This document shows positions 1 to 64,000 of a stretch of 64,000 nt of DNA, one piece after another. Every line of letters starts with the position of its first letter. Within the stretch, counting starts at the first letter, position 1. A program made the position numbers and the translations under genes. The notes under the pieces are model-generated. The model saw nothing but the letters and a program-made list of their open reading frames with translations, did no database searches and was not told the DNA's origin. This stretch comes from Blattabacterium sp. DPU (GTDB lineage: Bacteria; Bacteroidota; Bacteroidia; Flavobacteriales; Blattabacteriaceae). The DNA is taken from the NCBI RefSeq assembly GCF_011290385.1, contig NZ_CP049785.1, positions 62,001 through 126,000 on the forward strand, in the 5' to 3' direction.

Positions 1-1022
1 AATACAATATGCCCTTTTAATTTTTCAAAACGCAAGTTTCCTCTATTAATAATAAATTCTGAAGAATTTAATATAGAAAATACTCGTTCTATTCCAGCTA
101 TGCCTCTTTGTATGATATTGAATCTATCTGCTATTTGTCTCATAGGACGAAAAAGAAGATAAATGAAAAAAATAAAAGCAATAATTTGTCCGGGTTTTAC
201 TTTTGCATAAAAACCTCCATAAAATATGACAATACTTATTGTTACCGCAGAAATTATTTCTACTATAGGAAAAAAAATAGAAAAATAAAAAATGGTTTTA
301 AAATGAGCATTCATTAATTTATGATTAATAGATTTAAATTTTAAATATTCCTCTTTTTCTTTATGGAAAAGTTGAATAATAGACATTCCTATAATATTTT
401 CTTGTAAAAAACTATTCAATCGTGAAGCTTGAATACGTTCTTCATGAAACGTTTTTTTTAAGGTTTTTTGAAAAAAACGAGTAATGATATATATAAAAGG
501 AATAGTTATAAAAACTAAAAAAGATAATTTTCTATGGACCGTATACATCATAATAATAATCATTATTATTCTCAAAACATCTCCAGAAACAAGTAAAATT
601 CCATCATTAAATATTACAGTTATAGTTTCTATATCTGATACAGAATAAGATACTAATTTTCCTATTGGAGTTTTATTAAAAAAGGAATTTTTAAAATGTA
701 ATAATTTTTCAAACAAAAGAATTCTTATTCTTTCAATTACATTTTGAGCTAATACATTAGAAAGATATAACAAAATAAAATGAAATATACTTTCTAAAAA
801 AAGAAGTATAATAATTAACATTAATATATTTTTTAATCCTAAAAAATCCTTGTAAAGAATGTGAATATCAATAGCTTTTTGTATTAATTTAGGACGATAA
901 GCAGATATAAAAGAAATTAGTATAGAAGTAGTAATTGTTGATATTAATATGAGTTTATAATTTAAACTAATTATAATTAATTGTTTTAAGGAGGATTTTT
1001 TTTTATTCAAATTTTTTTTCAT
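1..1022 (-). CDS. ABC exporter, transmembrane part (MsbA/lipid-flippase type), truncated by window edge
   Basis: Partial gene: about 340 N-terminal residues are visible and the C-terminal ATP-binding domain lies beyond position 1. After a basic N-terminus (MKKNLNKKKSSLKQ) come hydrophobic helices at roughly residues 20-40, 60-80, 130-160 and 240-270. The loop text (IGKLVSYSVSDIETI, LQENIIGMSIIQLFHKE, FRPMRQIADRFNIIQRGIAG) is typical of the ABC type-1 exporter fold. Its likely role is inner-membrane lipid or lipid-linked export, but the substrate cannot be read from this part. The ATG at 1022-1020 overlaps the truA stop (ATGA), so it is translationally coupled as the last visible gene of the folK-to-truA operon. 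Whether the nucleotide-binding domain is intact is unknown. Confidence 0.85.
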   Translation of the reverse strand, partial: MKKNLNKKKSSLKQLIIISLNYKLILISTITTSILISFISAYRPKLIQKAIDIHILYKDFLGLKNILMLIIILLFLESIFHFILLYLSNVLAQNVIERIRILLFEKLLHFKNSFFNKTPIGKLVSYSVSDIETITVIFNDGILLVSGDVLRIIMIIIMMYTVHRKLSFLVFITIPFIYIITRFFQKTLKKTFHEERIQASRLNSFLQENIIGMSIIQLFHKEKEEYLKFKSINHKLMNAHFKTIFYFSIFFPIVEIISAVTISIVIFYGGFYAKVKPGQIIAFIFFIYLLFRPMRQIADRFNIIQRGIAGIERVFSILNSSEFIINRGNLRFEKLKGHIV

Positions 1023-1777
1023 AAAAAAATATCTTCTGGATATAGAATCTGAGTAAGAAATAGGCCACATGCTGGAACTATAAATTTGCAAAAATTAGAA
1101 TTTTGTGATTCTATAATTTTTATAAATTCGTTAATACTTATTTTATTTCTTCCTACATCAATCAGTGTTCCTATAATACTCCTAACCATAGATCTTAAAA
1201 ACCGATTAGCTTCAATAGTAAAACATAAAACATTGTTATACTCATACCAATGAGCATGATATATTTGACATATATTATTTTCTTTTACACTTTGATTTTT
1301 ATTAGTTCTTTTTTTTTTACAAAAAGAACTAAAATCTTGATATTCCATAATTTTTTTTGAAGCTTCATTCATTTTTTGAATATTTAGAGGGTAAAAACAG
1401 TACCAAGAAAAATCTTGATTAAATGGATTTTTTTCGCGTGTTAAATAATATTTATATGTTCTTTTTATAGCATTAAATCTTGCATGAAAATTTTTTTTCA
1501 CTGGAAAAATATTGAAAACTTTAATAGAATTAGGTAAAAAAACATTTAATCTGTTTACAAAATCATTTTTTATTTTTTTTTCATAATCAAAATGGGCAAA
1601 CATTTGTTTAGCATGAACACCTTTATCCGTTCTACTAGCCCCTACAATATTTATAGATGTTTTCAATAATTTTGACAAACAATATTCTAATTTTTCTTCT
1701 ACTGTATTTACTTTTTTCTGAATTTGCCATCCAAAAAAATGTTTACCATTATAAGATAATTCAATAAAAAATCTCAA
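1019..1777 (-). CDS. truA: tRNA pseudouridine(38-40) synthase TruA
   Basis: 252 residues, normal family length. It isomerises uridines 38-40 in the anticodon arm of tRNAs. The catalytic motif GASRTDKGVHA is at residues 46-56, with the nucleophile Asp51. The N-terminal ELSYNGKHFFGWQ and the C-terminal FLRSMVRSIIGTLIDVG segment are also family hallmarks. The start ATG at 1777 overlaps the stop of the upstream aminotransferase by four bases, and its own stop overlaps the start of the ABC exporter, so the three are almost certainly translated from one mRNA. Identification is firm from the motifs. Confidence 0.96.
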   Translation of the reverse strand: MRFFIELSYNGKHFFGWQIQKKVNTVEEKLEYCLSKLLKTSINIVGASRTDKGVHAKQMFAHFDYEKKIKNDFVNRLNVFLPNSIKVFNIFPVKKNFHARFNAIKRTYKYYLTREKNPFNQDFSWYCFYPLNIQKMNEASKKIMEYQDFSSFCKKKRTNKNQSVKENNICQIYHAHWYEYNNVLCFTIEANRFLRSMVRSIIGTLIDVGRNKISINEFIKIIESQNSNFCKFIVPACGLFLTQILYPEDIFL

Positions 1778-2967
1778 TTATAAAGTTGATTTAAACTTTC
1801 AATAATAATAGAACATCCCTTTTGGATTTCTTTTTTTGTGATAGTCAATGGAGGAGATATCCGTATAAAATTCCTATGAAATAAAAAACGAAATAATATT
1901 AATCCTTTTTTTAAACAAGTTTTTAAAACTTTTTCTACTGTTTCTTTGTTATTTAGTTCAATAGATAAAAGAAGTCCTTTTCCATGAATATTTTTGATTT
2001 CATGATGAATTAAATATTTCCTAATCCACTTTTCCTTTAATGAAACTTGTTCCATTATATTAGAATTGATAAGTTGATTTAAAGTAGCTAAAGAAGAAGA
2101 AGCAGAAACAGGATTTCCTCCAAAAGTAGTTAAATGGCCTAAAGGAGCAATATCAATAAAAGTTTTCATAATTTTTTCAGATGATACAAAACCACTAATA
2201 GGCATTCCTCCTCCCATTCCTTTTCCCATAATTAATATATCAGGAACAATTTCATAATGTTCAAATGCAAAAAGTTTTCCTGTTCTTCCAAATCCAGTTT
2301 GAATTTCATCAAGTATCATTAAAACATTTTTTTGATTGCACAGTTTTCTTACTTCTTTTAAAAAGGAATGATCAGGGAGTATGATTCCATAAGAACATTG
2401 AATCGTTTCTAAAATCACACAAGCTGTTTTTTCTGTAATAGAATTTATTAATTCCTCTATATGATTAAATGTAATAAATTTAACTAAAGGTAATAGAGGC
2501 CTAAAAGGCCTTTTATAATTTTCATATCCCATAATACTCATAGAACCATGTGTACTTCCATGATAAGACCATTTACTGGATATAATTTCTTCCTTTCCTG
2601 TATAACATTTAGCTAATTTTAAAGCTCCTTCTACTGCTTCTGTTCCTGAATTCACTAAGTAAGTGTTAGTAAGTGGATCTGGTATATTTTCTGATATTTT
2701 TTTACAAAGTCTAACACAAGGACTTTGTATGAATTCTCCATATACCATAGTATGTAAGTATTGATCTACTTGTTTTTTTATAGCTTTTTTTATTTTCTTA
2801 TTTCCATGTCCTAATACATTCACGGAAACACCTGCTACAAAATCCAGATATTTTTTTCCATCTATTCCATAAATATAACTTCCTTCAGCATGACTTACCA
2901 TAATATTCATAGGATATGGATTAATTTGAGTTTGATATTGAAAAAAATCTTTTTCTAATTCTTTCAT
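1774..2967 (-). CDS. Class III PLP-dependent aminotransferase (acetylornithine/ornithine aminotransferase-like)
   Basis: 397 residues, full length for the class III aminotransferase fold. Visible landmarks are the phosphate-binding NSGTEA (106-111), DEIQTGFGRTG with the pyridine-N-binding Asp220, and MGKGMGGG with the Schiff-base Lys249. The family includes ArgD, ornithine and 4-aminobutyrate aminotransferases, and the amino-group donor cannot be settled by eye. Genes of this subtype sit beside an OstA-like gene in free-living flavobacteria (recollection), so the position is inherited synteny rather than an arginine cluster. It starts 20 bases after the OstA-like gene and overlaps truA. The usual GG after the ILETIQ motif is CS here (191-192), a small deviation. 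Confidence 0.88.
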   Translation of the reverse strand: MKELEKDFFQYQTQINPYPMNIMVSHAEGSYIYGIDGKKYLDFVAGVSVNVLGHGNKKIKKAIKKQVDQYLHTMVYGEFIQSPCVRLCKKISENIPDPLTNTYLVNSGTEAVEGALKLAKCYTGKEEIISSKWSYHGSTHGSMSIMGYENYKRPFRPLLPLVKFITFNHIEELINSITEKTACVILETIQCSYGIILPDHSFLKEVRKLCNQKNVLMILDEIQTGFGRTGKLFAFEHYEIVPDILIMGKGMGGGMPISGFVSSEKIMKTFIDIAPLGHLTTFGGNPVSASSSLATLNQLINSNIMEQVSLKEKWIRKYLIHHEIKNIHGKGLLLSIELNNKETVEKVLKTCLKKGLILFRFLFHRNFIRISPPLTITKKEIQKGCSIIIESLNQLYN

Positions 2968-2987
2968 ACATACATAATAATTTTATT

Positions 2988-4673
2988 CTATTTATTTTTT
3001 ATTATATTTTTCATTTTTACTTTTTCTAATAAACTTTCTTTTTTATACTTATCCATTTCTTTATATGCAAAAAATTTTTTATGGGGTTTATTTTTTTCTT
3101 TCCAAGAAAATTTAGGAAGATAAAGAAACTTATTATAAATTTCTTTATTATGTATTGGAATCAATTCTGAATATACTTCATCAGAAGAAGAAATTTTATT
3201 TATTTTTTTTGATTGATCAAAATATATTGATAAAATTTTACAAGATAATCTGTTCATTATTTTTTTTTCTTTATTATGAGTATTAAGAAAAATAATACTG
3301 TTAATATTTCCTTCTACCATAACTTTTTCTAAATAATTTTTATTAAAAAAACCAATCATAATATCTCCTTTTATCTGATTAAACTCTTTGGAGTTTATTT
3401 TTTCTGTATAGAAAGCATTTTGAATAATTTTTATTTTTTTTAAAAAATTATGATTTTCATTATCTTCAAAATGAATAGAGATAACATCTCCACTAATTTG
3501 TCGATTTTTCCCCCAAAATATAGGATTTCCATCAAATTGGATATAATTATTTGAAGATTTATAATTAAGAAAATTACATTTTCCTTGAATGTTTTCATTG
3601 AAATTCTGATTCAAAAAAAAACTTTCTACAGAAAAAGCTTGAATTGAATATGCATTATTTTTTTCTATATTTATTTTTAAAATGTTGGAATAAATAAAAA
3701 TAGAATTATTTTTTGATGTTTTAATAATTTTGGGATTTCTTTCTAAAGTTAAAGAATTGGAATGAAAATCAAATTTTCCATATCCACTTGTCAAAAAATA
3801 TTTTTTATTTGGATCTTCTAATAAAAGATCTTCAATGAATCCACATTTTTTTTTATGGTCAAAAAATAAATATTTTCCCTTTAAAATTCGTCCATTATAA
3901 TGAATACTTACATAATTTTTAAATAAAAATATTTTTTTTTTCAATGAAAAAAATGCTTTATTAGCATAAATAAAATTATCAAAATTTTTTTTTTGTATAA
4001 AAATAGCTGTATTAAGAAAATTAACTTGATCTTGTTCTAAAAGATATTCTAATGCATTAGCATATATGATATAATTTTCATTAATCAATTGAATTTCATA
4101 TTTTAATTCTATTTTTTTCTTATTAAGATAAAAAAAACCTTCTTTACTAGATATAGTAAAATCTCCATAATGAATAATGCTATTTTTCTTATAAAAAATT
4201 TGATTTAAAATCAAATTATATTCTAATGTATTAGTTTGTAATTTATTTTTACCAAAAAATAGGACCACATTATTGATAGCTTTAAATAGCTTTTTTTTTA
4301 GATTAAAATTAACGATATTCGCTATTAATTTGATTTTTTCTCGATATAGAACAACTTTACCTGATAATTGGAAATCGGAAAAATTTCCTTCTATATTTTG
4401 AGATATTATTTTATTTTTTCCTGATTCTAAATTTACATTTCCATACCCGTAAAATTTATGAATTTTTTTGTCATATATAATTTTATCACAAAAAAGATGA
4501 TTATTTCTATATTTCAAATGAACGTTTCCTATTAAAACGAAAGATTGATGATAATTATCTATTATATCTGCATGAATTATTTGTACAGTTTCCCTTATAT
4601 TATTAGAATGAGAAAATGTTTTATCAGGCGATAATAATAAAAAAATAATAAAAATTAAAAATCCATATTTCAC
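2988..4673 (-). CDS. OstA-like (LptA/OstA N-domain) periplasmic protein
   Basis: 561 residues with an N-terminal signal peptide (hydrophobic stretch at residues 4-15, small residues around 20). What follows is beta-rich text with repeated OstA-type modules such as ADIIDNYHQSFVLIGNVHLKYRNN, beginning near residue 34. OstA/LptA-fold proteins form the periplasmic bridge that carries lipopolysaccharide to LptD. Bacteroidota carry a long version like this one. It lies between ridA (17-base gap) and the aminotransferase, two genes downstream of lptD, which supports an envelope-transport role. Lys/Asn/Ile/Phe content is very high, as in neighbouring genes, and the C-terminal third is poorly conserved to the eye. 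Confidence 0.85.
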   Translation of the reverse strand: MKYGFLIFIIFLLLSPDKTFSHSNNIRETVQIIHADIIDNYHQSFVLIGNVHLKYRNNHLFCDKIIYDKKIHKFYGYGNVNLESGKNKIISQNIEGNFSDFQLSGKVVLYREKIKLIANIVNFNLKKKLFKAINNVVLFFGKNKLQTNTLEYNLILNQIFYKKNSIIHYGDFTISSKEGFFYLNKKKIELKYEIQLINENYIIYANALEYLLEQDQVNFLNTAIFIQKKNFDNFIYANKAFFSLKKKIFLFKNYVSIHYNGRILKGKYLFFDHKKKCGFIEDLLLEDPNKKYFLTSGYGKFDFHSNSLTLERNPKIIKTSKNNSIFIYSNILKINIEKNNAYSIQAFSVESFFLNQNFNENIQGKCNFLNYKSSNNYIQFDGNPIFWGKNRQISGDVISIHFEDNENHNFLKKIKIIQNAFYTEKINSKEFNQIKGDIMIGFFNKNYLEKVMVEGNINSIIFLNTHNKEKKIMNRLSCKILSIYFDQSKKINKISSSDEVYSELIPIHNKEIYNKFLYLPKFSWKEKNKPHKKFFAYKEMDKYKKESLLEKVKMKNIIKNK

Positions 4674-4690
4674 AAAAAATAAGAATTGAT

Positions 4691-5077
4691 TTAATTTTTG
4701 TATGCTATTAAAGATATTTCAACGTTGGCATTTTTAGGTAACCCAGATACTTGTATAGTTTCTCTAGCTGGATAATTACCTTTACAAAAAAATTTGGAAT
4801 ATATGTTATTTACTTTAGATAAATAACTCATATTTGTTACGAAAATAGAGGTTTTGACAACATTTTGAAATCCTATTCCATTTTCTGAAAGAATAATTTT
4901 GATATTTTCCATCACTTGTTTTGTTTCCATTTCGATATTTTTATCGGAAATTAATTTTTCTCTATTTTGATCTACAGCTATTTGTCCTGAAATAAATAAA
5001 AGATTTCCAACAAAAACACATGTACTATATGGTCCATAAGATGGTATTTTATAAATTGAAAATTTTTTTGGTGTCAT
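4691..5077 (-). CDS. ridA: RidA/YjgF/UK114 family enamine/imine deaminase
   Basis: 128 residues, the normal single-domain length. RidA hydrolyses reactive 2-aminoacrylate and other imines made by PLP enzymes such as threonine or serine dehydratases, protecting PLP enzymes. Diagnostic residues are visible: GPYST near 15-19, FISGQI (28-33), the PARETIQV motif with substrate-binding Arg105, and the C-terminal VEISLIAYK with Glu120. It sits between lptD (3-base gap) and the OstA-like gene, so it is carried inside an envelope operon. This appears to be co-transcription rather than a shared pathway, although a PLP aminotransferase lies two genes downstream. Confidence 0.95.
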   Translation of the reverse strand: MTPKKFSIYKIPSYGPYSTCVFVGNLLFISGQIAVDQNREKLISDKNIEMETKQVMENIKIILSENGIGFQNVVKTSIFVTNMSYLSKVNNIYSKFFCKGNYPARETIQVSGLPKNANVEISLIAYKN

Positions 5078-5080
5078 AAT

Positions 5081-7300
5081 TTAATTTTTTTCATTATACT
5101 GTATAATATTTCTAAAATTAGGATCTTTCAATCCTATAAAAAAAGACCAAGAACAATTCTCCCCTAGAATCCAATTGAAATTCATTTCAAAGCTTCTTAA
5201 ATCTCTATGAAAAATAAGATTTGCGAATATGATTTTATTTTTCAATAAATCATAATCTGTGTGAAAATTAATTTTCCAATATTTTGTAATATTTATAGAT
5301 CCATTCAAACTTAAAAAAGTTTGAAAAAATTTTTTTTTGTTGAAATAATTTTCATAATTAGAATGAAAATCAATTTTCAAATTCACCGGAATTGTATATC
5401 TTGCATAATTTTTCTGATCAAAAAAAAAGTAATCATAACGATTTTTTCCTTTTTTTTGAAATTCATTTTTTATAGGAAAAAAATTTATGTCATAATTAGA
5501 AGAAAAACAAAAATCGAAATATATCATTTTATTTTTTACAAAATTTATTCCTGTTTTATATTTTGCTTCCAAATTTTTTGTTAAATCAGCATTCCCCATA
5601 ATATGAAATTTTTCCCATTTAATAAAATTATCATCAATAATAAATGAGGATTTTATTTCTTTTAATACTTCTATTTTTTTGTATATATTAACATGATTAT
5701 ATGTATCTCTTATCATCCAATTATTATCGATAATAAAATTTATTTTTTTTTCAAAATTATTTTTTACATTATAGAAAACAGGAGGAAAATATTTCATATG
5801 AAAAGATAAAATCGGTTTGATTTGATGTTTTAATAGAGTAGTATTTTTGAATTTCCAAATTTTATAAAATGGAATCGAAACTATATTTGTTAAAAAATCC
5901 ATTTTTTGAATACTAGATATATAAAAAAAATCAGGAAAATTACATGTATAAAAATCATGATAAAAAATTTGAGATGAAATTTTTAAATAAGGATAAAAAA
6001 AAGGAAAATAAGTAGTCATACTCATGTCATGACTAAATTCAGTACGGAAATACTTTTTGTTATTAAAATCTATAAAATTTTTTAAATACAGTCTATTTTC
6101 AATATTTACCTGATTTAAAAAAAAGTTTTTTTTATTATTAAATAATATTTCTCTTGTATGTAAAATAAATTCTGGAATTATAAATCTTATTTTCCTATTT
6201 TTATCATGATTTTGAATCATATAAAAATCCATAAACCATAAATAATTAGATAACTTTTTTTTTATGTTTATGGAAGAAAAAACTTCATTTTGATTGTACA
6301 AAATATTACTATCATAATTAATATTTGCATTGAAATTTATTTTTTCAGATTTTAAATCTGAATCATGTTTCCATTGAAATAGATAATTTTTTTGATTTGA
6401 AAAATTTTGATAATTAAAATTAATAAATCCATGACAAGCATTTATCAATTTATATTTTATTATTGTTTTAATTCTCCATGTTTCAGTATTATATATGGAA
6501 GAATTCATCCTAAAATTTAGAACATCAGAAATAGGAAAAAATAATTCTAAATCTTCCATGTATATTTTTTTATTTTGAATTCCTAATTTTGGATACTTAA
6601 TTTCATAAGAAGTCTGATTCAATTTTATAGGCATATAAAAAAAAGGAAAAAAAATAGGCATTGGGACTTTATACCAGTAAAAAAAAATAGGACCGGAAAA
6701 AATATATTTTTTTGAATGATAATATTTTAAATAATCTGTTTTTAAATAAAAATCAGGAAAATCATCTTTTTTTTTTAAAAAAAAAGGATCTGATATATAT
6801 GTAATTTTTTTCATTACAAAATCATCGTTTTTTTTAAAAACCTCATCAGCTACAACGATATAATTTTTTTCTTTTATAGAAAATTTTTTTGCTTCTCCTA
6901 TTTGATTATTTAAATTTAAGTGAATTTGATTGAAAAAATACTGATGTTCTCCCTTTTTCAAAAAAACATATTTATCTTTTGATTGAGCATACAAATCGCC
7001 ATTTTTCCAATTAAATTCTATGTAATCTGATTCAATTTTTGTATTATAATATTCTATTGAAGCTTGTCCTTTTAAATATGATTTTCCTTTTTTTATATCG
7101 TGTTCTTGTATATTAGATTTGTATTTTAAAACATCTTTTAAAAAAGAAAAATTATTTTTTGTTTTATCATATATAACATTATCATTTTCTTTTTTTTCGT
7201 TTCCGTAAAAAGTATATGTTGAAAAAATGGATAACAATATGATATAAACGTAAAATTGAATTTGATACAAATTTATTTTATTTAATGAAAGAATGTTCAC
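5081..7300 (-). CDS. lptD: LPS-assembly protein LptD, Bacteroidota type
   Basis: 739 residues. An N-terminal membrane/signal segment (about 12-32) is followed by an OstA-like N-domain (YLKGQASIEYYNTKIESDYIEFNWKNG region, 70-160). The remainder is aromatic-rich alternating text typical of an outer-membrane beta barrel, ending in a strand. LptD inserts lipopolysaccharide into the outer leaflet. It is shorter than I remember for free-living flavobacteria. The start is GTG at 7300, immediately against the folK stop (TAGTG); no in-frame ATG precedes the signal segment, so this start is well constrained. The neighbouring OstA-like protein is a plausible partner. Its retention is puzzling given the damaged LpxC at 42345. 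Confidence 0.85.
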   Translation of the reverse strand: MNILSLNKINLYQIQFYVYIILLSIFSTYTFYGNEKKENDNVIYDKTKNNFSFLKDVLKYKSNIQEHDIKKGKSYLKGQASIEYYNTKIESDYIEFNWKNGDLYAQSKDKYVFLKKGEHQYFFNQIHLNLNNQIGEAKKFSIKEKNYIVVADEVFKKNDDFVMKKITYISDPFFLKKKDDFPDFYLKTDYLKYYHSKKYIFSGPIFFYWYKVPMPIFFPFFYMPIKLNQTSYEIKYPKLGIQNKKIYMEDLELFFPISDVLNFRMNSSIYNTETWRIKTIIKYKLINACHGFINFNYQNFSNQKNYLFQWKHDSDLKSEKINFNANINYDSNILYNQNEVFSSINIKKKLSNYLWFMDFYMIQNHDKNRKIRFIIPEFILHTREILFNNKKNFFLNQVNIENRLYLKNFIDFNNKKYFRTEFSHDMSMTTYFPFFYPYLKISSQIFYHDFYTCNFPDFFYISSIQKMDFLTNIVSIPFYKIWKFKNTTLLKHQIKPILSFHMKYFPPVFYNVKNNFEKKINFIIDNNWMIRDTYNHVNIYKKIEVLKEIKSSFIIDDNFIKWEKFHIMGNADLTKNLEAKYKTGINFVKNKMIYFDFCFSSNYDINFFPIKNEFQKKGKNRYDYFFFDQKNYARYTIPVNLKIDFHSNYENYFNKKKFFQTFLSLNGSINITKYWKINFHTDYDLLKNKIIFANLIFHRDLRSFEMNFNWILGENCSWSFFIGLKDPNFRNIIQYNEKN

Positions 7301-7797
7301 TAAAAAATTTTTTTTACATATAATTTATCCATACATAATCCTAATATTTCTAATATGGTTAAATTAAATATTGGATGATTCTTGTTTGGAGCTATTTCAC
7401 ACATAGGTTCTAAAACAAATCTACGTAAATGTAATAATGGATGTGGAATTGTCAAAATTAAACTACGTATGATGATATGATCGTAAAATAAAATATCTAT
7501 ATCTATTTCTCTATTTTGATATTCTTTCTTACAAAAATTTCTTTTTCTTCCTATGAGGTATTCTAAATTCAAAATATGTTTTAAAAGATCCACAGGAGAA
7601 TAATTTGTTTTTATATGTAAGATCCTATTATAAAAAATAGACGAATTTTTCATATTCCATGCTTCGCTTTCAAAATATGATGAAATTTTAACAATCTTAC
7701 CTATCTTTTGAGATATTAAAATCAAAGATTTATCCAAAAAATTTTTTTTATCTTCTTTGTTACTTCCTTGCAATAAGAATACATTATGTTCTTTCAA
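7300..7797 (-). CDS. folK: 6-hydroxymethyl-7,8-dihydropterin pyrophosphokinase
   Basis: 165 residues, standard length. FolK transfers pyrophosphate from ATP to hydroxymethyl-dihydropterin in folate synthesis. The signature RxIDIDIL is at residues 96-103 with the magnesium-binding Asp99 and Asp101. It is followed by HPLLHLRRFVLEPMCEIAP (119-137), which is near-invariant in the family, and LLQGSNKED opens the fold. It is the first gene of the minus-strand operon that runs to the left edge. It is transcribed divergently from mreB across an 86-base spacer that must hold both promoters. The stop codon overlaps the GTG start of lptD by one base. Confidence 0.96.
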   Translation of the reverse strand: MKEHNVFLLQGSNKEDKKNFLDKSLILISQKIGKIVKISSYFESEAWNMKNSSIFYNRILHIKTNYSPVDLLKHILNLEYLIGRKRNFCKKEYQNREIDIDILFYDHIIIRSLILTIPHPLLHLRRFVLEPMCEIAPNKNHPIFNLTILEILGLCMDKLYVKKIF

Positions 7798-7883
7798 AAA
7801 AAAAGTTTTTAAATAAATTCAATATACTGAAAAACTGTATTTTTTATTTAAATTAGGTAAATATTTTCATAGAAAAAATATTG

Positions 7884-8924
7884 ATGGGATTAGTAGTAGA
7901 TTTTATGAAGAATCTTTTCACCCAAGAAATAGCTATAGATTTGGGAACGGCAAATACGCTGATTATGCATCAAAATAAGGTAATAGTAGATTTACCTTCA
8001 ATAATCGCAATAGATGTAAGAACAAAAAAAGTATTAGCTGTAGGAGAGGAAGCTAAGCAAATGCAAGGAAAAACACATGAAAATATTAAAATATATAAAC
8101 CATTGAAAGATGGAGTTATTGCTGATTATCAAGTTGCAGAACTTATGATCAAAGAATTTATTAAAAAAGTTCCAGGTGTCAATAACAAATTTTTTACTCC
8201 ATCATTAACGATGGTTATTTGCATTCCATCTGGAATAACTGAAGTAGAAAAAAGAGCAGTGAAAGATTCTGCACAACATCTTAATGCTAAAGAAGTTTAT
8301 CTTATTGAAGAACCTATGGCAGCTGCTATTGGTTCAGGTATTTCTGTAACTAAAGCAGAAGGAAATATGATTATTGATATAGGAGGTGGAACAACAGAAT
8401 GCGGAGTAATAGCTTTAGGTGGAATAGTATGTCAAAAATCTATAAAAATAGCAGGAGATGTTTTTACTAATGATATAGCTTATTTCCTTCGTTCTAAGTA
8501 TAATCTATATATTGGAGAAAGAACTGCAGAAAAAATAAAAATAGATATAGGAGCGGCTATGGAATCCATAGAAACACCTCCAGAGGATATTCACATACAA
8601 GGAAGAGATCTTCCGACAGGAAAACCAAAAGAAATGAATCTTTCTTATAAAGAAACGATTCCTGCTTTAGATAAATCTATTTTACGAATAGAAGATGCTG
8701 TGATGGAAACACTTTCTAGAACTCCTCCAGAACTTGCAGCAGACATTTATAAAACAGGAATATATATGGCTGGAGGAGGATCTCTTTTAAGAGGTTTAGA
8801 TCAAAGAATATCTAATAAAACGGGTCTTTCTGTTTCTTTAGTAGAGGATCCTCTAAGAGCTGTAGTAAAAGGAACAGGTGTTGCGTTAAAAAATATTGAT
8901 AAATTTACATTTTTAATGAAATAG
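7884..8924 (+). CDS. mreB: Rod-shape-determining actin homologue MreB
   Basis: 346 residues. It is the cytoplasmic actin-like ATPase that positions lateral-wall synthesis. Phosphate-1 motif IAIDLGTANTLI, the middle GGGTTECGV phosphate-2 segment and AGGGSLLRGLDQ adenosine motif are all present. I chose ATG 7884 over the TTG at 7881 because the latter adds one residue only and ATG is strongly preferred here; the ATG at 7905 is a second possibility. It leads the mreBCD-mrdA-rodA operon, with mreC starting 18 bases after its stop. Codon use is less AT-skewed and the protein better conserved than its downstream membrane partners. Confidence 0.97.
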   Translation: MGLVVDFMKNLFTQEIAIDLGTANTLIMHQNKVIVDLPSIIAIDVRTKKVLAVGEEAKQMQGKTHENIKIYKPLKDGVIADYQVAELMIKEFIKKVPGVNNKFFTPSLTMVICIPSGITEVEKRAVKDSAQHLNAKEVYLIEEPMAAAIGSGISVTKAEGNMIIDIGGGTTECGVIALGGIVCQKSIKIAGDVFTNDIAYFLRSKYNLYIGERTAEKIKIDIGAAMESIETPPEDIHIQGRDLPTGKPKEMNLSYKETIPALDKSILRIEDAVMETLSRTPPELAADIYKTGIYMAGGGSLLRGLDQRISNKTGLSVSLVEDPLRAVVKGTGVALKNIDKFTFLMK

Positions 8925-8942
8925 GGTTGATAGATTAATTTT

Positions 8943-9779
8943 ATGCGTGAATTTTTTAATTTTTTTTTGAAATGTCGTTTTTTTATTTTCTTTTTTTTAC
9001 TAGAATCCGTAGCTATTTTTCTTTCTTTTTCAGATTCAAAAATTCATCAATATATTTATGCTGGTTCTTCCAATTTTATGATTGGAAAAATTTATGAAAG
9101 TATCTATAAGCTACGTAGTTATTTTTTATTAGAAATTGAAAATAAAAAACTTATAGATGAAAATAAAAGATTACGTGAGGATCTCATTTCTTCTAAAATT
9201 AGAAAAATATCTAGAGATTTTAAAGAAGAAAACATTAATTATTTACAAGAATATGTTTTTACTCCAGTACAAATTATTAATAATAGTATTTACGAACAGG
9301 AAAATTATATAACTATTAATAAAGGAAGTATAGACGGAATAAAACCAGACATGGGAATTATATTATCTGATGGAATCGCAGGAATTATTATAAAAACGTC
9401 TCCCCACTTTAGTATAGCAATTTCTCTTTTAAATTCCCAAATTAAAGTTAATGCTAGACTAAAAAAAAATAAATATTTTGGAACTTTAAGCTGGGATGGC
9501 TTAGATCATGAATATGTCATTTTATATGATATACCCAGACATTCCACTATACATAAAGGAGATATTGTAGAAACAGACGGAAAATCTGCTACTTTTCCTG
9601 AAGGAATACCAATTGGAAGAGTTCATTCCTATAAATTTGATGAAGAACATGCTAATTATATTATAAAAGTGAAACTTATGGCTAATTTTTCTACCATAGA
9701 AAATGCTTATGTTGTAAAAAATTTATTAAAAAAAGAATGGAATGAGGTTCAACTTTATAAAGTTGAAAATAAGCAATGA
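8943..9779 (+). CDS. mreC: Rod-shape-determining protein MreC
   Basis: 278 residues. It has a short cytoplasmic N-terminus, one membrane helix (about 10-30), a coiled-coil stretch (about 58-90, NKKLIDENKRLREDL), then the periplasmic beta-barrel domain with the conserved ITINKGSIDGIKPDMGII and GDIVETDGKSATFPEGIPIG segments. MreC links the MreB filament to PBP2 and RodA in the elongasome. It overlaps mreD by four bases (ATGA), consistent with coupled translation of the two membrane partners. All family landmarks seem intact. Confidence 0.95.
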   Translation: MREFFNFFLKCRFFIFFFLLESVAIFLSFSDSKIHQYIYAGSSNFMIGKIYESIYKLRSYFLLEIENKKLIDENKRLREDLISSKIRKISRDFKEENINYLQEYVFTPVQIINNSIYEQENYITINKGSIDGIKPDMGIILSDGIAGIIIKTSPHFSIAISLLNSQIKVNARLKKNKYFGTLSWDGLDHEYVILYDIPRHSTIHKGDIVETDGKSATFPEGIPIGRVHSYKFDEEHANYIIKVKLMANFSTIENAYVVKNLLKKEWNEVQLYKVENKQ

Positions 9780-10291
9780 AATTAATCAAAAGTTTTATTA
9801 TTTCTGTTTTTTATATTTTTTTTCTTTGTTTAATTCAAATATCTATATTAAATTCTTTATTTCTATTTTTAGGATATTATTTTTACATTTATGTTATTTT
9901 CATTTTGGTATATCCATATAATGAAAATAGATTTGCATTTTTATTTTTATCATTTTTAATAGGTTGTATTATAGATTATTGCATGAATTCTGGAGGAATT
10001 CATGCTTTTTCTTCTACTTTATCTGCTTTTTTAAGATTAAAATTTTTACAGTTTTTTGATGGAAAAAATTTTATAAATAGAAATGATTTCTCAATTTACG
10101 AATTACCTTTTCTTAGAAAAATACTTTATATATTTTCTTTAGTTGTTACACATCATTTTTCTTTGATAATATTAGAAGTGTTAAAAGGTGCTATTTTCAA
10201 CAAAATTATTTTATTTAGAACAATATTTAGCAGTATTTTTACAACTGTTTTATGTATTATATATTTTTTTTTCAGAAAAATTAAACATTGA
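9776..10291 (+). CDS. mreD: Rod-shape-determining protein MreD
   Basis: 171 residues, hydrophobic throughout with about five membrane helices. Sequence conservation is low, as usual for MreD, and the call rests on length, topology and its fixed place between mreC and the PBP2 gene. The SFLIGCIIDYCMNSGGIHAFSS segment (about 57-78) matches the family's conserved loop (G..D...G.HA). The ATG overlaps the mreC stop, and its stop overlaps the TTG start of mrdA by three bases. It acts as an inner-membrane scaffold of the elongasome. Confidence 0.9.
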   Translation: MKLIKSFIISVFYIFFLCLIQISILNSLFLFLGYYFYIYVIFILVYPYNENRFAFLFLSFLIGCIIDYCMNSGGIHAFSSTLSAFLRLKFLQFFDGKNFINRNDFSIYELPFLRKILYIFSLVVTHHFSLIILEVLKGAIFNKIILFRTIFSSIFTTVLCIIYFFFRKIKH

Positions 10292-12201
10292 AAAACTTAT
10301 ATAAGTTTTATATATTATTGAGTTTTGTAGGTCTAATTTTGGTAATTAGATTATTTTATATACAAATATATACAGAAAAGTATATTCTGAATGCTTTTAA
10401 TACTTCTATAAAACAGGAAATTATTATTCCTGAAAGAGGATCCATTTTTGATAGAAATGATAATCTATTAGTATTTAATAAATCTATTTACGAATTAATT
10501 GTTATTCCTATTCTTATAGATGAACATTTTAATGTTGTAGAATTTTGCAATCTTGTAGGAATTAATGAAAATACTTTTTCTAAAAATTTAGAAAAAGCAA
10601 AAGCTTATTCTAAATATTTACCATCTGTTTTTTTACCTTTTATTTCAAAGGAAAAATTTGCGACTATACAAGAAAAACTTTATAAATATAAAGGTTTTGA
10701 TTGGACAAAACGTTCTCTTAGAGATTATAAGGTAGATAGTTCGGCTAATGTTTTAGGATACATAGGAGAAGTCACTCAAAAAGATATTAAAAAGGAATCT
10801 AATTATTATCAAATGGGAGATTTTATCGGTTGGGCTGGAGTAGAAAAGTCTTATGAAAAAATATTAAGAGGAAAAAAAGGAGTTAAATATTGGGTAAGAG
10901 ATAGAAAAGGATGTATTATAGGAAGTTATAATAATAGTAAAAATAATGTAAAAGCTATAAGTGGAAATGATATTTCTTTAACTATAGATTGGAATTTACA
11001 AAATTATGTAGAACAACTTATGTATAAAAAAAAGGGAGGAATAGTTGCTATAAATCCAAAAAATGGAGAGATTTTATCTTTAGTATCTAGTCCTATTAAT
11101 AATCCCAATTTATTTGTAGGAATAAATCGTTCTAAGGAATTTAAAAAATTAATGAAAGATACAATAGATAATCCTTTATTTGATAGGACAACACAAGCTC
11201 GTTATCCTCCAGCTTCTCCATTTAAATTGCTAACTGAATTAGCGGGTCTTCAAATGGGAGTAGTAGATACTAATACTACTTTTATATGTTATAAAGGATT
11301 TAGATATGGAAGAAAAAGAATTCATTGTCATTCTGGTATACATGGATTACCTATAGGAATAGAAACTGCTGTTGCCGTTTCTTGTAATAATTATTTTGCA
11401 CAAGTTTATAAACGTGTTATAGAAAAATATCCTAAAAATTTGACAAAAGGATTGAATGAATGGTGTGATATTATAAAAAGTTTTGGCTTTGGAAATTATT
11501 TATATAACGATTTAGCTACAGGAGAAAAAGGAGTTATTCCTTCTGGAGATTATTATAATAAAAAATATGGAAATACAAAATGGAATGCCATTACTATTAT
11601 TTCTAATAGTATTGGTCAAGGTGAAATAAATGTTACTCCTATACAATTAGCTAATATGGTTTGTGCTATAGCAAATAGAGGATTTTTCTATACTCCACAT
11701 ATAGTAAAACGAATTAATCATAAACCGATATCTAATCCTAATTATACTGTAGCTAAATATACAAAAGTTAAAAGTAAATATTTTGATTTCATTATTAATG
11801 GTATGGAAAAAGTTTTCATTATTGGAACTGGAAGAAGTTTTAAATCATCTGACATTAGAATGGCTGGAAAAACAGGAACGGCTCAAAATTTCATTAAAAT
11901 GAATCAGAAAATAATTTCTTTACCCGATCATTCTATTTTTATATTGTTTGCTCCAGTAGAAGATCCTAAAATTGCTATTTCTGTTATAATAGAAAATGGA
12001 GGTTTTGGATCTCGTTGGGCGGGACCTATTGCTAGTCTTATTGCAGAAAAGTATATAAAAAATAATGTAAGTAGAAAAAGTCTTGAAAAAAAAATTATGA
12101 CTTCAGGACTACAAAAAGTGTATAATACAATAGCAAAAATGAAAAAATTTAATATTTTAAACAATTCTTATACAAAAAATAATATTGCTAAAAAGAAATA
12201 A
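10288..12201 (+). CDS. mrdA: Penicillin-binding protein 2 (elongasome transpeptidase)
   Basis: 637 residues. One N-terminal membrane helix (about 4-25) is followed by the PBP dimerisation domain (PERGSIFDRN near 50) and the transpeptidase domain. The three penicillin-binding motifs are intact: SxxK as Ser310-Pro-Phe-Lys313, SxN as Ser365-Cys-Asn367 and KTG at 528-530. It cross-links peptidoglycan during elongation with RodA as glycosyltransferase partner. The start is TTG at 10288, inside the overlap with mreD; no in-frame ATG lies before the membrane helix. Its 3' end overlaps the first possible rodA start by 17 bases. Confidence 0.95.
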   Translation: MKNLYKFYILLSFVGLILVIRLFYIQIYTEKYILNAFNTSIKQEIIIPERGSIFDRNDNLLVFNKSIYELIVIPILIDEHFNVVEFCNLVGINENTFSKNLEKAKAYSKYLPSVFLPFISKEKFATIQEKLYKYKGFDWTKRSLRDYKVDSSANVLGYIGEVTQKDIKKESNYYQMGDFIGWAGVEKSYEKILRGKKGVKYWVRDRKGCIIGSYNNSKNNVKAISGNDISLTIDWNLQNYVEQLMYKKKGGIVAINPKNGEILSLVSSPINNPNLFVGINRSKEFKKLMKDTIDNPLFDRTTQARYPPASPFKLLTELAGLQMGVVDTNTTFICYKGFRYGRKRIHCHSGIHGLPIGIETAVAVSCNNYFAQVYKRVIEKYPKNLTKGLNEWCDIIKSFGFGNYLYNDLATGEKGVIPSGDYYNKKYGNTKWNAITIISNSIGQGEINVTPIQLANMVCAIANRGFFYTPHIVKRINHKPISNPNYTVAKYTKVKSKYFDFIINGMEKVFIIGTGRSFKSSDIRMAGKTGTAQNFIKMNQKIISLPDHSIFILFAPVEDPKIAISVIIENGGFGSRWAGPIASLIAEKYIKNNVSRKSLEKKIMTSGLQKVYNTIAKMKKFNILNNSYTKNNIAKKK

Positions 12202-13426
12202 AATATTGTTCAGAAACATAGATTGGGGAGTTGTTGTCATTTACATGATTATGATTTTTTTTGGATGTATGAATTTATCTTCCGTTTCTACTGAAAAAGC
12301 AGAAAAACAATTAATATGGATATTATTAAGTTTTATTTTCATATTTGTTATATTTTTATTTAAACCTATTCATTATAAACATATAACTCCATTTTTATTT
12401 TTATTTACGTTGTTTCTTTTAATTGGAGTATTTTTTTTTGGAAAAAATATAAATGGAGCAAAATCTTGGTATGTTTTTGGCTCTATTAGTTTTCAACCAT
12501 CTGAGTTAGCTAAAATATCAACATCTTTAATGATAGCTCATATTATGAGTCAAGAAGATATCAAGAATAATAATAAAGCATTATTACATATATCTATTAT
12601 ATTAGTGTTGCCTGCTTTTTTAATATTTTTGCAACCTGATCCTGGTTCTTCTATAGTTTTTTCTTCTTTTCTTCTTACATTATATAGAGAAGGATTATCT
12701 ATTTATTTTATACTTTATTCTTTATTTTATGTTCTTTTATTTGTAATTTCGTTGAATTTATCTCCTTGGATTGTAGTTTCACTTTTATTTATTTTTTTCG
12801 TTTTATTTTATTTTTTAAAAAAAAGAACATCATTTTTCGATTTATTTTTTTATATATTTTTATTTATTAGTTTTTCACTTTTTTCTATTTTTTCTCCATT
12901 TTTTTTTCAAAAATTTTTAAAACAACATCATAAAGATAGAATCAATATTTTATTTCAAAACGAATTTGACAGAAAATATAGAGATAACGTAGGATATAAT
13001 TTATTATATTCTAAAACAGCTATTGGTTCAGGAAAATTTTTTGGAAAAGGATATAAAAAAGGAACTGTAACAAAAGGAAAATTTGTTCCTGAACAACATA
13101 CTGATTATATTTTTTGTACAATAGGAGAGGAATGGGGTTTTGTAGGAAGTATAATTTTTATTCTATTTTATTTATTATTTATTAGTCGTATTTATTTTTT
13201 ATCTGAAAGACAAAAAGATATTTTTGGTAGAATTTTTGGATATTCGGTTGGAAATATTCTTTTTATTCATCTAATTATTAATTTAGGAATGGTTATGGGC
13301 CTTTTTCCAACAATAGGAATTGTTTTACCTTTTTTTAGTTATGGAGGATCATCTCTTTGGTCTTTTACTATTTTATTATTTATCTTTATAAGAATAGATG
13401 CATCAGATCAAACTAGTTTGATCTGA
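12185..13426 (+). CDS. rodA: Rod-shape-determining protein RodA (SEDS glycosyltransferase)
   Basis: 413 residues and about ten membrane helices. RodA polymerises lipid II into glycan strands together with PBP2. Characteristic SEDS segments are GAKSWYVFGSISFQPSELAKI (about 96-116), LQPDPGSS, GKGYKKGTVTKGKFVPEQHTDYIF and the C-terminal GIVLPFFSYGGSS. The start is uncertain: TTG 12185 overlaps mrdA, and TTG 12206 just after the mrdA stop would remove seven residues; no ATG is available. The last codons (SDQTSLI-stop) form one arm and the loop of a terminator hairpin, so the coding end is also a transcription signal. Confidence 0.94.
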   Translation: MLKRNKILFRNIDWGVVVIYMIMIFFGCMNLSSVSTEKAEKQLIWILLSFIFIFVIFLFKPIHYKHITPFLFLFTLFLLIGVFFFGKNINGAKSWYVFGSISFQPSELAKISTSLMIAHIMSQEDIKNNNKALLHISIILVLPAFLIFLQPDPGSSIVFSSFLLTLYREGLSIYFILYSLFYVLLFVISLNLSPWIVVSLLFIFFVLFYFLKKRTSFFDLFFYIFLFISFSLFSIFSPFFFQKFLKQHHKDRINILFQNEFDRKYRDNVGYNLLYSKTAIGSGKFFGKGYKKGTVTKGKFVPEQHTDYIFCTIGEEWGFVGSIIFILFYLLFISRIYFLSERQKDIFGRIFGYSVGNILFIHLIINLGMVMGLFPTIGIVLPFFSYGGSSLWSFTILLFIFIRIDASDQTSLI

Positions 13427-13432
13427 TTTTTA
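13402..13432 (+). terminator. Intrinsic terminator embedded in the rodA 3' end
   Basis: A perfect 26-base palindrome spans 13402-13427: 11-bp arms (ATCAGATCAAA and its complement) around a CTAG loop, followed by a T5 run at 13427-13431. It straddles the rodA stop codon (13424-13426) and ends just before the first base of tmRNA (13433). The form is that of a Rho-independent terminator closing the mreB-rodA operon. Part of the arm is coding, so the last residues of RodA are constrained by RNA structure. Being a perfect palindrome it could also act on the opposite strand. Confidence 0.8.
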
Positions 13433-13825
13433 GGGGCTGATTTTGGATTTGACAGCAATATTAGTAATAAAAGATAGCATATCGTGTCACGTAAGGTATT
13501 ACACGAAAATAAAGCGTTACAAAATATATAAATGGCGAAAAAGAATACGCTTTTGCTGCTTAGTAAATAGCCTTAGTCTGCAAAAATGCAGAAGCAAAAT
13601 ATCTCTCAGAAATTTTTCCTTATAATTTCTGATCTAGAGGTACTAATAAGTTTTAAGGATAAGAAAACAGATGATTCTGAGGTTTTCTGAACCTAAATTT
13701 TGAATCTTCAGTTTTTATTCTAGATCCAAAACTGGAATGGAAATGTAGAAATTTTATTTTGGATAAGTATGTAGAAATCTTTTATACTACTTGTTTGGAC
13801 GCGGGTTCGAATCCCGCCAGCTCCA
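13433..13825 (+). ncRNA. ssrA: Transfer-messenger RNA (tmRNA)
   Basis: About 393 bases. The 5' end GGGGCTG (13433-13439) pairs with CAGCTCC near the 3' end to give the tRNA-like acceptor stem. The T arm GCGGGTTCGAATCCCGC (13801-13817) is canonical and the discriminator is A13825, with CCA not encoded. The 5' GATTTTGGATTTGACAGC block is typical of tmRNA. The tag frame begins at GGC 13534 and ends at TAG 13561-13563, encoding GEKEYAFAA, similar to flavobacterial tags ending ALAA. tmRNA with SmpB rescues stalled ribosomes and tags products for proteolysis. The gene lies directly after the rodA terminator, and the lnt reading frame runs through its 3' end. Confidence 0.97.
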
Positions 13826-13832
13826 TTTATTC

Positions 13833-15479
13833 ATTAAAACGTTATATAAAATAAAAAAAATTGAATTTCTTATATACTGTATATTTTCGGGCATTTTGTT
13901 GGGATTAGGATGGCCTACTGATGGAGATCCCATATATTTATTTATGGCTTTTGTTCCTTTATTGTATATAGAAAATTATTTGAATTCTTCTCTATTTTAT
14001 ATTTTTTTATTTTCTTTTATTACTTTTTTAACATGGAATGCTATTTCTACATGGTGGTTATCTTATGCAAGAAGAACTAATGGTACTTTTGCATTAGAAG
14101 CTTATTTAATTCCTATATTATTGAATGCTCTTTTTATGTCAGTTGTTTTTTCTTTTTATTCATGTATTAAAAAACATGTAAAAAATAAAAGAATAGGATA
14201 TGTATTTCTGATTAGTCTATGGATTTCATTCGAAAAAATGCATTTAGAGTGGGAATTATCTTGGCCATGGTTAAACTTAGGAAATGGATTCGCTAATCGG
14301 ACAGAATGGATTCAATGGTATGAATACACAGGTATTTTAGGAGGTTCTATATGGATATGGATCGTTAATATTGGTTTTACAGAATCTATTATTAAGTATA
14401 AAAAAGATAAAAATATTTTATCATTCTACAATAGAATATTTTTTAATATAGGAATAATTTTTTTTATGATTTTTGTTTCAAACCTCATATACACAAAATA
14501 TAAAAAAAATCAATATGATCGTACTGCAAATGTATTAATTTTACAACCTAACATTGATCCATATCATCAAAAATATTGTATTTCAACTAATGAATTAGTT
14601 TCAAAATTAAAAAGATTAATAGATCGAAAAATATCTAAAGAATCTATGATAATCATAGCTCCAGAAACCATGTTTACAGAAAAAATACAAATAAAAAATA
14701 TAAGTAAAAATAAAATCGTTTCTTCATTCAAAGATTACTTGAAAAAAAAATCTCCAAATACAGTGTTTATAACGGGAGTAGAATTAATATCTTTATATCA
14801 AAAAAATATAAGTAAAACTTCCATTCCCATTTTATTGAAAAAAATGAAAAATATACAATGGATAGATATTTTTAATTCAGTAATTCAAATAGGAACAAAT
14901 AAAAATATTGAATTTCATCATAAATCTAAACTAGTTCCAGCAGTTGAAACTTTTCCTTATAAAAAAATATTTTCACCTATATTAGGAAATATATTACTTA
15001 ATTTTGGAGGAACTGTAATAGAACTGGGAAAAGAAAATCATCCTTCTGTTTTTCAACATCCTTATTTAGGAATAAAAATAGCCCCTATTATTTGTTATGA
15101 ATCCGTTTTTGGAGAATATGTTTCTAATTTTTTTAGAAAAAAAAATGTAGAATTACTGGCTATTATTACTAATGATGGATGGTGGGGTTTTTCTCAAGGA
15201 CATAAACAACATATGTATTATGCGAGAATCAGAGCGATTGAAAATCGAAAATATGTAGCTAGATCTGCAAATACAGGTATTTCTTGTTTTATTGATGAAA
15301 AAGGAGAAATTATATCATCTATTCCTTATGGAAAGGAAGGTTTTTTATATAAAAAAATACATCTCAATAAAAAGAAAACTTTTTATATAAAATATGGAGA
15401 TTTTCTTTATAAAATTTGTTTATTGACAATGATTATAATTTTATTATATACTATCATATGTAATATATATAAAATATGA
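13833..15479 (+). CDS. lnt: Apolipoprotein N-acyltransferase Lnt
   Basis: About 548 residues. Five to six N-terminal membrane helices are followed by a nitrilase-fold domain and a last C-terminal helix. Lnt adds the third acyl chain to lipoproteins after Lgt and signal peptidase II. The triad is visible: Glu in IIAPETMF, Lys in HHKSKLVP and Cys421 in PIICYESVFGEY (codon 15093-15095). The start is a problem: the frame is open from inside tmRNA (TTG 13791), and between the tmRNA end and the conserved FSGILLGLGWP there is no ATG, GTG or TTG. ATT at 13833 is my best guess; ATA 13851 and ATT 13860 are alternatives, and a TTG pair near 13897 would cut into the first helix. Confidence 0.9.
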   Translation: MKTLYKIKKIEFLIYCIFSGILLGLGWPTDGDPIYLFMAFVPLLYIENYLNSSLFYIFLFSFITFLTWNAISTWWLSYARRTNGTFALEAYLIPILLNALFMSVVFSFYSCIKKHVKNKRIGYVFLISLWISFEKMHLEWELSWPWLNLGNGFANRTEWIQWYEYTGILGGSIWIWIVNIGFTESIIKYKKDKNILSFYNRIFFNIGIIFFMIFVSNLIYTKYKKNQYDRTANVLILQPNIDPYHQKYCISTNELVSKLKRLIDRKISKESMIIIAPETMFTEKIQIKNISKNKIVSSFKDYLKKKSPNTVFITGVELISLYQKNISKTSIPILLKKMKNIQWIDIFNSVIQIGTNKNIEFHHKSKLVPAVETFPYKKIFSPILGNILLNFGGTVIELGKENHPSVFQHPYLGIKIAPIICYESVFGEYVSNFFRKKNVELLAIITNDGWWGFSQGHKQHMYYARIRAIENRKYVARSANTGISCFIDEKGEIISSIPYGKEGFLYKKIHLNKKKTFYIKYGDFLYKICLLTMIIILLYTIICNIYKI

Positions 15480-15486
15480 AAAAATT

Positions 15487-17031
15487 TTAATTTTTATTTA
15501 ATTTTATATAAGCTTCTCCTATATGATTAACAATATCATAAGCTATCATGGCTTCTTTACTGAATTTTTTTGAGGCAATATCTCCAGCTAATCCATGTAA
15601 ATAAACTCCCATAATACATGATTCTTTTTCAGAATATCCTTGAGATAATAAACTCATGATCATTCCAGTAAGAACATCTCCACTTCCAGCTGTTGCCATT
15701 CCTGAATTTCCTGTGCTATTAAAATATAAATTTCCATTAGGATCTGAAATAATAGAATAAGCCCCCTTTAATACAATAAAAATTGTATATTTTTTAGACA
15801 TTTTTTTTAAAAAATGTAATTTTTCATAATCGTTTTTCCATGATCCGCATAATTTTTTAAATTCTTTCGGATGTGGAGTAAGAATAGTTTTTTCAGGAAG
15901 AAGATTCAATAATTCTAATTGAGATGATAATATATTTATAGCATCTGCATCAATTACCATAGGTATTTTTTTTTTCTTATTTTTTAAATTTAAAAAAAAA
16001 GATTCTAAAGCATATTTAGTTTTAGTATGAATGCCCATTCCCACTCCTATTCCTATTGCATTTATATTTTCATTATAATTAATAATATTACTTATCCGAT
16101 ATTTATTGATATCTGTATAAACAATAGCTTCTGGAAGTGCATTTTGAATAATATGATATCCACAAGAAGGAATATATACACTTAATTTTCCTATTCCAGT
16201 ACGAAAACTAGCCGTTGCAGAAAGGACAACAGATCCTATCATACCAAAACTTCCGCCTATAATGATTCCATGACCATAATTTCCTTTATGTGAAAATTTT
16301 TTCCTAATTTTTTTTTTATATATAGCATAAATAAATTCATTATTAATAAAAAAATTTTTTGTTTCCATCTTACGAATACAATCATCTTTCCATCCAATAT
16401 TTATCAAATACCACTTTCCAACATAATCTACATAATTTGGTAACAAAAAAGGTAATTTTGGAACTTGGAAAGTTAAAGTATGAGTAGCTTTGATTATTCC
16501 GTTAAAATTATCATGGTTTTTTTCTATAAATAATCCAGATGGAATATCTATAGATATAACCGCTTTGAATTTTTTTTCGTTGATATAATGAAAAAAAGAT
16601 TTCCAATATTTGTTGATTGTACGATTGAATCCTATACCAAAAATAGCATCAATAAGATAACTTTCCGGATTAAAAAAAGGAAATTTTTCTTCTTCATAAA
16701 TCGTTTGAAAATTTATTTTATGTTGTAATATTTTATTTTTATTTTTTAAAAAATCATTTGAATAATGACAAGAAATATTGACTTCATATACCGAAACTTT
16801 TGCTCCGTATAAGTGTAACATATAAGATAAGGAGAGGCCATCTCCTCCATTATTTCCTTTTCCAACTAATACTATAAATGGAATTTTTGTAATTTTTAAA
16901 TATTTATTATGAATTATCCAGTTGAAACAACTTTTAGCAGCTTTTTCCATTAATTGAGTAGAAGAAATAGATTCGGAATCAATACAATGTTGATCTGCTT
17001 TTCTAATTTGATTTAAAGAAAGAATTTTCAT
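15487..17031 (-). CDS. nnr: Bifunctional NAD(P)HX epimerase / ADP-dependent (S)-NAD(P)HX dehydratase
   Basis: 514 residues, the usual bifunctional length. The N-terminal YjeF_N epimerase domain (1 to about 215) has GKGNNGGDG at 57-65 and IDAIFGIGFNR. The C-terminal ribokinase-like dehydratase domain (about 225-514) has KGNYGHGIIIGGSFGMIGS, LTPHPKEF and the catalytic GNSGMATAGSGDV at 441-453 with Asp452. The enzyme repairs hydrated NADH/NADPH, a maintenance function often retained in small genomes. It is convergent with lnt (7-base gap) and divergent from the E2 gene across 100 bases. Confidence 0.95.
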   Translation of the reverse strand: MKILSLNQIRKADQHCIDSESISSTQLMEKAAKSCFNWIIHNKYLKITKIPFIVLVGKGNNGGDGLSLSYMLHLYGAKVSVYEVNISCHYSNDFLKNKNKILQHKINFQTIYEEEKFPFFNPESYLIDAIFGIGFNRTINKYWKSFFHYINEKKFKAVISIDIPSGLFIEKNHDNFNGIIKATHTLTFQVPKLPFLLPNYVDYVGKWYLINIGWKDDCIRKMETKNFFINNEFIYAIYKKKIRKKFSHKGNYGHGIIIGGSFGMIGSVVLSATASFRTGIGKLSVYIPSCGYHIIQNALPEAIVYTDINKYRISNIINYNENINAIGIGVGMGIHTKTKYALESFFLNLKNKKKKIPMVIDADAINILSSQLELLNLLPEKTILTPHPKEFKKLCGSWKNDYEKLHFLKKMSKKYTIFIVLKGAYSIISDPNGNLYFNSTGNSGMATAGSGDVLTGMIMSLLSQGYSEKESCIMGVYLHGLAGDIASKKFSKEAMIAYDIVNHIGEAYIKLNKN

Positions 17032-17131
17032 TTTTTAAAATGAATTTATTATTTTTGATTTTGTCAGTTTTCTATTTTGATGAAAAAGTGAAATCTGATT
17101 AGTATCTGCAAATATAAAACGATTAATCTAG

Positions 17132-18304
17132 ATGGCCGAGTATAATTTGACCCTTCCAGCCATGGGTGAAAGTATAGCCGAGGCTACTATCATTCGTTGG
17201 TTAAAAAAAGAGGGAGATTCTGTAAAAAAAGAAGATCTTTTAGTAGAGATAGCTACAGATAAAGTAGATTCTGAAATATCTTCTCCTGTCAATGGTATTT
17301 TGAAAAAAAAATTATTTGCTCCTAATGAAGTTGCTAAAGTGGGGAGTTTTATTGCTATTTTAGAAACGGAAGAAAAATATTCTTTAGAGGAGATTCCAAT
17401 AGAAAAAAAGAAAAAACGCTTTTATTCTCCTCTTGTCCGTACTATTGCCAATAAAGAAGGAATTAGTTTGTATGAATTGGATACCATAGAAGGAACTGGA
17501 GATAAAGGACGTCTTACTAAAAAAGATATATTAGAATACATCCGTATTAAAAATAATACGATTGTTATTCCTAATCATGTTATAAGTACTAAAAATAATG
17601 AAGAAATCATTGAAATGGATAGAATGCGTAAAATTACTGCAGAACATATGGTTAGTAGTAAAAATATTTCCGCACATGTTACTTCTTTTGTTGAAGCGGA
17701 TGTGACTAATATAGTAAAATGGAGAGAAAAAATAAAAGACACTTTTCAGAGGAATACAGGAGAAAAATTAACCTTAATGTCCGTTTTTGTAGAATGTGTA
17801 GTGAAAGCCATAAAAGATCTTCCTATGATAAATATTTCCGTAAATGGAACAAGCATAATAAAAAAAAGAAATATTCATATAGGATTAGCTACAGCTTTAC
17901 CTAATGGTAATTTAATTGTTCCTGTTATAAAAAATGCAGATTCTTATAATTTGGTAGGATTAATAAAAATAATTAATGATTTGATAAAAAGAGCGAAATC
18001 TAATCAATTAAAGCCTGAAGAAATACAAGGAGGTACTTATACTATAAGTAATATAGGTAGTTTTGGAAATCTTTTTGGCACACCGATCATACATCAGCCA
18101 CAAGTAGCTATTATGGCGATAGGTTTAATTCAGAAAAAATTGTCTATAATAGAAACTCCAAAAGGAGATTTAATAGGGATAAGACATAAAACTTATTTAT
18201 CTCATTCTTATGATCATCGTGTAATAGATGGTGTTTTAGGTGGATGTTTTGCTAAAAAAGTAGCTTTATATTTAGAAAAATTTAATTGTTATACAAAAAT
18301 ATAA
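17132..18304 (+). CDS. 2-oxo acid dehydrogenase complex E2 (lipoyl acyltransferase)
   Basis: 390 residues in the standard order: a single lipoyl domain (1-75) with the lipoylated Lys44 in EIATDKVDSE, a peripheral subunit-binding domain (about 99-138, YSPLVRTIANKEGIS to GRLTKKDILEYI), and the acyltransferase core (about 160-390) with active-site DHRVIDG (His362, Asp366). The lipoyl-domain wording (LPAMGESIAEATI) resembles branched-chain-type E2 proteins of flavobacteria more than PdhC, but which complex it serves (2-oxoglutarate, branched-chain or pyruvate) cannot be decided. E1 and E3 genes are not adjacent. ppa follows after 4 bases. Confidence 0.9.
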   Translation: MAEYNLTLPAMGESIAEATIIRWLKKEGDSVKKEDLLVEIATDKVDSEISSPVNGILKKKLFAPNEVAKVGSFIAILETEEKYSLEEIPIEKKKKRFYSPLVRTIANKEGISLYELDTIEGTGDKGRLTKKDILEYIRIKNNTIVIPNHVISTKNNEEIIEMDRMRKITAEHMVSSKNISAHVTSFVEADVTNIVKWREKIKDTFQRNTGEKLTLMSVFVECVVKAIKDLPMINISVNGTSIIKKRNIHIGLATALPNGNLIVPVIKNADSYNLVGLIKIINDLIKRAKSNQLKPEEIQGGTYTISNIGSFGNLFGTPIIHQPQVAIMAIGLIQKKLSIIETPKGDLIGIRHKTYLSHSYDHRVIDGVLGGCFAKKVALYLEKFNCYTKI

Positions 18305-18308
18305 TATT

Positions 18309-18806
18309 ATGGAAATTAGTTTTGATGCACTTATTGAAATTCCTAAAGGAAGTAGAAATAAATATGAATTTGATAAAAAAAATAATCTAATTCGATTAGA
18401 TCGAGTATTATATTCTCCCATGAGTTATCCTACAGATTATGGTTTTGTTCCAAAAACTCTTTCTATGGATGGAGATCCATTAGATGTATTAGTTTTTTTA
18501 ACAGAACCTACAATTCCGGGTTGTTTAATAAAAGTAAAACCTATAGGAATTTTTTTTATGATAGATGAAAAAGGAGAAGACGAAAAAATTATTTGTGTTC
18601 CCGTTTCAGATCCCAATTATAATATTATAAACAATATAGATGAAATTGCTTTACATACTAAAAAAGAAATAGAACATTTTTTTTTGGTATATAAAGATTT
18701 AGAAAACAAAAAAGTAAAAATAGGAAACTGGAAAGATCAAAAAGAAGCTATATATGTATATAAACAATCTTGTTTGCGGTATCAAAATTCTTTAACGAAA
18801 ATGTAA
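18309..18806 (+). CDS. ppa: Soluble inorganic pyrophosphatase (family I)
   Basis: 165 residues, close to the family's usual 165-180. It hydrolyses PPi released by aminoacyl-tRNA and polymer synthesis. Metal-binding DGDPLDVLV is at 54-62 (Asp54, Asp56, Asp59), and IPKGSRNKYEF and SYPTDYGFVPKT are family-typical; the C-terminal helix (VKIGNWKDQKEA) is present. It is co-directional with the E2 gene (4-base gap). Its last 15 bases overlap the 3' end of aspS on the opposite strand, so the two mRNAs are complementary there. Confidence 0.96.
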   Translation: MEISFDALIEIPKGSRNKYEFDKKNNLIRLDRVLYSPMSYPTDYGFVPKTLSMDGDPLDVLVFLTEPTIPGCLIKVKPIGIFFMIDEKGEDEKIICVPVSDPNYNIINNIDEIALHTKKEIEHFFLVYKDLENKKVKIGNWKDQKEAIYVYKQSCLRYQNSLTKM

Positions 18807-20504
18807 TTCTTTTAATTTTTCTTTTTCTAAAAAAGATGGAGCATTTATCATTATATCTTTTCCATAATTATTTTTTGGAAAAGCAATGAAATTTTTTATA
18901 TTATCATTTCCTTCTAAAAGATTAATTAGTCGATCTAATCCAAAAGCTATTCCTCCATGAGGAGGAATACCATATTCAAAGGCTTTGATAAAAAAACCAA
19001 ATTTAGATTCTATTTCTTTTTGAGATAATCCTAAATGTTTAAAAATTAAATTTTGTATTTTTTTATTATGAATGCGTATAGATCCACTACCAATCTCTAT
19101 TCCATTTATAATCAAATCATAAGATTTAGAACGAATCTTTTTTGGATTTATTTCCAATAAATAAATATCCTCCTCTTTTGGACTAGTAAACGGATGATGT
19201 ACAGATTTATATTTTTTAGATTTTTCTTCCCATTCTAAAAGAGGTAAATCTGTAATCCATAAAGGTTTAAAAATTTTATAATTTTTTAAATTCAAAAAAT
19301 CTGCTATTTTTGATCGTATTTTTCCAAGTTCTTTTCTAGTATCTCTTTTTTTCCCATAGGAAAAAAATAATAATTCACCAGGTATAGCTTCAAAATGTTT
19401 GATAAATATTTTTATAATTTTATCGTTTAAAAATTTTTGTTTAGAATAAAGTAAAGTTTTATCATATAAATATTTTATCCAAAAAAAATTTTTTTTTTCT
19501 ATTTTTTTCAAGAAAGAATTAATTTCATTATTATTGTTATTGTCCTGGAATCTTTCGACTTTAATTCCTATTACCAATTCTTGTTTTTTCAAAAAATTAA
19601 TATCTTTTTTTTGAACTAAATCATTTAATTCTACAAAAGACATATTAAAACGAATATCAGGAGAATCTGTACCATACTTTTTTATAGCATCAAAATAAGA
19701 AATACAAGGAAAAGAATCTAATTGAATATTCTTAATTTTTTTAAAAATATGTTTAATAAAATGTTCGAAAAATACTAATACATCATGAACTTTCACAAAA
19801 GACATTTCACAATCTATTTGAGTGAATTCTATTTGTCTATCAGAGCGAGAGTCTTCGTCTCTAAAGCATTTAACAATTTGAAAATATTTATCTATACCTC
19901 CTATCATCAATAATTGTTTAAATAATTGTGGAGATTGAGCTAATGCATAGAATTTATTAATATGAGTTCTAGAAGGAACAACAAAACTTCTGGCTCCTTC
20001 TGGAGTTGAATTTATCAAAACAGGAGTTTCTACTTCAAGAAATCCATTTTTAGACAGAAAATTACGTATTTCCAAAGATAAATTATGACGAGCGATTAAA
20101 TTATTTTTAATAGGATTTCGTCTAATATCAAGATATCGATAAATCATCCTAATCTCTTCATTTCCATCTGTTTTATTTTCTATAGTAAAAGGAAGAGATA
20201 AAGATGAATTTAATAATTCTATATGATCAATTGATATTTCTATTTCTCCTGTGGAAATATTATAATTTTTAGATAATCTTTCTACTACCTTTCCTTTTAC
20301 TTGAATTAAATATTCTTTTCCCAGAAAAAAATTTTTTTTTACTGATTTTTTAGAAATAATTAATTGTGTAATACCAAAATAATCTCTAATATCTATAAAA
20401 AATAAAGATCCTAAATTCCTTATTTTTTGAATCCAACCAGACAATATTACTTCTTTTCCTACATCTTTTATATTTAATTCTCCACAATTATGTGTTCTAT
20501 ACAT
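18792..20504 (-). CDS. aspS: Aspartyl-tRNA synthetase
   Basis: 570 residues, near the bacterial AspRS length of about 585. An N-terminal OB-fold anticodon-binding domain (MYRTHNCGELN onward) is followed by a class II catalytic core with motif 2 FRDEDSRSDRQIEFTQID, a GAD insertion domain (reduced and diverged here, about 280-400) and motif 3 AFGLDRLINLL. It charges tRNA-Asp. ATG at 20504 matches the conserved N-terminus. It sits 3 bases after infB on the same strand and overlaps ppa at the 3' end by 15 bases. Confidence 0.95.
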   Translation of the reverse strand: MYRTHNCGELNIKDVGKEVILSGWIQKIRNLGSLFFIDIRDYFGITQLIISKKSVKKNFFLGKEYLIQVKGKVVERLSKNYNISTGEIEISIDHIELLNSSLSLPFTIENKTDGNEEIRMIYRYLDIRRNPIKNNLIARHNLSLEIRNFLSKNGFLEVETPVLINSTPEGARSFVVPSRTHINKFYALAQSPQLFKQLLMIGGIDKYFQIVKCFRDEDSRSDRQIEFTQIDCEMSFVKVHDVLVFFEHFIKHIFKKIKNIQLDSFPCISYFDAIKKYGTDSPDIRFNMSFVELNDLVQKKDINFLKKQELVIGIKVERFQDNNNNNEINSFLKKIEKKNFFWIKYLYDKTLLYSKQKFLNDKIIKIFIKHFEAIPGELLFFSYGKKRDTRKELGKIRSKIADFLNLKNYKIFKPLWITDLPLLEWEEKSKKYKSVHHPFTSPKEEDIYLLEINPKKIRSKSYDLIINGIEIGSGSIRIHNKKIQNLIFKHLGLSQKEIESKFGFFIKAFEYGIPPHGGIAFGLDRLINLLEGNDNIKNFIAFPKNNYGKDIMINAPSFLEKEKLKELHFR

Positions 20505-20507
20505 ATA

Positions 20508-23087
20508 TTAATTTTTTTTATCATATAATTCTTCATAAACTTCTATAAGATCTCCAAATCTTAGATTATGATAATTCTTTATTCCTAATCCACATTCATA
20601 TCCTTTTGAAACTTCTTTTACATCTTCTTTAAAACGTTTAAGAGAAGTAAATTCTCCATTATGAATAACAATTCCTTCTCGAATCAATCTTACTTTTGCT
20701 TGACGTAATAATTTTCCTTCTGTAACCATACATCCGGCTATAGTTCCTATTTTTGGTATTTTAAATATTTCTCTAATTTCAGCATTTCCTAATATTTTTT
20801 CTTTAATATCGGGAGATAACATTCCATCCATAGCTTCTTGAATATCATTTGTTACATTATATATGATTGAATATGTTCGTATTTCTATATTTTCTTTTTT
20901 TGCTATATTTTTAGCTCCAATATTAGGACGAACATTAAATCCTATGATAATAGCATCTGAAGCACTTGCTAATAAAACATCAGATTCGGTAATTTGACCT
21001 ACTCCTTTATAAATAATATTAACAATAATAGTTTTTGTAGATAATTTTTGAAGAGCATCAGCAATAGCTTCAACGGATCCATCTACGTCTCCTTTAATAA
21101 TAATTTTCAATTCTTTAAAATCACCTAATGCTATACGTCTTCCTATTTCATCCAATGTAAGATGTTTTTGAGCTCGTATATTTTGTTCTCTTTGTAATTG
21201 TTCTCTTCTAGAAGCAAGTTGTTTAGCTTCTTTTTCATCTTTAAATACTTTAAATTTGTCTCCAGCAGTAGGAGCTCCACTCAATCCTAATATAGTAATA
21301 GGTTTAGATGGCCCTGCTAAAAAAATAGATTTTCCTCGTTCATCTAAAATATTTTTTACTTTTCCATGATGACTTCCTGCCAAAACATAATCTCCTACTT
21401 TTAATGTTCCTCCTTGTATGAGAAGTGTAGTAATATATCCTCTTCCTTTATCTAAAGAAGCTTCTATAACTGTTCCTATAGCAGGTTTATTTGGGTTCGC
21501 TTTTAAATTTAATGATTGAGAAACTAAAAGAACTTTTTCTAATAATTTGTCTATTCCAGTACCCAATTTTGCGGAGATTTCTTGAGTTGTATATTTTCCC
21601 CCCCATTCTTGTACTAAAAAATTCAAATTAGCTAATTGTTCTCTAATTTTATCAGAATTTGCATTAGATTTGTCCATTTTATTAAAAACAAAAATAATAG
21701 GAACATTAGCGGCTTGAGCATGACTAATTGCTTCTTTAGTTTGAGGCATAATATGATCATCCGCCGCTATAACTATAATTGCAATATCTGTTATTTGTGC
21801 TCCTCTTGCACGCATAGCTGTAAAAGCTTCATGACCCGGAGTATCTAAAAAAGTGATACTTTGATGATTTGAACATTCAACACTATAAGCGGCTATATGT
21901 TGAGTGATGCCACCTGCTTCACCTGCAATAACATTAGTGTTTCTAATATAATCTAATAAAGATGTTTTGCCATGATCTACATGTCCCATAACAGTAATAA
22001 TGGGAGGTCGAAGTTCTAATTGTTCTTCTAAATCTTTATCATCTTGAACCGCCTCTTCTAAATCTAATCCAACAAATTTTACATTAAATCCAAATTCGTC
22101 TGCTACTAAAGTCAATATTTCTGCATCTAACCTTTGATTCATCGTGACCATGATACCTAAAGACATACAAGACACAATCACATCAGTAGCATTAACTTTC
22201 ATCATAGATGCTAATTCATTAACTGTAGTAAATTCAGCCAATTTAAGAATTTTTTCTTCCTTTTTATTTTCCATTTCATTTTGTATAAGCCTTTTTTCTT
22301 TTTTAGATTGACGTTTTTCTCTTCTAGCTTTTGAAGCTTTTGACTTCATACCTTTAGACGATAACTTTTCTAAAGTTTCTTTAATTTGTTTTTTTATTTG
22401 TTCTTCAGTAATTATTGATTTTTGTACATTTTTTTTACTTTTTGGCTTTTCTATTTTTTTTTCCTTAGAATTAGAAAAGGAAGATTTTCTTTCTTTATTT
22501 TGTTTTTTTCCTGTATGAACATTTTTCATTTCTTCAATGAAAATTTCTTTTTTAATTCTTCTTCGTTTTTTCTTAATTTCTGATTTTGTTCTCTTTTTTT
22601 CAAATTGAGATAAATCTATTCGGTCTCCTGTCAACATAACTCCATCTAATTTTTGATAGATAGTATCTATATGTTCAGGTTTATTGTTATTTTTAAATTT
22701 ATTTTCTTTTTCTTGATTTTTTTTTTCTTTAGTTTCTTTAGTCCCATATTTTTGATCTAATATATCAATATCTATTTTTCCTATTTTTTTAAATCCAATT
22801 AGTTTTTCTGATTTTGCCCGTATAATTTCGCAATTTTGAATATATTTCAATTCTTTTTTTATTTTTTCTTTTTCCATTCTTTTTTGCAAAAAAACTTTCT
22901 CAGAAGCATCTCGTATTTCTTTGTATGTTTGAAATTCTCGGACAAGAGACTTGTATACTTTTTCTTCTATTTTTGCATTAGGATTATTTTCTATTTCAAT
23001 TCCTTTTTTTTTTAAAAAACTAATTACTCTTTGTAAAGAAATATTAAATTTGGTTAATACTGTTTTTAATCTTATTTTATTATCCAT
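20508..23087 (-). CDS. infB: Translation initiation factor IF-2
   Basis: 859 residues from ATG 23087. A TTG further upstream (23111) would add eight residues (MFLHTYIF) unlike any IF-2, so I reject it. There is an N-terminal winged-helix motif (KTVLTKFNISLQRVISFLKKKG), a long Lys/Glu-rich linker (about 60-285), an IF2_N module (ELASMMKVNATDVIVSCMSLGIMVTMNQ), and the G domain with GHVDHGKT at 368-375, DTPGHEAF and NKMDK, then domains II-IV. IF-2 recruits initiator tRNA to the 30S subunit; the Fmt enzyme that formylates it is encoded at 56063. It lies downstream of nusA, the ancient nusA-infB order. Confidence 0.97.
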   Translation of the reverse strand: MDNKIRLKTVLTKFNISLQRVISFLKKKGIEIENNPNAKIEEKVYKSLVREFQTYKEIRDASEKVFLQKRMEKEKIKKELKYIQNCEIIRAKSEKLIGFKKIGKIDIDILDQKYGTKETKEKKNQEKENKFKNNNKPEHIDTIYQKLDGVMLTGDRIDLSQFEKKRTKSEIKKKRRRIKKEIFIEEMKNVHTGKKQNKERKSSFSNSKEKKIEKPKSKKNVQKSIITEEQIKKQIKETLEKLSSKGMKSKASKARREKRQSKKEKRLIQNEMENKKEEKILKLAEFTTVNELASMMKVNATDVIVSCMSLGIMVTMNQRLDAEILTLVADEFGFNVKFVGLDLEEAVQDDKDLEEQLELRPPIITVMGHVDHGKTSLLDYIRNTNVIAGEAGGITQHIAAYSVECSNHQSITFLDTPGHEAFTAMRARGAQITDIAIIVIAADDHIMPQTKEAISHAQAANVPIIFVFNKMDKSNANSDKIREQLANLNFLVQEWGGKYTTQEISAKLGTGIDKLLEKVLLVSQSLNLKANPNKPAIGTVIEASLDKGRGYITTLLIQGGTLKVGDYVLAGSHHGKVKNILDERGKSIFLAGPSKPITILGLSGAPTAGDKFKVFKDEKEAKQLASRREQLQREQNIRAQKHLTLDEIGRRIALGDFKELKIIIKGDVDGSVEAIADALQKLSTKTIIVNIIYKGVGQITESDVLLASASDAIIIGFNVRPNIGAKNIAKKENIEIRTYSIIYNVTNDIQEAMDGMLSPDIKEKILGNAEIREIFKIPKIGTIAGCMVTEGKLLRQAKVRLIREGIVIHNGEFTSLKRFKEDVKEVSKGYECGLGIKNYHNLRFGDLIEVYEELYDKKN

Positions 23088-23140
23088 AAAAATATATGTA
23101 TGTAAAAACAAAAATAACTGAAAAAAGAATTTTCATAGAA

Positions 23141-24394
23141 TTATGTATTTATATTAAATTCTTCTTCAAATTCTTTTTTCAATATGGTGAATACTTTATT
23201 TATGGTTTTTTCTTCAAGATTAGTTCGTTTTCTTAAATCATTTTTGTTATAATTTAAAATAGATTTCGCAGTATTTAACCCCACCTTATGAAATTTTTCT
23301 AATACTTCTGATTCTATTTCGTCAGAAAATTCTGTTAGTTCTACATCATCTTCATAAGGAAAATCTCTAAAAATATGAATTTTGTATCCGGTTAATTGAC
23401 TCGCTAATTTTATATTTTGTCCTCCTTTTCCAATTGCTTTCGATATCTCTTCAATTTTTACATATACATTTACATATTTATGTTCCTCATTTACTTCCAT
23501 CATAGAAACTTTAGCAGGATTTAAAGCCCGTGTTATATATAATTGTATATTAGAGGTATAATTAATTACATCAATATTTTCATTTTTTAATTCTCTAACA
23601 ATAGGATGAATTCTTGATCCCTTCATTCCTACACAAGCTCCAACTGGATCTATACGATCATCATATGATTCTACAGCTACTTTAGCTTTTTCTCCTGGAA
23701 TACGTGCCACTTTTTTTACGGTAATTAATCCATCAGAGACTTCTGGTATTTCTAATTTTAAAAGTTCTTCTAAAAAAGATTCATCTTTTCTAGTCAAAAT
23801 AGCAAAAGGTTTATTATCTTTCCAGTCTACTCGCTTAACTAAAGCTCTAACTGGATCTCCTTTTCTAAAAAAATCACTTGGAATTTGTTCTTGTTTAGGT
23901 AAAACCATCTCATTTTGTTCATCATCCCTCATAATTATTTGTTTTGGTAAAATATGGTAAACTTCTACATTAATAATTTCTCCTATTTTTTTTTTAAATT
24001 TTTTATAGGTATTTGTATTATCATATTCATTAATTTTAGATAGTAAATTTTGTTTTAGAGACAAAATAGCTCTACGACCTAAAGATTGTAATTCTACTTT
24101 TTCTGTCACCTCTTCTCCGATTTCAAAATCGGGTTCTATTTTTTTGGCTGTAGATAATTCTATTTCCTTATTTATATCTTTTACTTTACCATCTTGTACT
24201 ACTATACGGTTTCTCCATATTTCTAAATCACCTTGATCTGGATTTACAATAATATCGTAATTTTTTGATGATTCATATTTTTTTCTTAAAACACACCGTA
24301 TAGATTCTTCTAAAATAGCCATAAGACTTACTCTATCTATATTTTTTTCATATTTAAAATCTGAAAAAGAACCTATTAAAGCTTCATTATCCAT
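23141..24394 (-). CDS. nusA: Transcription termination/antitermination factor NusA
   Basis: 417 residues, as in Bacteroidota forms without long acidic repeats. An N-terminal RNA-polymerase-binding domain (1-125) is followed by an S1 domain (about 130-200), KH domains including GACVGMKGSRIHPIVRELKNE and KAIGKGGQNIKLASQLTGY, and a short helix-hairpin tail (GLNTAKSILNYNK). It modulates pausing, termination and antitermination. In most bacteria rimP precedes nusA; here no rimP-like gene precedes it, and the next gene upstream is a divergent MscS channel 140 bases away. infB follows after 53 bases. Confidence 0.96.
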   Translation of the reverse strand: MDNEALIGSFSDFKYEKNIDRVSLMAILEESIRCVLRKKYESSKNYDIIVNPDQGDLEIWRNRIVVQDGKVKDINKEIELSTAKKIEPDFEIGEEVTEKVELQSLGRRAILSLKQNLLSKINEYDNTNTYKKFKKKIGEIINVEVYHILPKQIIMRDDEQNEMVLPKQEQIPSDFFRKGDPVRALVKRVDWKDNKPFAILTRKDESFLEELLKLEIPEVSDGLITVKKVARIPGEKAKVAVESYDDRIDPVGACVGMKGSRIHPIVRELKNENIDVINYTSNIQLYITRALNPAKVSMMEVNEEHKYVNVYVKIEEISKAIGKGGQNIKLASQLTGYKIHIFRDFPYEDDVELTEFSDEIESEVLEKFHKVGLNTAKSILNYNKNDLRKRTNLEEKTINKVFTILKKEFEEEFNINT

Positions 24395-24534
24395 AAATCT
24401 AAAATTTTAAAAAATTGAATCAAAATTTTTATCTTTCAATATCTATTATATTATTCAATCTACAAAACAATAATTTTTTGAAAATAACTCAAAATATGGT
24501 TAATAATTCAATTTTATAATGATAATTTTGGTTT

Positions 24535-25818
24535 ATGTTTTATAAAATTTTTTTTGAAAAAATAATCACAATTACTTTTGAAATTCAGGGAATTTATGAA
24601 TTTACCCATAATTTAGATTTAAAAAAATGGGGAACCATAACTCTAATTATAATTGGTAAAATGTTACTTTTTACTATATTTATAATAATTTTAGAGTTTA
24701 TTTTCAATAAAGGAATTCGTTTTATAGGCAGAAGAATAGTAAGCTCGACTCATTTTGTTTGGGATAATATTTTATATGAAAATAAAGTTTTTGATAGTTT
24801 AGCACATTTTTTACCATTATCTATTGGTTTAATATTAATTGAACCGTTTTTTAAAAACTATCATACAATTATCATTTATTTAGAAAAAGTATTTGATATA
24901 TTATTCGTTTTAATTGTTTTACAATTTTTAATTCGAGTAGTAAATTCTATTATGAGAATAGCCACAAGTGAAAATAATCATCAAACTATAGCGGTTCGTT
25001 CTTTTTCACAATTACTGAAAATTATATCCATTATATTTTGCATTTTAATTATTATTGCTATTCTTACAAAAAATGATCTCATTACTATTTTAACCAGTTT
25101 AGGAGCTATCACCGCTTTTGTAATCTTGGTTTTTAGAGATACAATACTTGGATTTGTTTCAGGAGTGCAAATGGCTTCCACTAAAATGATAAAAGTAGGA
25201 GATTGGATAAGAATTCCTAAATATAATATAGAAGGAACCGTTATTGAAATTAATTTAACTTCCGCAAAGATAGAGAATTTTGACAAAACTATTACTAGTG
25301 TTCCTACTTATGACTTAATTTCTACAGCCGTTACTAATTTTGAATTTATGCGTCAAAAAAATATACGTAGAATTAAAAGATCTATCTTATTCAACATACA
25401 ATCTTTTCATTTTTGTAATTCAGATCAATTAAACAAATTTCAGAACGTATATTTAATAAAAAATTATATACAAGAAAAAAAAAAAGAAATAAATATTTTC
25501 AATAGAAAACAAAATATAGATGTAAGTATTAATATTAATGGAAGAAGATTAACAAATATTGGTCTTTTTCGTCAATATGCATTAGAATATTTGGCACAAC
25601 ATCCAAAAATATCGCAATCAGAAACTCTAATGGTGAGACATTTGGAACCGACTCCTTATGGCTTACCTGTAGAATTATATTGTTTTACAAATACCTCTGA
25701 ATCTATAAAATATGAACAGATACAAGCCAGTGTTTTTGATCATTTATTAACAGTGGCAAAAGAATTTAATTTAGAAGTCACACAAGTTACTAGAAAAGAA
25801 ACTATAGAAAAATGGTAA
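24535..25818 (+). CDS. MscS-family mechanosensitive ion channel
   Basis: 427 residues. It has about five N-terminal membrane helices (from residue 35), then the pore helix and MscS beta domain with GAITAFVILVFRDTILGFVSG (about 188-208), WIRIPKYNIEGTVIEINLTSAKI and TSVPTYDLIS, and a C-terminal alpha/beta cage. Length and an extra N-terminal region resemble the YbdG/medium-size MscS group. It opens on membrane tension to release solutes after osmotic downshift. An uninterrupted A11 tract lies at 25475-25485 in the cage domain, a slippage-prone site that is in frame as sequenced. pdxJ overlaps its last 7 bases. Confidence 0.92.
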   Translation: MFYKIFFEKIITITFEIQGIYEFTHNLDLKKWGTITLIIIGKMLLFTIFIIILEFIFNKGIRFIGRRIVSSTHFVWDNILYENKVFDSLAHFLPLSIGLILIEPFFKNYHTIIIYLEKVFDILFVLIVLQFLIRVVNSIMRIATSENNHQTIAVRSFSQLLKIISIIFCILIIIAILTKNDLITILTSLGAITAFVILVFRDTILGFVSGVQMASTKMIKVGDWIRIPKYNIEGTVIEINLTSAKIENFDKTITSVPTYDLISTAVTNFEFMRQKNIRRIKRSILFNIQSFHFCNSDQLNKFQNVYLIKNYIQEKKKEINIFNRKQNIDVSININGRRLTNIGLFRQYALEYLAQHPKISQSETLMVRHLEPTPYGLPVELYCFTNTSESIKYEQIQASVFDHLLTVAKEFNLEVTQVTRKETIEKW

Positions 25819-26555
25819 GATTAAGTGTAAATTTAAATAAGATAGCTACATTAAGAAATGCAAGGGGGGGAAATATTCCCAATGTTTTGCAAGTAGCAAT
25901 AGATGTTCAAAAATTCGGATGTCAAGGAATCACCATACATCCACGTCCTGATGAAAGACATATTACATACAAAGATGTTTATGATATAAATTCTGTAATT
26001 ACAACAGAATTAAACATTGAAGGAAATCCTACTGAAAAATTTATGAAATTAGTATTAGATATTAAACCTACACAAGTTACTTTAGTACCTGATTCTGAAA
26101 ATATTATAACATCAAATTCTGGATGGAATACTTTTTTATATCAAGATTTTTTAACTGATAAAATTAAAATATTAAAAAATTATGGAATTCGTACTTCCAT
26201 ATTTTTAGATCCAAAACCAGAATTAGTATCATATGCTGCAAATACAGGAGCAGATAGAATAGAATTATATACAGGACATTTTGCTATAGGATATGCAAAA
26301 AAAAAATGGAGTTGCATTGATCCTTATATTAATACAGCAAAAATGATTCTTAAAAATCATATGTTAATTAATGCTGGACATGATTTAAATCTAGATAATA
26401 TTTATTTTTTAATTAAAAAAATACCCAATATATCAGAAGTATCAATTGGACATGCTTTAATTAATGAATCCATATATATGGGGCTAGAAAATACAATACA
26501 AAGTTATTTGAAAAGAATTCATAATAAATATCGACGAAATGATACTACATTCTAA
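25812..26555 (+). CDS. pdxJ: Pyridoxine 5'-phosphate synthase
   Basis: 247 residues, normal length. PdxJ condenses 3-amino-2-oxopropyl phosphate with deoxyxylulose 5-phosphate to pyridoxine 5'-phosphate, the last ring-forming step of de novo vitamin B6 synthesis. The active-site text GITIHPRPDERHI is at 39-51 (His43, Arg45, His50). The ELYTGHFA and LINAGHDLNLDN segments are also diagnostic. The start ATG lies within the MscS gene (7-base overlap) and its 3' end overlaps the hydrolase gene by 17 bases. PdxH (54982) finishes the pathway to PLP in the same window. Confidence 0.97.
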   Translation: MVRLSVNLNKIATLRNARGGNIPNVLQVAIDVQKFGCQGITIHPRPDERHITYKDVYDINSVITTELNIEGNPTEKFMKLVLDIKPTQVTLVPDSENIITSNSGWNTFLYQDFLTDKIKILKNYGIRTSIFLDPKPELVSYAANTGADRIELYTGHFAIGYAKKKWSCIDPYINTAKMILKNHMLINAGHDLNLDNIYFLIKKIPNISEVSIGHALINESIYMGLENTIQSYLKRIHNKYRRNDTTF

Positions 26556-27312
26556 AATTTATGGATCTGGTTATCCTCCTGTTTTAGTAATTCACGGTTT
26601 GTTTGGTAATGGAGATAATTGGATTTCTTTTGCTAAAAAATTTGAAAAAAATCATCAAATTCATTTATTAGACATGAGAAATCATGGAAAAAGTTTTGTT
26701 TCTAACAAAATGAATTATGATATTATGTCAGATGATATACTAAAATATATTTATTATCATAAATTAAATCATCCTATATTATTAGGACATTCTATGGGAG
26801 GAAAGACTGTTATGAAATTTTCTATAAAATATCCTATTATTCCAAAAAAAATTATTATTGTGGATATCAGTCCTAAGGATTACATTGATGACAATCAAAA
26901 AAAATTGATCCATATTTTAAAAAAAGTAGATTTTAATATTATTAATACAAGAAAAGATTTAGATTTTTTTTTAAAAACATGGATTTCTAATATAAAAATC
27001 AGGTCGTTTTTTTCTAAATGTGTTAAAAAACAAAAAAATGGAAAACTATGTTTTTGTTTTTCTTTATTAAACATTGAAAAAAATTATGATTCTTTAATTC
27101 ATAAAAAAATAGAAAATGGTTCATATCATGGTCCTGTCCTATTTTTACGAGGAGAATATTCAAATTATATTCTTGAAAAAGATTATAATCATATACAACA
27201 GTTATTTCCAAAATGTAAAATTTGGACCATAATAAAATCTGATCACTGGATTCATATAGATAATCCCATTGATTTTTATAATAAAATCGGAGTTTTTTTA
27301 AACGAAACATAA
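26539..27312 (+). CDS. Alpha/beta-hydrolase fold esterase (YbfF-like)
   Basis: 257 residues. Oxyanion-hole text VIHGLFGNGDNW (17-28), nucleophile elbow GHSMGG with Ser85, and a C-terminal catalytic His near 236 (SDHWIHIDNP) mark an alpha/beta hydrolase. LLDMRNHGKS (43-52) is typical of the YbfF/ABHD11-like subgroup of small acyl esterases. The natural substrate is unknown. It overlaps pdxJ by 17 bases and precedes aconitase by 34 bases; the link to pdxJ appears to be transcriptional only. Confidence 0.88.
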   Translation: MILHSKIYGSGYPPVLVIHGLFGNGDNWISFAKKFEKNHQIHLLDMRNHGKSFVSNKMNYDIMSDDILKYIYYHKLNHPILLGHSMGGKTVMKFSIKYPIIPKKIIIVDISPKDYIDDNQKKLIHILKKVDFNIINTRKDLDFFLKTWISNIKIRSFFSKCVKKQKNGKLCFCFSLLNIEKNYDSLIHKKIENGSYHGPVLFLRGEYSNYILEKDYNHIQQLFPKCKIWTIIKSDHWIHIDNPIDFYNKIGVFLNET

Positions 27313-27346
27313 TTTATGTATATTAATATTATTAAATAAAAATTTT

Positions 27347-29623
27347 ATGGTTTTTGATCTTGATATGATTCGAGATTTTTATACAAATTTTTTGTATAAA
27401 ATTGAAAATATTCGAAATGTGATTGATCATCCTATGACTTATTCGGAAAAAATTTTGTATTCTCATTTAGGAATAAATGAAATAAAAAAAACAGAAAATA
27501 ATTTTGCATTTAAAAATTTGAGAGATAAATATTACATGGATTTTTTACCCGATCGTATTGTAATGCAAGATGCTACAGCTCAGATGACATTACTTCAATT
27601 TATGCAAACTAAAAAAAACAAAACGTTTGTTCCTACTTCCATTCATTGTGATCATCTCATATCTGCTAAAGATGGATCAGATTTAGATTTAAAAAATGCT
27701 ATAGAAAAAAATGAAGAGATATACAATTTTTTAAAATCAGCATCTTATAAATATGGAATTGATTTTTGGAATCCTGGATCAGGAATTATTCATCAGGTTA
27801 TTTTAGAAAATTATGCTTTTCCTGGAGGAATGATTATAGGAACGGATTCTCATACTCCTAATGCTGGGGGATTAGGTATGCTTGCAATGGGAATTGGAGG
27901 ATCTGAAGCAGCCGAAGTTATGGCTGGATCACTTTTGGAATTGAAATTTCCTAAAATAATTGGAATAAATTTAATAGGAAAAATGAATGGGTGGACTTCT
28001 TCTAAAGATGTAATATTAAAATTGTCTGGAATGATTGGTGTTTCAGGAGCCAAAAATCATATTATTGAATATTTTGGTGAAGGGGTCAATAACATTTCTT
28101 GTGTTGGAAAAGCAACTATATGTAATATGGGTGCAGAAATAGGAGCGACGGCTTCCATATTTCCTTATGACATTAAAATGAAAGATTTTTTAGATAAAAA
28201 TGGGAGAAATAAAATTTCTATAATGTCAGAGAAAATAAAAGATTTTTTGAAAGCAGATCCAGAAGTTTATCAGAATCCGTATCATTATTATGATCGAGTG
28301 ATAGAAATAAATTTAAATATTTTAGAACCATATATTAATGGCCCTTTTACTCCAGATAAGGCTACTCCTATTTCTAAAATGAAAGAGGAAGCCATTAAAA
28401 ACAATTGGCCTACTAAAATTGAGGTAGGATTAATAGGATCCTGTACAAATTCTTCTTACGAAGATTTTTCAAAGGCTATATCAATAATTCAACAAGCAAA
28501 AGAGAAAAAATTAAAAATTAATTCAGAATATATGGTATCTCCGGGATCCAAAAAAGTTTATTCTCTTATGAAAGAGGTAGGATTTATATCTATATTTAAA
28601 AATATTGGAGCTCAAATTTTTTCTAATGCTTGTGGACCTTGTATTGGACAATGGGTAAGAAAAGGAAATAAAACAAACGAAAAAAATACAATTGTTCATA
28701 CTTTTAATAGAAATTTTTCATCTCGTAATGATGGAAATCCAAAAACACATGCTTTTATAGCATCTCCAGAAATTGTCACGGCTTTAGTTTTTTCTGGAGA
28801 TTTAACATTTGATCCTAGAAAAGATATGTTGAAAAATGAAATCGGAGAGTATGTAAAATTTGATGAACCTAAATCACTGAAAATTCCTTTTAAGATTTTT
28901 TCTTCAAAAGAATTAGGATATGAAAATTTTCCAAAAAAAAATATAGAAAATTTATCTGTAACTATCAAAAAAAATTCTAAAAGATTACAGATTTTATCTC
29001 CATTTTTATCATGGGATGGAAATGACTTACTTAATATTAGACTTTTAATCAAAACTAAAGGAAAATGTACGACTGATCATATTTCAATGGCAGGTTCATG
29101 GTTAAAATATAGAGGACATCTTGAAAAGATTTCTGAAAATTTGTTAATGGGTGCTATAAATGCCTTCAATTATGAAAAAAATAAAATAAAAAATATCATA
29201 ACAGGAACTTACAGTTCTGTTTATGATGTAGCTAAATTTTATAAATCAAAAAATATACAAACTTTAATTGTAGGAGAAAATAATTATGGAGAAGGATCTT
29301 CAAGAGAACATGCAGCTATGGAACCACGTTTTTTGGGAGTTCGTATTGTTCTTGTACAATCTTTCTCAAGAATACATGAAACTAATTTAAAAAAACAAGG
29401 TGTTTTAGCTGTAACTTTTTTAAATTCAAATGATTACTATAAAATACAAGAAGAAGATCTCATACATTTTTATACAAAAAATATGCGTCCTGGTAAAAAT
29501 ATAGAAGTAGAGTTATTTCATAAAAATGGATATAAAGAAAAAATCATTGTTCAACATTCTTATAATGAAAAACAAATTCAATGGTTTAAAGCCGGTTCCT
29601 CACTAAATTTCATTACAAAATAA
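27347..29623 (+). CDS. acn: Aconitate hydratase (mitochondrial-type aconitase)
   Basis: 758 residues, the usual length of the mitochondrial/Bacteroidota type rather than the approximately 890-residue AcnA. The [4Fe-4S] cluster cysteines are Cys366 (GSCTNSS), Cys429 and Cys432 (ACGPCIG). Substrate-binding DSHTPNAGGLGMLAMGIGGSEAA and the swivel-domain motif GENNYGEGSSREHAA are present. It interconverts citrate and isocitrate in the TCA cycle. Its Fe-S cluster would come from the suf operon at 31333-36435. The gene begins 34 bases after the hydrolase and is followed by yidD after 5 bases. Confidence 0.97.
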   Translation: MVFDLDMIRDFYTNFLYKIENIRNVIDHPMTYSEKILYSHLGINEIKKTENNFAFKNLRDKYYMDFLPDRIVMQDATAQMTLLQFMQTKKNKTFVPTSIHCDHLISAKDGSDLDLKNAIEKNEEIYNFLKSASYKYGIDFWNPGSGIIHQVILENYAFPGGMIIGTDSHTPNAGGLGMLAMGIGGSEAAEVMAGSLLELKFPKIIGINLIGKMNGWTSSKDVILKLSGMIGVSGAKNHIIEYFGEGVNNISCVGKATICNMGAEIGATASIFPYDIKMKDFLDKNGRNKISIMSEKIKDFLKADPEVYQNPYHYYDRVIEINLNILEPYINGPFTPDKATPISKMKEEAIKNNWPTKIEVGLIGSCTNSSYEDFSKAISIIQQAKEKKLKINSEYMVSPGSKKVYSLMKEVGFISIFKNIGAQIFSNACGPCIGQWVRKGNKTNEKNTIVHTFNRNFSSRNDGNPKTHAFIASPEIVTALVFSGDLTFDPRKDMLKNEIGEYVKFDEPKSLKIPFKIFSSKELGYENFPKKNIENLSVTIKKNSKRLQILSPFLSWDGNDLLNIRLLIKTKGKCTTDHISMAGSWLKYRGHLEKISENLLMGAINAFNYEKNKIKNIITGTYSSVYDVAKFYKSKNIQTLIVGENNYGEGSSREHAAMEPRFLGVRIVLVQSFSRIHETNLKKQGVLAVTFLNSNDYYKIQEEDLIHFYTKNMRPGKNIEVELFHKNGYKEKIIVQHSYNEKQIQWFKAGSSLNFITK

Positions 29624-29628
29624 ATAAC

Positions 29629-29853
29629 ATGAAAATTGTAAAAATTGTATTCATAAAAATTATCCAATTATATCAAATTGGTATTTCTCCATGTATAGGA
29701 AATAATTGTAGATATATACCAACTTGTTCAAATTATATGATTTTATCATTGAAAAAATGGAATCTTTTCAAAGCTATTTTTTTAAGTATCATAAGATTTA
29801 TTAAATGTAATCCGTGGGGCCCATATGGTTATGATCCGATAGATTCAATTTAA
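29629..29853 (+). CDS. yidD: Membrane protein insertion efficiency factor YidD
   Basis: 74 residues, the normal size. The YQIGISPCIGNNCRYIPTCSNY block (16-37) with its paired cysteines and the KCNPWGPYGYDP tail (60-71) are the family signature. YidD is a small membrane-associated protein that assists YidC in inserting inner-membrane proteins. In many bacteria it sits with rpmH-rnpA-yidC; here it is isolated between aconitase and lgt, with rpmH at 41916, so the ancestral cluster has been scattered. Confidence 0.95.
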   Translation: MKIVKIVFIKIIQLYQIGISPCIGNNCRYIPTCSNYMILSLKKWNLFKAIFLSIIRFIKCNPWGPYGYDPIDSI

Positions 29854-29879
29854 TTAACAAACAATTAACAATTTTAAAG

Positions 29880-30764
29880 ATGAAAACATTAGAATATATT
29901 AATTGGGATCCTATCCAAAAATTTAATTTATGGAAAGGTTTTTTTATTCATATTTATAGTCTAATGTTTGTGATTTCTTTTTTATTAGGATGGTATATAA
30001 TGAAATATATTTATCAAAATGATAATATTCATAAAAAATATTTGGATCCTTTATTTATATATACTTTTTTTGGTACTCTTATAGGAGCAAGATTAGGTCA
30101 AGTATTATTTTATGATATTTCATATTTTTCAGATCATTGGATTGAAGCTTTCCTTCCTATAAGGGAAAATCAACATAATTTTTTATTAGGATTTATAAAA
30201 GGATATGAATTCATCGGTTATAGAGGTTTATCAAGTCATGGAGCGACTATAGGAATTATTTTATCTACTTTATTTTATAGTAAAATAATATTAAATAAAA
30301 AATCTTTTATTTGGCTATGTGACAGATTATGTATTCCTATATCAATATCTTCTGTTTTTATTAGAATCGGAAATTTTTTTAATTCTGAAATAGTAGGAAA
30401 ACCATGTAATGAAAAATTGCCTTGGGCAGTAAAATTTGTACAAATGGATACAGAATATGGAGAAATTGTCCCCAGACATCCCACCCAAATTTACGAATCT
30501 ATTGGTTATCTAGTAATTTTTTTATTACTTTGGTATTTATATAAAATAAGAAAAAAAAATTATGAAGGATTTTTGTCCGGAATTTTTTTTATTTCACTTT
30601 GGTCTGTGCGTTTTTTAATAGAATTTTTTAAGGAACCACAAGGAGAAGAAATTATTAATTTTTTATCCATAAATACAGGGCAATGGCTCAGTATTCCTTT
30701 TATTATTTTGGGATTTTATCTTATTAATTTTTCAAAAATTAAAAAATATTTTTCTTCATTATGA
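29880..30764 (+). CDS. lgt: Prolipoprotein diacylglyceryl transferase
   Basis: 294 residues with seven or so membrane helices. Lgt transfers diacylglycerol from phosphatidylglycerol to the lipobox cysteine, the first step of lipoprotein maturation; Lnt (13833) does the last. Conserved text includes GTLIGARLGQVLFYD, YRGLSSHGATIGI (with the catalytic-site His) and the signature RIGNFFNSEIVGKP, then RHPTQIYESIGYL. The ATG at 29880 gives the expected N-terminus (INWDPIQKF). Its stop overlaps the next gene by four bases. Confidence 0.96.
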   Translation: MKTLEYINWDPIQKFNLWKGFFIHIYSLMFVISFLLGWYIMKYIYQNDNIHKKYLDPLFIYTFFGTLIGARLGQVLFYDISYFSDHWIEAFLPIRENQHNFLLGFIKGYEFIGYRGLSSHGATIGIILSTLFYSKIILNKKSFIWLCDRLCIPISISSVFIRIGNFFNSEIVGKPCNEKLPWAVKFVQMDTEYGEIVPRHPTQIYESIGYLVIFLLLWYLYKIRKKNYEGFLSGIFFISLWSVRFLIEFFKEPQGEEIINFLSINTGQWLSIPFIILGFYLINFSKIKKYFSSL

Positions 30765-31279
30765 AAAAAATATTGATTTTTTTTTCCTTGATAATTCTGT
30801 GTTTTTTTATAAATTCCTCTGAAAGAATTGATGACATTTCTGATATGTTTTTAGATATCGGAAATTCACTAGAAATAGAATTTATTCAAAATGGAAAATT
30901 GTATTTGATAAATAATAATCATATAATAAAAAAAATAGATATAGAATTAGCATATCGAGATACAGAAAAAATAAATGGATTAAAATATAGGTCTTTTTTA
31001 AAAGAAAATAGAGGTATGTTATTTTTATTCAAACATCAAGAAGAGTATAAACAAATGAACATGAAAAATGTTCAAATTCCTTTAGATATTATATATATCA
31101 ATCAATTTGATACGGTTATTTTTGTGAATCAATATGTTCCTCCTATGAGAGATATAGAAAAAATAACGAATTTTCCTTCAAATACTAGCATAAAATATAT
31201 TTTAGAAATTAATGCAGGGATGTCCAATAAATGGGGTATAAAAGAAGGAGTAACAAAAATTACTTGGTTTATTAAATAA
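30761..31279 (+). CDS. DUF192 family secreted protein
   Basis: 172 residues. An N-terminal signal sequence (KKILIFFSLIILCFFINSS, 2-20) is followed by a DUF192 domain, with AYRDTEKINGLKYRSFLKENRGMLFLF, MKNVQIPLDIIYIN and ILEINAGMSNKWGIKEG as its recognisable blocks. The fold is a small beta-barrel of unknown function, found in many Bacteroidota and probably periplasmic. It overlaps lgt by four bases and so is translationally coupled to lipoprotein processing, although it has no obvious lipobox itself. Function remains unassigned. Confidence 0.85.
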   Translation: MKKILIFFSLIILCFFINSSERIDDISDMFLDIGNSLEIEFIQNGKLYLINNNHIIKKIDIELAYRDTEKINGLKYRSFLKENRGMLFLFKHQEEYKQMNMKNVQIPLDIIYINQFDTVIFVNQYVPPMRDIEKITNFPSNTSIKYILEINAGMSNKWGIKEGVTKITWFIK

Positions 31280-31332
31280 TCATGCAAAAAAATTATCTTT
31301 ATCTTGTGTAATTAAAAAATTATGAAGATATT

Positions 31333-31662
31333 ATGATTTTTATATCCGAAAAAGCTAAAATTAAATTAATTTCTCTTATGAAAAAAGAGGGACTTTCTCA
31401 CGACATTTCTTTTGTTAGATTTGGAGTTAAAACTGGAGGTTGTTCGGGTTTGTCTTATGAACTTACTTTTGATCAAAAAAAACAAGAAGGGGATAAAATT
31501 TTTCAACATAAAGAAATGAAAATATTAATAGATCAAAATAGCATTCCTTATTTAGAAGGAATAACATTAGAATATTCAGATGGATTAGATGGAAAAGGAT
31601 TTTATTTTAAAAATCCTAAAGCAAAACATACTTGTGGATGCGGAAAAAGTTTTTCATTATAA
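31333..31662 (+). CDS. sufA: A-type Fe-S carrier/scaffold (SufA/IscA/HesB family)
   Basis: 109 residues with the three invariant cysteines of A-type carriers: Cys37 in GGCSGLSY and Cys101/Cys103 in HTCGCGKSF. The family accepts [2Fe-2S] or [4Fe-4S] clusters from SufBCD and passes them to targets. It is the first gene of the suf operon here. Its stop TAA shares one base with the ATG of sufB (TAATG at 31660-31664), indicating tight coupling. The name sufA follows from context; sequence alone cannot separate SufA from IscA. Confidence 0.93.
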
Positions 31663-33104
31663 TGAAAAAAAATAATAAAATATTAGAAAATTTTACTAAT
31701 TCTGAATATAAATATGGGTTTTATACTCCAATAGAATCCGATAAAATTCCAGTAGGGTTAAATGAAGACGTTATTCGTAAAATAACAGAAAAAAAAAAGG
31801 AACCTACATGGATGTTAGATTGGAGACTAGAATCCTTCTCTATATGGAAAAAAATGAATATTCCAAAATGGGCAAATATAAAATACAAAATACCAGATTT
31901 TCAAAATATAAGTTATTATTCTGCTCCCAAAAAAAAAATAGATTTAAATAATTCGGAGGAAATAGATCCAGAATTAATAGACACATTTAAAAAATTAGGA
32001 ATTTCTATAAAAGAACAAAAAATGCTTTCAGGTGTAGCTACAGATATAGTATTAGATTCCGTTTCTTTAGCAACTACATTTCAAAAAAAATTGAAAGATA
32101 AAGGCATTATATTTTGTTCTATGAATGATGCTTTAAGAAAATATCCAAATATTGTAAAAAAATATTTAGGTTCAGTTGTTTCAAAAAAAGATAATTTTTA
32201 TGCTGCTCTAAATTCAGCTGTATTTTCGGATGGTTCTTTTTGTTATATTCCCAAAGGAGTCCGTTGTCCTATGGAATTATCCACATATTTCCGTATTAAT
32301 GAAAATCAAACGGGTCAATTTGAAAGAACCTTGATTATCGCAGATAAAGATTCTTATGTTAGTTATTTAGAAGGATGTACAGCTCCGCAAAGAAAAGAAA
32401 ATCAATTACATGCCGCTGTAGTGGAAATTATTGCCTTAGAAAATGCTGAAATTAAATACTCTACGGTTCAAAATTGGTTCCCTGGAAATAAAAAAGGAGA
32501 AGGAGGGATTTTTAATTTTGTAACAAAACGTGGATTGTGTGAAAAAGGAGCAAAAATATCTTGGATACAAGTAGAAACAGGTTCTTCTATCACTTGGAAA
32601 TATCCGTCTTGTATTCTAAAAGGAGATTTTTCTATGGGTCAATTTTATTCTATAGCTTTAACTAAAGATTTTCAACAAGCAGATACGGGAACTAAGATGA
32701 TACATATAGGAAAAAACACTAAAAGTATTATTATATCGAAAGGAATATCTGCTGGAAAAGCTCAAAATAATTATAGAGGATTGGTAAAAATAACCCCTCA
32801 AGCAATGCATTCTCGTAATTTTTCTCAATGTGATTCTTTATTAATAGGAAATCAATGTGGAGCTCATACTTTTCCATATATTCGTGTATATAATTCCAAT
32901 TCTAAAGTAGAACATGAAGCAACAACTTCAAAAATTGGAGAAAACCAAATTTTTTACTGTAATCAAAGAGGAATAAATACAGAAAAGGCAATTTCTTTAA
33001 TTGTTTATGGATTTAGTAATGAAGTTTTGAAAAAACTTCCCATGGAATTTGCAATAGAAGCTCAAAAACTTTTGGAAATTTCTTTGGAAGGATCTGTTGG
33101 ATAA
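31662..33104 (+). CDS. sufB: Fe-S cluster assembly protein SufB
   Basis: 480 residues from ATG 31662. The in-frame TTG 31632 lies inside sufA and adds an unrelated decapeptide, so I reject it. SufB is the scaffold on which SufBCD builds the cluster. Family text [55 protein letters not shown] and [18 protein letters not shown] is present and well conserved, with GC content visibly higher than the neighbouring sufD. It precedes sufC by 12 bases. Confidence 0.97.
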
Positions 33105-33116
33105 TAATAAAAAATT

Positions 33117-33869
33117 ATGTTAAATATAGAAAATTTACATGCTTCTATAAAAACGAAAAAAATTCTTAGAGGAATTAACTTAAAAATTAACGCAGGAGAA
33201 AGTCATGTGATTATGGGCCCTAATGGATCTGGAAAAAGCACTCTAGCTTCTATCATAGCAGGGAAAAAAGAGTATAAAATAACTGAAGGTAATATTTATT
33301 TTTTTAATCAAAATTTAAAAAATTTTTCTATAGAAGAACGAGCACAATTAGGAATTTTTCTTTCTTTTCAACATCCAATAGAAATACCAGGAGTATCCAT
33401 TATTAATTTTATTAAAACAGCAGTGAATTCTATTCGTGAAGCAAAAAATATGGAAAAAATGTCTGCTAAAGATATTTTATTAAAAATCAACAAAAAATCC
33501 TCTTCATTAAATATTGAAAAAGATTTCTTATTTCGTTCTTTAAATGAAGGATTTTCGGGAGGAGAAAAAAAACGTAATGAAATATTACAAATGATGATGT
33601 TAGATCCTTTATTATCGATTTTAGATGAAATTGATTCAGGATTAGATATAGATGCTTTACGTATAGTTGCTAAAGGAATTAATACTTTTAGAAATGATAA
33701 AAATTCGGTTTTAATTATTACCCATTACAAAAGATTATTAGATCATATTTTATCAGACTATATTGTACATATTTTATATGATGGAAAAATTATTCAGTCA
33801 GGAGATAAAAAATTAGCTGAAAAATTAGAACAAAAAGGATATGATCATATAGTGAAAAATAAAGTATAA
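33117..33869 (+). CDS. sufC: Fe-S cluster assembly ATPase SufC
   Basis: 250 residues, full length. Walker A GPNGSGKST is at 34-42, and the ABC signature has the SufC-typical form FSGGEKKRNEILQMM near 146-160, followed by Walker B (SILDEIDSGLDIDAL). Cytosolic ABC-type ATPase; drives conformational change in SufBCD. Lies between sufB and sufD (26-base gap) in the usual order. Confidence 0.97.
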   Translation: MLNIENLHASIKTKKILRGINLKINAGESHVIMGPNGSGKSTLASIIAGKKEYKITEGNIYFFNQNLKNFSIEERAQLGIFLSFQHPIEIPGVSIINFIKTAVNSIREAKNMEKMSAKDILLKINKKSSSLNIEKDFLFRSLNEGFSGGEKKRNEILQMMMLDPLLSILDEIDSGLDIDALRIVAKGINTFRNDKNSVLIITHYKRLLDHILSDYIVHILYDGKIIQSGDKKLAEKLEQKGYDHIVKNKV

Positions 33870-33895
33870 AAAGAATCGTTAAATTTTATAACTCA

Positions 33896-35194
33896 ATGCA
33901 GTTAAAAGAAAAAATAATTTTACTAAATAAAAAATTTTCTTCTGTAAAAAAAAAAGATTCTTATATGTCTTTTTTACAACGAGAACATTCTGATTTCTTT
34001 AACAAAAAAGGATTCCCTTCTTCTATAGATGAAGAATGGAAAAATACGAATATTGACTCAATTCTTTCAAAAGATTATAATATAATTACAGAAAATATAA
34101 AAATAGAAAATGTAGAATATAAAAAAATAAGAAAATTAACCTTTCTTAAAAAAGAAAAATCTCTTATTTTGATTTTTATAGATGGAAAATATAATCCTTA
34201 TCTTTCTTCTACTCATGCGGAAAATATTATTTTATCAAATATAATATCACTAAAAGAAAACGATATTAAAGATTATTATGGAAAACTGTCATATCAATAT
34301 GATGCATTTTATACTTTAAATACACTTTTTTTAAAAGATGGAGCATATATTTATATTCCAGACAATGTTATTTTAGAATCTCCCATAGAGATATTACATA
34401 TTTCTACAGGTAAAGAATCTAAAATTATGTTGAATAATAGGAATTTAATTGTGGTGGGAGAACATTCCTATGTTAAAATTATAGAACATTATAAATGTTT
34501 GAAAAAACATTTAGTTTTTATAAATTCTGTAAGTGAAATTTATGCTATGAATCATAGCAAAATTGATTACTATAAAATACAAAATGATTTAAAAGAAACT
34601 TCTGTAATAGATAATACATTTTTAAAACAAAAAAATAATAGTAAGTGTAGTGTTTATACTTTTTCTTTTCAAGGAAATTTTATAAAAAATAATTTAAAAT
34701 TTTATTCTAATGGAGAAAAAGCTTATTCTTATTTATATGGAATTTCACTTTTATCAGGAAAACAATTTGTAGATCATCATACTTTAATAGATCATTTATA
34801 TTCAAATACTTATAGTTTTCAATTATATAAAAATATTCTGTGTGGAAAATCTAAAGGTATTTTTAATGGAAAAATAATTGTTAACGAATTTATAAAAGAA
34901 ATAAATGCTTTTCAAAAAAATCATAATATTATTCTTTCTAATGAAGCAAGTATATATGCTAAACCTCAATTAGAGATTTTTTCTGAATATGTAAAATGTT
35001 CACATGGTTGTACTGTAGGAAACATACAAGAATCTGAATTATTTTATCTTCAATCAAGAGGAATTCCTGAAAAAAAGGCTAAAATGTTATTATTATTATC
35101 TTTTTTAGGAGAAATGTTAATTCCTATTCATATTTCTGAGTTGAAAAAATTTATACATAAAAAAATGAAGGAAAAATTAGATAAACATTTATAA
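33896..35194 (+). CDS. sufD: Fe-S cluster assembly protein SufD
   Basis: 432 residues, SufB paralogue and subunit of the SufBCD scaffold. Recognisable segments include GFPSSIDEEWKNTN near the N-terminus, and toward the C-terminus IYAKPQLEIFSEYVKCSHGCTVG and LFYLQSRGIPEKKAKMLLL. The central beta-helix is much diverged. The AT bias and Lys/Asn content are higher than in sufB or sufC, consistent with weaker constraint. sufS begins 5 bases after its stop. Confidence 0.94.
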   Translation: MQLKEKIILLNKKFSSVKKKDSYMSFLQREHSDFFNKKGFPSSIDEEWKNTNIDSILSKDYNIITENIKIENVEYKKIRKLTFLKKEKSLILIFIDGKYNPYLSSTHAENIILSNIISLKENDIKDYYGKLSYQYDAFYTLNTLFLKDGAYIYIPDNVILESPIEILHISTGKESKIMLNNRNLIVVGEHSYVKIIEHYKCLKKHLVFINSVSEIYAMNHSKIDYYKIQNDLKETSVIDNTFLKQKNNSKCSVYTFSFQGNFIKNNLKFYSNGEKAYSYLYGISLLSGKQFVDHHTLIDHLYSNTYSFQLYKNILCGKSKGIFNGKIIVNEFIKEINAFQKNHNIILSNEASIYAKPQLEIFSEYVKCSHGCTVGNIQESELFYLQSRGIPEKKAKMLLLLSFLGEMLIPIHISELKKFIHKKMKEKLDKHL

Positions 35195-35199
35195 AACAT

Positions 35200-36435
35200 A
35201 TGTTTTCAGAAAAAGAAATACAAAAAATAAGAAATCAATTTCCTATTTTAAAAGAAAAAGTATATTCTAATCCTTTAATATATATGGATAATGCGGCAAC
35301 AACTCAAAAACCATTAAAGGTGATACAAGCTACTAAAAATTATTATTCAACCATGAATTCTAATATCCATAGGGGGTTACATTATCTTAGTCATAAAGCA
35401 ACTCTATATGTAGAAAATGTAAGAAAAAAAATTCAAAAATTTATTCATGCAAAATATTCTTCAGAAATTATATTTACGAAAGGAACTACAGAATCGATTA
35501 ACTTGGTAGCTTCTAGTTTGGCCTCTTTTATAAAAAAAGGAGATGAAATTATCATTTCTTGTATCGAACATCATTCAAATCTTGTTCCATGGCAGGTTCT
35601 TTGTAAAAAAAAAGGTGCTATTTTAAAAATAATATCTATTTATAAAAATGGTTTTTTGAAATTAAAAGATTTTGAATTTTTCATTTCAGAAAAAACTAAA
35701 ATAGTGACTATCAGTCACATATCTAATGTTTTAGGAATTATTAATCCCGTTAAAAATATCATAGAAAAGGCACATAGATATGGAGCTTTAGTTTTAATTG
35801 ATGGAGCTCAAGTTCCATCTAATTTATATTTGAATATGCAAGATTTAAATGTTGATTTTTATGTTTTTTCTGCCCATAAAATGTATGGACCTACTGGAAT
35901 TGGAATATTGTATGGAAAAAAGAAAATATTAGAAAAGTTATGTCCTTATCAATTTGGTGGTGAAATGATTAAAAATGTAAGTTTTGATCAAACAATTTAT
36001 TCCGATTTACCGTTAAAATTTGAAGCAGGAACTCCAAATATAGAAGGAATTGTTGTATGGGGAGCAGCTATAGACTTTGTAAAAGAAATAGGTATATCAA
36101 ATATTCGATCTTATAAAGAAAAACTTTTAACATATGCGATGAAACGTTTAAAATCTATAGATGGAATCCAATTCTATGGATATTCCAGTGATTTTTCTGA
36201 AAAATCTGGAATTATTTCCTTTAACTTAAATAAGTTACATTGTTTTGATGTAGGAAGTATTTTAGATCGTTTAGGAATTGCAGTTAGGACAGGACATTTA
36301 TGTGCACAACCTCTCATGAATTTTTTTAAAGTATCAGGTATGATTCGTGTTAGTTTTTCTGTGTATAATACTTTTAAAGAAATTGATTATTTATTTGAAA
36401 GTCTTTTAAAAGCAAAAAAAATATTATTAAGGTAA
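35200..36435 (+). CDS. sufS: Cysteine desulfurase SufS
   Basis: 411 residues. This PLP enzyme takes sulfur from cysteine for Fe-S assembly. The PLP lysine is Lys227 in SAHKMYGPTG, and the catalytic persulfide cysteine is Cys368 in RTGHLCAQPLM. MDNAATTQKP (30s) and NIHRGLHYLS mark the SufS group. No sufE or sufU partner is adjacent; a sulfur-relay partner may be encoded elsewhere. It is the last gene of the suf operon, with rplU starting 12 bases later. Confidence 0.96.
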   Translation: MFSEKEIQKIRNQFPILKEKVYSNPLIYMDNAATTQKPLKVIQATKNYYSTMNSNIHRGLHYLSHKATLYVENVRKKIQKFIHAKYSSEIIFTKGTTESINLVASSLASFIKKGDEIIISCIEHHSNLVPWQVLCKKKGAILKIISIYKNGFLKLKDFEFFISEKTKIVTISHISNVLGIINPVKNIIEKAHRYGALVLIDGAQVPSNLYLNMQDLNVDFYVFSAHKMYGPTGIGILYGKKKILEKLCPYQFGGEMIKNVSFDQTIYSDLPLKFEAGTPNIEGIVVWGAAIDFVKEIGISNIRSYKEKLLTYAMKRLKSIDGIQFYGYSSDFSEKSGIISFNLNKLHCFDVGSILDRLGIAVRTGHLCAQPLMNFFKVSGMIRVSFSVYNTFKEIDYLFESLLKAKKILLR

Positions 36436-36447
36436 AAATTATTTATA

Positions 36448-36768
36448 ATGTATGCTATTATTAATATAAAAGATAAACAATTTAAAATTGTTGAAAACAA
36501 ATATATTTATGTTCCTTATATTTCTATGAATGTAGGAGAAAAAATATTATTAAATCAAGTTTTTTTATTTTTTAAAGAAGATAAACTTTTTTTAGGAAAT
36601 CCTTTTCTAGATAACATAAGTGTAAAAATAGAAATATTACAACATATAAAAGGTAATAAAATTATTATTTTTAAAAAGAAAAGAAGAAAAGGATATAGAG
36701 TAAAGAATGGATTTAGACCTTTATTTTCGAAAATAAAAATAATTTCTTTTTTAGAAAAAAAAAAATAA
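36448..36768 (+). CDS. rplU: 50S ribosomal protein L21
   Basis: 106 residues, normal length. It begins MYAIINIKDKQFKIVENKYIYV, the L21 N-terminus. The KKKRRKGYRVKNGFRP basic block (about 77-92) is the L21 signature that contacts 23S rRNA. It is paired with rpmA (L27) 3 bases downstream, the almost universal bacterial arrangement, and both follow suf genes on the same strand. Confidence 0.96.
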   Translation: MYAIINIKDKQFKIVENKYIYVPYISMNVGEKILLNQVFLFFKEDKLFLGNPFLDNISVKIEILQHIKGNKIIIFKKKRRKGYRVKNGFRPLFSKIKIISFLEKKK

Positions 36769-36771
36769 AAT

Positions 36772-37032
36772 ATGGCTCATAAAAAAGGTTCTGGAAGTTC
36801 TAGAAACGGAAGAGATTCAATAGGAAGAAGATTAGGAGTTAAAATATATGGGAATCAATATGTACATTCGGGTAATATTATAGTTCGTCAAAGAGGAACA
36901 AAACACCATCCTGGAATAAATGTAGGAATGGGGAGAGATCATACTTTATACGCTATTAAGAATGGTTATGTTTCTTTTAAAAAAGTAAAAAAAAGATCGA
37001 TTGTTTCTATTATAAATGTTAAGACTGGGTAG
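36772..37032 (+). CDS. rpmA: 50S ribosomal protein L27
   Basis: 86 residues, normal length. [24 protein letters not shown] and [14 protein letters not shown] are unmistakable L27. The N-terminal tail reaches the peptidyl-transferase centre. Its last three codons, including the TAG stop (37030-37032), lie inside the 5' part of the tRNA-Arg gene that starts at 37023, so processing of that tRNA would remove the end of the L27 message. Confidence 0.97.
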
Positions 37033-37097
37033 TTCAAATAGGATAGAACAACAGTTTCCTAAACTGTAAGTTGTGGGTTCGAATCCCTCCCCGGTTG
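37023..37097 (+). tRNA. tRNA-Arg (anticodon CCT)
   Basis: 75 bases fold as a cloverleaf. The acceptor GACTGGG pairs with CCCGGTT (two G-U pairs), D stem GTTC/GAAC, anticodon stem ACAGT/ACTGT with loop TTCCTAA and anticodon CCT at 37058-37060, T loop TTCGAAT. The T stem has a U-U mismatch at its second pair (74 against 88). The discriminator is G37097 and CCA is not encoded. It reads AGG. It overlaps the end of rpmA by 10 bases. Confidence 0.93.
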
Positions 37098-37107
37098 CAA
37101 ATAATAA

Positions 37108-37181
37108 TGGTCCCAGCTGGATTTGAACCAGCGACTTCCTGATTATGAGTCAGGTGCTCTAACCAACTGAGCTATGGGACC
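37108..37181 (-). tRNA. tRNA with anticodon CAT, probably tRNA-Ile2 (lysidine-modified)
   Basis: On the minus strand, acceptor GGTCCCA/TGGGACC is perfectly paired, D arm AGCTC...GAGC, anticodon stem CCTGA/TCAGG with loop CTCATAA, T arm CTGG-TTCAAAT-CCAG. Discriminator A (37108), CCA not encoded. It lacks initiator features (1-72 mismatch, GGG/CCC anticodon stem). The C4-G69 and C5-G68 pairs match TilS recognition of tRNA-Ile2, whereas the other CAT tRNA (54829) lacks them, so I favour Ile2 over elongator Met here. It lies tail to tail with tRNA-Arg, 10 bases apart. Confidence 0.93.
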
Positions 37182-37305
37182 TAAAATAGAGAGAAATGTA
37201 CAATTTTACAACATTATTTTTCCTATTACAAATTTTTTGAAAATTTTTTATTTTTTGATTTTATTATACAAATAATTCAAGAAACAAAACTATGAAAAAA
37301 AAGAA

Positions 37306-37608
37306 ATGAATTTTACTAAAAATGAAAAATTATATTCAATATTTTTTGTGGAAATAGCAGAAATCCTTAATAAGGATATCTGTTATAATCAAAGTAAAAA
37401 TAAATTTTTAGTGACTTTGATGAAAATATGTATTACTTCTGATATGAATCTAATAAAGGTATATATTAGTATTTATCCTTTTTTGGATAAAAAAATATTA
37501 AAATTTATTCGTTCTAAATCTAGATTTTATAGAAAATTACTTTCTGATAGACTTAGATATCGTGTTAAAAAAATTCCAAAATTGGATTTTTATGCTATTA
37601 AAAATTAA
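37306..37608 (+). CDS. rbfA: Ribosome-binding factor A
   Basis: 100 residues, short but with the RbfA pattern: a N-terminal helix (NEKLYSIFFVEIAEIL), the strand ITSDMNLIKVYISIYP, and a C-terminal SRFYRKLLSDRLRYRVKKIPKLDF, matching the family's R..L..rl..R.vP.L.F ending. RbfA is a KH-fold maturation factor of the 30S subunit. In flavobacteria rbfA is followed by an FtsX-like permease, as here (recollection). A five-codon mini-ORF (MKKKK, ATG 37292) ends in a TGA that overlaps the rbfA ATG. The call rests on pattern and neighbours. Confidence 0.85.
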   Translation: MNFTKNEKLYSIFFVEIAEILNKDICYNQSKNKFLVTLMKICITSDMNLIKVYISIYPFLDKKILKFIRSKSRFYRKLLSDRLRYRVKKIPKLDFYAIKN

Positions 37609-37614
37609 TGGTTA

Positions 37615-38814
37615 TTGAATACTTCTTTTTATATATCTATACGTTATTTTTTTTCTAAAAAAAAAACGAATATTGTTAATATTATTGTTTTTTTATCAAT
37701 TTTTTCTATTAGTATTTCCACATTTTCTTTATCAACAATTTTATTTATTTTTTCTGGATTAAAAGATTTAAATAAAAAATTTTATCAAATTCATTATCCT
37801 GATATTACTATTTCCTATTCAAATGAAAAAAAATTTTTTTTTGACGATAATATTATAAAAAAAATAAAATATGTCCCAGGAATTCTATTTTTTTCTAAAA
37901 CTATGGAAAAAAAAGTTTTTTTATATGATAAAAATCATACATATTTTCTTTTATTAAAAGGAGTAGATATGGAATATGAAAAAGTAATGAGTCAATTTAC
38001 AAAAACAAATTTTAAAAAAAATATAAATATATTTGATTCTTTAAATATATATGTAGGATGGTCTTCTATGATTTCATATTTTCCCATATTTTTTCATATC
38101 ATAAATAAACCTTTAAAAATATTTATTTTTGATTATAAAAAAAATCAAAAAAATATTTTGATTCCATTTTTTATTAAAAAAAAAATTCATATAAAAGGAA
38201 TTTACCATTTTAGCTCTAAAATAGATAATAAATATTTATTTTGTGATTTATATGAACTTCAGAATACAATACAAAAAAAAGTTTTTCATAGATTAGAAAT
38301 AAAAACTCATCATAAAGCTAATATATATAATATAAAAAACATTTTAATAAAAAAATTAGGTCCCAAATTTAATATCATAACACGTTCAGAAAAAGAAAGA
38401 ATTTTTTATAGGGTTTTAAATACAGAAAAAATATTTATATATTTTTTGTTTACATTAATGACATTAATCACTGGATTTAATTTATTTAGTGCTATTTTCA
38501 TTTTACAATTAGATAAAGTTAAAGAACTTTTTACATTATGGAGTTTGGGATTCTCTTTGCATAAGATTAAGACCATATTTTTTTATATGGGATTTATGAT
38601 TACTATTTTCGGTTGTTTAATTGGATTATTAATGTCTTATATTGTTTTTTTAATACAAAAAAAATATAAAATATTTAAAGTAGGAAAAAAAATCCCCTTT
38701 CCCATAAAAATTACAGTAGAAGATGCTTTTGTTGTAGTAAGTATTATCCTAATAATAGGATCAATTATATCTTTTTTTTCTTTAAAAAGAATTAGTAATA
38801 TGATTTATAAATAA
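37615..38814 (+). CDS. FtsX/LolE-like ABC transporter permease
   Basis: 399 residues. It has one N-terminal membrane helix (about 20-45), a large periplasmic domain, and three C-terminal helices (about 275-300, 318-345, 370-392), which is the MacB/LolCE permease topology. Its N-terminal SIRYFFSKKKTNIVNIIVFLSI is typical of LolC/LolE-like proteins that release lipoproteins from the inner membrane. The start is TTG at 37615; the ATG at 37608 is in another frame and soon stops. A partner ATPase is not adjacent. Its last 10 bases overlap the rnz 3' end on the other strand. Confidence 0.82.
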   Translation: MNTSFYISIRYFFSKKKTNIVNIIVFLSIFSISISTFSLSTILFIFSGLKDLNKKFYQIHYPDITISYSNEKKFFFDDNIIKKIKYVPGILFFSKTMEKKVFLYDKNHTYFLLLKGVDMEYEKVMSQFTKTNFKKNINIFDSLNIYVGWSSMISYFPIFFHIINKPLKIFIFDYKKNQKNILIPFFIKKKIHIKGIYHFSSKIDNKYLFCDLYELQNTIQKKVFHRLEIKTHHKANIYNIKNILIKKLGPKFNIITRSEKERIFYRVLNTEKIFIYFLFTLMTLITGFNLFSAIFILQLDKVKELFTLWSLGFSLHKIKTIFFYMGFMITIFGCLIGLLMSYIVFLIQKKYKIFKVGKKIPFPIKITVEDAFVVVSIILIIGSIISFFSLKRISNMIYK

Positions 38815-39722
38815 TATGTTTTTAGAGGTTCAGATGCTTCTACATTAAAAAATATTTCTTTTGCTTCTTTTTCAAATTCTTTAATATTAGGAAATCTATT
38901 TGAATAGTGTCCTAATAATAATTTTTTTACTTTAGCTTCCTTAGCTATATATGCTGCCTGATTAGCTGTAGAATGCCCTGTGTTAATAGCTCTATTTTGT
39001 TCTATTTTTAAAAAAGTAGACTCATGATATAATAAATCTACATATTTTATATGTTCAATTATAGGTAAGTAAAAAGAAGTGTCTGAGCAAAAAGCGTAAG
39101 ATAATATTTTGGGAGGATCAAATGTTAATTTATAGTTTGGAATAATTATTCCCTCATTAGTTTTAAAATCTTTTCCTAATTTTAAATTCATATAGTCTGT
39201 TATTTTAACATCGGGAATTTTTTTAATTTCTTCCATATTTAATTTTCTATTACTGGGTTTTTCTCTAAAAAGAAATCCATTTGTATAAATTCTGTGTTTC
39301 AATGGGATTGAAAAAATTTCTATTTTTTCATTTTCCATAATTTTTTCCAATTTTTTAGATGATAATTCAATATGATCGATACAATATTTAAGTCTAGTAC
39401 AAGACCACTTAAAATGTATGTCTATAATTTCCTTTAATCCTTTCGGAGCATAAATATTTACTGATTTTTCTCTGCCTAATAAATGAAAAGTAGATAATAA
39501 TCCAATCAATCCAAAAAAATGATCTCCATGTAAATGAGATATAAATATATGTATTATTCTATTAAATTTTATTTTTGCTTTTCTTAATTGAACTTGAGTT
39601 CCCTCTCCACAATCAATAAGAAAGGAAAATCCTTTCATCTCCAATACTTGAGCAGTGGGATAAAACTTGTTTGTAGGAATGGAAGAATGACACCCCAAAA
39701 TAGTTAATGAAGACTTTTTCAT
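38805..39722 (-). CDS. rnz: Ribonuclease Z (tRNA 3' endonuclease)
   Basis: 305 residues, the RNase Z short form. The metallo-beta-lactamase motif HLHGDH is at 63-68 (SHLHGDHFFGLIGLL); downstream metal ligands lie in AFCSDTSFY and LLLGHYSNRF, and the CGEGTQVQLRKAKI block is specific to RNase Z. It cleaves the 3' trailer of tRNA precursors, which matters here because the tRNA genes at 37023, 37108 and 45793 lack encoded CCA. Convergent with the permease gene, with a 10-base overlap. Confidence 0.96.
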   Translation of the reverse strand: MKKSSLTILGCHSSIPTNKFYPTAQVLEMKGFSFLIDCGEGTQVQLRKAKIKFNRIIHIFISHLHGDHFFGLIGLLSTFHLLGREKSVNIYAPKGLKEIIDIHFKWSCTRLKYCIDHIELSSKKLEKIMENEKIEIFSIPLKHRIYTNGFLFREKPSNRKLNMEEIKKIPDVKITDYMNLKLGKDFKTNEGIIIPNYKLTFDPPKILSYAFCSDTSFYLPIIEHIKYVDLLYHESTFLKIEQNRAINTGHSTANQAAYIAKEAKVKKLLLGHYSNRFPNIKEFEKEAKEIFFNVEASEPLKTYYL

Positions 39723-39823
39723 TATCGAGAAATTTTAAATAGTATAATTTATTTTATAAACAATATTCAGTCCTTTATTAGGAAATTACTTTTAATTGAG
39801 GTAAAATAATAAATAATTGAGTT

Positions 39824-40621
39824 TTAAATTTTACTTTTTTTTTTAAAAAGAAAAATCCCCCCACTCATTATTATTATGAAAGACATTATTAAAATTAATA
39901 CAATATTCATATTTCCCTCTTTTGAAAAAAGAGGATCTTCATTTTTCATGAAGAAAAACGTAGTGAATATAGCGAAAGCATTATTAAAAACATGTAATAA
40001 TATACAGTCTATAATAGAAGAAGTTATAAAATAAATAAAACCTATAAAACTTCCAATGATCATGCCTCCTACAAACTGCCATGGATTCATATGAGTTAAT
40101 CCAAATAGAAATGAAGAAAATAAAATAGCTTTAATAGGATGTATCTTATTTTTTAACATTCCATTTAAAATAATTCCTCTAAAAAGAACTTCTTCACATA
40201 TAGGTGCTAACAATATTGTAGTAGAAAAGAAAGGGATTGGATTTTTAATTTCTTCTTTTATAAATTCTTCAATTTCTTTGTACATATTTCCTAATATTGG
40301 TCCTTCTCTAGGAACTAATGAAGAAATATATTCATTGATAATAATCATACATAACATCATAAAAAAAATAATACAATAAATATACCATGGAGATAATTTC
40401 ATAGATAAATCTATAAAAATATTTTTTTTTTGAGCTTGATGAGATATAAAAATAAATAAAAAAATGAAAGGAAGAGTATACGATATTGAAAATATCATAT
40501 TTTCAGGTAGATTAACATAAATTAATAATTTTCTAATAATTATATTGAAAAAGTTTAAAGCAGTAAATCCCACTATTAGTAAAATAGATTCGATATAATT
40601 TATTTTAAAATAATTTCTCAT
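39824..40621 (-). CDS. CPBP-family intramembrane metalloprotease
   Basis: 265 residues with about seven to eight membrane helices. The glutamate motif CEEVLFRG is at 142-149 (Glu143, Glu144, Arg148), His177 in FGLTHMNPWQF, and LLHVFNNAF with His210 and Asn214: these are the four CPBP (Abi/CAAX protease-like) motifs. Family members cleave within membranes, and some act on prenylated or bacteriocin-related proteins. The substrate here is unknown. The gene stands alone between divergent and same-strand neighbours with about 100 bases on each side. Confidence 0.9.
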   Translation of the reverse strand: MRNYFKINYIESILLIVGFTALNFFNIIIRKLLIYVNLPENMIFSISYTLPFIFLFIFISHQAQKKNIFIDLSMKLSPWYIYCIIFFMMLCMIIINEYISSLVPREGPILGNMYKEIEEFIKEEIKNPIPFFSTTILLAPICEEVLFRGIILNGMLKNKIHPIKAILFSSFLFGLTHMNPWQFVGGMIIGSFIGFIYFITSSIIDCILLHVFNNAFAIFTTFFFMKNEDPLFSKEGNMNIVLILIMSFIIIMSGGIFLFKKKSKI

Positions 40622-40710
40622 AACAAATGTTAAAATTCATTTTTAATTTAGTAAATATTTTATTTTTATATTTTTTTGAAATATAATAACAATTTTTTTA
40701 TTAATCATAA

Positions 40711-40730
40711 TTGTAATTTATTGTAATTTA
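40711..40730. repeat. Tandem duplication of a 10-base unit
   Basis: TTGTAATTTA occurs twice head to tail at 40711-40720 and 40721-40730. It lies in the 132-base divergent spacer between the CPBP protease and M14 peptidase genes, about 25 bases before the latter's ATG. It could be a duplicated regulatory site or a replication-slippage product; two copies alone cannot tell. Confidence 0.6.
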
Positions 40731-40753
40731 AAAGAAGAAAATTAAAATTTATT

Positions 40754-41914
40754 ATGTTTTTTTTCGATATATCATTCCTATTTCATAATTATGAATGTTT
40801 TAAAGACAAAAGTATTGGACAATCAAAAATATTCAAATACTCGGATTTATTGCAAATTATGAATAAGTATAAAAATATATGTTCTATTATTCCTATAGGA
40901 TTGTCTATAGAAAAAAGAAAGATTTTCAAAATCAAATGGGGTATAGGAAAAACAAAAATATTGATATGGTCTCAAATGCATGGAAATGAAACAACTGGAA
41001 CAAAATCAATGTTTGATCTTTTTCATTTTTTTTTAATGGAAGAAAATTGTGACTTAGTTCAATTTTTAAAAAAAAGTTTAACTATTGTATTTATTCCAAT
41101 GTTAAATCCTGATGGATCTGAAAAATTTCAAAGAAGGAATGCTGTAAATATAGATTTAAACAGAGATGCTATTCGGCTACAATCTCCAGAAATACAAATA
41201 TTATTTAAAGAAATAGAAAAAAATAAACCTAGTGTTTTATTTAATTTACATGATCAAAGAAGTATTTACAACGTTGGAGATAAAAGCTTCAACCCTGCTT
41301 TATTATCTTTTTTATCTCCATCTGTATCTCTGAAAAAAGGAACTTACCCCATAAGTAGAAAAAAATCTATGGGAATTATAAATTTTATAGCAAAAGAACT
41401 TTATAAAATTTTACCAAATATTGGATCAATAGGAAGATTTTCTGAAAAGTTATATCCAACAGCAACTGGAGATCAGTTACAAAAGTTAGGATATCCTTGT
41501 GTTCTAATAGAATCAGGAAATTATCCAAAAGATTTTGAAAAAAAAATTATTAGAAAATATGCTTTCCTGTCTATTATTGCGGGAATTTATTATATTTCTC
41601 ACGAAATAGAAAATATGGAAAAAAATTATAAATCTTATTTTTTGATTCCGAAAAACAAAAATATTTTATTAGATAAAATCTACAGAAATGTACAAATATA
41701 TAATAAATTTTTAGTAGACATAGGATTAATGAAATTTGAAAAATTTGATTTAGAAAAAAAAAATATTCATACTATTACCAAAATAGTAGACATAGGAGAT
41801 TTATCCAATTTTTTTGCCTACGAGGAATTTATCGTTACAGGTAAAAAATATTATGGAAAAAGTGGAGAAAGTTTTCCTAAAATTGGAAACATAGAACATT
41901 TTAAAATTTTGTAG
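40754..41914 (+). CDS. M14-family zinc carboxypeptidase
   Basis: 386 residues. The peptidase M14 metal site is visible: HxxE as His76-Gly-Asn-Glu79 (SQMHGNETTG) and the third ligand His166 (LFNLHDQRS), with the catalytic glutamate at 253 (LIESGNYPKDF) and substrate-binding NIDLNRD (132-138). No signal peptide is evident, so it is probably cytoplasmic, possibly acting on peptides or cell-wall fragments. Its C-terminal 100 residues are of no recognised family. It is divergent from the CPBP protease and convergent with rpmH (1-base gap). Confidence 0.88.
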   Translation: MFFFDISFLFHNYECFKDKSIGQSKIFKYSDLLQIMNKYKNICSIIPIGLSIEKRKIFKIKWGIGKTKILIWSQMHGNETTGTKSMFDLFHFFLMEENCDLVQFLKKSLTIVFIPMLNPDGSEKFQRRNAVNIDLNRDAIRLQSPEIQILFKEIEKNKPSVLFNLHDQRSIYNVGDKSFNPALLSFLSPSVSLKKGTYPISRKKSMGIINFIAKELYKILPNIGSIGRFSEKLYPTATGDQLQKLGYPCVLIESGNYPKDFEKKIIRKYAFLSIIAGIYYISHEIENMEKNYKSYFLIPKNKNILLDKIYRNVQIYNKFLVDIGLMKFEKFDLEKKNIHTITKIVDIGDLSNFFAYEEFIVTGKKYYGKSGESFPKIGNIEHFKIL

Positions 41915-41915
41915 T

Positions 41916-42065
41916 TTATTTTTTATAATTAGAGACGGCAAGTCTTTTTCTTCCTTTTTTTCTTCTTCTAGATATAATCATACGACCTGTTTTTGTATTC
42001 ATTCGTTTCATAAATCCATGAACATTTATTTTTTTTTTATTTGAAGGTTGATAAGTTCTTTTCAT
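41916..42065 (-). CDS. rpmH: 50S ribosomal protein L34
   Basis: 49 residues, too short for many ORF callers. The translation begins [19 protein letters not shown], continues [20 protein letters not shown] and ends [10 protein letters not shown], which is the classic L34 sequence with normal length. It is the smallest ribosomal protein gene in the window. It is not next to rnpA, yidD or yidC as in many bacteria. The 53-codon membrane protein gene lies 24 bases upstream on the same strand. Confidence 0.96.
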
Positions 42066-42089
42066 ATTATTTATTATTTTATTTGTTTT

Positions 42090-42251
42090 TTATTTTTTAA
42101 TATTTTTATAAAAATATTTTACATCTTTCTTTTCTACTATTTTTTTCTTTTTTATATTCAATAATCTTTTTTGATAGGAAAAAAAAAATAATATCAAAAT
42201 ACCAATAATAAAACCTGTAAAAAAGAAAATTATACGTCTTGAAAAACTCAT
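42090..42251 (-). CDS. Small single-helix membrane protein of unknown function (53 aa)
   Basis: A 53-residue reading frame: basic start MSFSRRI, one hydrophobic helix (residues 7-25, IIFFFTGFIIGILILFFFS), then a lysine-rich tail ending NIKK. The predicted topology is N-in with a cytoplasmic or periplasmic basic tail. I recognise no family. Its support is an ATG start, tight spacing to rpmH (24 bases), a clean helix and the lack of any alternative gene in this gap. It could be a remnant of a longer protein. Confidence 0.6.
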   Translation of the reverse strand: MSFSRRIIFFFTGFIIGILILFFFSYQKRLLNIKKKKIVEKKDVKYFYKNIKK

Positions 42252-42344
42252 GATATAACATGTAATGTATATGAGAGAAATTACATAAAGTTTTTATTTT
42301 TATGGTATTTTTTTTGTAAAATTTCTATTCAATTTATATTATAT

Positions 42345-43673
42345 ATGCTTGAAAAGCAAAAGACTATTGCAGAAAAAATTTCTTTAAGAGGATTTGGTTT
42401 ATATACTAAAAAAAAAGTAACTATTACTTTCAAACCAGCTCCAATCCATACAGGATTCATTTTTGTTAGAACAGATATAAAAGAAAAACCATGTATCAAA
42501 GCACATTATTCTTTTTTTGTTAAGGAGAGTATAGATAAAGGTATTATTTTGGAAAAAAATGGATTCAAAATTTATACAATTGAACATGTTTTAGCGGCTT
42601 TAACAGGTATGGATTTAGATAATGTAATCATAGAATTAGATAACTTGGAAATTCCTATAATGGATGGTTCTTCTAAATTTTTTGTAGAAGCAATTCAAAA
42701 AGTGGGAATTATAGAACAAAACGAAATAAGAAAATATTACTCTATAACGGAAATTATTTCTTATGAGAATACAAAAACAGGAGGAGAAATCTTAGTTTTA
42801 CCTGCTAAAAAATTTGAAATCATGATTTTTATAGATTTTAACTCTAAATATTATGCGCAAAATATTATTTTTAAACATTTATATCAATTTCAAAAAATTG
42901 CAAATTCAAAGATTTTTTGTATTCTGAATGATAAAAAAAAGCGAAAAAAAATAATTAATTCTTCTTTCAAAAAAATTAGTAAAATAAAAGAAGATTCTAT
43001 GTATTCTTTTTTTTATAAAACATTTTCTGATCAGTATCAAACATTTAATGAAATTGCTAAACATTTTATTTTAGATATTTTAGGCTTTCTAACTTTAATG
43101 GAAACTAAGTTAAAAGGTAAATTCATTTTTTATAATCCAGATAACTATATTATTATGCAATTTTTAAAGGAGTTAATGAATAAAATTCAAACATTTAGAA
43201 AAAATGATATTCCTGAATTTGATTTAAAAAAGAAACCTCTTTTAGATATAAAAAGTATTATGAGAATTTTACCTCATAAACCTCCATTTCTTTTAGTTGA
43301 TAAAATTATAGATTTAACAGAAAATAGTATTGTAGGGATCAAGAATGTGACAATGAATGAATCTTTTTTTATAGGTCATTTTCCTAGAGAACCCATCATG
43401 CCTGGTGTGTTACAAATAGAAGCCATCGCACAAGTTGGAGGAATACTTGTTTTAAATAAATTAAGTCATCCTGAATTATATTCTACCTATTTTTTGAAAA
43501 TAGATAAAGTAAAATTTAAACATAAAATAATTCCTGGAGATATTATTGTTTTTAAAGTTTATTTATTAGAATCTATGAAAAGAGGGATTGTTCATATGCA
43601 AGGAAAAGGGTATGTAAATAACAAACTTGTAGTGGAAGCAGAAGTAGTCGCAAAAATAGTTAAAAATTTGTGA
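42345..43673 (+). CDS. LpxC-FabZ fusion: degenerate UDP-acyl-GlcNAc deacetylase domain plus intact 3-hydroxyacyl-ACP dehydratase
   Basis: 442 residues. The N-terminal LpxC domain (1 to about 290) keeps zinc ligands His81, His240, Asp244 and base Glu80. By gapless local alignment to E. coli LpxC it lacks Lys239 (Phe241), Asp246 (Phe248) and His265 (Asn267); Thr191 is Ile190 and the GGxxDNAIV segment is missing. The C-terminal FabZ domain (about 300-442) is intact, with LPHKPPFLLVDKI, His345 in GHFPREPIMPG and Glu359. The fusion is normal for Bacteroidota; FabZ serves fatty-acid elongation. I infer the LpxC activity is lost and the gene is kept for FabZ. efp follows closely; lpxA and lpxD are not adjacent. 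Confidence 0.92.
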   Translation: MLEKQKTIAEKISLRGFGLYTKKKVTITFKPAPIHTGFIFVRTDIKEKPCIKAHYSFFVKESIDKGIILEKNGFKIYTIEHVLAALTGMDLDNVIIELDNLEIPIMDGSSKFFVEAIQKVGIIEQNEIRKYYSITEIISYENTKTGGEILVLPAKKFEIMIFIDFNSKYYAQNIIFKHLYQFQKIANSKIFCILNDKKKRKKIINSSFKKISKIKEDSMYSFFYKTFSDQYQTFNEIAKHFILDILGFLTLMETKLKGKFIFYNPDNYIIMQFLKELMNKIQTFRKNDIPEFDLKKKPLLDIKSIMRILPHKPPFLLVDKIIDLTENSIVGIKNVTMNESFFIGHFPREPIMPGVLQIEAIAQVGGILVLNKLSHPELYSTYFLKIDKVKFKHKIIPGDIIVFKVYLLESMKRGIVHMQGKGYVNNKLVVEAEVVAKIVKNL

Positions 43674-43697
43674 TAAGTTTTGAAAATTTTCAATCAA

Positions 43698-44267
43698 ATG
43701 AATATAAAAAAGGGATTGCATATACAATGGAAAAATGAAATATTTAAAATTATTGATTTTCTTCATGTAAAACCAGGAAAAGGATATGCTTTTATTAGAA
43801 CAAAATTAAAAAATTTGATAACTGGTCATATTATAGAAAATAATTTTTCAGCAAAATATAAATTAAAAAAGGTTCAAATAGAATCTCATTTCTATAGATA
43901 TTTATATAAAGGAAAAAATACTTTTTATTTTATAAATGATAGTACTTATGATCAAATACAAATAGAAAAAAGGTTAATAAAAAATGTAAATATAGAATTT
44001 TTAAAAGAAGGGATGATAATATCTATTTTTTTTCATGTTAAAAGTGAAAAAGAAAAAATTTTTTTATTTTTTAAAATACCTTCCACAGTAATTTTAAAAG
44101 TAGAAGAGACAGAAAATGTAAAAAAGGGAGATACCGTTAATAATGTAAATAAAGTTGTTATTTTAGAAACAGGAACAAGATTATTAGTTCCCTCTTTTAT
44201 TAAAAGAGGAGATTTTGTTAAAATAAATACAGTAAATAAATCTTATGTTGAAAGAGTTAGAAAATAA
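43698..44267 (+). CDS. efp: Translation elongation factor P
   Basis: 189 residues from ATG 43698; a TTG at 43680 would add six residues and also fits the family N-terminus, so the start is open. EF-P relieves ribosome stalling at polyproline. FLHVKPGKGYAFIRTKL holds the tip lysine region, followed by three beta-barrel domains; the C-terminal TGTRLLVPSFIKRGDFVKINT is typical. The middle (SHFYRYLYKGKNTFYFINDSTYDQ) is diverged. In free-living flavobacteria lpxA lies between lpxC-fabZ and efp in my recollection; here the two are only 6-24 bases apart. Confidence 0.94.
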   Translation: MNIKKGLHIQWKNEIFKIIDFLHVKPGKGYAFIRTKLKNLITGHIIENNFSAKYKLKKVQIESHFYRYLYKGKNTFYFINDSTYDQIQIEKRLIKNVNIEFLKEGMIISIFFHVKSEKEKIFLFFKIPSTVILKVEETENVKKGDTVNNVNKVVILETGTRLLVPSFIKRGDFVKINTVNKSYVERVRK

Positions 44268-44307
44268 AATTCAAATGATTGGAGATAAAAATTAATTCAT
44301 AAAAATT

Positions 44308-45183
44308 ATGAGCATTTTGATAGATAAAAATATTAAAGTCCTTGTGCAAGGATTAACGGGAAAAGAAGGATTATTTCATACTGAACAAATGATCAATTTT
44401 GGAACAACTATAGTAGGAGGCATCACTCCGGGAAAAGGAGGAAAAAAGTGTTTAGGCATTCCTATTTTTAATACTATAGAAGAAGCAATGAATTCAACAG
44501 GAGGAAATGTTAGCGTAATTTTTGTTCCTTATGCTTTTGCTACTGATGCAATTTTAGAATCTATTTATGCGAATATACAAATTATTGTTTGTATAACAGA
44601 AGGGATTCCCGTTTCAGATATGATTAGAGTTAAACACTTTTTAAAAAATAAAAAATCTCATTTTATAGGACCAAATTGCCCCGGAATTATTTCTCCAGAA
44701 GAATCTAAAGTAGGAATAATGCCTAATTCAGTATTTAAAAAAAAAGGAAATATAGGTATAATTTCTAGATCAGGAACTCTTACTTATGAAGCGGCAGATC
44801 AAATTGTAAAATGGGGTTATGGAATTTCCACAGCTATTGGCATAGGAGGTGATTCTATTATCGGAATGAATATAAAGGAGATTATGAAATTGTTTTTGGA
44901 TGATTCAGAAACTGAATGTATTGTTATGATTGGAGAAATAGGGGGACAATTAGAAATTGATGCAGCTGAATGGATAAAAAAATTGAAAAATAAAAAACCA
45001 GTTGTAGGTTTTATAGCTGGAAAAACAGCTCCAAAAGGGAGAACGATGGGTCATGCTGGAGCTATTATAGAAAAAAAAATAGAAACAGCACAAGAAAAAA
45101 TGAAAATAATGGAAAAGAGTGGAATACATATCGTTAAATCTCCAGCTGATATAGGAAAATCTGTGTATGAAATTCTTCATTAA
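44308..45183 (+). CDS. sucD: Succinyl-CoA synthetase alpha subunit
   Basis: 291 residues, normal length. An N-terminal CoA-binding Rossmann domain (VQGLTGKEGLFHTEQMINFG, GGITPGKGG) is followed by the ligase domain with the phosphorylated active-site His249 in GRTMGHAGAII. It converts succinyl-CoA to succinate with nucleotide triphosphate formation in the TCA cycle. The beta subunit sucC is not in the window. The gene begins 40 bases after efp and precedes pth by 6 bases. Confidence 0.97.
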   Translation: MSILIDKNIKVLVQGLTGKEGLFHTEQMINFGTTIVGGITPGKGGKKCLGIPIFNTIEEAMNSTGGNVSVIFVPYAFATDAILESIYANIQIIVCITEGIPVSDMIRVKHFLKNKKSHFIGPNCPGIISPEESKVGIMPNSVFKKKGNIGIISRSGTLTYEAADQIVKWGYGISTAIGIGGDSIIGMNIKEIMKLFLDDSETECIVMIGEIGGQLEIDAAEWIKKLKNKKPVVGFIAGKTAPKGRTMGHAGAIIEKKIETAQEKMKIMEKSGIHIVKSPADIGKSVYEILH

Positions 45184-45189
45184 TTCATC

Positions 45190-45779
45190 ATGAATAATTT
45201 ACATAGTATAGAAAAATTTTTGATAATTGGATTAGGAAATCCAGGATATTTATATAGAAAAAATAGACATAATTTAGGATTTATGATATTGGATCAAATA
45301 TCTAAAAAATATTTTTTTTCTTTTTCTAAAAAAAAATTCGGTTTTATTTCTAAATTCAATTATGATAATAAATTACTTTTTTTCTTAAAACCTAGCACTT
45401 ATATGAATCAAAGTGGCATAGCTGTTAAATATTGGATGATACAAGAAAAAATAATATTAAAAAATATTATTGTAATATCTGATGATATTTATTTGAATTT
45501 TGGTCGTTTTCGCTTAAGAGGTCAAGGAGGTAGTGGAGGACATAATGGGTTAAAAAATATAGAAAAAGAAATAGGAACTTCTCATTATGCACGACTTCGT
45601 TTTGGCATTAAAAAAAAAATCATTTTGATCAAAAAATAGATTCTTATGTATTGGAAAATTGGACAAATGAAGAAATAGATTATGTATTTTGCAAATTAGA
45701 CATAGGTATAAAAATAATATTTTCATTTATAAAAAATGGATTACAGAAAACAATGAATATGTTCAATCATCATACTTAA
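45190..45779 (+). pseudogene. pth: Peptidyl-tRNA hydrolase, disrupted by a -1 frameshift at a poly(A) tract
   Basis: The frame opens at ATG 45190 and stops at 45639 after 149 residues. The ten-A run at 45610-45619 is one base short (or two long). Changing frame there restores the rest of Pth (HFDQKIDSYVLENWTNEEID... to TAA 45777-45779), about 196 residues in total, the normal length. Catalytic residues His27, Asn74, Asp99 and Asn120 all lie before the break; the lost part is the C-terminal lid region. Pth is essential in most bacteria, so function may be rescued by polymerase slippage at the A-run, as reported for other AT-rich endosymbionts. Sequencing error is the alternative. Confidence 0.88.
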
Positions 45780-45792
45780 ATATGATAAAATT

Positions 45793-45865
45793 AACCTTGT
45801 AGTTTAATAGGATAGAATATAGGATTCCGATTCCTATGGTATGGGTTCGATCCCCTTCAAGGTTA
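45793..45865 (+). tRNA. tRNA-Arg (anticodon CCG)
   Basis: 73 bases. The acceptor AACCTTG/CAAGGTT is fully paired, D stem GTTT/GAAT (with G-U pairs), anticodon stem TAGGA/TCCTA with loop TTCCGAT and anticodon CCG at 45827-45829, T loop TTCGATC. As in the other tRNA-Arg of this window, the second pair of the T stem is U-U. Discriminator A45865; CCA not encoded. It reads CGG. It sits between the frameshifted pth and lepA. Confidence 0.93.
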
Positions 45866-45892
45866 TTGAATTATTTTAAAACTTAATCAATC

Positions 45893-47686
45893 ATGATTCA
45901 TTATATTCGTAATTTTTGTATTATCGCACATATAGATCACGGAAAAAGTACGTTGGCTGATCGTTTATTAGAATTTACAAAAACAGTTTCAGAAAAAAAA
46001 CGAAGTCAATTATTGGATGATATGGATTTAGAGAGAGAACGTGGAATAACTATTAAGAGTCACGCTGTTCAAATGGAATATAAATATAAAAATAAAATAT
46101 ATATTCTTAATCTAATAGATACACCTGGACATGTTGATTTTTCATATGAAGTGTCACGTTCTATTGCGGCTTGTGAAGGAGCTTTACTTGTTGTTGATTG
46201 TACAAAAAGTGTGCAAGCACAAACAATATCTAATCTTTCTTTAGCATTAAAAAATCATCTAGTCATTATTCCAGTTTTAAACAAAATTGATTTGTATGAT
46301 TCTATTCCTGAATATGTAACGAAAGAAATTATGGAATTAGTGGAATGTAAAATGGAAGATATTATTCCAGTTAGTGCAAAAAATGGATTTGGCATAAATA
46401 ATGTATTAAATCAAATAATAACACGTATTCCTGCTCCAAAAGGAGATCCAAAAGCCCCTTTGCAAGCCTTTATTTTTGATTATTTATACAATCCATTTAG
46501 AGGAATTGAAGCTTTATTTAGGATAAAAAATGGTTGTATCCGAAAAGGACAAAAATTACGATTTATGTCCACAGGAAAAATTTATTCAGCTTATGAAATA
46601 GGGACTTTAAAAATAAAACGTATTTCAAAAAATCAAATTAATACAGGAGATGTTGGATATGTTGTTTCTGGGATTAAAAATACAAGTGAGGTAAAAGTAG
46701 GAGATACTATAACAGATGCTTATAATCCAGCTACAAAAGCAATACAAAAATTTCAAAAGTTTAAACCTATGGTTTTTGCTAGTATTTATCCAGTTAACTC
46801 TGATAAATATGAAGAATTACGTTCTTCTATAGAAAAATTGCAGTTAAATGATGCCGCTTTTTCTTTTAGACCTGAATCTTCTCCTGCATTAGGATTTGGT
46901 TTTCATTGTGGATTTCTTGGATTTCTTCATATGGAAATAGTGAAAGATCGTTTAGAACGTGAATATGAGGTTTCTATTATACTTACTATTCCTAATGTTT
47001 CTTATAGAGTTTATACGAAAAATGATCAAAAAGTTTTAATTAATCATCCTTCAGATTTTCCAGAAATGGAAAAATTAAAAAAAATAGAAGAACCATTTGT
47101 TTTGGTTTCTATTATAACTAAAGATATTTATATAGGAAGTGTTATGTCATTATGCATTGAGAAAAGAGGAATTATGATTGAACACCATAATTATATGAAT
47201 TCAGAAAGAATCAAAATTATGTTTGAAATGCCTTTGTCTGAAATTATATTTGATTTTTATGATAAACTAAAAACTATTTCTAATGGATATGCTTCTTTTG
47301 ATTATAATTTTATTGGGTACAAAAGTTCAGATCTAAAAAAAATTACTGTATTGATTAATCACGAAAAAATAGAACCTTTATCCCTTTTAGTTCATAAAAC
47401 AAAAGCTTTTTTTTTAGCAAAAAAAATATGTCAAGAATTATCTGTATTAATTCCAAAACATCAATTCAGTATTCCCATTCAAGTATCTGTTTCTGGAAAA
47501 ATCATAGCAAGAGAAACGATTAAATCTTTAAGAAAAAATGTCACGGATAAATGTTATGGAGGAGATATTTCTAGAAAAAGAAAACTTTTAGAAAAACAAA
47601 AAAAAGGGAAAAAAAAAATGCGTCAAATAGGAAAAGTTGAAATACCGTCATCCACTTTTATGACTTTTTTAAAAGTTAAAAATTAA
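45893..47686 (+). CDS. lepA: Elongation factor 4 (LepA), ribosomal back-translocase
   Basis: 597 residues, normal length. G-domain motifs AHIDHGKST (12-20), RGITIKSHAVQM (switch I region), DTPGHVDF and NKID are intact, then EF-G-like domains and the LepA-specific C-terminal domain (CYGGDISRKRKLLEKQKKGKKKMRQIG). It is a ribosome-bound GTPase that acts on stalled or mis-translocated ribosomes. The ATG is 27 bases after tRNA-Arg(CCG); gap follows after 26 bases. Confidence 0.97.
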   Translation: MIHYIRNFCIIAHIDHGKSTLADRLLEFTKTVSEKKRSQLLDDMDLERERGITIKSHAVQMEYKYKNKIYILNLIDTPGHVDFSYEVSRSIAACEGALLVVDCTKSVQAQTISNLSLALKNHLVIIPVLNKIDLYDSIPEYVTKEIMELVECKMEDIIPVSAKNGFGINNVLNQIITRIPAPKGDPKAPLQAFIFDYLYNPFRGIEALFRIKNGCIRKGQKLRFMSTGKIYSAYEIGTLKIKRISKNQINTGDVGYVVSGIKNTSEVKVGDTITDAYNPATKAIQKFQKFKPMVFASIYPVNSDKYEELRSSIEKLQLNDAAFSFRPESSPALGFGFHCGFLGFLHMEIVKDRLEREYEVSIILTIPNVSYRVYTKNDQKVLINHPSDFPEMEKLKKIEEPFVLVSIITKDIYIGSVMSLCIEKRGIMIEHHNYMNSERIKIMFEMPLSEIIFDFYDKLKTISNGYASFDYNFIGYKSSDLKKITVLINHEKIEPLSLLVHKTKAFFLAKKICQELSVLIPKHQFSIPIQVSVSGKIIARETIKSLRKNVTDKCYGGDISRKRKLLEKQKKGKKKMRQIGKVEIPSSTFMTFLKVKN

Positions 47687-47712
47687 TTTTACAACAAAAA
47701 AATTATTTAAAT

Positions 47713-48720
47713 ATGTCTATCAAAATAGGAATTAATGGAATTGGAAGAATAGGAAAGCTAGTTTTATTAGCTGCTTTAAATAGAAAAAATGTTAAAATTG
47801 TATCTATAAATGATTTAGTATCTATAGAATATTTAGCTTATATGTTGAAATATGATTCTATACATGGTTATTTTAAAGGAAATATTCGTATTGAAGATAC
47901 AAATTATATAATATTGAATGAAAAACGAATAAAGGTTACTAATGAAAAAAATCCTGAAAAACTCAATTGGGGAAATTTAAATGTAAAATATGTTGTTGAA
48001 TCTACGGGACTTTTTTTAACAAAAAATTTAGCTAATGCTCATTTAAAATCAGGGGCTAAAAAAGTGATTTTATCAGCTCCACCTAAAGATGATATTCCTA
48101 TGTTTGTTATGGGAGTAAATCATACAAATATGAAACAGTGCCAAAATATTGTATCTAATGCTTCTTGCACTACAAATTGTATGTCTCCAATTGTCAAAGT
48201 TCTAAATGATAATTTTGTAGTATCTGAGGGATTAATGACAACTATACACGCTTCTACTGCTACTCAAAAAGTAGTAGATTCTGTATCCGATAGAGATTGG
48301 AGAGGAGGTAGATCTTCATTAGTCAACATCATTCCATCATCAACAGGGGCCGCTAATGCAGTTGGAAAAATTATTCCTAGTTTAAATGGAAAATTAACAG
48401 GAATGGCTTTTAGAGTTCCTGTTGCAGATGTGTCTGTGTTGGATTTTACGGTTTATTTAAAAAATAGTACCAATTTTGATAAAATTAAATTTTGTATGAA
48501 ACATGCTTCTCAAACAACATTAAAAGGTATATTAGGATATACTGAAGATGCTGTTGTTTCATCTGATTTTATAGGAGATGAAAGAATTTCAATCTTTGAT
48601 GCCAATTCTAGTATTATGTTAAATTCCAATTTTTTAAAAATCATATCATGGTATGATAATGAAGTAGGATATTCTACAAAATTATTAGATCTCATTGAAT
48701 ATATGGATTCTTTGTCATAA
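47713..48720 (+). CDS. gap: Glyceraldehyde-3-phosphate dehydrogenase (type I)
   Basis: 335 residues. NAD-binding GINGIGRIGKLVL is at the N-terminus, catalytic Cys152 in SNASCTTNC, the paired His in TTIHASTATQ, and WYDNEVGYS near the end. It interconverts glyceraldehyde 3-phosphate and 1,3-bisphosphoglycerate in glycolysis or gluconeogenesis. Its 3' end is convergent with the HsdR_N-like gene, 8 bases apart. Well conserved relative to its neighbours. Confidence 0.97.
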   Translation: MSIKIGINGIGRIGKLVLLAALNRKNVKIVSINDLVSIEYLAYMLKYDSIHGYFKGNIRIEDTNYIILNEKRIKVTNEKNPEKLNWGNLNVKYVVESTGLFLTKNLANAHLKSGAKKVILSAPPKDDIPMFVMGVNHTNMKQCQNIVSNASCTTNCMSPIVKVLNDNFVVSEGLMTTIHASTATQKVVDSVSDRDWRGGRSSLVNIIPSSTGAANAVGKIIPSLNGKLTGMAFRVPVADVSVLDFTVYLKNSTNFDKIKFCMKHASQTTLKGILGYTEDAVVSSDFIGDERISIFDANSSIMLNSNFLKIISWYDNEVGYSTKLLDLIEYMDSLS

Positions 48721-48728
48721 TAATTTTT

Positions 48729-49163
48729 TTATGGAATATATTTTAAAAACAAAAATTTTCTTTTATATTTGTCGATTTTAAAAATGAAATTATTTACTCC
48801 ATTACTTACCATTAAAAATGGAGCTTTTATTATTTTGTTATATATAGAAATTTGATCAAAAGTTTTTTGTGTAATAGGAATTTTTGGTGTTTTACATTCG
48901 ATAAGTATATGTGGTTTTTTATGAAATTGGACAAGAATATCTAGTCGTTTATTTAATTTATTTACTTTTAAAGGATGCTCTACCCATATGTTGGAGTTTT
49001 GATAGTTTTTTATTTTTTTTAATAAAAAAATTATATATTGTCGTATCACTTCTTCTTGAGTAAAGAGATAAAATTTTTTTCTGATTACGCAAAATATATG
49101 AATTCTATTTTTTATCATTTTTAAATGTAAATGTCTTCTGATAAAAAAATTTAAATAATGCAT
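48729..49163 (-). CDS. Small HsdR_N-domain (PD-(D/E)XK nuclease-fold) protein
   Basis: 144 residues matching the N-terminal domain of type I restriction HsdR subunits as a free-standing protein. The conserved text is RKKFYLFTQEEVIRQYIIFLL, KRLDILVQFHKKPHILIECKTP and QISIYNK. The putative nuclease core is Asp75 followed by Glu89-x-Lys91. No hsdM, hsdS or helicase part is present, and such short proteins are widespread in Bacteroidota, so it is probably not a restriction enzyme. Its function is unknown. It is divergent from trxB (34-base spacer) and convergent with gap. Confidence 0.82.
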   Translation of the reverse strand: MHYLNFFIRRHLHLKMIKNRIHIFCVIRKKFYLFTQEEVIRQYIIFLLKKIKNYQNSNIWVEHPLKVNKLNKRLDILVQFHKKPHILIECKTPKIPITQKTFDQISIYNKIIKAPFLMVSNGVNNFIFKIDKYKRKFLFLKYIP

Positions 49164-49197
49164 TATTAAACAATAATATTAAAATTATAAAATTTTT

Positions 49198-50148
49198 ATG
49201 TTTTTAGAAAAAAAAATACAAGATTGTGTAATTATTGGATCGGGACCTGCTGGTTATTCTTCGGCCATATATGCAGCAAGAGCAGATATGAATCCTATTA
49301 TTTTTACTGGAGATCAACCTGGGGGTCAGTTAACTACGACTACTGATGTTGATAATTATCTTGGATTTCCTGAAGGAATTCATGGAAATGATCTAATGAA
49401 TAATTCTAAAAAACAAGCAGAACGTTTTCATACTAAAATCATAAATCAATCCGTAAATCGTGTTATTTTATCTTCTAAAGAAGGAGGAGTACATCGTATT
49501 TTTTTTGATACAGAAAAATATATAGAAAGTATAGGATTAATTGTAGCTACAGGTTCTAAACCCAAATTTTTAGGAATTAATAAAGAAAAAAAATTCATGG
49601 GATTAGGTGTTTCTTTTTGTGCTATTTGCGATGGTTTTTTCCATAAAGAAAAAGATGTAGCAGTAGTAGGAGGTGGAGATAAAGCTTTAGAAGAAGCAAA
49701 TTATTTATCAAAAATTTGTAAAAAAGTATATGTAATAGTTAGAAAAAATTATTTTAAAGCATCCAAAATTTTGCAATATCGTGTTTCACGAAAAAAAAAT
49801 GTTAATATTTTATTTTCTTCTAATGTTATAGAAATTATTGGAGATAATTTTCTAGAAGGGATTAAAATTTTTAATCAAAAAAATAAAACAAGCAGAATTG
49901 TGTTAATTAGTGGTTTATTTATTGCGATAGGTCATCTTCCTAATACAGAAATTTTTAAAAATAAATTAGATTTGGATGAAAAAGGATATATTGTTGTACA
50001 AAAAGGAAAAACTATAACTAGTAAACCTGGAGTATTCGCTGCTGGAGATGTACAAGATTCTGTTTATCGTCAAGCTATTACTTCTGCTGGAACCGGATGT
50101 ATGGCTGCATTAGATTTAGAAAGGTATTTATCTTTATGTGTAAAATAA
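49198..50148 (+). CDS. trxB: Thioredoxin-disulfide reductase
   Basis: 316 residues. FAD-binding IIGSGPAGYSSAIYAARA, the redox-active Cys141-x-x-Cys144 (SFCAICDGFF), NADPH-binding VVGGGDKALEEA and the C-terminal GVFAAGDVQDSVYRQAITSAGTGCMAA are intact. It reduces thioredoxin with NADPH. The mRNA is shared with glyS, whose ATG (50136) lies 13 bases inside the trxB 3' end. Confidence 0.97.
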   Translation: MFLEKKIQDCVIIGSGPAGYSSAIYAARADMNPIIFTGDQPGGQLTTTTDVDNYLGFPEGIHGNDLMNNSKKQAERFHTKIINQSVNRVILSSKEGGVHRIFFDTEKYIESIGLIVATGSKPKFLGINKEKKFMGLGVSFCAICDGFFHKEKDVAVVGGGDKALEEANYLSKICKKVYVIVRKNYFKASKILQYRVSRKKNVNILFSSNVIEIIGDNFLEGIKIFNQKNKTSRIVLISGLFIAIGHLPNTEIFKNKLDLDEKGYIVVQKGKTITSKPGVFAAGDVQDSVYRQAITSAGTGCMAALDLERYLSLCVK

Positions 50149-51572
50149 ATTTTGATTTTTTAATTTCTCATGCAAAAGTTTATGGTTTTATTTTTCCTTC
50201 TAGCGAAATTTATGGAGGGTTAAATGCTGTTTATGATTATGGACCACACGGAGTTGAGTTAAAAAATAACATAAAAAAATTTTGGTGGAAATCCATGACC
50301 CAACTTCATGAAAATATAATAGGATTGGATTCTTCTATTATAATGCATTCTGATGTTTGGCATGCTTCTGGTCATGTTGATAAATTTAATGAGTTATTAA
50401 TTGATAATAAAGATTCTAAAAAAAGATATCGTCCTGAAATTTTAATTCAAGAATATGTAGAAAAAAATTTCTTAAATAATCCTAAAAAAAAAGAAGAAAT
50501 ATTATCTCGTTTATTCCAATCTTTGCAAAATCAAAATTTGGGGGAGTTAAAAATTTTAATTGACGAATTGTGTATTTGTGATCCCATTTTTAAGACAAAA
50601 AATTGGACAGAAATTCGTCATTTTAATATGATGTACAAAATCAAAAATGAAAAAGATTTATATCTTCGTCCTGAAACGGCTCAAGGTATATTTTCAAATT
50701 TTCATAATATTCTAAAATCCACTAGAATAAAAATTCCATTTGGCATTGCACAAATAGGAAAATCATTTAGAAATGAAATTTTTGCAAGAAAATTTATATT
50801 TAGAATGCGAGAATTTGAACAAATGGAAATGCAGTATTTTATACTCCCAGAAGAAGAAATAAAATGGTATGAATACTGGAGAAAAAATAGATTAAAATGG
50901 CATTTAGAATTGAATTTAGAAAATAAACAATCATATAAATTATGTGATCATGATCATTTAGCTCATTATGAAAATGTAGGATCAGATATAGAATTTCATT
51001 TTCCTTTTGGATTTAAAGAGATAGAAGGAATTCACTCTCGTAGAGATTTTGATTTAAAAAATCATGAATTTTTTTCGAAAAAAAAATTAAGAATTTTTGA
51101 ATCAAAAAGAAATTATATTCCTTATGTTATAGAAACATCTTTAGGATTAGATCGTCTTTTTTTAGCAATATTTTCTTCTTCCTTAAAAAAAGAAAAATTA
51201 AAAAATGGGAAAATACGTGTAGTATTAAAATTTCCCTATTATTTATCTCCAATTCAAGCTGCCATATTTCCATTAGTTAGAAAAGATGGATTACCAGAAA
51301 TTGCAAAAAAAATATTTTATGATCTTAAAATCCATCATAGATTAGTTTACGATGAAAAAGAATCTATTGGAAAATTGTATAGAAGACAAGATGCAATAGG
51401 AACTCCATTTTGTTTTACTGTAGATTATGATACGATAAAAACAGATACAGTAACCATGAGAAATAGAGATAGTATGAAACAAAAAAGAATTTATATCAAA
51501 GAAATATCAAATATTATAGAACAAGAAACCGGATTGAAAAAAATTTTCAAAAAATTGTCTTATTTCATATAA
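50136..51572 (+). CDS. glyS: Glycyl-tRNA synthetase, homodimeric (class IIa) type
   Basis: 478 residues from ATG 50136. The ATG at 50097, still inside trxB, adds 13 residues unlike GlyRS, so I prefer the later start. Class II core text is clear: SSEIYGGLNAVYDYGPHGVELK, YLRPETAQGIFSNF (motif 2 region), SFRNEIFARKFIFRMREFEQMEMQYF and SLGLDRLFLAIF (motif 3), with a C-terminal anticodon-binding domain (PIQAAIFPLV onward). It charges tRNA-Gly. It is convergent with pheT, 2 bases apart. Confidence 0.96.
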   Translation: MCKINFDFLISHAKVYGFIFPSSEIYGGLNAVYDYGPHGVELKNNIKKFWWKSMTQLHENIIGLDSSIIMHSDVWHASGHVDKFNELLIDNKDSKKRYRPEILIQEYVEKNFLNNPKKKEEILSRLFQSLQNQNLGELKILIDELCICDPIFKTKNWTEIRHFNMMYKIKNEKDLYLRPETAQGIFSNFHNILKSTRIKIPFGIAQIGKSFRNEIFARKFIFRMREFEQMEMQYFILPEEEIKWYEYWRKNRLKWHLELNLENKQSYKLCDHDHLAHYENVGSDIEFHFPFGFKEIEGIHSRRDFDLKNHEFFSKKKLRIFESKRNYIPYVIETSLGLDRLFLAIFSSSLKKEKLKNGKIRVVLKFPYYLSPIQAAIFPLVRKDGLPEIAKKIFYDLKIHHRLVYDEKESIGKLYRRQDAIGTPFCFTVDYDTIKTDTVTMRNRDSMKQKRIYIKEISNIIEQETGLKKIFKKLSYFI

Positions 51573-51574
51573 TT

Positions 51575-53659
51575 TCATTTTTCTATTCCTCTGATTTCAG
51601 CTTGTAATTCTTTTTTCAAAAAAAACTCAATTTTTTTCATATAATTTTTGATAATTTGATCAGTTAATGTTTCTTTTTGGCTTTCAAAAAAGAAACTTAT
51701 AGTATAAGATTTTTTTGATATCGGTAAATTTATTCCTTCGTATAAATCGTATATTTGAATTTTTTTAATAATGTGATTTTCTTTTTTCTTGATTAATTGA
51801 TTTATTCTTTCAAATGAAATAGATTTGTCTACTAATAAAGATAAATCTCTTCTTGAAGTTGGGTATCTGGAAAATGGAATATAAATTATTTTTTTTTCTT
51901 GAATAATAGATATTAAATATTGCCAATCAATCTCTGCATAAAATATTTCATTTTTTTTTAACACATTGTTTTTCAACTTTTTTATTTTTCCTATTTCAAC
52001 TAAATTTTTATGATTATATAATATAGAAATCCCATTTTCTAATAATAGATGTTTAGAAAGTATTTGTGTATAATTAGAAATCCCACTTTTTTGAAAAATT
52101 TGTTCGATAATTCCTTTTAAATAAAAAAAAATATAATTTTTAGATTCAGTTATTTTTTTTTGAAAAATTATTATCCCAAGATAGGTTTTTTCTAAAAATT
52201 TATTATTTTTTTTAAAATATATTTTTCCTAATTCAAAAAATTTGATATCCAAATCAATTCTATTGTTATTATAATTGTATATTATACATTCTATCATACT
52301 GAATAATAAACTAAAACGCAATAATTTTTGATTTTGATTCACGGGATTCATTACTTCAATTTTTTCTATATTAAAAAAAGAATTGAGTAAAGAAGAACAT
52401 TCTTTTTCTTTGATCATAGTAGGAGAAATAATTTCTTGAAATCCATAAGAAACTAATTGTTCAAAAAGTATTTTTTGTATTTCATATTCTGTCTTATGAA
52501 AAACTTTAGGAAGTGTGGATATTTTTATTTGATCATGTATTGGAATTTTATGAATTCCATAAATTCGTAATATTTCTTCAATTACATCTATCTCTCTTTG
52601 AACATCTGTTCTATAAGAAGGAATACTAATGAATAAATATTCATTATTTTCATAATGAATTATAATTTCTAATAATGATAAAATTTTTTTTATTTTTCTT
52701 TTAGATATTTTTCTTCCTATAATATTTACAATTTTATTATAACGAAGTTTTATTTTTGAAAAAAAAATAGGATTAGGATAACAATCAATTATATCAGAGT
52801 ATATGATTTCATTTTTTGTTATTTTCTTGATAAGAAAAACTACTCTTTGTAAAGCATATACAGTCTGATTTGGATCCGAATCTTTTTCAAAAAGATGTTG
52901 TGTTTTTATTTGTATTGAATGTTTTTTTATAATATTTCGGATAATATTGGAATTAAAAGAAGCGCTTCCAATAAAAATATTTTTTGTACTAATATGTATA
53001 TTAGATTGAATATTATTGATCATTCCAGCTATAGACAATGGTTTTATTTCATCGTAAATCACTAAATCTTCTTTGTCTAGTTTTCTTATAACGTTGTCCG
53101 AGGATAGAAATTTTGTATTTTTTTCTCCATTTTTAATTATTATTTTTCCACATTCTATTTGGTCCATATCAAAAATATGTAGGGGTTGGCCTAATTCATA
53201 CATTACAAAATATAATGTATCTATTATATTATTTGTAGATTCTATACCTATAGATCTTAATCTAGAAATTAACCAATAAGGAGATGGTTCTATTTTTATT
53301 TTGGAAATAAAAATTCCAGAATATCTTATGCATTTTTCATGTATTTTCAAAATAATTTGAAAATTTTGAAAATGAGATTTACTATCATTCCTATTAATTT
53401 CTTCATTGATTACTGGTTTTAATAAATGAACTTTGTATCCCCGAAATTTTAAAACAGCATATAAATCACGAGCAATTCCATAATGACTCATAGCATCCGT
53501 ACGATTAGGTGTTATTTCAATATCTAAAACAAAATCCTTATTTATATGATTGATGCTTTTGACTGTTAGGCCAATATTAGTCAATATGTTGGATATTTCG
53601 TCTTCACTCATATTAAGAGGAAATACATATTTTTTAATCCAATTCAACGATATTTTCAT
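51575..53659 (-). CDS. pheT: Phenylalanyl-tRNA synthetase beta subunit lacking the EMAP tRNA-binding domain
   Basis: 694 residues against about 800 in free-living relatives. The N-terminal helix (MKISLNWIKKYVFPLN to LTNIGLTVKSI) runs directly into LDIEITPNRTDAMSHYGIARDLYAV by residue 46-69. The roughly 110-residue OB-fold tRNA-binding (EMAP-like) domain that normally separates them is missing with no frameshift. B3/4, B5, core and the C-terminal FDX-ACB anticodon-binding domain (PFSRYPTSRRDLSLLVDK to end) are present. With PheS it charges tRNA-Phe; pheS is not in the window. The start overlaps dnaN by four bases. Confidence 0.94.
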   Translation of the reverse strand: MKISLNWIKKYVFPLNMSEDEISNILTNIGLTVKSINHINKDFVLDIEITPNRTDAMSHYGIARDLYAVLKFRGYKVHLLKPVINEEINRNDSKSHFQNFQIILKIHEKCIRYSGIFISKIKIEPSPYWLISRLRSIGIESTNNIIDTLYFVMYELGQPLHIFDMDQIECGKIIIKNGEKNTKFLSSDNVIRKLDKEDLVIYDEIKPLSIAGMINNIQSNIHISTKNIFIGSASFNSNIIRNIIKKHSIQIKTQHLFEKDSDPNQTVYALQRVVFLIKKITKNEIIYSDIIDCYPNPIFFSKIKLRYNKIVNIIGRKISKRKIKKILSLLEIIIHYENNEYLFISIPSYRTDVQREIDVIEEILRIYGIHKIPIHDQIKISTLPKVFHKTEYEIQKILFEQLVSYGFQEIISPTMIKEKECSSLLNSFFNIEKIEVMNPVNQNQKLLRFSLLFSMIECIIYNYNNNRIDLDIKFFELGKIYFKKNNKFLEKTYLGIIIFQKKITESKNYIFFYLKGIIEQIFQKSGISNYTQILSKHLLLENGISILYNHKNLVEIGKIKKLKNNVLKKNEIFYAEIDWQYLISIIQEKKIIYIPFSRYPTSRRDLSLLVDKSISFERINQLIKKKENHIIKKIQIYDLYEGINLPISKKSYTISFFFESQKETLTDQIIKNYMKKIEFFLKKELQAEIRGIEK

Positions 53660-54786
53660 ATTTTTATTGTAGACATAATCAATATAAAAATTGATTCTTC
53701 TTTTTTTTTATGTATGGGTTTCAAAATTCCCATTTTATGATATAGTTCAAAATAGACAAAATCTTCATTCAAAGAAGATAAAATTTCAATCAAAAATTGA
53801 GAGTTAAAACCTATTTTCAAATTTTTTATATTTGTAACAACAACTTTATACTCTATTTCTGAAATAAAATGATTTTTGGAAATTGTATTTTGATCACAAA
53901 TTTTTAATTTGTTATGATAAAAATGAAAATCTATAAAATTTTTTCTTTTTTTGGAAAAAATGGAAATTCTTTTCAGAGTATTTAACAATAAAAATTTGTT
54001 AAAAATAAAAGATATATGACATTTATTATGAGGAATAAAAGAATGATAATCTGGATATTTTTCATTTATTAGTTGACATATAAAAGTATGATCTTCAAAA
54101 TCAAAAAGAACATTATTTTTTTCAAAATATTTAATAACAATGTTATTTTTATTTTCATTTTTTACAATTTCTTTAACTATGTTAAGATATTTTTTAGATA
54201 TAGTAAATTCTACATTTTGATTTGTTTTAAAATTTTTTATAGTATATTTTACAAGTTTGTAAGTATCTGTTGCTACAAAATTTGCTTCATTAGTATTAAA
54301 TTGAAAAAAAACTCCATTAAATATAGATTTCATTTCTTTATCTCCAGTAGCAAATAAAGTTTTGTTTAATATTTTTAAAAGAGTACTTGATAACAAAGGA
54401 ATTCTTACAAAAGAAGATTTTTTTAATTTATTATTATGATAATTAAAATTATCATAATAAGTAGGGACTTCATAAACACCCTGTTTAGAATAAATAAACA
54501 GCGTTTTTTTTTTCTTTTCTATAAAAAGTTTTTCATTTGAAAACGTAGTTAGAAGATCTATCATAAATTTGATAGACACAGTCACTTTTTCCTCAGTATA
54601 TTTTTGAACAAATATCCTTATATATGTATGAATTAAATTTCTAGGATCTAATCCCCATATAATCTTTAATTGATTTTTTTTTGAAATTACAAAAGTAATA
54701 GAATTAGATAAATTATTAATATTTATAATTTTATATAAAGTATGTAATTTTCTTAAAATATAATAGTTATAAACAGAAAAATACAT
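53656..54786 (-). CDS. dnaN: DNA polymerase III beta sliding clamp
   Basis: 376 residues, normal clamp length with three repeats. The recognisable parts are VATDTYKLVKY (middle domain), LINEKYPDYHSFIPHN (third-domain start) and a C-terminal tail of hydrophobic residues where family members end in MPV/MPM-like text. The N-terminal third is strongly diverged but keeps the strand pattern. The clamp tethers polymerase III to DNA. dnaN is not next to dnaA or an evident origin here; it is coupled to pheT by a 4-base overlap. Confidence 0.85.
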   Translation of the reverse strand: MYFSVYNYYILRKLHTLYKIININNLSNSITFVISKKNQLKIIWGLDPRNLIHTYIRIFVQKYTEEKVTVSIKFMIDLLTTFSNEKLFIEKKKKTLFIYSKQGVYEVPTYYDNFNYHNNKLKKSSFVRIPLLSSTLLKILNKTLFATGDKEMKSIFNGVFFQFNTNEANFVATDTYKLVKYTIKNFKTNQNVEFTISKKYLNIVKEIVKNENKNNIVIKYFEKNNVLFDFEDHTFICQLINEKYPDYHSFIPHNKCHISFIFNKFLLLNTLKRISIFSKKRKNFIDFHFYHNKLKICDQNTISKNHFISEIEYKVVVTNIKNLKIGFNSQFLIEILSSLNEDFVYFELYHKMGILKPIHKKKEESIFILIMSTIKI

Positions 54787-54828
54787 ATTATGTTGTATTA
54801 AAAAAAACTAATGATGACTCATTTTTGG

Positions 54829-54904
54829 TAGCGTGAGGGGGATTTGAACCCCCGACCTCTGGGTTATGAATCCAACGCTCTAAAACCAACTGAGCTATCA
54901 CGCC
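54829..54904 (-). tRNA. tRNA-Met, elongator (anticodon CAT)
   Basis: On the minus strand, acceptor GGCGTGA/TCACGCT (one G-U), D stem GCTC/GAGC with an 11-base loop, anticodon loop TTCATAA, T arm GGGGG-TTCAAAT-CCCCC. The discriminator A54829 is followed by encoded CCA (54828-54826), unlike the other tRNAs here. It lacks initiator features, and the acceptor lacks the C4-G69/C5-G68 pairs of tRNA-Ile2, so elongator Met is the best assignment. Confidence 0.93.
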
Positions 54905-54981
54905 AATTTATATATTTTTGGGCGCACATTATAACTCGATAAAGTTAATATATTTTTGTTTTATATTAATATTATAATATT

Positions 54982-55632
54982 ATGTATGTTGATTTGAGTG
55001 ATTTAAGAAAAAATTATAGAAAGAATTCTTTATTAGAATCTGAAGTACCAAAAGACCCTTTTTGGTTATTTGATTCTTGGTTTCAAGAAGAAAAATTCTA
55101 TCAAAAAGATAACGAAGAAATTAATGCTATGTCTATTTCTACTATTGGAGAAGATGGGGGACCAGAAACTAGAGTGGTTTTATTAAAAGGATATTCAGAA
55201 AATGGATTCATTTTTTATACAAATTATTATAGTTTTAAAGGAAGAGCTATTCAAAATGTACCAAAAATATGCATTTCTTTTTACTGGAATAGAATGAAAA
55301 GACAAATTATTATTAAAGGAATTACATCAAAAATTAAAAGAAAAAAATCAGATGAATATTTTAACAAAAGACCTAGAGAAAATCAAATTGGAAGTTGGGC
55401 ATCTAGACAAAGTATGATTATTTCGTCTAAAGAATATTTATTAGAACAGTATGAAAAATGGGATAATTTTTTTGATAAAAAAATTATAAAACGTCCTTTT
55501 GATTGGGGAGGATATATTGTAACCCCATATAAAATGGAATTTTGGCAGGGACAACCTAATAGACTTCATGATCGACTTATTTATATTTTAGAAGAAAAAA
55601 AAAAATGGATTTTATATAGATTATCTCCATGA
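54982..55632 (+). CDS. pdxH: Pyridoxamine 5'-phosphate oxidase
   Basis: 216 residues, normal length. This FMN enzyme oxidises pyridoxine or pyridoxamine phosphate to PLP, completing the route begun by PdxJ (25812). Conserved text: MSISTIGEDGGPETRVVLLKGY, FYTNYYSFKGRAI, SFYWNRMKRQIIIKG, IGSWASRQS and the C-terminal EFWQGQPNRLHDR. An A11 tract lies at 55595-55605 but the frame is intact. A TATTTTTG at 54951-54958, about 24 bases before the ATG, fits the Bacteroidota -7 box TAnnTTTG, though no well-spaced -33 TTG is seen. Confidence 0.96.
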   Translation: MYVDLSDLRKNYRKNSLLESEVPKDPFWLFDSWFQEEKFYQKDNEEINAMSISTIGEDGGPETRVVLLKGYSENGFIFYTNYYSFKGRAIQNVPKICISFYWNRMKRQIIIKGITSKIKRKKSDEYFNKRPRENQIGSWASRQSMIISSKEYLLEQYEKWDNFFDKKIIKRPFDWGGYIVTPYKMEFWQGQPNRLHDRLIYILEEKKKWILYRLSP

Positions 55633-55639
55633 GAAAATA

Positions 55640-55676
55640 AAAAGATAAAGCTTGTAAATAACAAACTTTATCTTTT
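55640..55676. terminator. Bidirectional hairpin terminator between pdxH and hup
   Basis: Arms AAAAGATAAAG (55640-55650) and its exact complement (55666-55676) enclose a second small stem TTGT/ACAA with an AAATA loop. The outer arms are A-rich then T-rich, so each strand ends in a T-run. It lies 7 bases after the pdxH stop and 7 bases before the hup stop on the other strand, so it can end both transcripts. Confidence 0.75.
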
Positions 55677-55682
55677 ATTAAA

Positions 55683-55949
55683 TTACAATTTTGTTAATTC
55701 TGCTCCTATTTTAAATTTAGCTACTTTTTTTCCTGGAATATATATTTTTTCTCCTGTTCTAGGATTCACTCCATTTCTAGGATTTCTTTTAACTACAGAA
55801 AAGGTACCGAATCCTACTAGAGTTACCTTATCCCCTCTTTTTAAAGATTCAATCACTGTTTCTATAAATGCATCCGTAACGTTTTTTGCTTTTATTTTTG
55901 TTATTCCAGTTTTTTCAGCTATTGAATTAACCAATTCTGTTTTGTTCAT
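55683..55949 (-). CDS. hup: HU-family histone-like DNA-binding protein
   Basis: 88 residues from ATG 55949. The longer open frame upstream (to 56027) reads through a hexanucleotide repeat as poly-leucine and is rejected. MNKTELVNSIAEKTG, VTLVGFGTFSVVKRNPRNGVNPRTGEKIYIPGKKVAKFKIG are standard HU, with the beta-arm RNPRNGVNPRTG that wraps DNA. It compacts and bends DNA; in reduced genomes it is often one of few nucleoid proteins. A five-copy 6-base repeat lies 46 bases upstream, in its probable promoter or leader. Convergent with pdxH across a hairpin terminator. Confidence 0.96.
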   Translation of the reverse strand: MNKTELVNSIAEKTGITKIKAKNVTDAFIETVIESLKRGDKVTLVGFGTFSVVKRNPRNGVNPRTGEKIYIPGKKVAKFKIGAELTKL

Positions 55950-55994
55950 GAATAATGAATTTGATTTTAGTATAAAAAATAATCTTATAATTAA

Positions 55995-56027
55995 CAATAG
56001 CAATAGCAATAGCAATAGCAATAGCAA
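55995..56027. repeat. Hexanucleotide microsatellite (CAATAG)x5
   Basis: Five perfect tandem copies of CAATAG run from 55995 to 56024, followed by a partial CAA. It lies between fmt and hup, 46-78 bases upstream of the hup ATG. A 6-base unit keeps any overlapping frame but would change promoter or leader spacing when copy number varies. No other microsatellite with so many copies was noticed in the window. Confidence 0.9.
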
Positions 56028-56062
56028 ATATATAATATATAAAGGATAAATAACTAAAATTT

Positions 56063-57025
56063 TTATTGAACGAAAAGATTTTCTTTTATTTTCAATCCAT
56101 TAATTAAATTTTTAATATACATTCTTTTTTTTCCCTCTATCTGTCCTTCTATAATAGATATAAAACCTTCTTTAACAGAAATTTTCATTTCATTCGAAAA
56201 AACAATTACCCCTATTGGATAAGTATGTATTTCACGTATTTTCTTAACTAGAAAAATATTAAATCTAACAAATTTTTTTTCATTAAAAAAGAGAAAAGTC
56301 CATGCAGTAGGAGAAGGACTTAATCCTCTTATTTTGTTATAAATCAATTCTATAGATGGATTGTCCCATTGTATCTTACAATCCTTTGTATATATTTTTG
56401 GGGCATATTTCAATAAAGAAAAATCAATATTTTTTTGGGGTATAGATTTAATTTTCTTTTTTATAATGTTTTCTAAAGTTCGAATTACTATAGGAGCGCT
56501 AATTTTTTTTAATTTTTTTTCCAGTTCTCCTGCAGTTTCTTCTTTTTCTATATTAATTTCTTTTTGTATAAGTATTTTTCCAGAATCTATTTTTTCTTCT
56601 ATAAAAAAAGTTGTCACCCCTGTTTTATTTTCTCCATTAATAATTGCCCAATTTATAGGAGCCGCTCCTCTATATTGTGGAAGAAGAGATGCATGTAAAT
56701 TAATAGATCCCATTTTAGGTAAATTCCACACTTTTTTAGGTAAGATTCGAAAAGAAACAACAACTTGTATATCTGCTTTCCATGCTTTTAAATTTTCCAA
56801 AAAAGAATGATTTACAAGATTTTTAGGTTGTAAAAAAGGGATATTATTTTCTAATGCGTATATTTTTACAGGAGAAAAAGCTTTTTCTCCTTTATTTTTG
56901 AATAAAGGGTTATCAGGACTTGTGATGATTCCTACTATGTTATATTGTTTGATATATAATTTTTTTAAAGTATAAAGAGAAAAATGGGTTGAACCTATAA
57001 ATACAATTTTTGGAAACTTTTTCAT
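56063..57025 (-). CDS. fmt: Methionyl-tRNA formyltransferase
   Basis: 320 residues, standard length. An N-terminal Rossmann domain (KIVFIGSTHFSLYTLKKL) is followed by the formyl-transfer motif SINLHASLLPQYRGAAPINWAI (near 105-127), with catalytic Asn/His, then GVTTFFIEEKIDSGKIL and a C-terminal OB-fold that contacts the acceptor stem. It formylates initiator Met-tRNA, feeding IF-2. It is followed on the same strand by hup after a 113-base gap containing the hexanucleotide repeat, and is divergent from the DUF2795 gene. Confidence 0.96.
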   Translation of the reverse strand: MKKFPKIVFIGSTHFSLYTLKKLYIKQYNIVGIITSPDNPLFKNKGEKAFSPVKIYALENNIPFLQPKNLVNHSFLENLKAWKADIQVVVSFRILPKKVWNLPKMGSINLHASLLPQYRGAAPINWAIINGENKTGVTTFFIEEKIDSGKILIQKEINIEKEETAGELEKKLKKISAPIVIRTLENIIKKKIKSIPQKNIDFSLLKYAPKIYTKDCKIQWDNPSIELIYNKIRGLSPSPTAWTFLFFNEKKFVRFNIFLVKKIREIHTYPIGVIVFSNEMKISVKEGFISIIEGQIEGKKRMYIKNLINGLKIKENLFVQ

Positions 57026-57160
57026 ATAATTTATTTGTAATTTAAATTCACTAATTTTATCTTGTAATTTTTATGAAAAAGTTCATCAATTTTTGAGAAT
57101 CAAATATATAAAATAAAATATCATTTTTTTGATTTTTTACATAATTAAAAATATCAATAT

Positions 57161-57394
57161 ATGTATTGGACTTTAGAATTAGCCTCTCATTTAGAAGATG
57201 CACCTTGGCCTGCAACAAAAGAAGAATTGATTGATTTTGCTATTCGAACTGGAGCTCCTTTAGAAGTAGTAGAGAATCTTCAACAATTAGAAAATGGAGA
57301 AGGAGAAGTTTTTGAATCTATAGAAGATATATGGGCAGATTATCCACGTGATGATGAAGATTTTTATTGGAATAGAGATGAATATGAACTTTAA
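57161..57394 (+). CDS. DUF2795 small acidic protein
   Basis: 77 residues, strongly acidic: about 21 Asp/Glu against only four Lys/Arg. MYWTLELASHLEDAPWPATKEELIDFAIRTGAPLEVVENLQQLENGE is near-identical to what I recall from free-living flavobacteria, and its low-Lys, high-GC composition contrasts with neighbours, showing strong purifying selection. DUF2795 has no established function. It sits 55 bases before secA, an association seen in Bacteroidota, which suggests but does not prove a role near protein export. Confidence 0.9.
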   Translation: MYWTLELASHLEDAPWPATKEELIDFAIRTGAPLEVVENLQQLENGEGEVFESIEDIWADYPRDDEDFYWNRDEYEL

Positions 57395-57449
57395 ATTGTT
57401 TGTTTATTTTTTTTGTATGATCTATTGATTGATCTATATTTTTAATTTA

Positions 57450-60400
57450 ATGAGTTTTATTAAAAAGATTTTAAATAAATTATTGGTAAATAAGAATGAA
57501 AGAGACCTTAAAGAGGTTAGACAATTTTTGGTTAAAATCAAAGAAGAAGAAAAAAAAATATTTTTATTATCTGATGATGAATTAAGAAATAAAACTCAAG
57601 ATTTAAAAAATATTATACAAAAATCTACAAAAAAGTTTCATAATAAGAATAAAGAATTATTGAAAAAAATACAAAATAAATTTTGTTCTATTAGTGTTTT
57701 AGAAAAAATATATTCTAATATAGAAAATCTTCAAGAAGAATGTTACAAAATAGAACAAAAAGTATTAATAGATATTTTACCAAAAGCTTTTGCTGTAATT
57801 AAAGAAACGGCTAAACGTTTAAAAGAAAATAAACAATTAGTTGTTGCATCTACTGACTTTGATGAAAAATTATCAAAAATAAAATCTTATGTCCATTTGA
57901 ACGGAAATAAAGCTATTTGGAAAAATGAGTGGGATGCATATGGTAAAAGCATAATTTGGGACATGGTTCATTATGATGAACAGCTTATGGGAGGGGTCGT
58001 GTTACATCAGGGAAAAATAGCAGAAATGGCGACAGGAGAAGGAAAAACTTTTGTAGCAACTTTATCTACTTATTTAAATGCTTTATCTGGAAGAGGAGTA
58101 CATGTTGTCACAGTAAATAGTTATTTATCTAGAAGAGATACAAGTTGGATGTCTCCTTTAATGGAATTTCATGGATTAAAAGTTGATTGTATTGATTATT
58201 ATTCATCTTCTGATGTAATTATGCGTAAAAAAGCTTATCAGGCTGATATTACTTATGGAACGAACAATGAATTTGGTTTTGATTATTTACGTGATAATAT
58301 GGCTTCTTCTAAAGAAGAGCTAGTTCAGAGAGAATTGAATTATGCTATTATAGATGAAATAGATTCTGTATTAATAGATGAAGCAAGAACTCCTCTGATC
58401 ATATCAGGGCCTGTAGATCCTAAAAAAGATAATAAAGAAGAATTTGAGTTATTTAAAAAAAAAGTAAAAACTTTAGTCAATAAACAAAACGTGATAGTTA
58501 ATAATTTTTTGCATGAAGCAAAGAATTTAATTAAAAATGGAGAAAAAAAATTAGGGGGATTTAAATTGTTTCAAACATATCGGGGATTACCCAAAAAAAA
58601 ATCTCTTATAAAATTTTTGAGTGAAGATAATATTCGTTTGATTTTACAAAAAACTGAAAGTCAATATTTACAAGATTATGGAAGAGAAATGTACAAAGTA
58701 GATAAAGATCTTTATTTTGTTATTGATGAAAAAAATAATACTGTAGAATTAACAGATAAAGGAATTGAATTTTTATCAAAAAATGTGGAAGATATAGGTT
58801 TCTTTGTTTTACCAGATATAAATCTTGAACTAACTGAAGTCGAGAAAAAAAATTTTTCTAAGGAAAAAGAAACAAAAGAAAAAGAAAAACTTTTGAAAAA
58901 TTTTTCTATCAAATCACAAAGAATTCATACTATAAATCAGTTACTTAAATCCTTTACTTTATTTGAAAGAGATGTTGATTATGTTGTTTTAGAGGGTAAA
59001 GTGAAAATAGTAGATGAACAAACAGGTCGTATAATGGAAGGTAGACGTTATTCTGATGGATTACATCAAGCTATAGAAGCAAAAGAAAATGTACAAATAG
59101 AATCTTCCAGTCAGACTTTTGCTACAATAACTTTGCAAAATTATTTTAGAATGTATAGGAAAATTTCTGGAATGACGGGAACAGCAGAAACAGAATCTGG
59201 AGAATTTTGGCATATTTATAAATTAGATGTAGTAGTAATTCCTACACATAAAAAGATCCAAAGAAAAGATTTGCAAGATTTTGTTTTTAAAACCCAACGA
59301 GAAAAATATAATGCGATTATTGAAAAAATTATTTTTTTATCTAAAAATGAAAAACGTCCTGTTCTTGTTGGAACAACTTCTGTTGAAGTATCAGAATTTC
59401 TAAGTAGAGCTTTAAAATTTATGAAAATACCACATAATGTATTGAATGCTAAATTACATGAAAAAGAAGCGGAAATCATAGCGAAAGCAGGATTTCCTGG
59501 GGCTGTAACTATAGCAACCAATATGGCTGGTCGTGGTACTGATATTAAATTATCAAAAGAAGTTATTAAGAATGGAGGATTAGCTGTTTTAGGAACTGAA
59601 AGACATGATTCTAGAAGAGTGGATAATCAATTAAGAGGAAGATCAGGTCGTCAAGGAGATCCAGGAAGTTCTCAATTTTATGTTTCCTTAGAAGATAACT
59701 TAATTCGTTTATTTCTTGATTCGGAAAGACTCTCTAAATTAATGGATAGATTTGGACATAAAGAAGGAGACATAATACAACATCCTTTATTGACAAAATC
59801 TATTGAAAAAGCACAAAAAAAAATAGAAGATAACAATTTTAGTATACGAAAACGTTTGTTAGATTATGATGATGTTATTAATAAACAAAGAGAATTTATT
59901 TATAAAAAACGAAAAAATGCATTATGTGGAACTGAATTAAGTTTAGATATTTCTAACATGGTTTATATTTTATTGGATAGTATGATTACTGTGAATCAAT
60001 CTTTTCATGATTTTAAAAATTTAGAGTATGAGTTTTTTCAAATTTTTGGTATAAATTTTCCGATACAAGAAGACGAATTTTTATCCTATAAAGAACGTGA
60101 TTGTATCAACAAACTTCATGATATAATTATAAATTTTTATGAAAAAAAGAAAGTAAAAATGATTGATCATGATATTAAATCTATTATTATAGATAATATT
60201 TTAGATAAAAATAATCATGAATTTTATCAAATACGAGTGATTTTAACTGATGGATATCAAAGTATAGTTTCTATATCAAATTTGAAAGAATTTTATAGTA
60301 CAAAAGGAAAGTCTTTTTTATCCATGTTTGAAAAAAAAACTATATTATGTTTTATGGATGATAAATGGAAAGAACATTTACGTGAAATGGATAGTTTGCG

Positions 60401-60749
60401 ATATTCTGTGCAAAATGCTGTTTTTGAACAAAAAGATCCTCTTATTGTTTATAAACAAAATGCTTTTAATTTGTTCCAAGAGAAAGTTTATGATATAAAC
60501 AAAAGAATTATTTCTTTTTTACTTAAATCCGTTATTATAAGAGGAGATATTTTATATTTTCCTAAAAAAAATAAAAATAATTTTAAAACAAATCTTTTGA
60601 TGAAAGGAAAAGATAAAAAAAAATTAGGGAGAAACAATAGAATTAATATTCGTCATTTAATTACGGGAGAAACAAAAAATATTAAATTTAAACAAATCGA
60701 ATTTTTTTTAGAAAAAGGAGAATGGGTTATAGAGGATGATTCTTTTTAG
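57450..60749 (+). CDS. secA: Preprotein translocase ATPase SecA
   Basis: 1099 residues from ATG 57450; TTG 57429 adds seven unrelated residues and is rejected. The length fits the long Bacteroidota SecA. Walker A MATGEGKTF (GEGKT at 196-200), IIDEIDSVLIDEARTPLIISG, the preprotein cross-linking domain with a lysine/glutamate-rich insert, GMTGTAETESGEFW, NMAGRGTDIKLS and QLRGRSGRQGDPG are intact, followed by helical scaffold and wing domains. The zinc-binding C-terminal tail of E. coli SecA is absent. It drives secretory proteins through SecYEG. Confidence 0.97.
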   Translation: MSFIKKILNKLLVNKNERDLKEVRQFLVKIKEEEKKIFLLSDDELRNKTQDLKNIIQKSTKKFHNKNKELLKKIQNKFCSISVLEKIYSNIENLQEECYKIEQKVLIDILPKAFAVIKETAKRLKENKQLVVASTDFDEKLSKIKSYVHLNGNKAIWKNEWDAYGKSIIWDMVHYDEQLMGGVVLHQGKIAEMATGEGKTFVATLSTYLNALSGRGVHVVTVNSYLSRRDTSWMSPLMEFHGLKVDCIDYYSSSDVIMRKKAYQADITYGTNNEFGFDYLRDNMASSKEELVQRELNYAIIDEIDSVLIDEARTPLIISGPVDPKKDNKEEFELFKKKVKTLVNKQNVIVNNFLHEAKNLIKNGEKKLGGFKLFQTYRGLPKKKSLIKFLSEDNIRLILQKTESQYLQDYGREMYKVDKDLYFVIDEKNNTVELTDKGIEFLSKNVEDIGFFVLPDINLELTEVEKKNFSKEKETKEKEKLLKNFSIKSQRIHTINQLLKSFTLFERDVDYVVLEGKVKIVDEQTGRIMEGRRYSDGLHQAIEAKENVQIESSSQTFATITLQNYFRMYRKISGMTGTAETESGEFWHIYKLDVVVIPTHKKIQRKDLQDFVFKTQREKYNAIIEKIIFLSKNEKRPVLVGTTSVEVSEFLSRALKFMKIPHNVLNAKLHEKEAEIIAKAGFPGAVTIATNMAGRGTDIKLSKEVIKNGGLAVLGTERHDSRRVDNQLRGRSGRQGDPGSSQFYVSLEDNLIRLFLDSERLSKLMDRFGHKEGDIIQHPLLTKSIEKAQKKIEDNNFSIRKRLLDYDDVINKQREFIYKKRKNALCGTELSLDISNMVYILLDSMITVNQSFHDFKNLEYEFFQIFGINFPIQEDEFLSYKERDCINKLHDIIINFYEKKKVKMIDHDIKSIIIDNILDKNNHEFYQIRVILTDGYQSIVSISNLKEFYSTKGKSFLSMFEKKTILCFMDDKWKEHLREMDSLRYSVQNAVFEQKDPLIVYKQNAFNLFQEKVYDINKRIISFLLKSVIIRGDILYFPKKNKNNFKTNLLMKGKDKKKLGRNNRINIRHLITGETKNIKFKQIEFFLEKGEWVIEDDSF

Positions 60750-60765
60750 AATATGTTAATTAGAA

Positions 60766-61344
60766 ATAAAACGTATATTTTTTCTTATTATTTCATTTTT
60801 TATATTTTGTTATCTTGGAATAAGTTTTTGGTCAATAAAAAAGAGTTATGATTCTATTAATTATATTCCATATAACACATTTGGCGTTGTTTTAGGTACT
60901 TCTAAATATTTGCATGGAGGAGGAATTAACGCTTATTTTAAGTATAGAATAGATGCAGCTTATTTTCTTTTTTGTCATAAAAAAATACGTTATATCATTG
61001 TCAGTGGAGATAATAGAGAAAAAAACTATAATGAACCAAAAATGATGAAAAAAGAATTAATTAAAAAAGGGATTCCTTCTCATTTGATATATGAAGATTT
61101 TTATGGAATTAGCACTTTATATTCTATTATTAGAGTTCATAAAATTTTTCACCAAAATAAATTTACAATTATATCTCAAAAATTTCATAATGAGAGAGCT
61201 ATTTTTATTGGGAATTGTTTGGGGTTAGATGTCATTGGATTTAATGCTAAAAGCCTTTCTTTTGATAGTAAAATACAATTGAGAGAAATTTTTGCAAGAA
61301 TTAAAGCCTTGTGGGATATTGTTCTATCTTTTCAGGATAAATGA
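60766..61344 (+). CDS. SanA/YdcF-like DUF218 membrane protein, no canonical start codon
   Basis: About 190 residues in the frame open from 60760. One N-terminal membrane helix (IFFLIISFFIFCYLGISFW) leads to IPYNTFGVVLGTSKYL, YRIDAAYFLF, YIIVSGDNREKNYNEPKMMKKEL and FTIISQKFHNERAIFI, which match SanA-type DUF218 proteins linked to envelope barrier function in E. coli. No ATG, GTG or TTG precedes the domain in this frame. The first is TTG 60910, after the conserved VVLGTSKY. ATA 60766 is listed as a boundary only. An ATG at 60753 lies in another frame, so a frameshift near 60771-60785 is possible. It overlaps menD by 13 bases at the 3' end. Confidence 0.7.
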   Translation: MKRIFFLIISFFIFCYLGISFWSIKKSYDSINYIPYNTFGVVLGTSKYLHGGGINAYFKYRIDAAYFLFCHKKIRYIIVSGDNREKNYNEPKMMKKELIKKGIPSHLIYEDFYGISTLYSIIRVHKIFHQNKFTIISQKFHNERAIFIGNCLGLDVIGFNAKSLSFDSKIQLREIFARIKALWDIVLSFQDK

Positions 61345-63026
61345 GAAAAATATTTTTTTAAAATTTTATCATTATCAGATTTTTGAGTATTGATTTCCAA
61401 TAAACAAGGATGATTTGATTTTTTCCAAAAACATGATAAGCTTTTTTTTAAAGTATTTTGATCGGATACTTTTTCATATTTCCAATGATACATTTCGCAT
61501 ATTTTTTTTGCAGAAAAAAAATGTTTTGTTTCGAAAAAATTGAATATTTTTTTGGAAAACTTTTTTTCTGAAATAAATCTAAAAATATTTCCTCCTCCAT
61601 TATTAATAAGTATAATACGAAAACTTTCAGGAATATAATTATTCCATAAAGCGTTACTGTCGTAAAAAAAACTAATATCTCCAACGATTAATGTTACAGT
61701 TTTTTTTTTAGTTGTAGCAATAGCAGAACCTACTGCAGTTGAAACACATCCATCTATTCCTGAAGTTCCACGATTGCAATAAGATTTGATAGAATATTTT
61801 TTTTCATAAAAAAGTTGATAGTATCGTACAATCATACTATTTCCTAATTGTAAAATAGTATAATTAGGTATCGCTTTGAATACATAAAATAATACTTTTA
61901 AATCGGAAAAACTTTTTTCTGTTTTTAAAAAAAACTTATGTTTTTTTACTTTTTCTTTTCTTAATTTCTCCCATTTTTTTCTGTAATTTGAAATAGATAT
62001 GTTATTAGAATTATCAAAAATAAAAATCTTAAAAAATAATTCAGGATTTATAGGCCAATAAGTTGTTAACTTATAATAAGTATCTGGATAATTTTCGTAA
62101 TGTTTTCCTATATGCCAATGGTATTTTGGGGGATATTTTCTTAAAAAAAATTTTATTCTTTTGGATATAATATTAATTCCAATAGTTAATAAAATATTAG
62201 GTTTCAAACTTATCCATTTTTTAGAATTCATATTGAAAATAAGTTGATCTATATTTGAAAAAAAAAATTTTCCATATACATGAGATGTCGTTTCTGTAAA
62301 AATAACAATGGAAGGATCTAAGCTTAATTTTCTTAAAATTTTTTCCATATTTTTTTCTGGATAATATAATCCTAATAGGATCATTTTTTTTTCATGTATT
62401 CTCCATATGTGTTGCTCTTTTTTATAATTATATGTTTCAATATAATTTTGAACAGGTATAGTTTTTATAATTTTAGGTTTTACTTGTAAATGATTTGTTG
62501 TATTATAAAGAGGTTCTGAAAATGGAATATTAATATGTATAGGTTTTCTTTTGGATATACATTTGTTTATCGATTCATTAATCAAACGATCATTATACCA
62601 TATTCCTAATTCAGATTCATCTTCCGTTAGTTGAATAGATGTTTCTACATGTTTTTGAAAAATATTTTCCTGATGAATAGATTGTCCTTCAAATATATTT
62701 ATACTTTCTTTTGGTCTATCTGCAGTAACCAAAATAAGGGGTATATTTTGATAGAAAGCTTCCGTTATTGCAGGATAATAATTCACTACAGAAGACCCAG
62801 AAGTACAACTCATGACCACAGGTTTTCTTATTTGTTGAGCGATTCCTAATGCAAAAAAACCTGCACATCGTTCATCTACAATACTGTAAGTTTTAAAGTC
62901 TTTATGTTGAGTAAAATGTATAATAATCGGAGCATTTCTAGATCCTGGAGATATGATTATATTGAATATAGATTTTGCTTTTAATATTTCTCCTAAACTT
63001 TGTACAATTTTTTTACTAGAATACAT
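61332..63026 (-). CDS. menD: SEPHCHC synthase MenD (menaquinone biosynthesis)
   Basis: 564 residues. This ThDP enzyme couples isochorismate with 2-oxoglutarate. ISPGSRNAPI and DERCAGFFALGIAQ at the N-terminus, CTSGSSVVNYYPAITEAFYQNIPLILVTADRP, and the ThDP/magnesium region GTSGIDGCVSTAVGSAIATTK, LIVGDISFFYDSNALWN and LINNGGGNIFRF are intact. The central domain is diverged. It lies 6 bases after fabG on the same strand, an unrelated neighbour, and overlaps the SanA-like gene on the other strand. Confidence 0.95.
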   Translation of the reverse strand: MYSSKKIVQSLGEILKAKSIFNIIISPGSRNAPIIIHFTQHKDFKTYSIVDERCAGFFALGIAQQIRKPVVMSCTSGSSVVNYYPAITEAFYQNIPLILVTADRPKESINIFEGQSIHQENIFQKHVETSIQLTEDESELGIWYNDRLINESINKCISKRKPIHINIPFSEPLYNTTNHLQVKPKIIKTIPVQNYIETYNYKKEQHIWRIHEKKMILLGLYYPEKNMEKILRKLSLDPSIVIFTETTSHVYGKFFFSNIDQLIFNMNSKKWISLKPNILLTIGINIISKRIKFFLRKYPPKYHWHIGKHYENYPDTYYKLTTYWPINPELFFKIFIFDNSNNISISNYRKKWEKLRKEKVKKHKFFLKTEKSFSDLKVLFYVFKAIPNYTILQLGNSMIVRYYQLFYEKKYSIKSYCNRGTSGIDGCVSTAVGSAIATTKKKTVTLIVGDISFFYDSNALWNNYIPESFRIILINNGGGNIFRFISEKKFSKKIFNFFETKHFFSAKKICEMYHWKYEKVSDQNTLKKSLSCFWKKSNHPCLLEINTQKSDNDKILKKYFSHLS

Positions 63027-63032
63027 TACAAT

Positions 63033-63767
63033 TTAAATTAATCCTCCATTTACATTTAATACAGTACCGGTAATATAATTTGATAAATCTGAAGCAAGAA
63101 ACAAAGTAGAATTGGCTATATCTTGAGGACTTCCTGGTCTTTTTAATGGAATGTTTTTAATCCAATCTTCTTTAATTTTATATTTAAGATGAGAATTCAT
63201 TTTTGTTACAATAAACCCTGGAGCTATAGCATTACAACGAATATTTTTTTTTCCTAATTCTCTAGCTATTGATTTTGTAAATCCGATAATTCCTGCTTTA
63301 GATGTCGCATAATTAGATTGTCCAATATTTCCCGTTAATCCTACAACAGAACTCATATTAATAATGCTTCCTTTTTTTTGTTTCATCATAGGATGAATAG
63401 CATGCTTAGTTAAATTAAATATAGAATATAGATTAGTTTTAATAACATCATCCCAATCATTTTTTGATATTTTAAGCAAAAAATTATCTTTTATGATTCC
63501 TGCATTGTTCACTAATATATCTATTCTACCGTATTTTTCAATTACTTTTAGCACCAAATTTCCTGATGAATAAAAATCAGAAAGATCTATTTTATATGCT
63601 TCTACTAAATTTTTTAATTCAAATTCTAATTTTTTTGCTTCTTTTTTTGAAGAAAAAAATGTGAAAACAACATTAGCTCCATGTTGTACAAAAGTTTTTA
63701 CTATAGATCGTCCTATATCTCCTGAACCTCCTGTAACTATAGCTAGTTTCCCATTTAATAATTTCAT
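63033..63767 (-). CDS. fabG: 3-oxoacyl-ACP reductase FabG
   Basis: 244 residues, typical SDR length. NADPH-binding TGGSGDIG is at 12-19, NNAG at 87-90, and the catalytic Ser140, Tyr153 and Lys157 in SSVVGLTGNIGQSNYATSK. The tail GSPQDIANSTLFLASDLSNYITGTVLNVNGG is FabG-specific. It reduces 3-oxoacyl-ACP in fatty-acid elongation, the step before FabZ (at 42345). It follows cmk after 4 bases and precedes menD. Confidence 0.96.
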   Translation of the reverse strand: MKLLNGKLAIVTGGSGDIGRSIVKTFVQHGANVVFTFFSSKKEAKKLEFELKNLVEAYKIDLSDFYSSGNLVLKVIEKYGRIDILVNNAGIIKDNFLLKISKNDWDDVIKTNLYSIFNLTKHAIHPMMKQKKGSIINMSSVVGLTGNIGQSNYATSKAGIIGFTKSIARELGKKNIRCNAIAPGFIVTKMNSHLKYKIKEDWIKNIPLKRPGSPQDIANSTLFLASDLSNYITGTVLNVNGGLI

Positions 63768-63771
63768 ATAG

Positions 63772-64000
63772 TTATTTTTTTATTTTATTAATTAATTGAA
63801 AAATAATATTCAATTGTTCTTCTATACTTAAATACGTATTATCTATTTCTATAGAGTCTCTAGATTTTTTGAGCGGAGAAATATTTCGTGAAATATCCAT
63901 CATATCTCTATGAACTATATTTTTTCTTACTTCTTCATAAGAAACTTTTTCTCCTCTTTTTTTTAGATCTTTATATCTTCTGTAAGAACGAATTTCTACA
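63772..64000 (-). CDS. cmk: Cytidylate kinase, C-terminal part (truncated by window edge)
   Basis: Minus-strand frame open at the right edge, with stop TAA at 63774-63772. The visible 75 or so residues read RSYRRYKDLKKRGEKVSYEE, then IVHRDMMDISRNISPLKKS, RDSIEIDNTYLSIEEQL. This matches the C-terminus of cytidylate kinase (RD..D..R...PL..a.D...iD). It phosphorylates CMP and dCMP. The N-terminal P-loop lies beyond 64000, so completeness is unknown. Confidence 0.88.
   Translation of the reverse strand, partial: VEIRSYRRYKDLKKRGEKVSYEEVRKNIVHRDMMDISRNISPLKKSRDSIEIDNTYLSIEEQLNIIFQLINKIKK

Follow-up and report, generated by a model that had tools for sequence, protein, structure and literature searches.

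The lpxC-fabZ fusion gene and its surroundings

The window, that is, the whole stretch of 64,000 nucleotides that was analysed, belongs to the genome of Blattabacterium sp. DPU, which is a single contig of 623,008 bases. An open reading frame at 42345-43673 on the forward strand encodes a protein of 442 amino acids in which an LpxC domain is fused to the FabZ dehydratase. The features of this gene and of its flanks are presented below in window coordinates; G053, used for comparison, has a genome of 1.3 Mb and is the sole other member of the family with an LpxC.

41915..42344, no strand: gap 5' of the fusion, where G053 has lpxD (comparison with G053)
42345..43673, +: gene of the LpxC-FabZ fusion protein (442 aa)
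42345..42719, +: domain I of LpxC (aa 1-125), AlphaFold2 pLDDT about 89-97, not relaxed (omega 0.083)
42582..42587, +: Glu80-His81, corresponding to the general base Glu78 and the zinc ligand His79 of E. coli, conserved in 37/37
42720..43196, +: LpxC domain II, aa 126-284, omega 0.17, relaxed with respect to FabZ
42912..42914, +: Ile190 replacing Thr191 (PDB and MAFFT alignments)
42918..43040, +: what is left of the acyl-chain loop (aa 192-232), shortened and disordered, GG segment deleted (alignment; pLDDT <50)
43062..43064, +: His240, zinc ligand, His238 of E. coli (36/37, the exception being Cys)
43065..43067, +: Phe241 replacing Lys239 (Lys in 0/37)
43074..43076, +: Asp244, zinc ligand, Asp242 of E. 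coli (35/37, the two exceptions being Glu)
43086..43088, +: Phe248 replacing Asp246 (alignment)
43143..43145, +: Asn267 replacing His265 (alignment)
43239..43670, +: half coding for the FabZ dehydratase (aa 299-442; omega 0.053)
43377..43379, +: FabZ catalytic His345, invariant across the fused genomes
43419..43421, +: FabZ catalytic Glu359, invariant across the fused genomes
43674..43679, no strand: 6-base gap before efp, where G053 has lpxA (comparison with G053)

In the profile searches, the Pfam LpxC model matched residues 5-278 (175.9 bits) and the Pfam FabA/FabZ domain residues 309-433. The protein passes the equivalog of the fusion, NF009667, with 527.6 bits (cut-off 465) and the FabZ model NF000582 with 157.6 (cut-off 113), lies slightly below the cut-off of the FabZ model TIGR01750 (152.9 against 155.15), and fails the stand-alone lpxC equivalog TIGR00325 (124.7 bits, cut-off 187.25). 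The His and Glu of the FabZ motif are present in all 49 Blattabacterium genomes, the one genome that does not match the motif differing solely at the preceding Gly. The window's protein has the domain order, the length and the FabZ half of the LpxC-FabZ fusions of Bacteroidota/Chlorobi (NF009667), a fusion already noted in Chlorobium (PMC516016), and occupies the same position as in the lpxD-lpxC/fabZ-lpxA-efp neighbourhood of G053; it differs from them in the loss of LpxC active-site residues and of the substrate loop, and in the excision of lpxD and lpxA. The AlphaFold2 model (mean pLDDT 85.7) presents both LpxC domains well formed, with disorder confined to residues 192-232, and its best structural matches are LpxC enzymes (E ~1e-23).

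Regarding the neighbouring genes, efp (elongation factor P, 43680-44267) is intact in the window; in the stretch around the lpxC-fabZ locus, it gave no match in 19/49 genomes and is truncated in 2/49. The normally essential gene pth (peptidyl-tRNA hydrolase, 45190-45800) carries a frameshift at an A run (about 45610-45619), and its frame is also split in seven other Blattabacterium genomes, mostly near long A/T runs, which suggests that pth is rescued by transcriptional slippage. The genes located 3' of sucD do not adjoin lpxC-fabZ in G021 (L164), a case of either rearrangement or assembly break in a genus that is otherwise collinear.

The LpxC active site and the lipid A pathway

In LpxC, Glu78, Asp246 and Thr191 have established catalytic roles. 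A preliminary description of the locus, made from the sequence alone, had proposed that the LpxC half lost several catalytic residues and the GG segment of the loop while keeping its zinc ligands and general base. We aligned the protein on the basis of PDB structures and, with MAFFT, together with the LpxC of E. coli and those of 78 free-living Bacteroidota, and the proposal was confirmed residue by residue. Each of the four substitutions (Lys239 to Phe241, Asp246 to Phe248, His265 to Asn267 and Thr191 to Ile190) falls in a gap-free block in both alignments, which also agree in that the GG segment (GGxxxNA) is missing, and in that Glu80, His81, His240 and Asp244 stand at the positions of Glu78, His79, His238 and Asp242 of E. 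coli. The three zinc ligands are His79, His238 and Asp242, the UDP-phosphate region comprises Lys143, Lys239, Lys262 and His265, and Met195, Ile198, Phe212 and Val217 form the acyl tunnel (PMC10254716). With respect to the LpxC enzymes of E. coli (4mqy), P. aeruginosa (5upg) and A. aeolicus (1p42), the window's half shares the fold, the zinc ligands and Glu78, but has neither Lys239, Asp246, His265 and Thr191 nor the acyl tunnel, and remains below the TIGR00325 cut-off.

The same pattern is observed across the genus, where we counted residues in E. coli numbering over the 37 full-length fusions. Lys239 and the GG loop are found in 0/37, Asp246 in 3/37 (one clade), His265 in 8/37 and Thr191 in 11/37; Glu78, His79 and Asp105 are found in 37/37, His238 in 36/37 (one Cys) and Asp242 in 35/37 (two Glu), and Cys and Glu are likewise residues able to bind zinc. 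Since the four lost residues are conserved in 78/78 of the free-living relatives, Lys239 in none of the 37 and Glu78/His79 in all of them, the losses are due neither to chance nor to misalignment. Most residues that bind the UDP, hexose and acyl moieties are gone, and the spacing between F192 and H238 has been reduced to 17-51 residues, compared with 66-74 in free-living Bacteroidota, the length of the acyl loop varying freely among the fused genomes. The emptied positions (Lys239, Asp246, Asn268 and Thr64) are now mainly hydrophobic: at Lys239 and Asp246 we found mostly Ile, Phe, Tyr or Leu and not Lys or Asn, which are otherwise common in these AT-rich proteins. Some replacements are genus-wide, among them His19 to Tyr and Thr64 to Ile.

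The rest of the pathway is also absent. No lpxA or lpxD above the curated cut-offs was found in any of the 49 Blattabacterium genomes (0/49), and lpxB and lpxK had no match in any of them. Weak matches to lpxA and lpxD were rejected as lpx genes, being short fragments far under the cut-offs. In the window's genome, which contains an Omp85 protein and FabF, lptD was not found, a weak point because the lptD model also misses the Bacteroides control. The active-site and loop losses, together with the missing lpx genes, substantiate the earlier suggestion that lipid A deacetylation has been lost, and metabolic models of B. cuenoti leave out lipopolysaccharide because its complete synthesis is impossible (PMC3287516).

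The comparison with G053 dates this loss. Its gene order is lpxD, lpxC/fabZ, lpxA, efp and sucD, a second LpxD-like gene lying between efp and sucD, and its LpxC has every catalytic residue in place; lpxD and lpxA have thus been excised from either side of the fusion in the window, and deacetylation died before Blattabacterium radiated. Because Lys239 and the GG loop are absent in all 37 survivors, they were lost before the crown of the genus, and Asp246, Thr191 and His265 were lost stepwise afterwards. The association with cockroaches is more than 200 million years old (PMC9603385), and the split between two studied strains dates to about 140 million years ago (PMC3287516). Provided that this split lies within the span of the 49 genomes, as we infer, the dead domain has been kept for at least that long. 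G053 (L184) also carries a uvrA-like gene split into several frames, and its genome appears to be at an earlier stage of reduction.

Selection on the two halves and repeated loss of the LpxC half

All 49 genomes match the protein, but the fusion has not been maintained in all of them: 37/49 carry it whole in one open frame, and 12/49 have FabZ alone, in genes that begin at most tens of residues upstream of the FabZ domain, with an LpxC part that ranges from a full-length pseudogene (G016 and G017) to near-complete deletion. On a FastTree phylogeny of seven neighbouring proteins plus FabZ, and assuming no regain, the LpxC half was lost independently about eight times, an estimate since some branches are weakly supported. 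FabZ is intact, as had been anticipated, and able to outlive its partner, and the LpxC half is dispensable because about eight lineages dropped it and kept FabZ. After the loss, FabZ evolves at a normal rate, with a clear excess in G015 only, so there is no obvious need for the LpxC half. A search for a FabZ surface freed by the loss gave only four recurrent, conservative hydrophobic changes, and therefore no FabZ-LpxC interface could be mapped.

Where the fusion persists, we estimated dN/dS separately for the two halves, as the preliminary description had proposed, with a codon model (M0, F3x4) written for this analysis. For the LpxC half omega was 0.130 (domain I 0.083, domain II 0.172) and for FabZ 0.053, the neighbouring genes giving 0.060-0.117; deep synonymous change is partly saturated in these estimates, and close pairs, with third-position differences of about 10%, still give 0.06-0.20. 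For the LpxC half, fixing omega at 1 was worse by about 860 log-likelihood units. Glu78, His79 and Asp105 are within the dozen most constrained of 267 sites, with site omega of about 0.001. Given that the crown branches all postdate the inferred loss of the pathway, this selection acts on a domain without a lipid A role. As in pseudoenzymes, dead domains with structural or regulatory roles, the catalytic residues are gone and the fold has remained under purifying selection; the Blattabacterium LpxC half differs from them in being fused to an indispensable enzyme and repeatedly lost.

The behavior of closely related genomes is in line with the codon model. For two closely related pairs that have intact fusions, divergence is 4.5-5.4% in the LpxC half and 5.1-5.8% in FabZ, and the alignments contain no gaps. 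For G016/G017, where LpxC is broken, the stretch 5' of FabZ, which takes in some true intergenic DNA, shows 14.6% divergence and 95 gap columns, and FabZ 3.1% divergence, so that the broken LpxC DNA decays at about five times the rate of FabZ. Furthermore, the ratio of change between domain I and FabZ is 1.2-1.3, compared with 1.35-1.7 in free-living Bacteroidota, whereas for the zinc-helix part of domain II it is 1.8-2.5 against 0.9-1.4. Domain I is thus not relaxed relative to FabZ, and domain II is.

Why the LpxC half is retained

The preliminary description had inferred plain erosion, with the LpxC half surviving as a passenger of FabZ; on this reading it has no function and stays open only because a stop would silence FabZ. 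This picture holds for the twelve FabZ-only genomes, where the full range of end states is observed, and the freely varying acyl loop would also agree with it. For the thirty-seven fused genomes, the window included, it is not supported: omega is close to that of the neighbouring genes and far below 1 across the crown, where the pathway was already absent, close pairs diverge at FabZ-like speed without indels, the zinc site is conserved and domain I unrelaxed, while released copies decay several times faster and accumulate many indels. Plain erosion is already disfavoured by the codon model, and we consider it unlikely. Far less probable, to the point that we give it hardly any weight, is a still-active LpxC with relocated catalytic residues in an incomplete pathway complemented by the host. 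It could appeal to the retained zinc ligands and general base and to the score above the NF009667 cut-off; nevertheless, the alignment is gap-free at every lost residue, lpxA, lpxD, lpxB and lpxK are missing (as is lptD, with the caveat on its model) and the metabolic models of B. cuenoti (PMC3287516) omit lipopolysaccharide.

The explanation that we favour, with about an even chance of being correct, is that the LpxC half has lost catalysis but persists as a folded pseudoenzyme domain that probably binds zinc, and that its fold is what is maintained until FabZ gains a start of its own. Zinc binding is itself probable, to judge from the retained ligands. As His79 lies in domain I and the other two, His238 and Asp242, sit on a helix of domain II, a putative metal would tie both domains together; it could staple the LpxC half into a compact fold, and in this way the attached, indispensable FabZ polypeptide would be made and folded properly. 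The hydrophobic residues at the former polar positions of the active site may pack the empty pocket, and neutral decay would begin only after FabZ obtains its own translation start. Several observations go against this staple model: FabZ evolves at a normal rate after the loss, with the sole clear excess mentioned above; domain II, adjacent to FabZ, is relaxed and the distant domain I constrained, the reverse of what a simple folding hostage predicts; and a purely structural zinc site would not need the strict retention of Glu78, which points to a separate metal-dependent function.

The normal FabZ rate after the loss and the constraint on the domain farther from FabZ make such a function a live rival of the staple model. 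In general terms, it is possible, although we hold it only tentatively, that the LpxC half has retained or acquired a role independent of lipid A, as a minimal zinc-plus-glutamate hydrolase or as a sensor or regulator that depends on a metal, with a different and smaller ligand. The extreme constraint on Glu78, His79 and Asp105, the metal-capable exceptions among the zinc ligands, a constraint on domain I relative to FabZ equal to that of free-living bacteria and the new residues common to the genus argue for it; about eight losses without visible cost to FabZ, the disappearance of most substrate-binding residues, the relaxation of domain II and the lack of a candidate substrate argue against it. 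Somewhat more doubtful still is the specific version in which the domain would be a new metal-dependent module, either regulating FabZ or acting as a zinc-glutamate hydrolase of some other substrate, that was maintained for perhaps a hundred million years or more following the abandonment of lipid A and has since been dropped independently about eight times.

The loss of LPS in Blattabacterium and the LpxC-FabZ fusions themselves were already known; in the Blattabacterium lpxC/fabZ literature, as judged by titles, abstracts and term counts, we found no report that the LpxC half is dead yet conserved, or that it was deleted repeatedly. In consequence of the losses described here, the name given by NF009667 to these proteins, bifunctional LpxC/FabZ, wrongly implies lipid A synthesis. 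The genus offers a natural replicated experiment on the fate of one half of a fused enzyme once its pathway dies, in which one can trace the order of the residue losses, the choice between keeping the dead half and deleting it was settled independently about eight times, and FabZ serves as a built-in control. The maintenance of the LpxC half, nearly as strict as that of housekeeping enzymes, questions the assumption that symbionts quickly shed useless domains.
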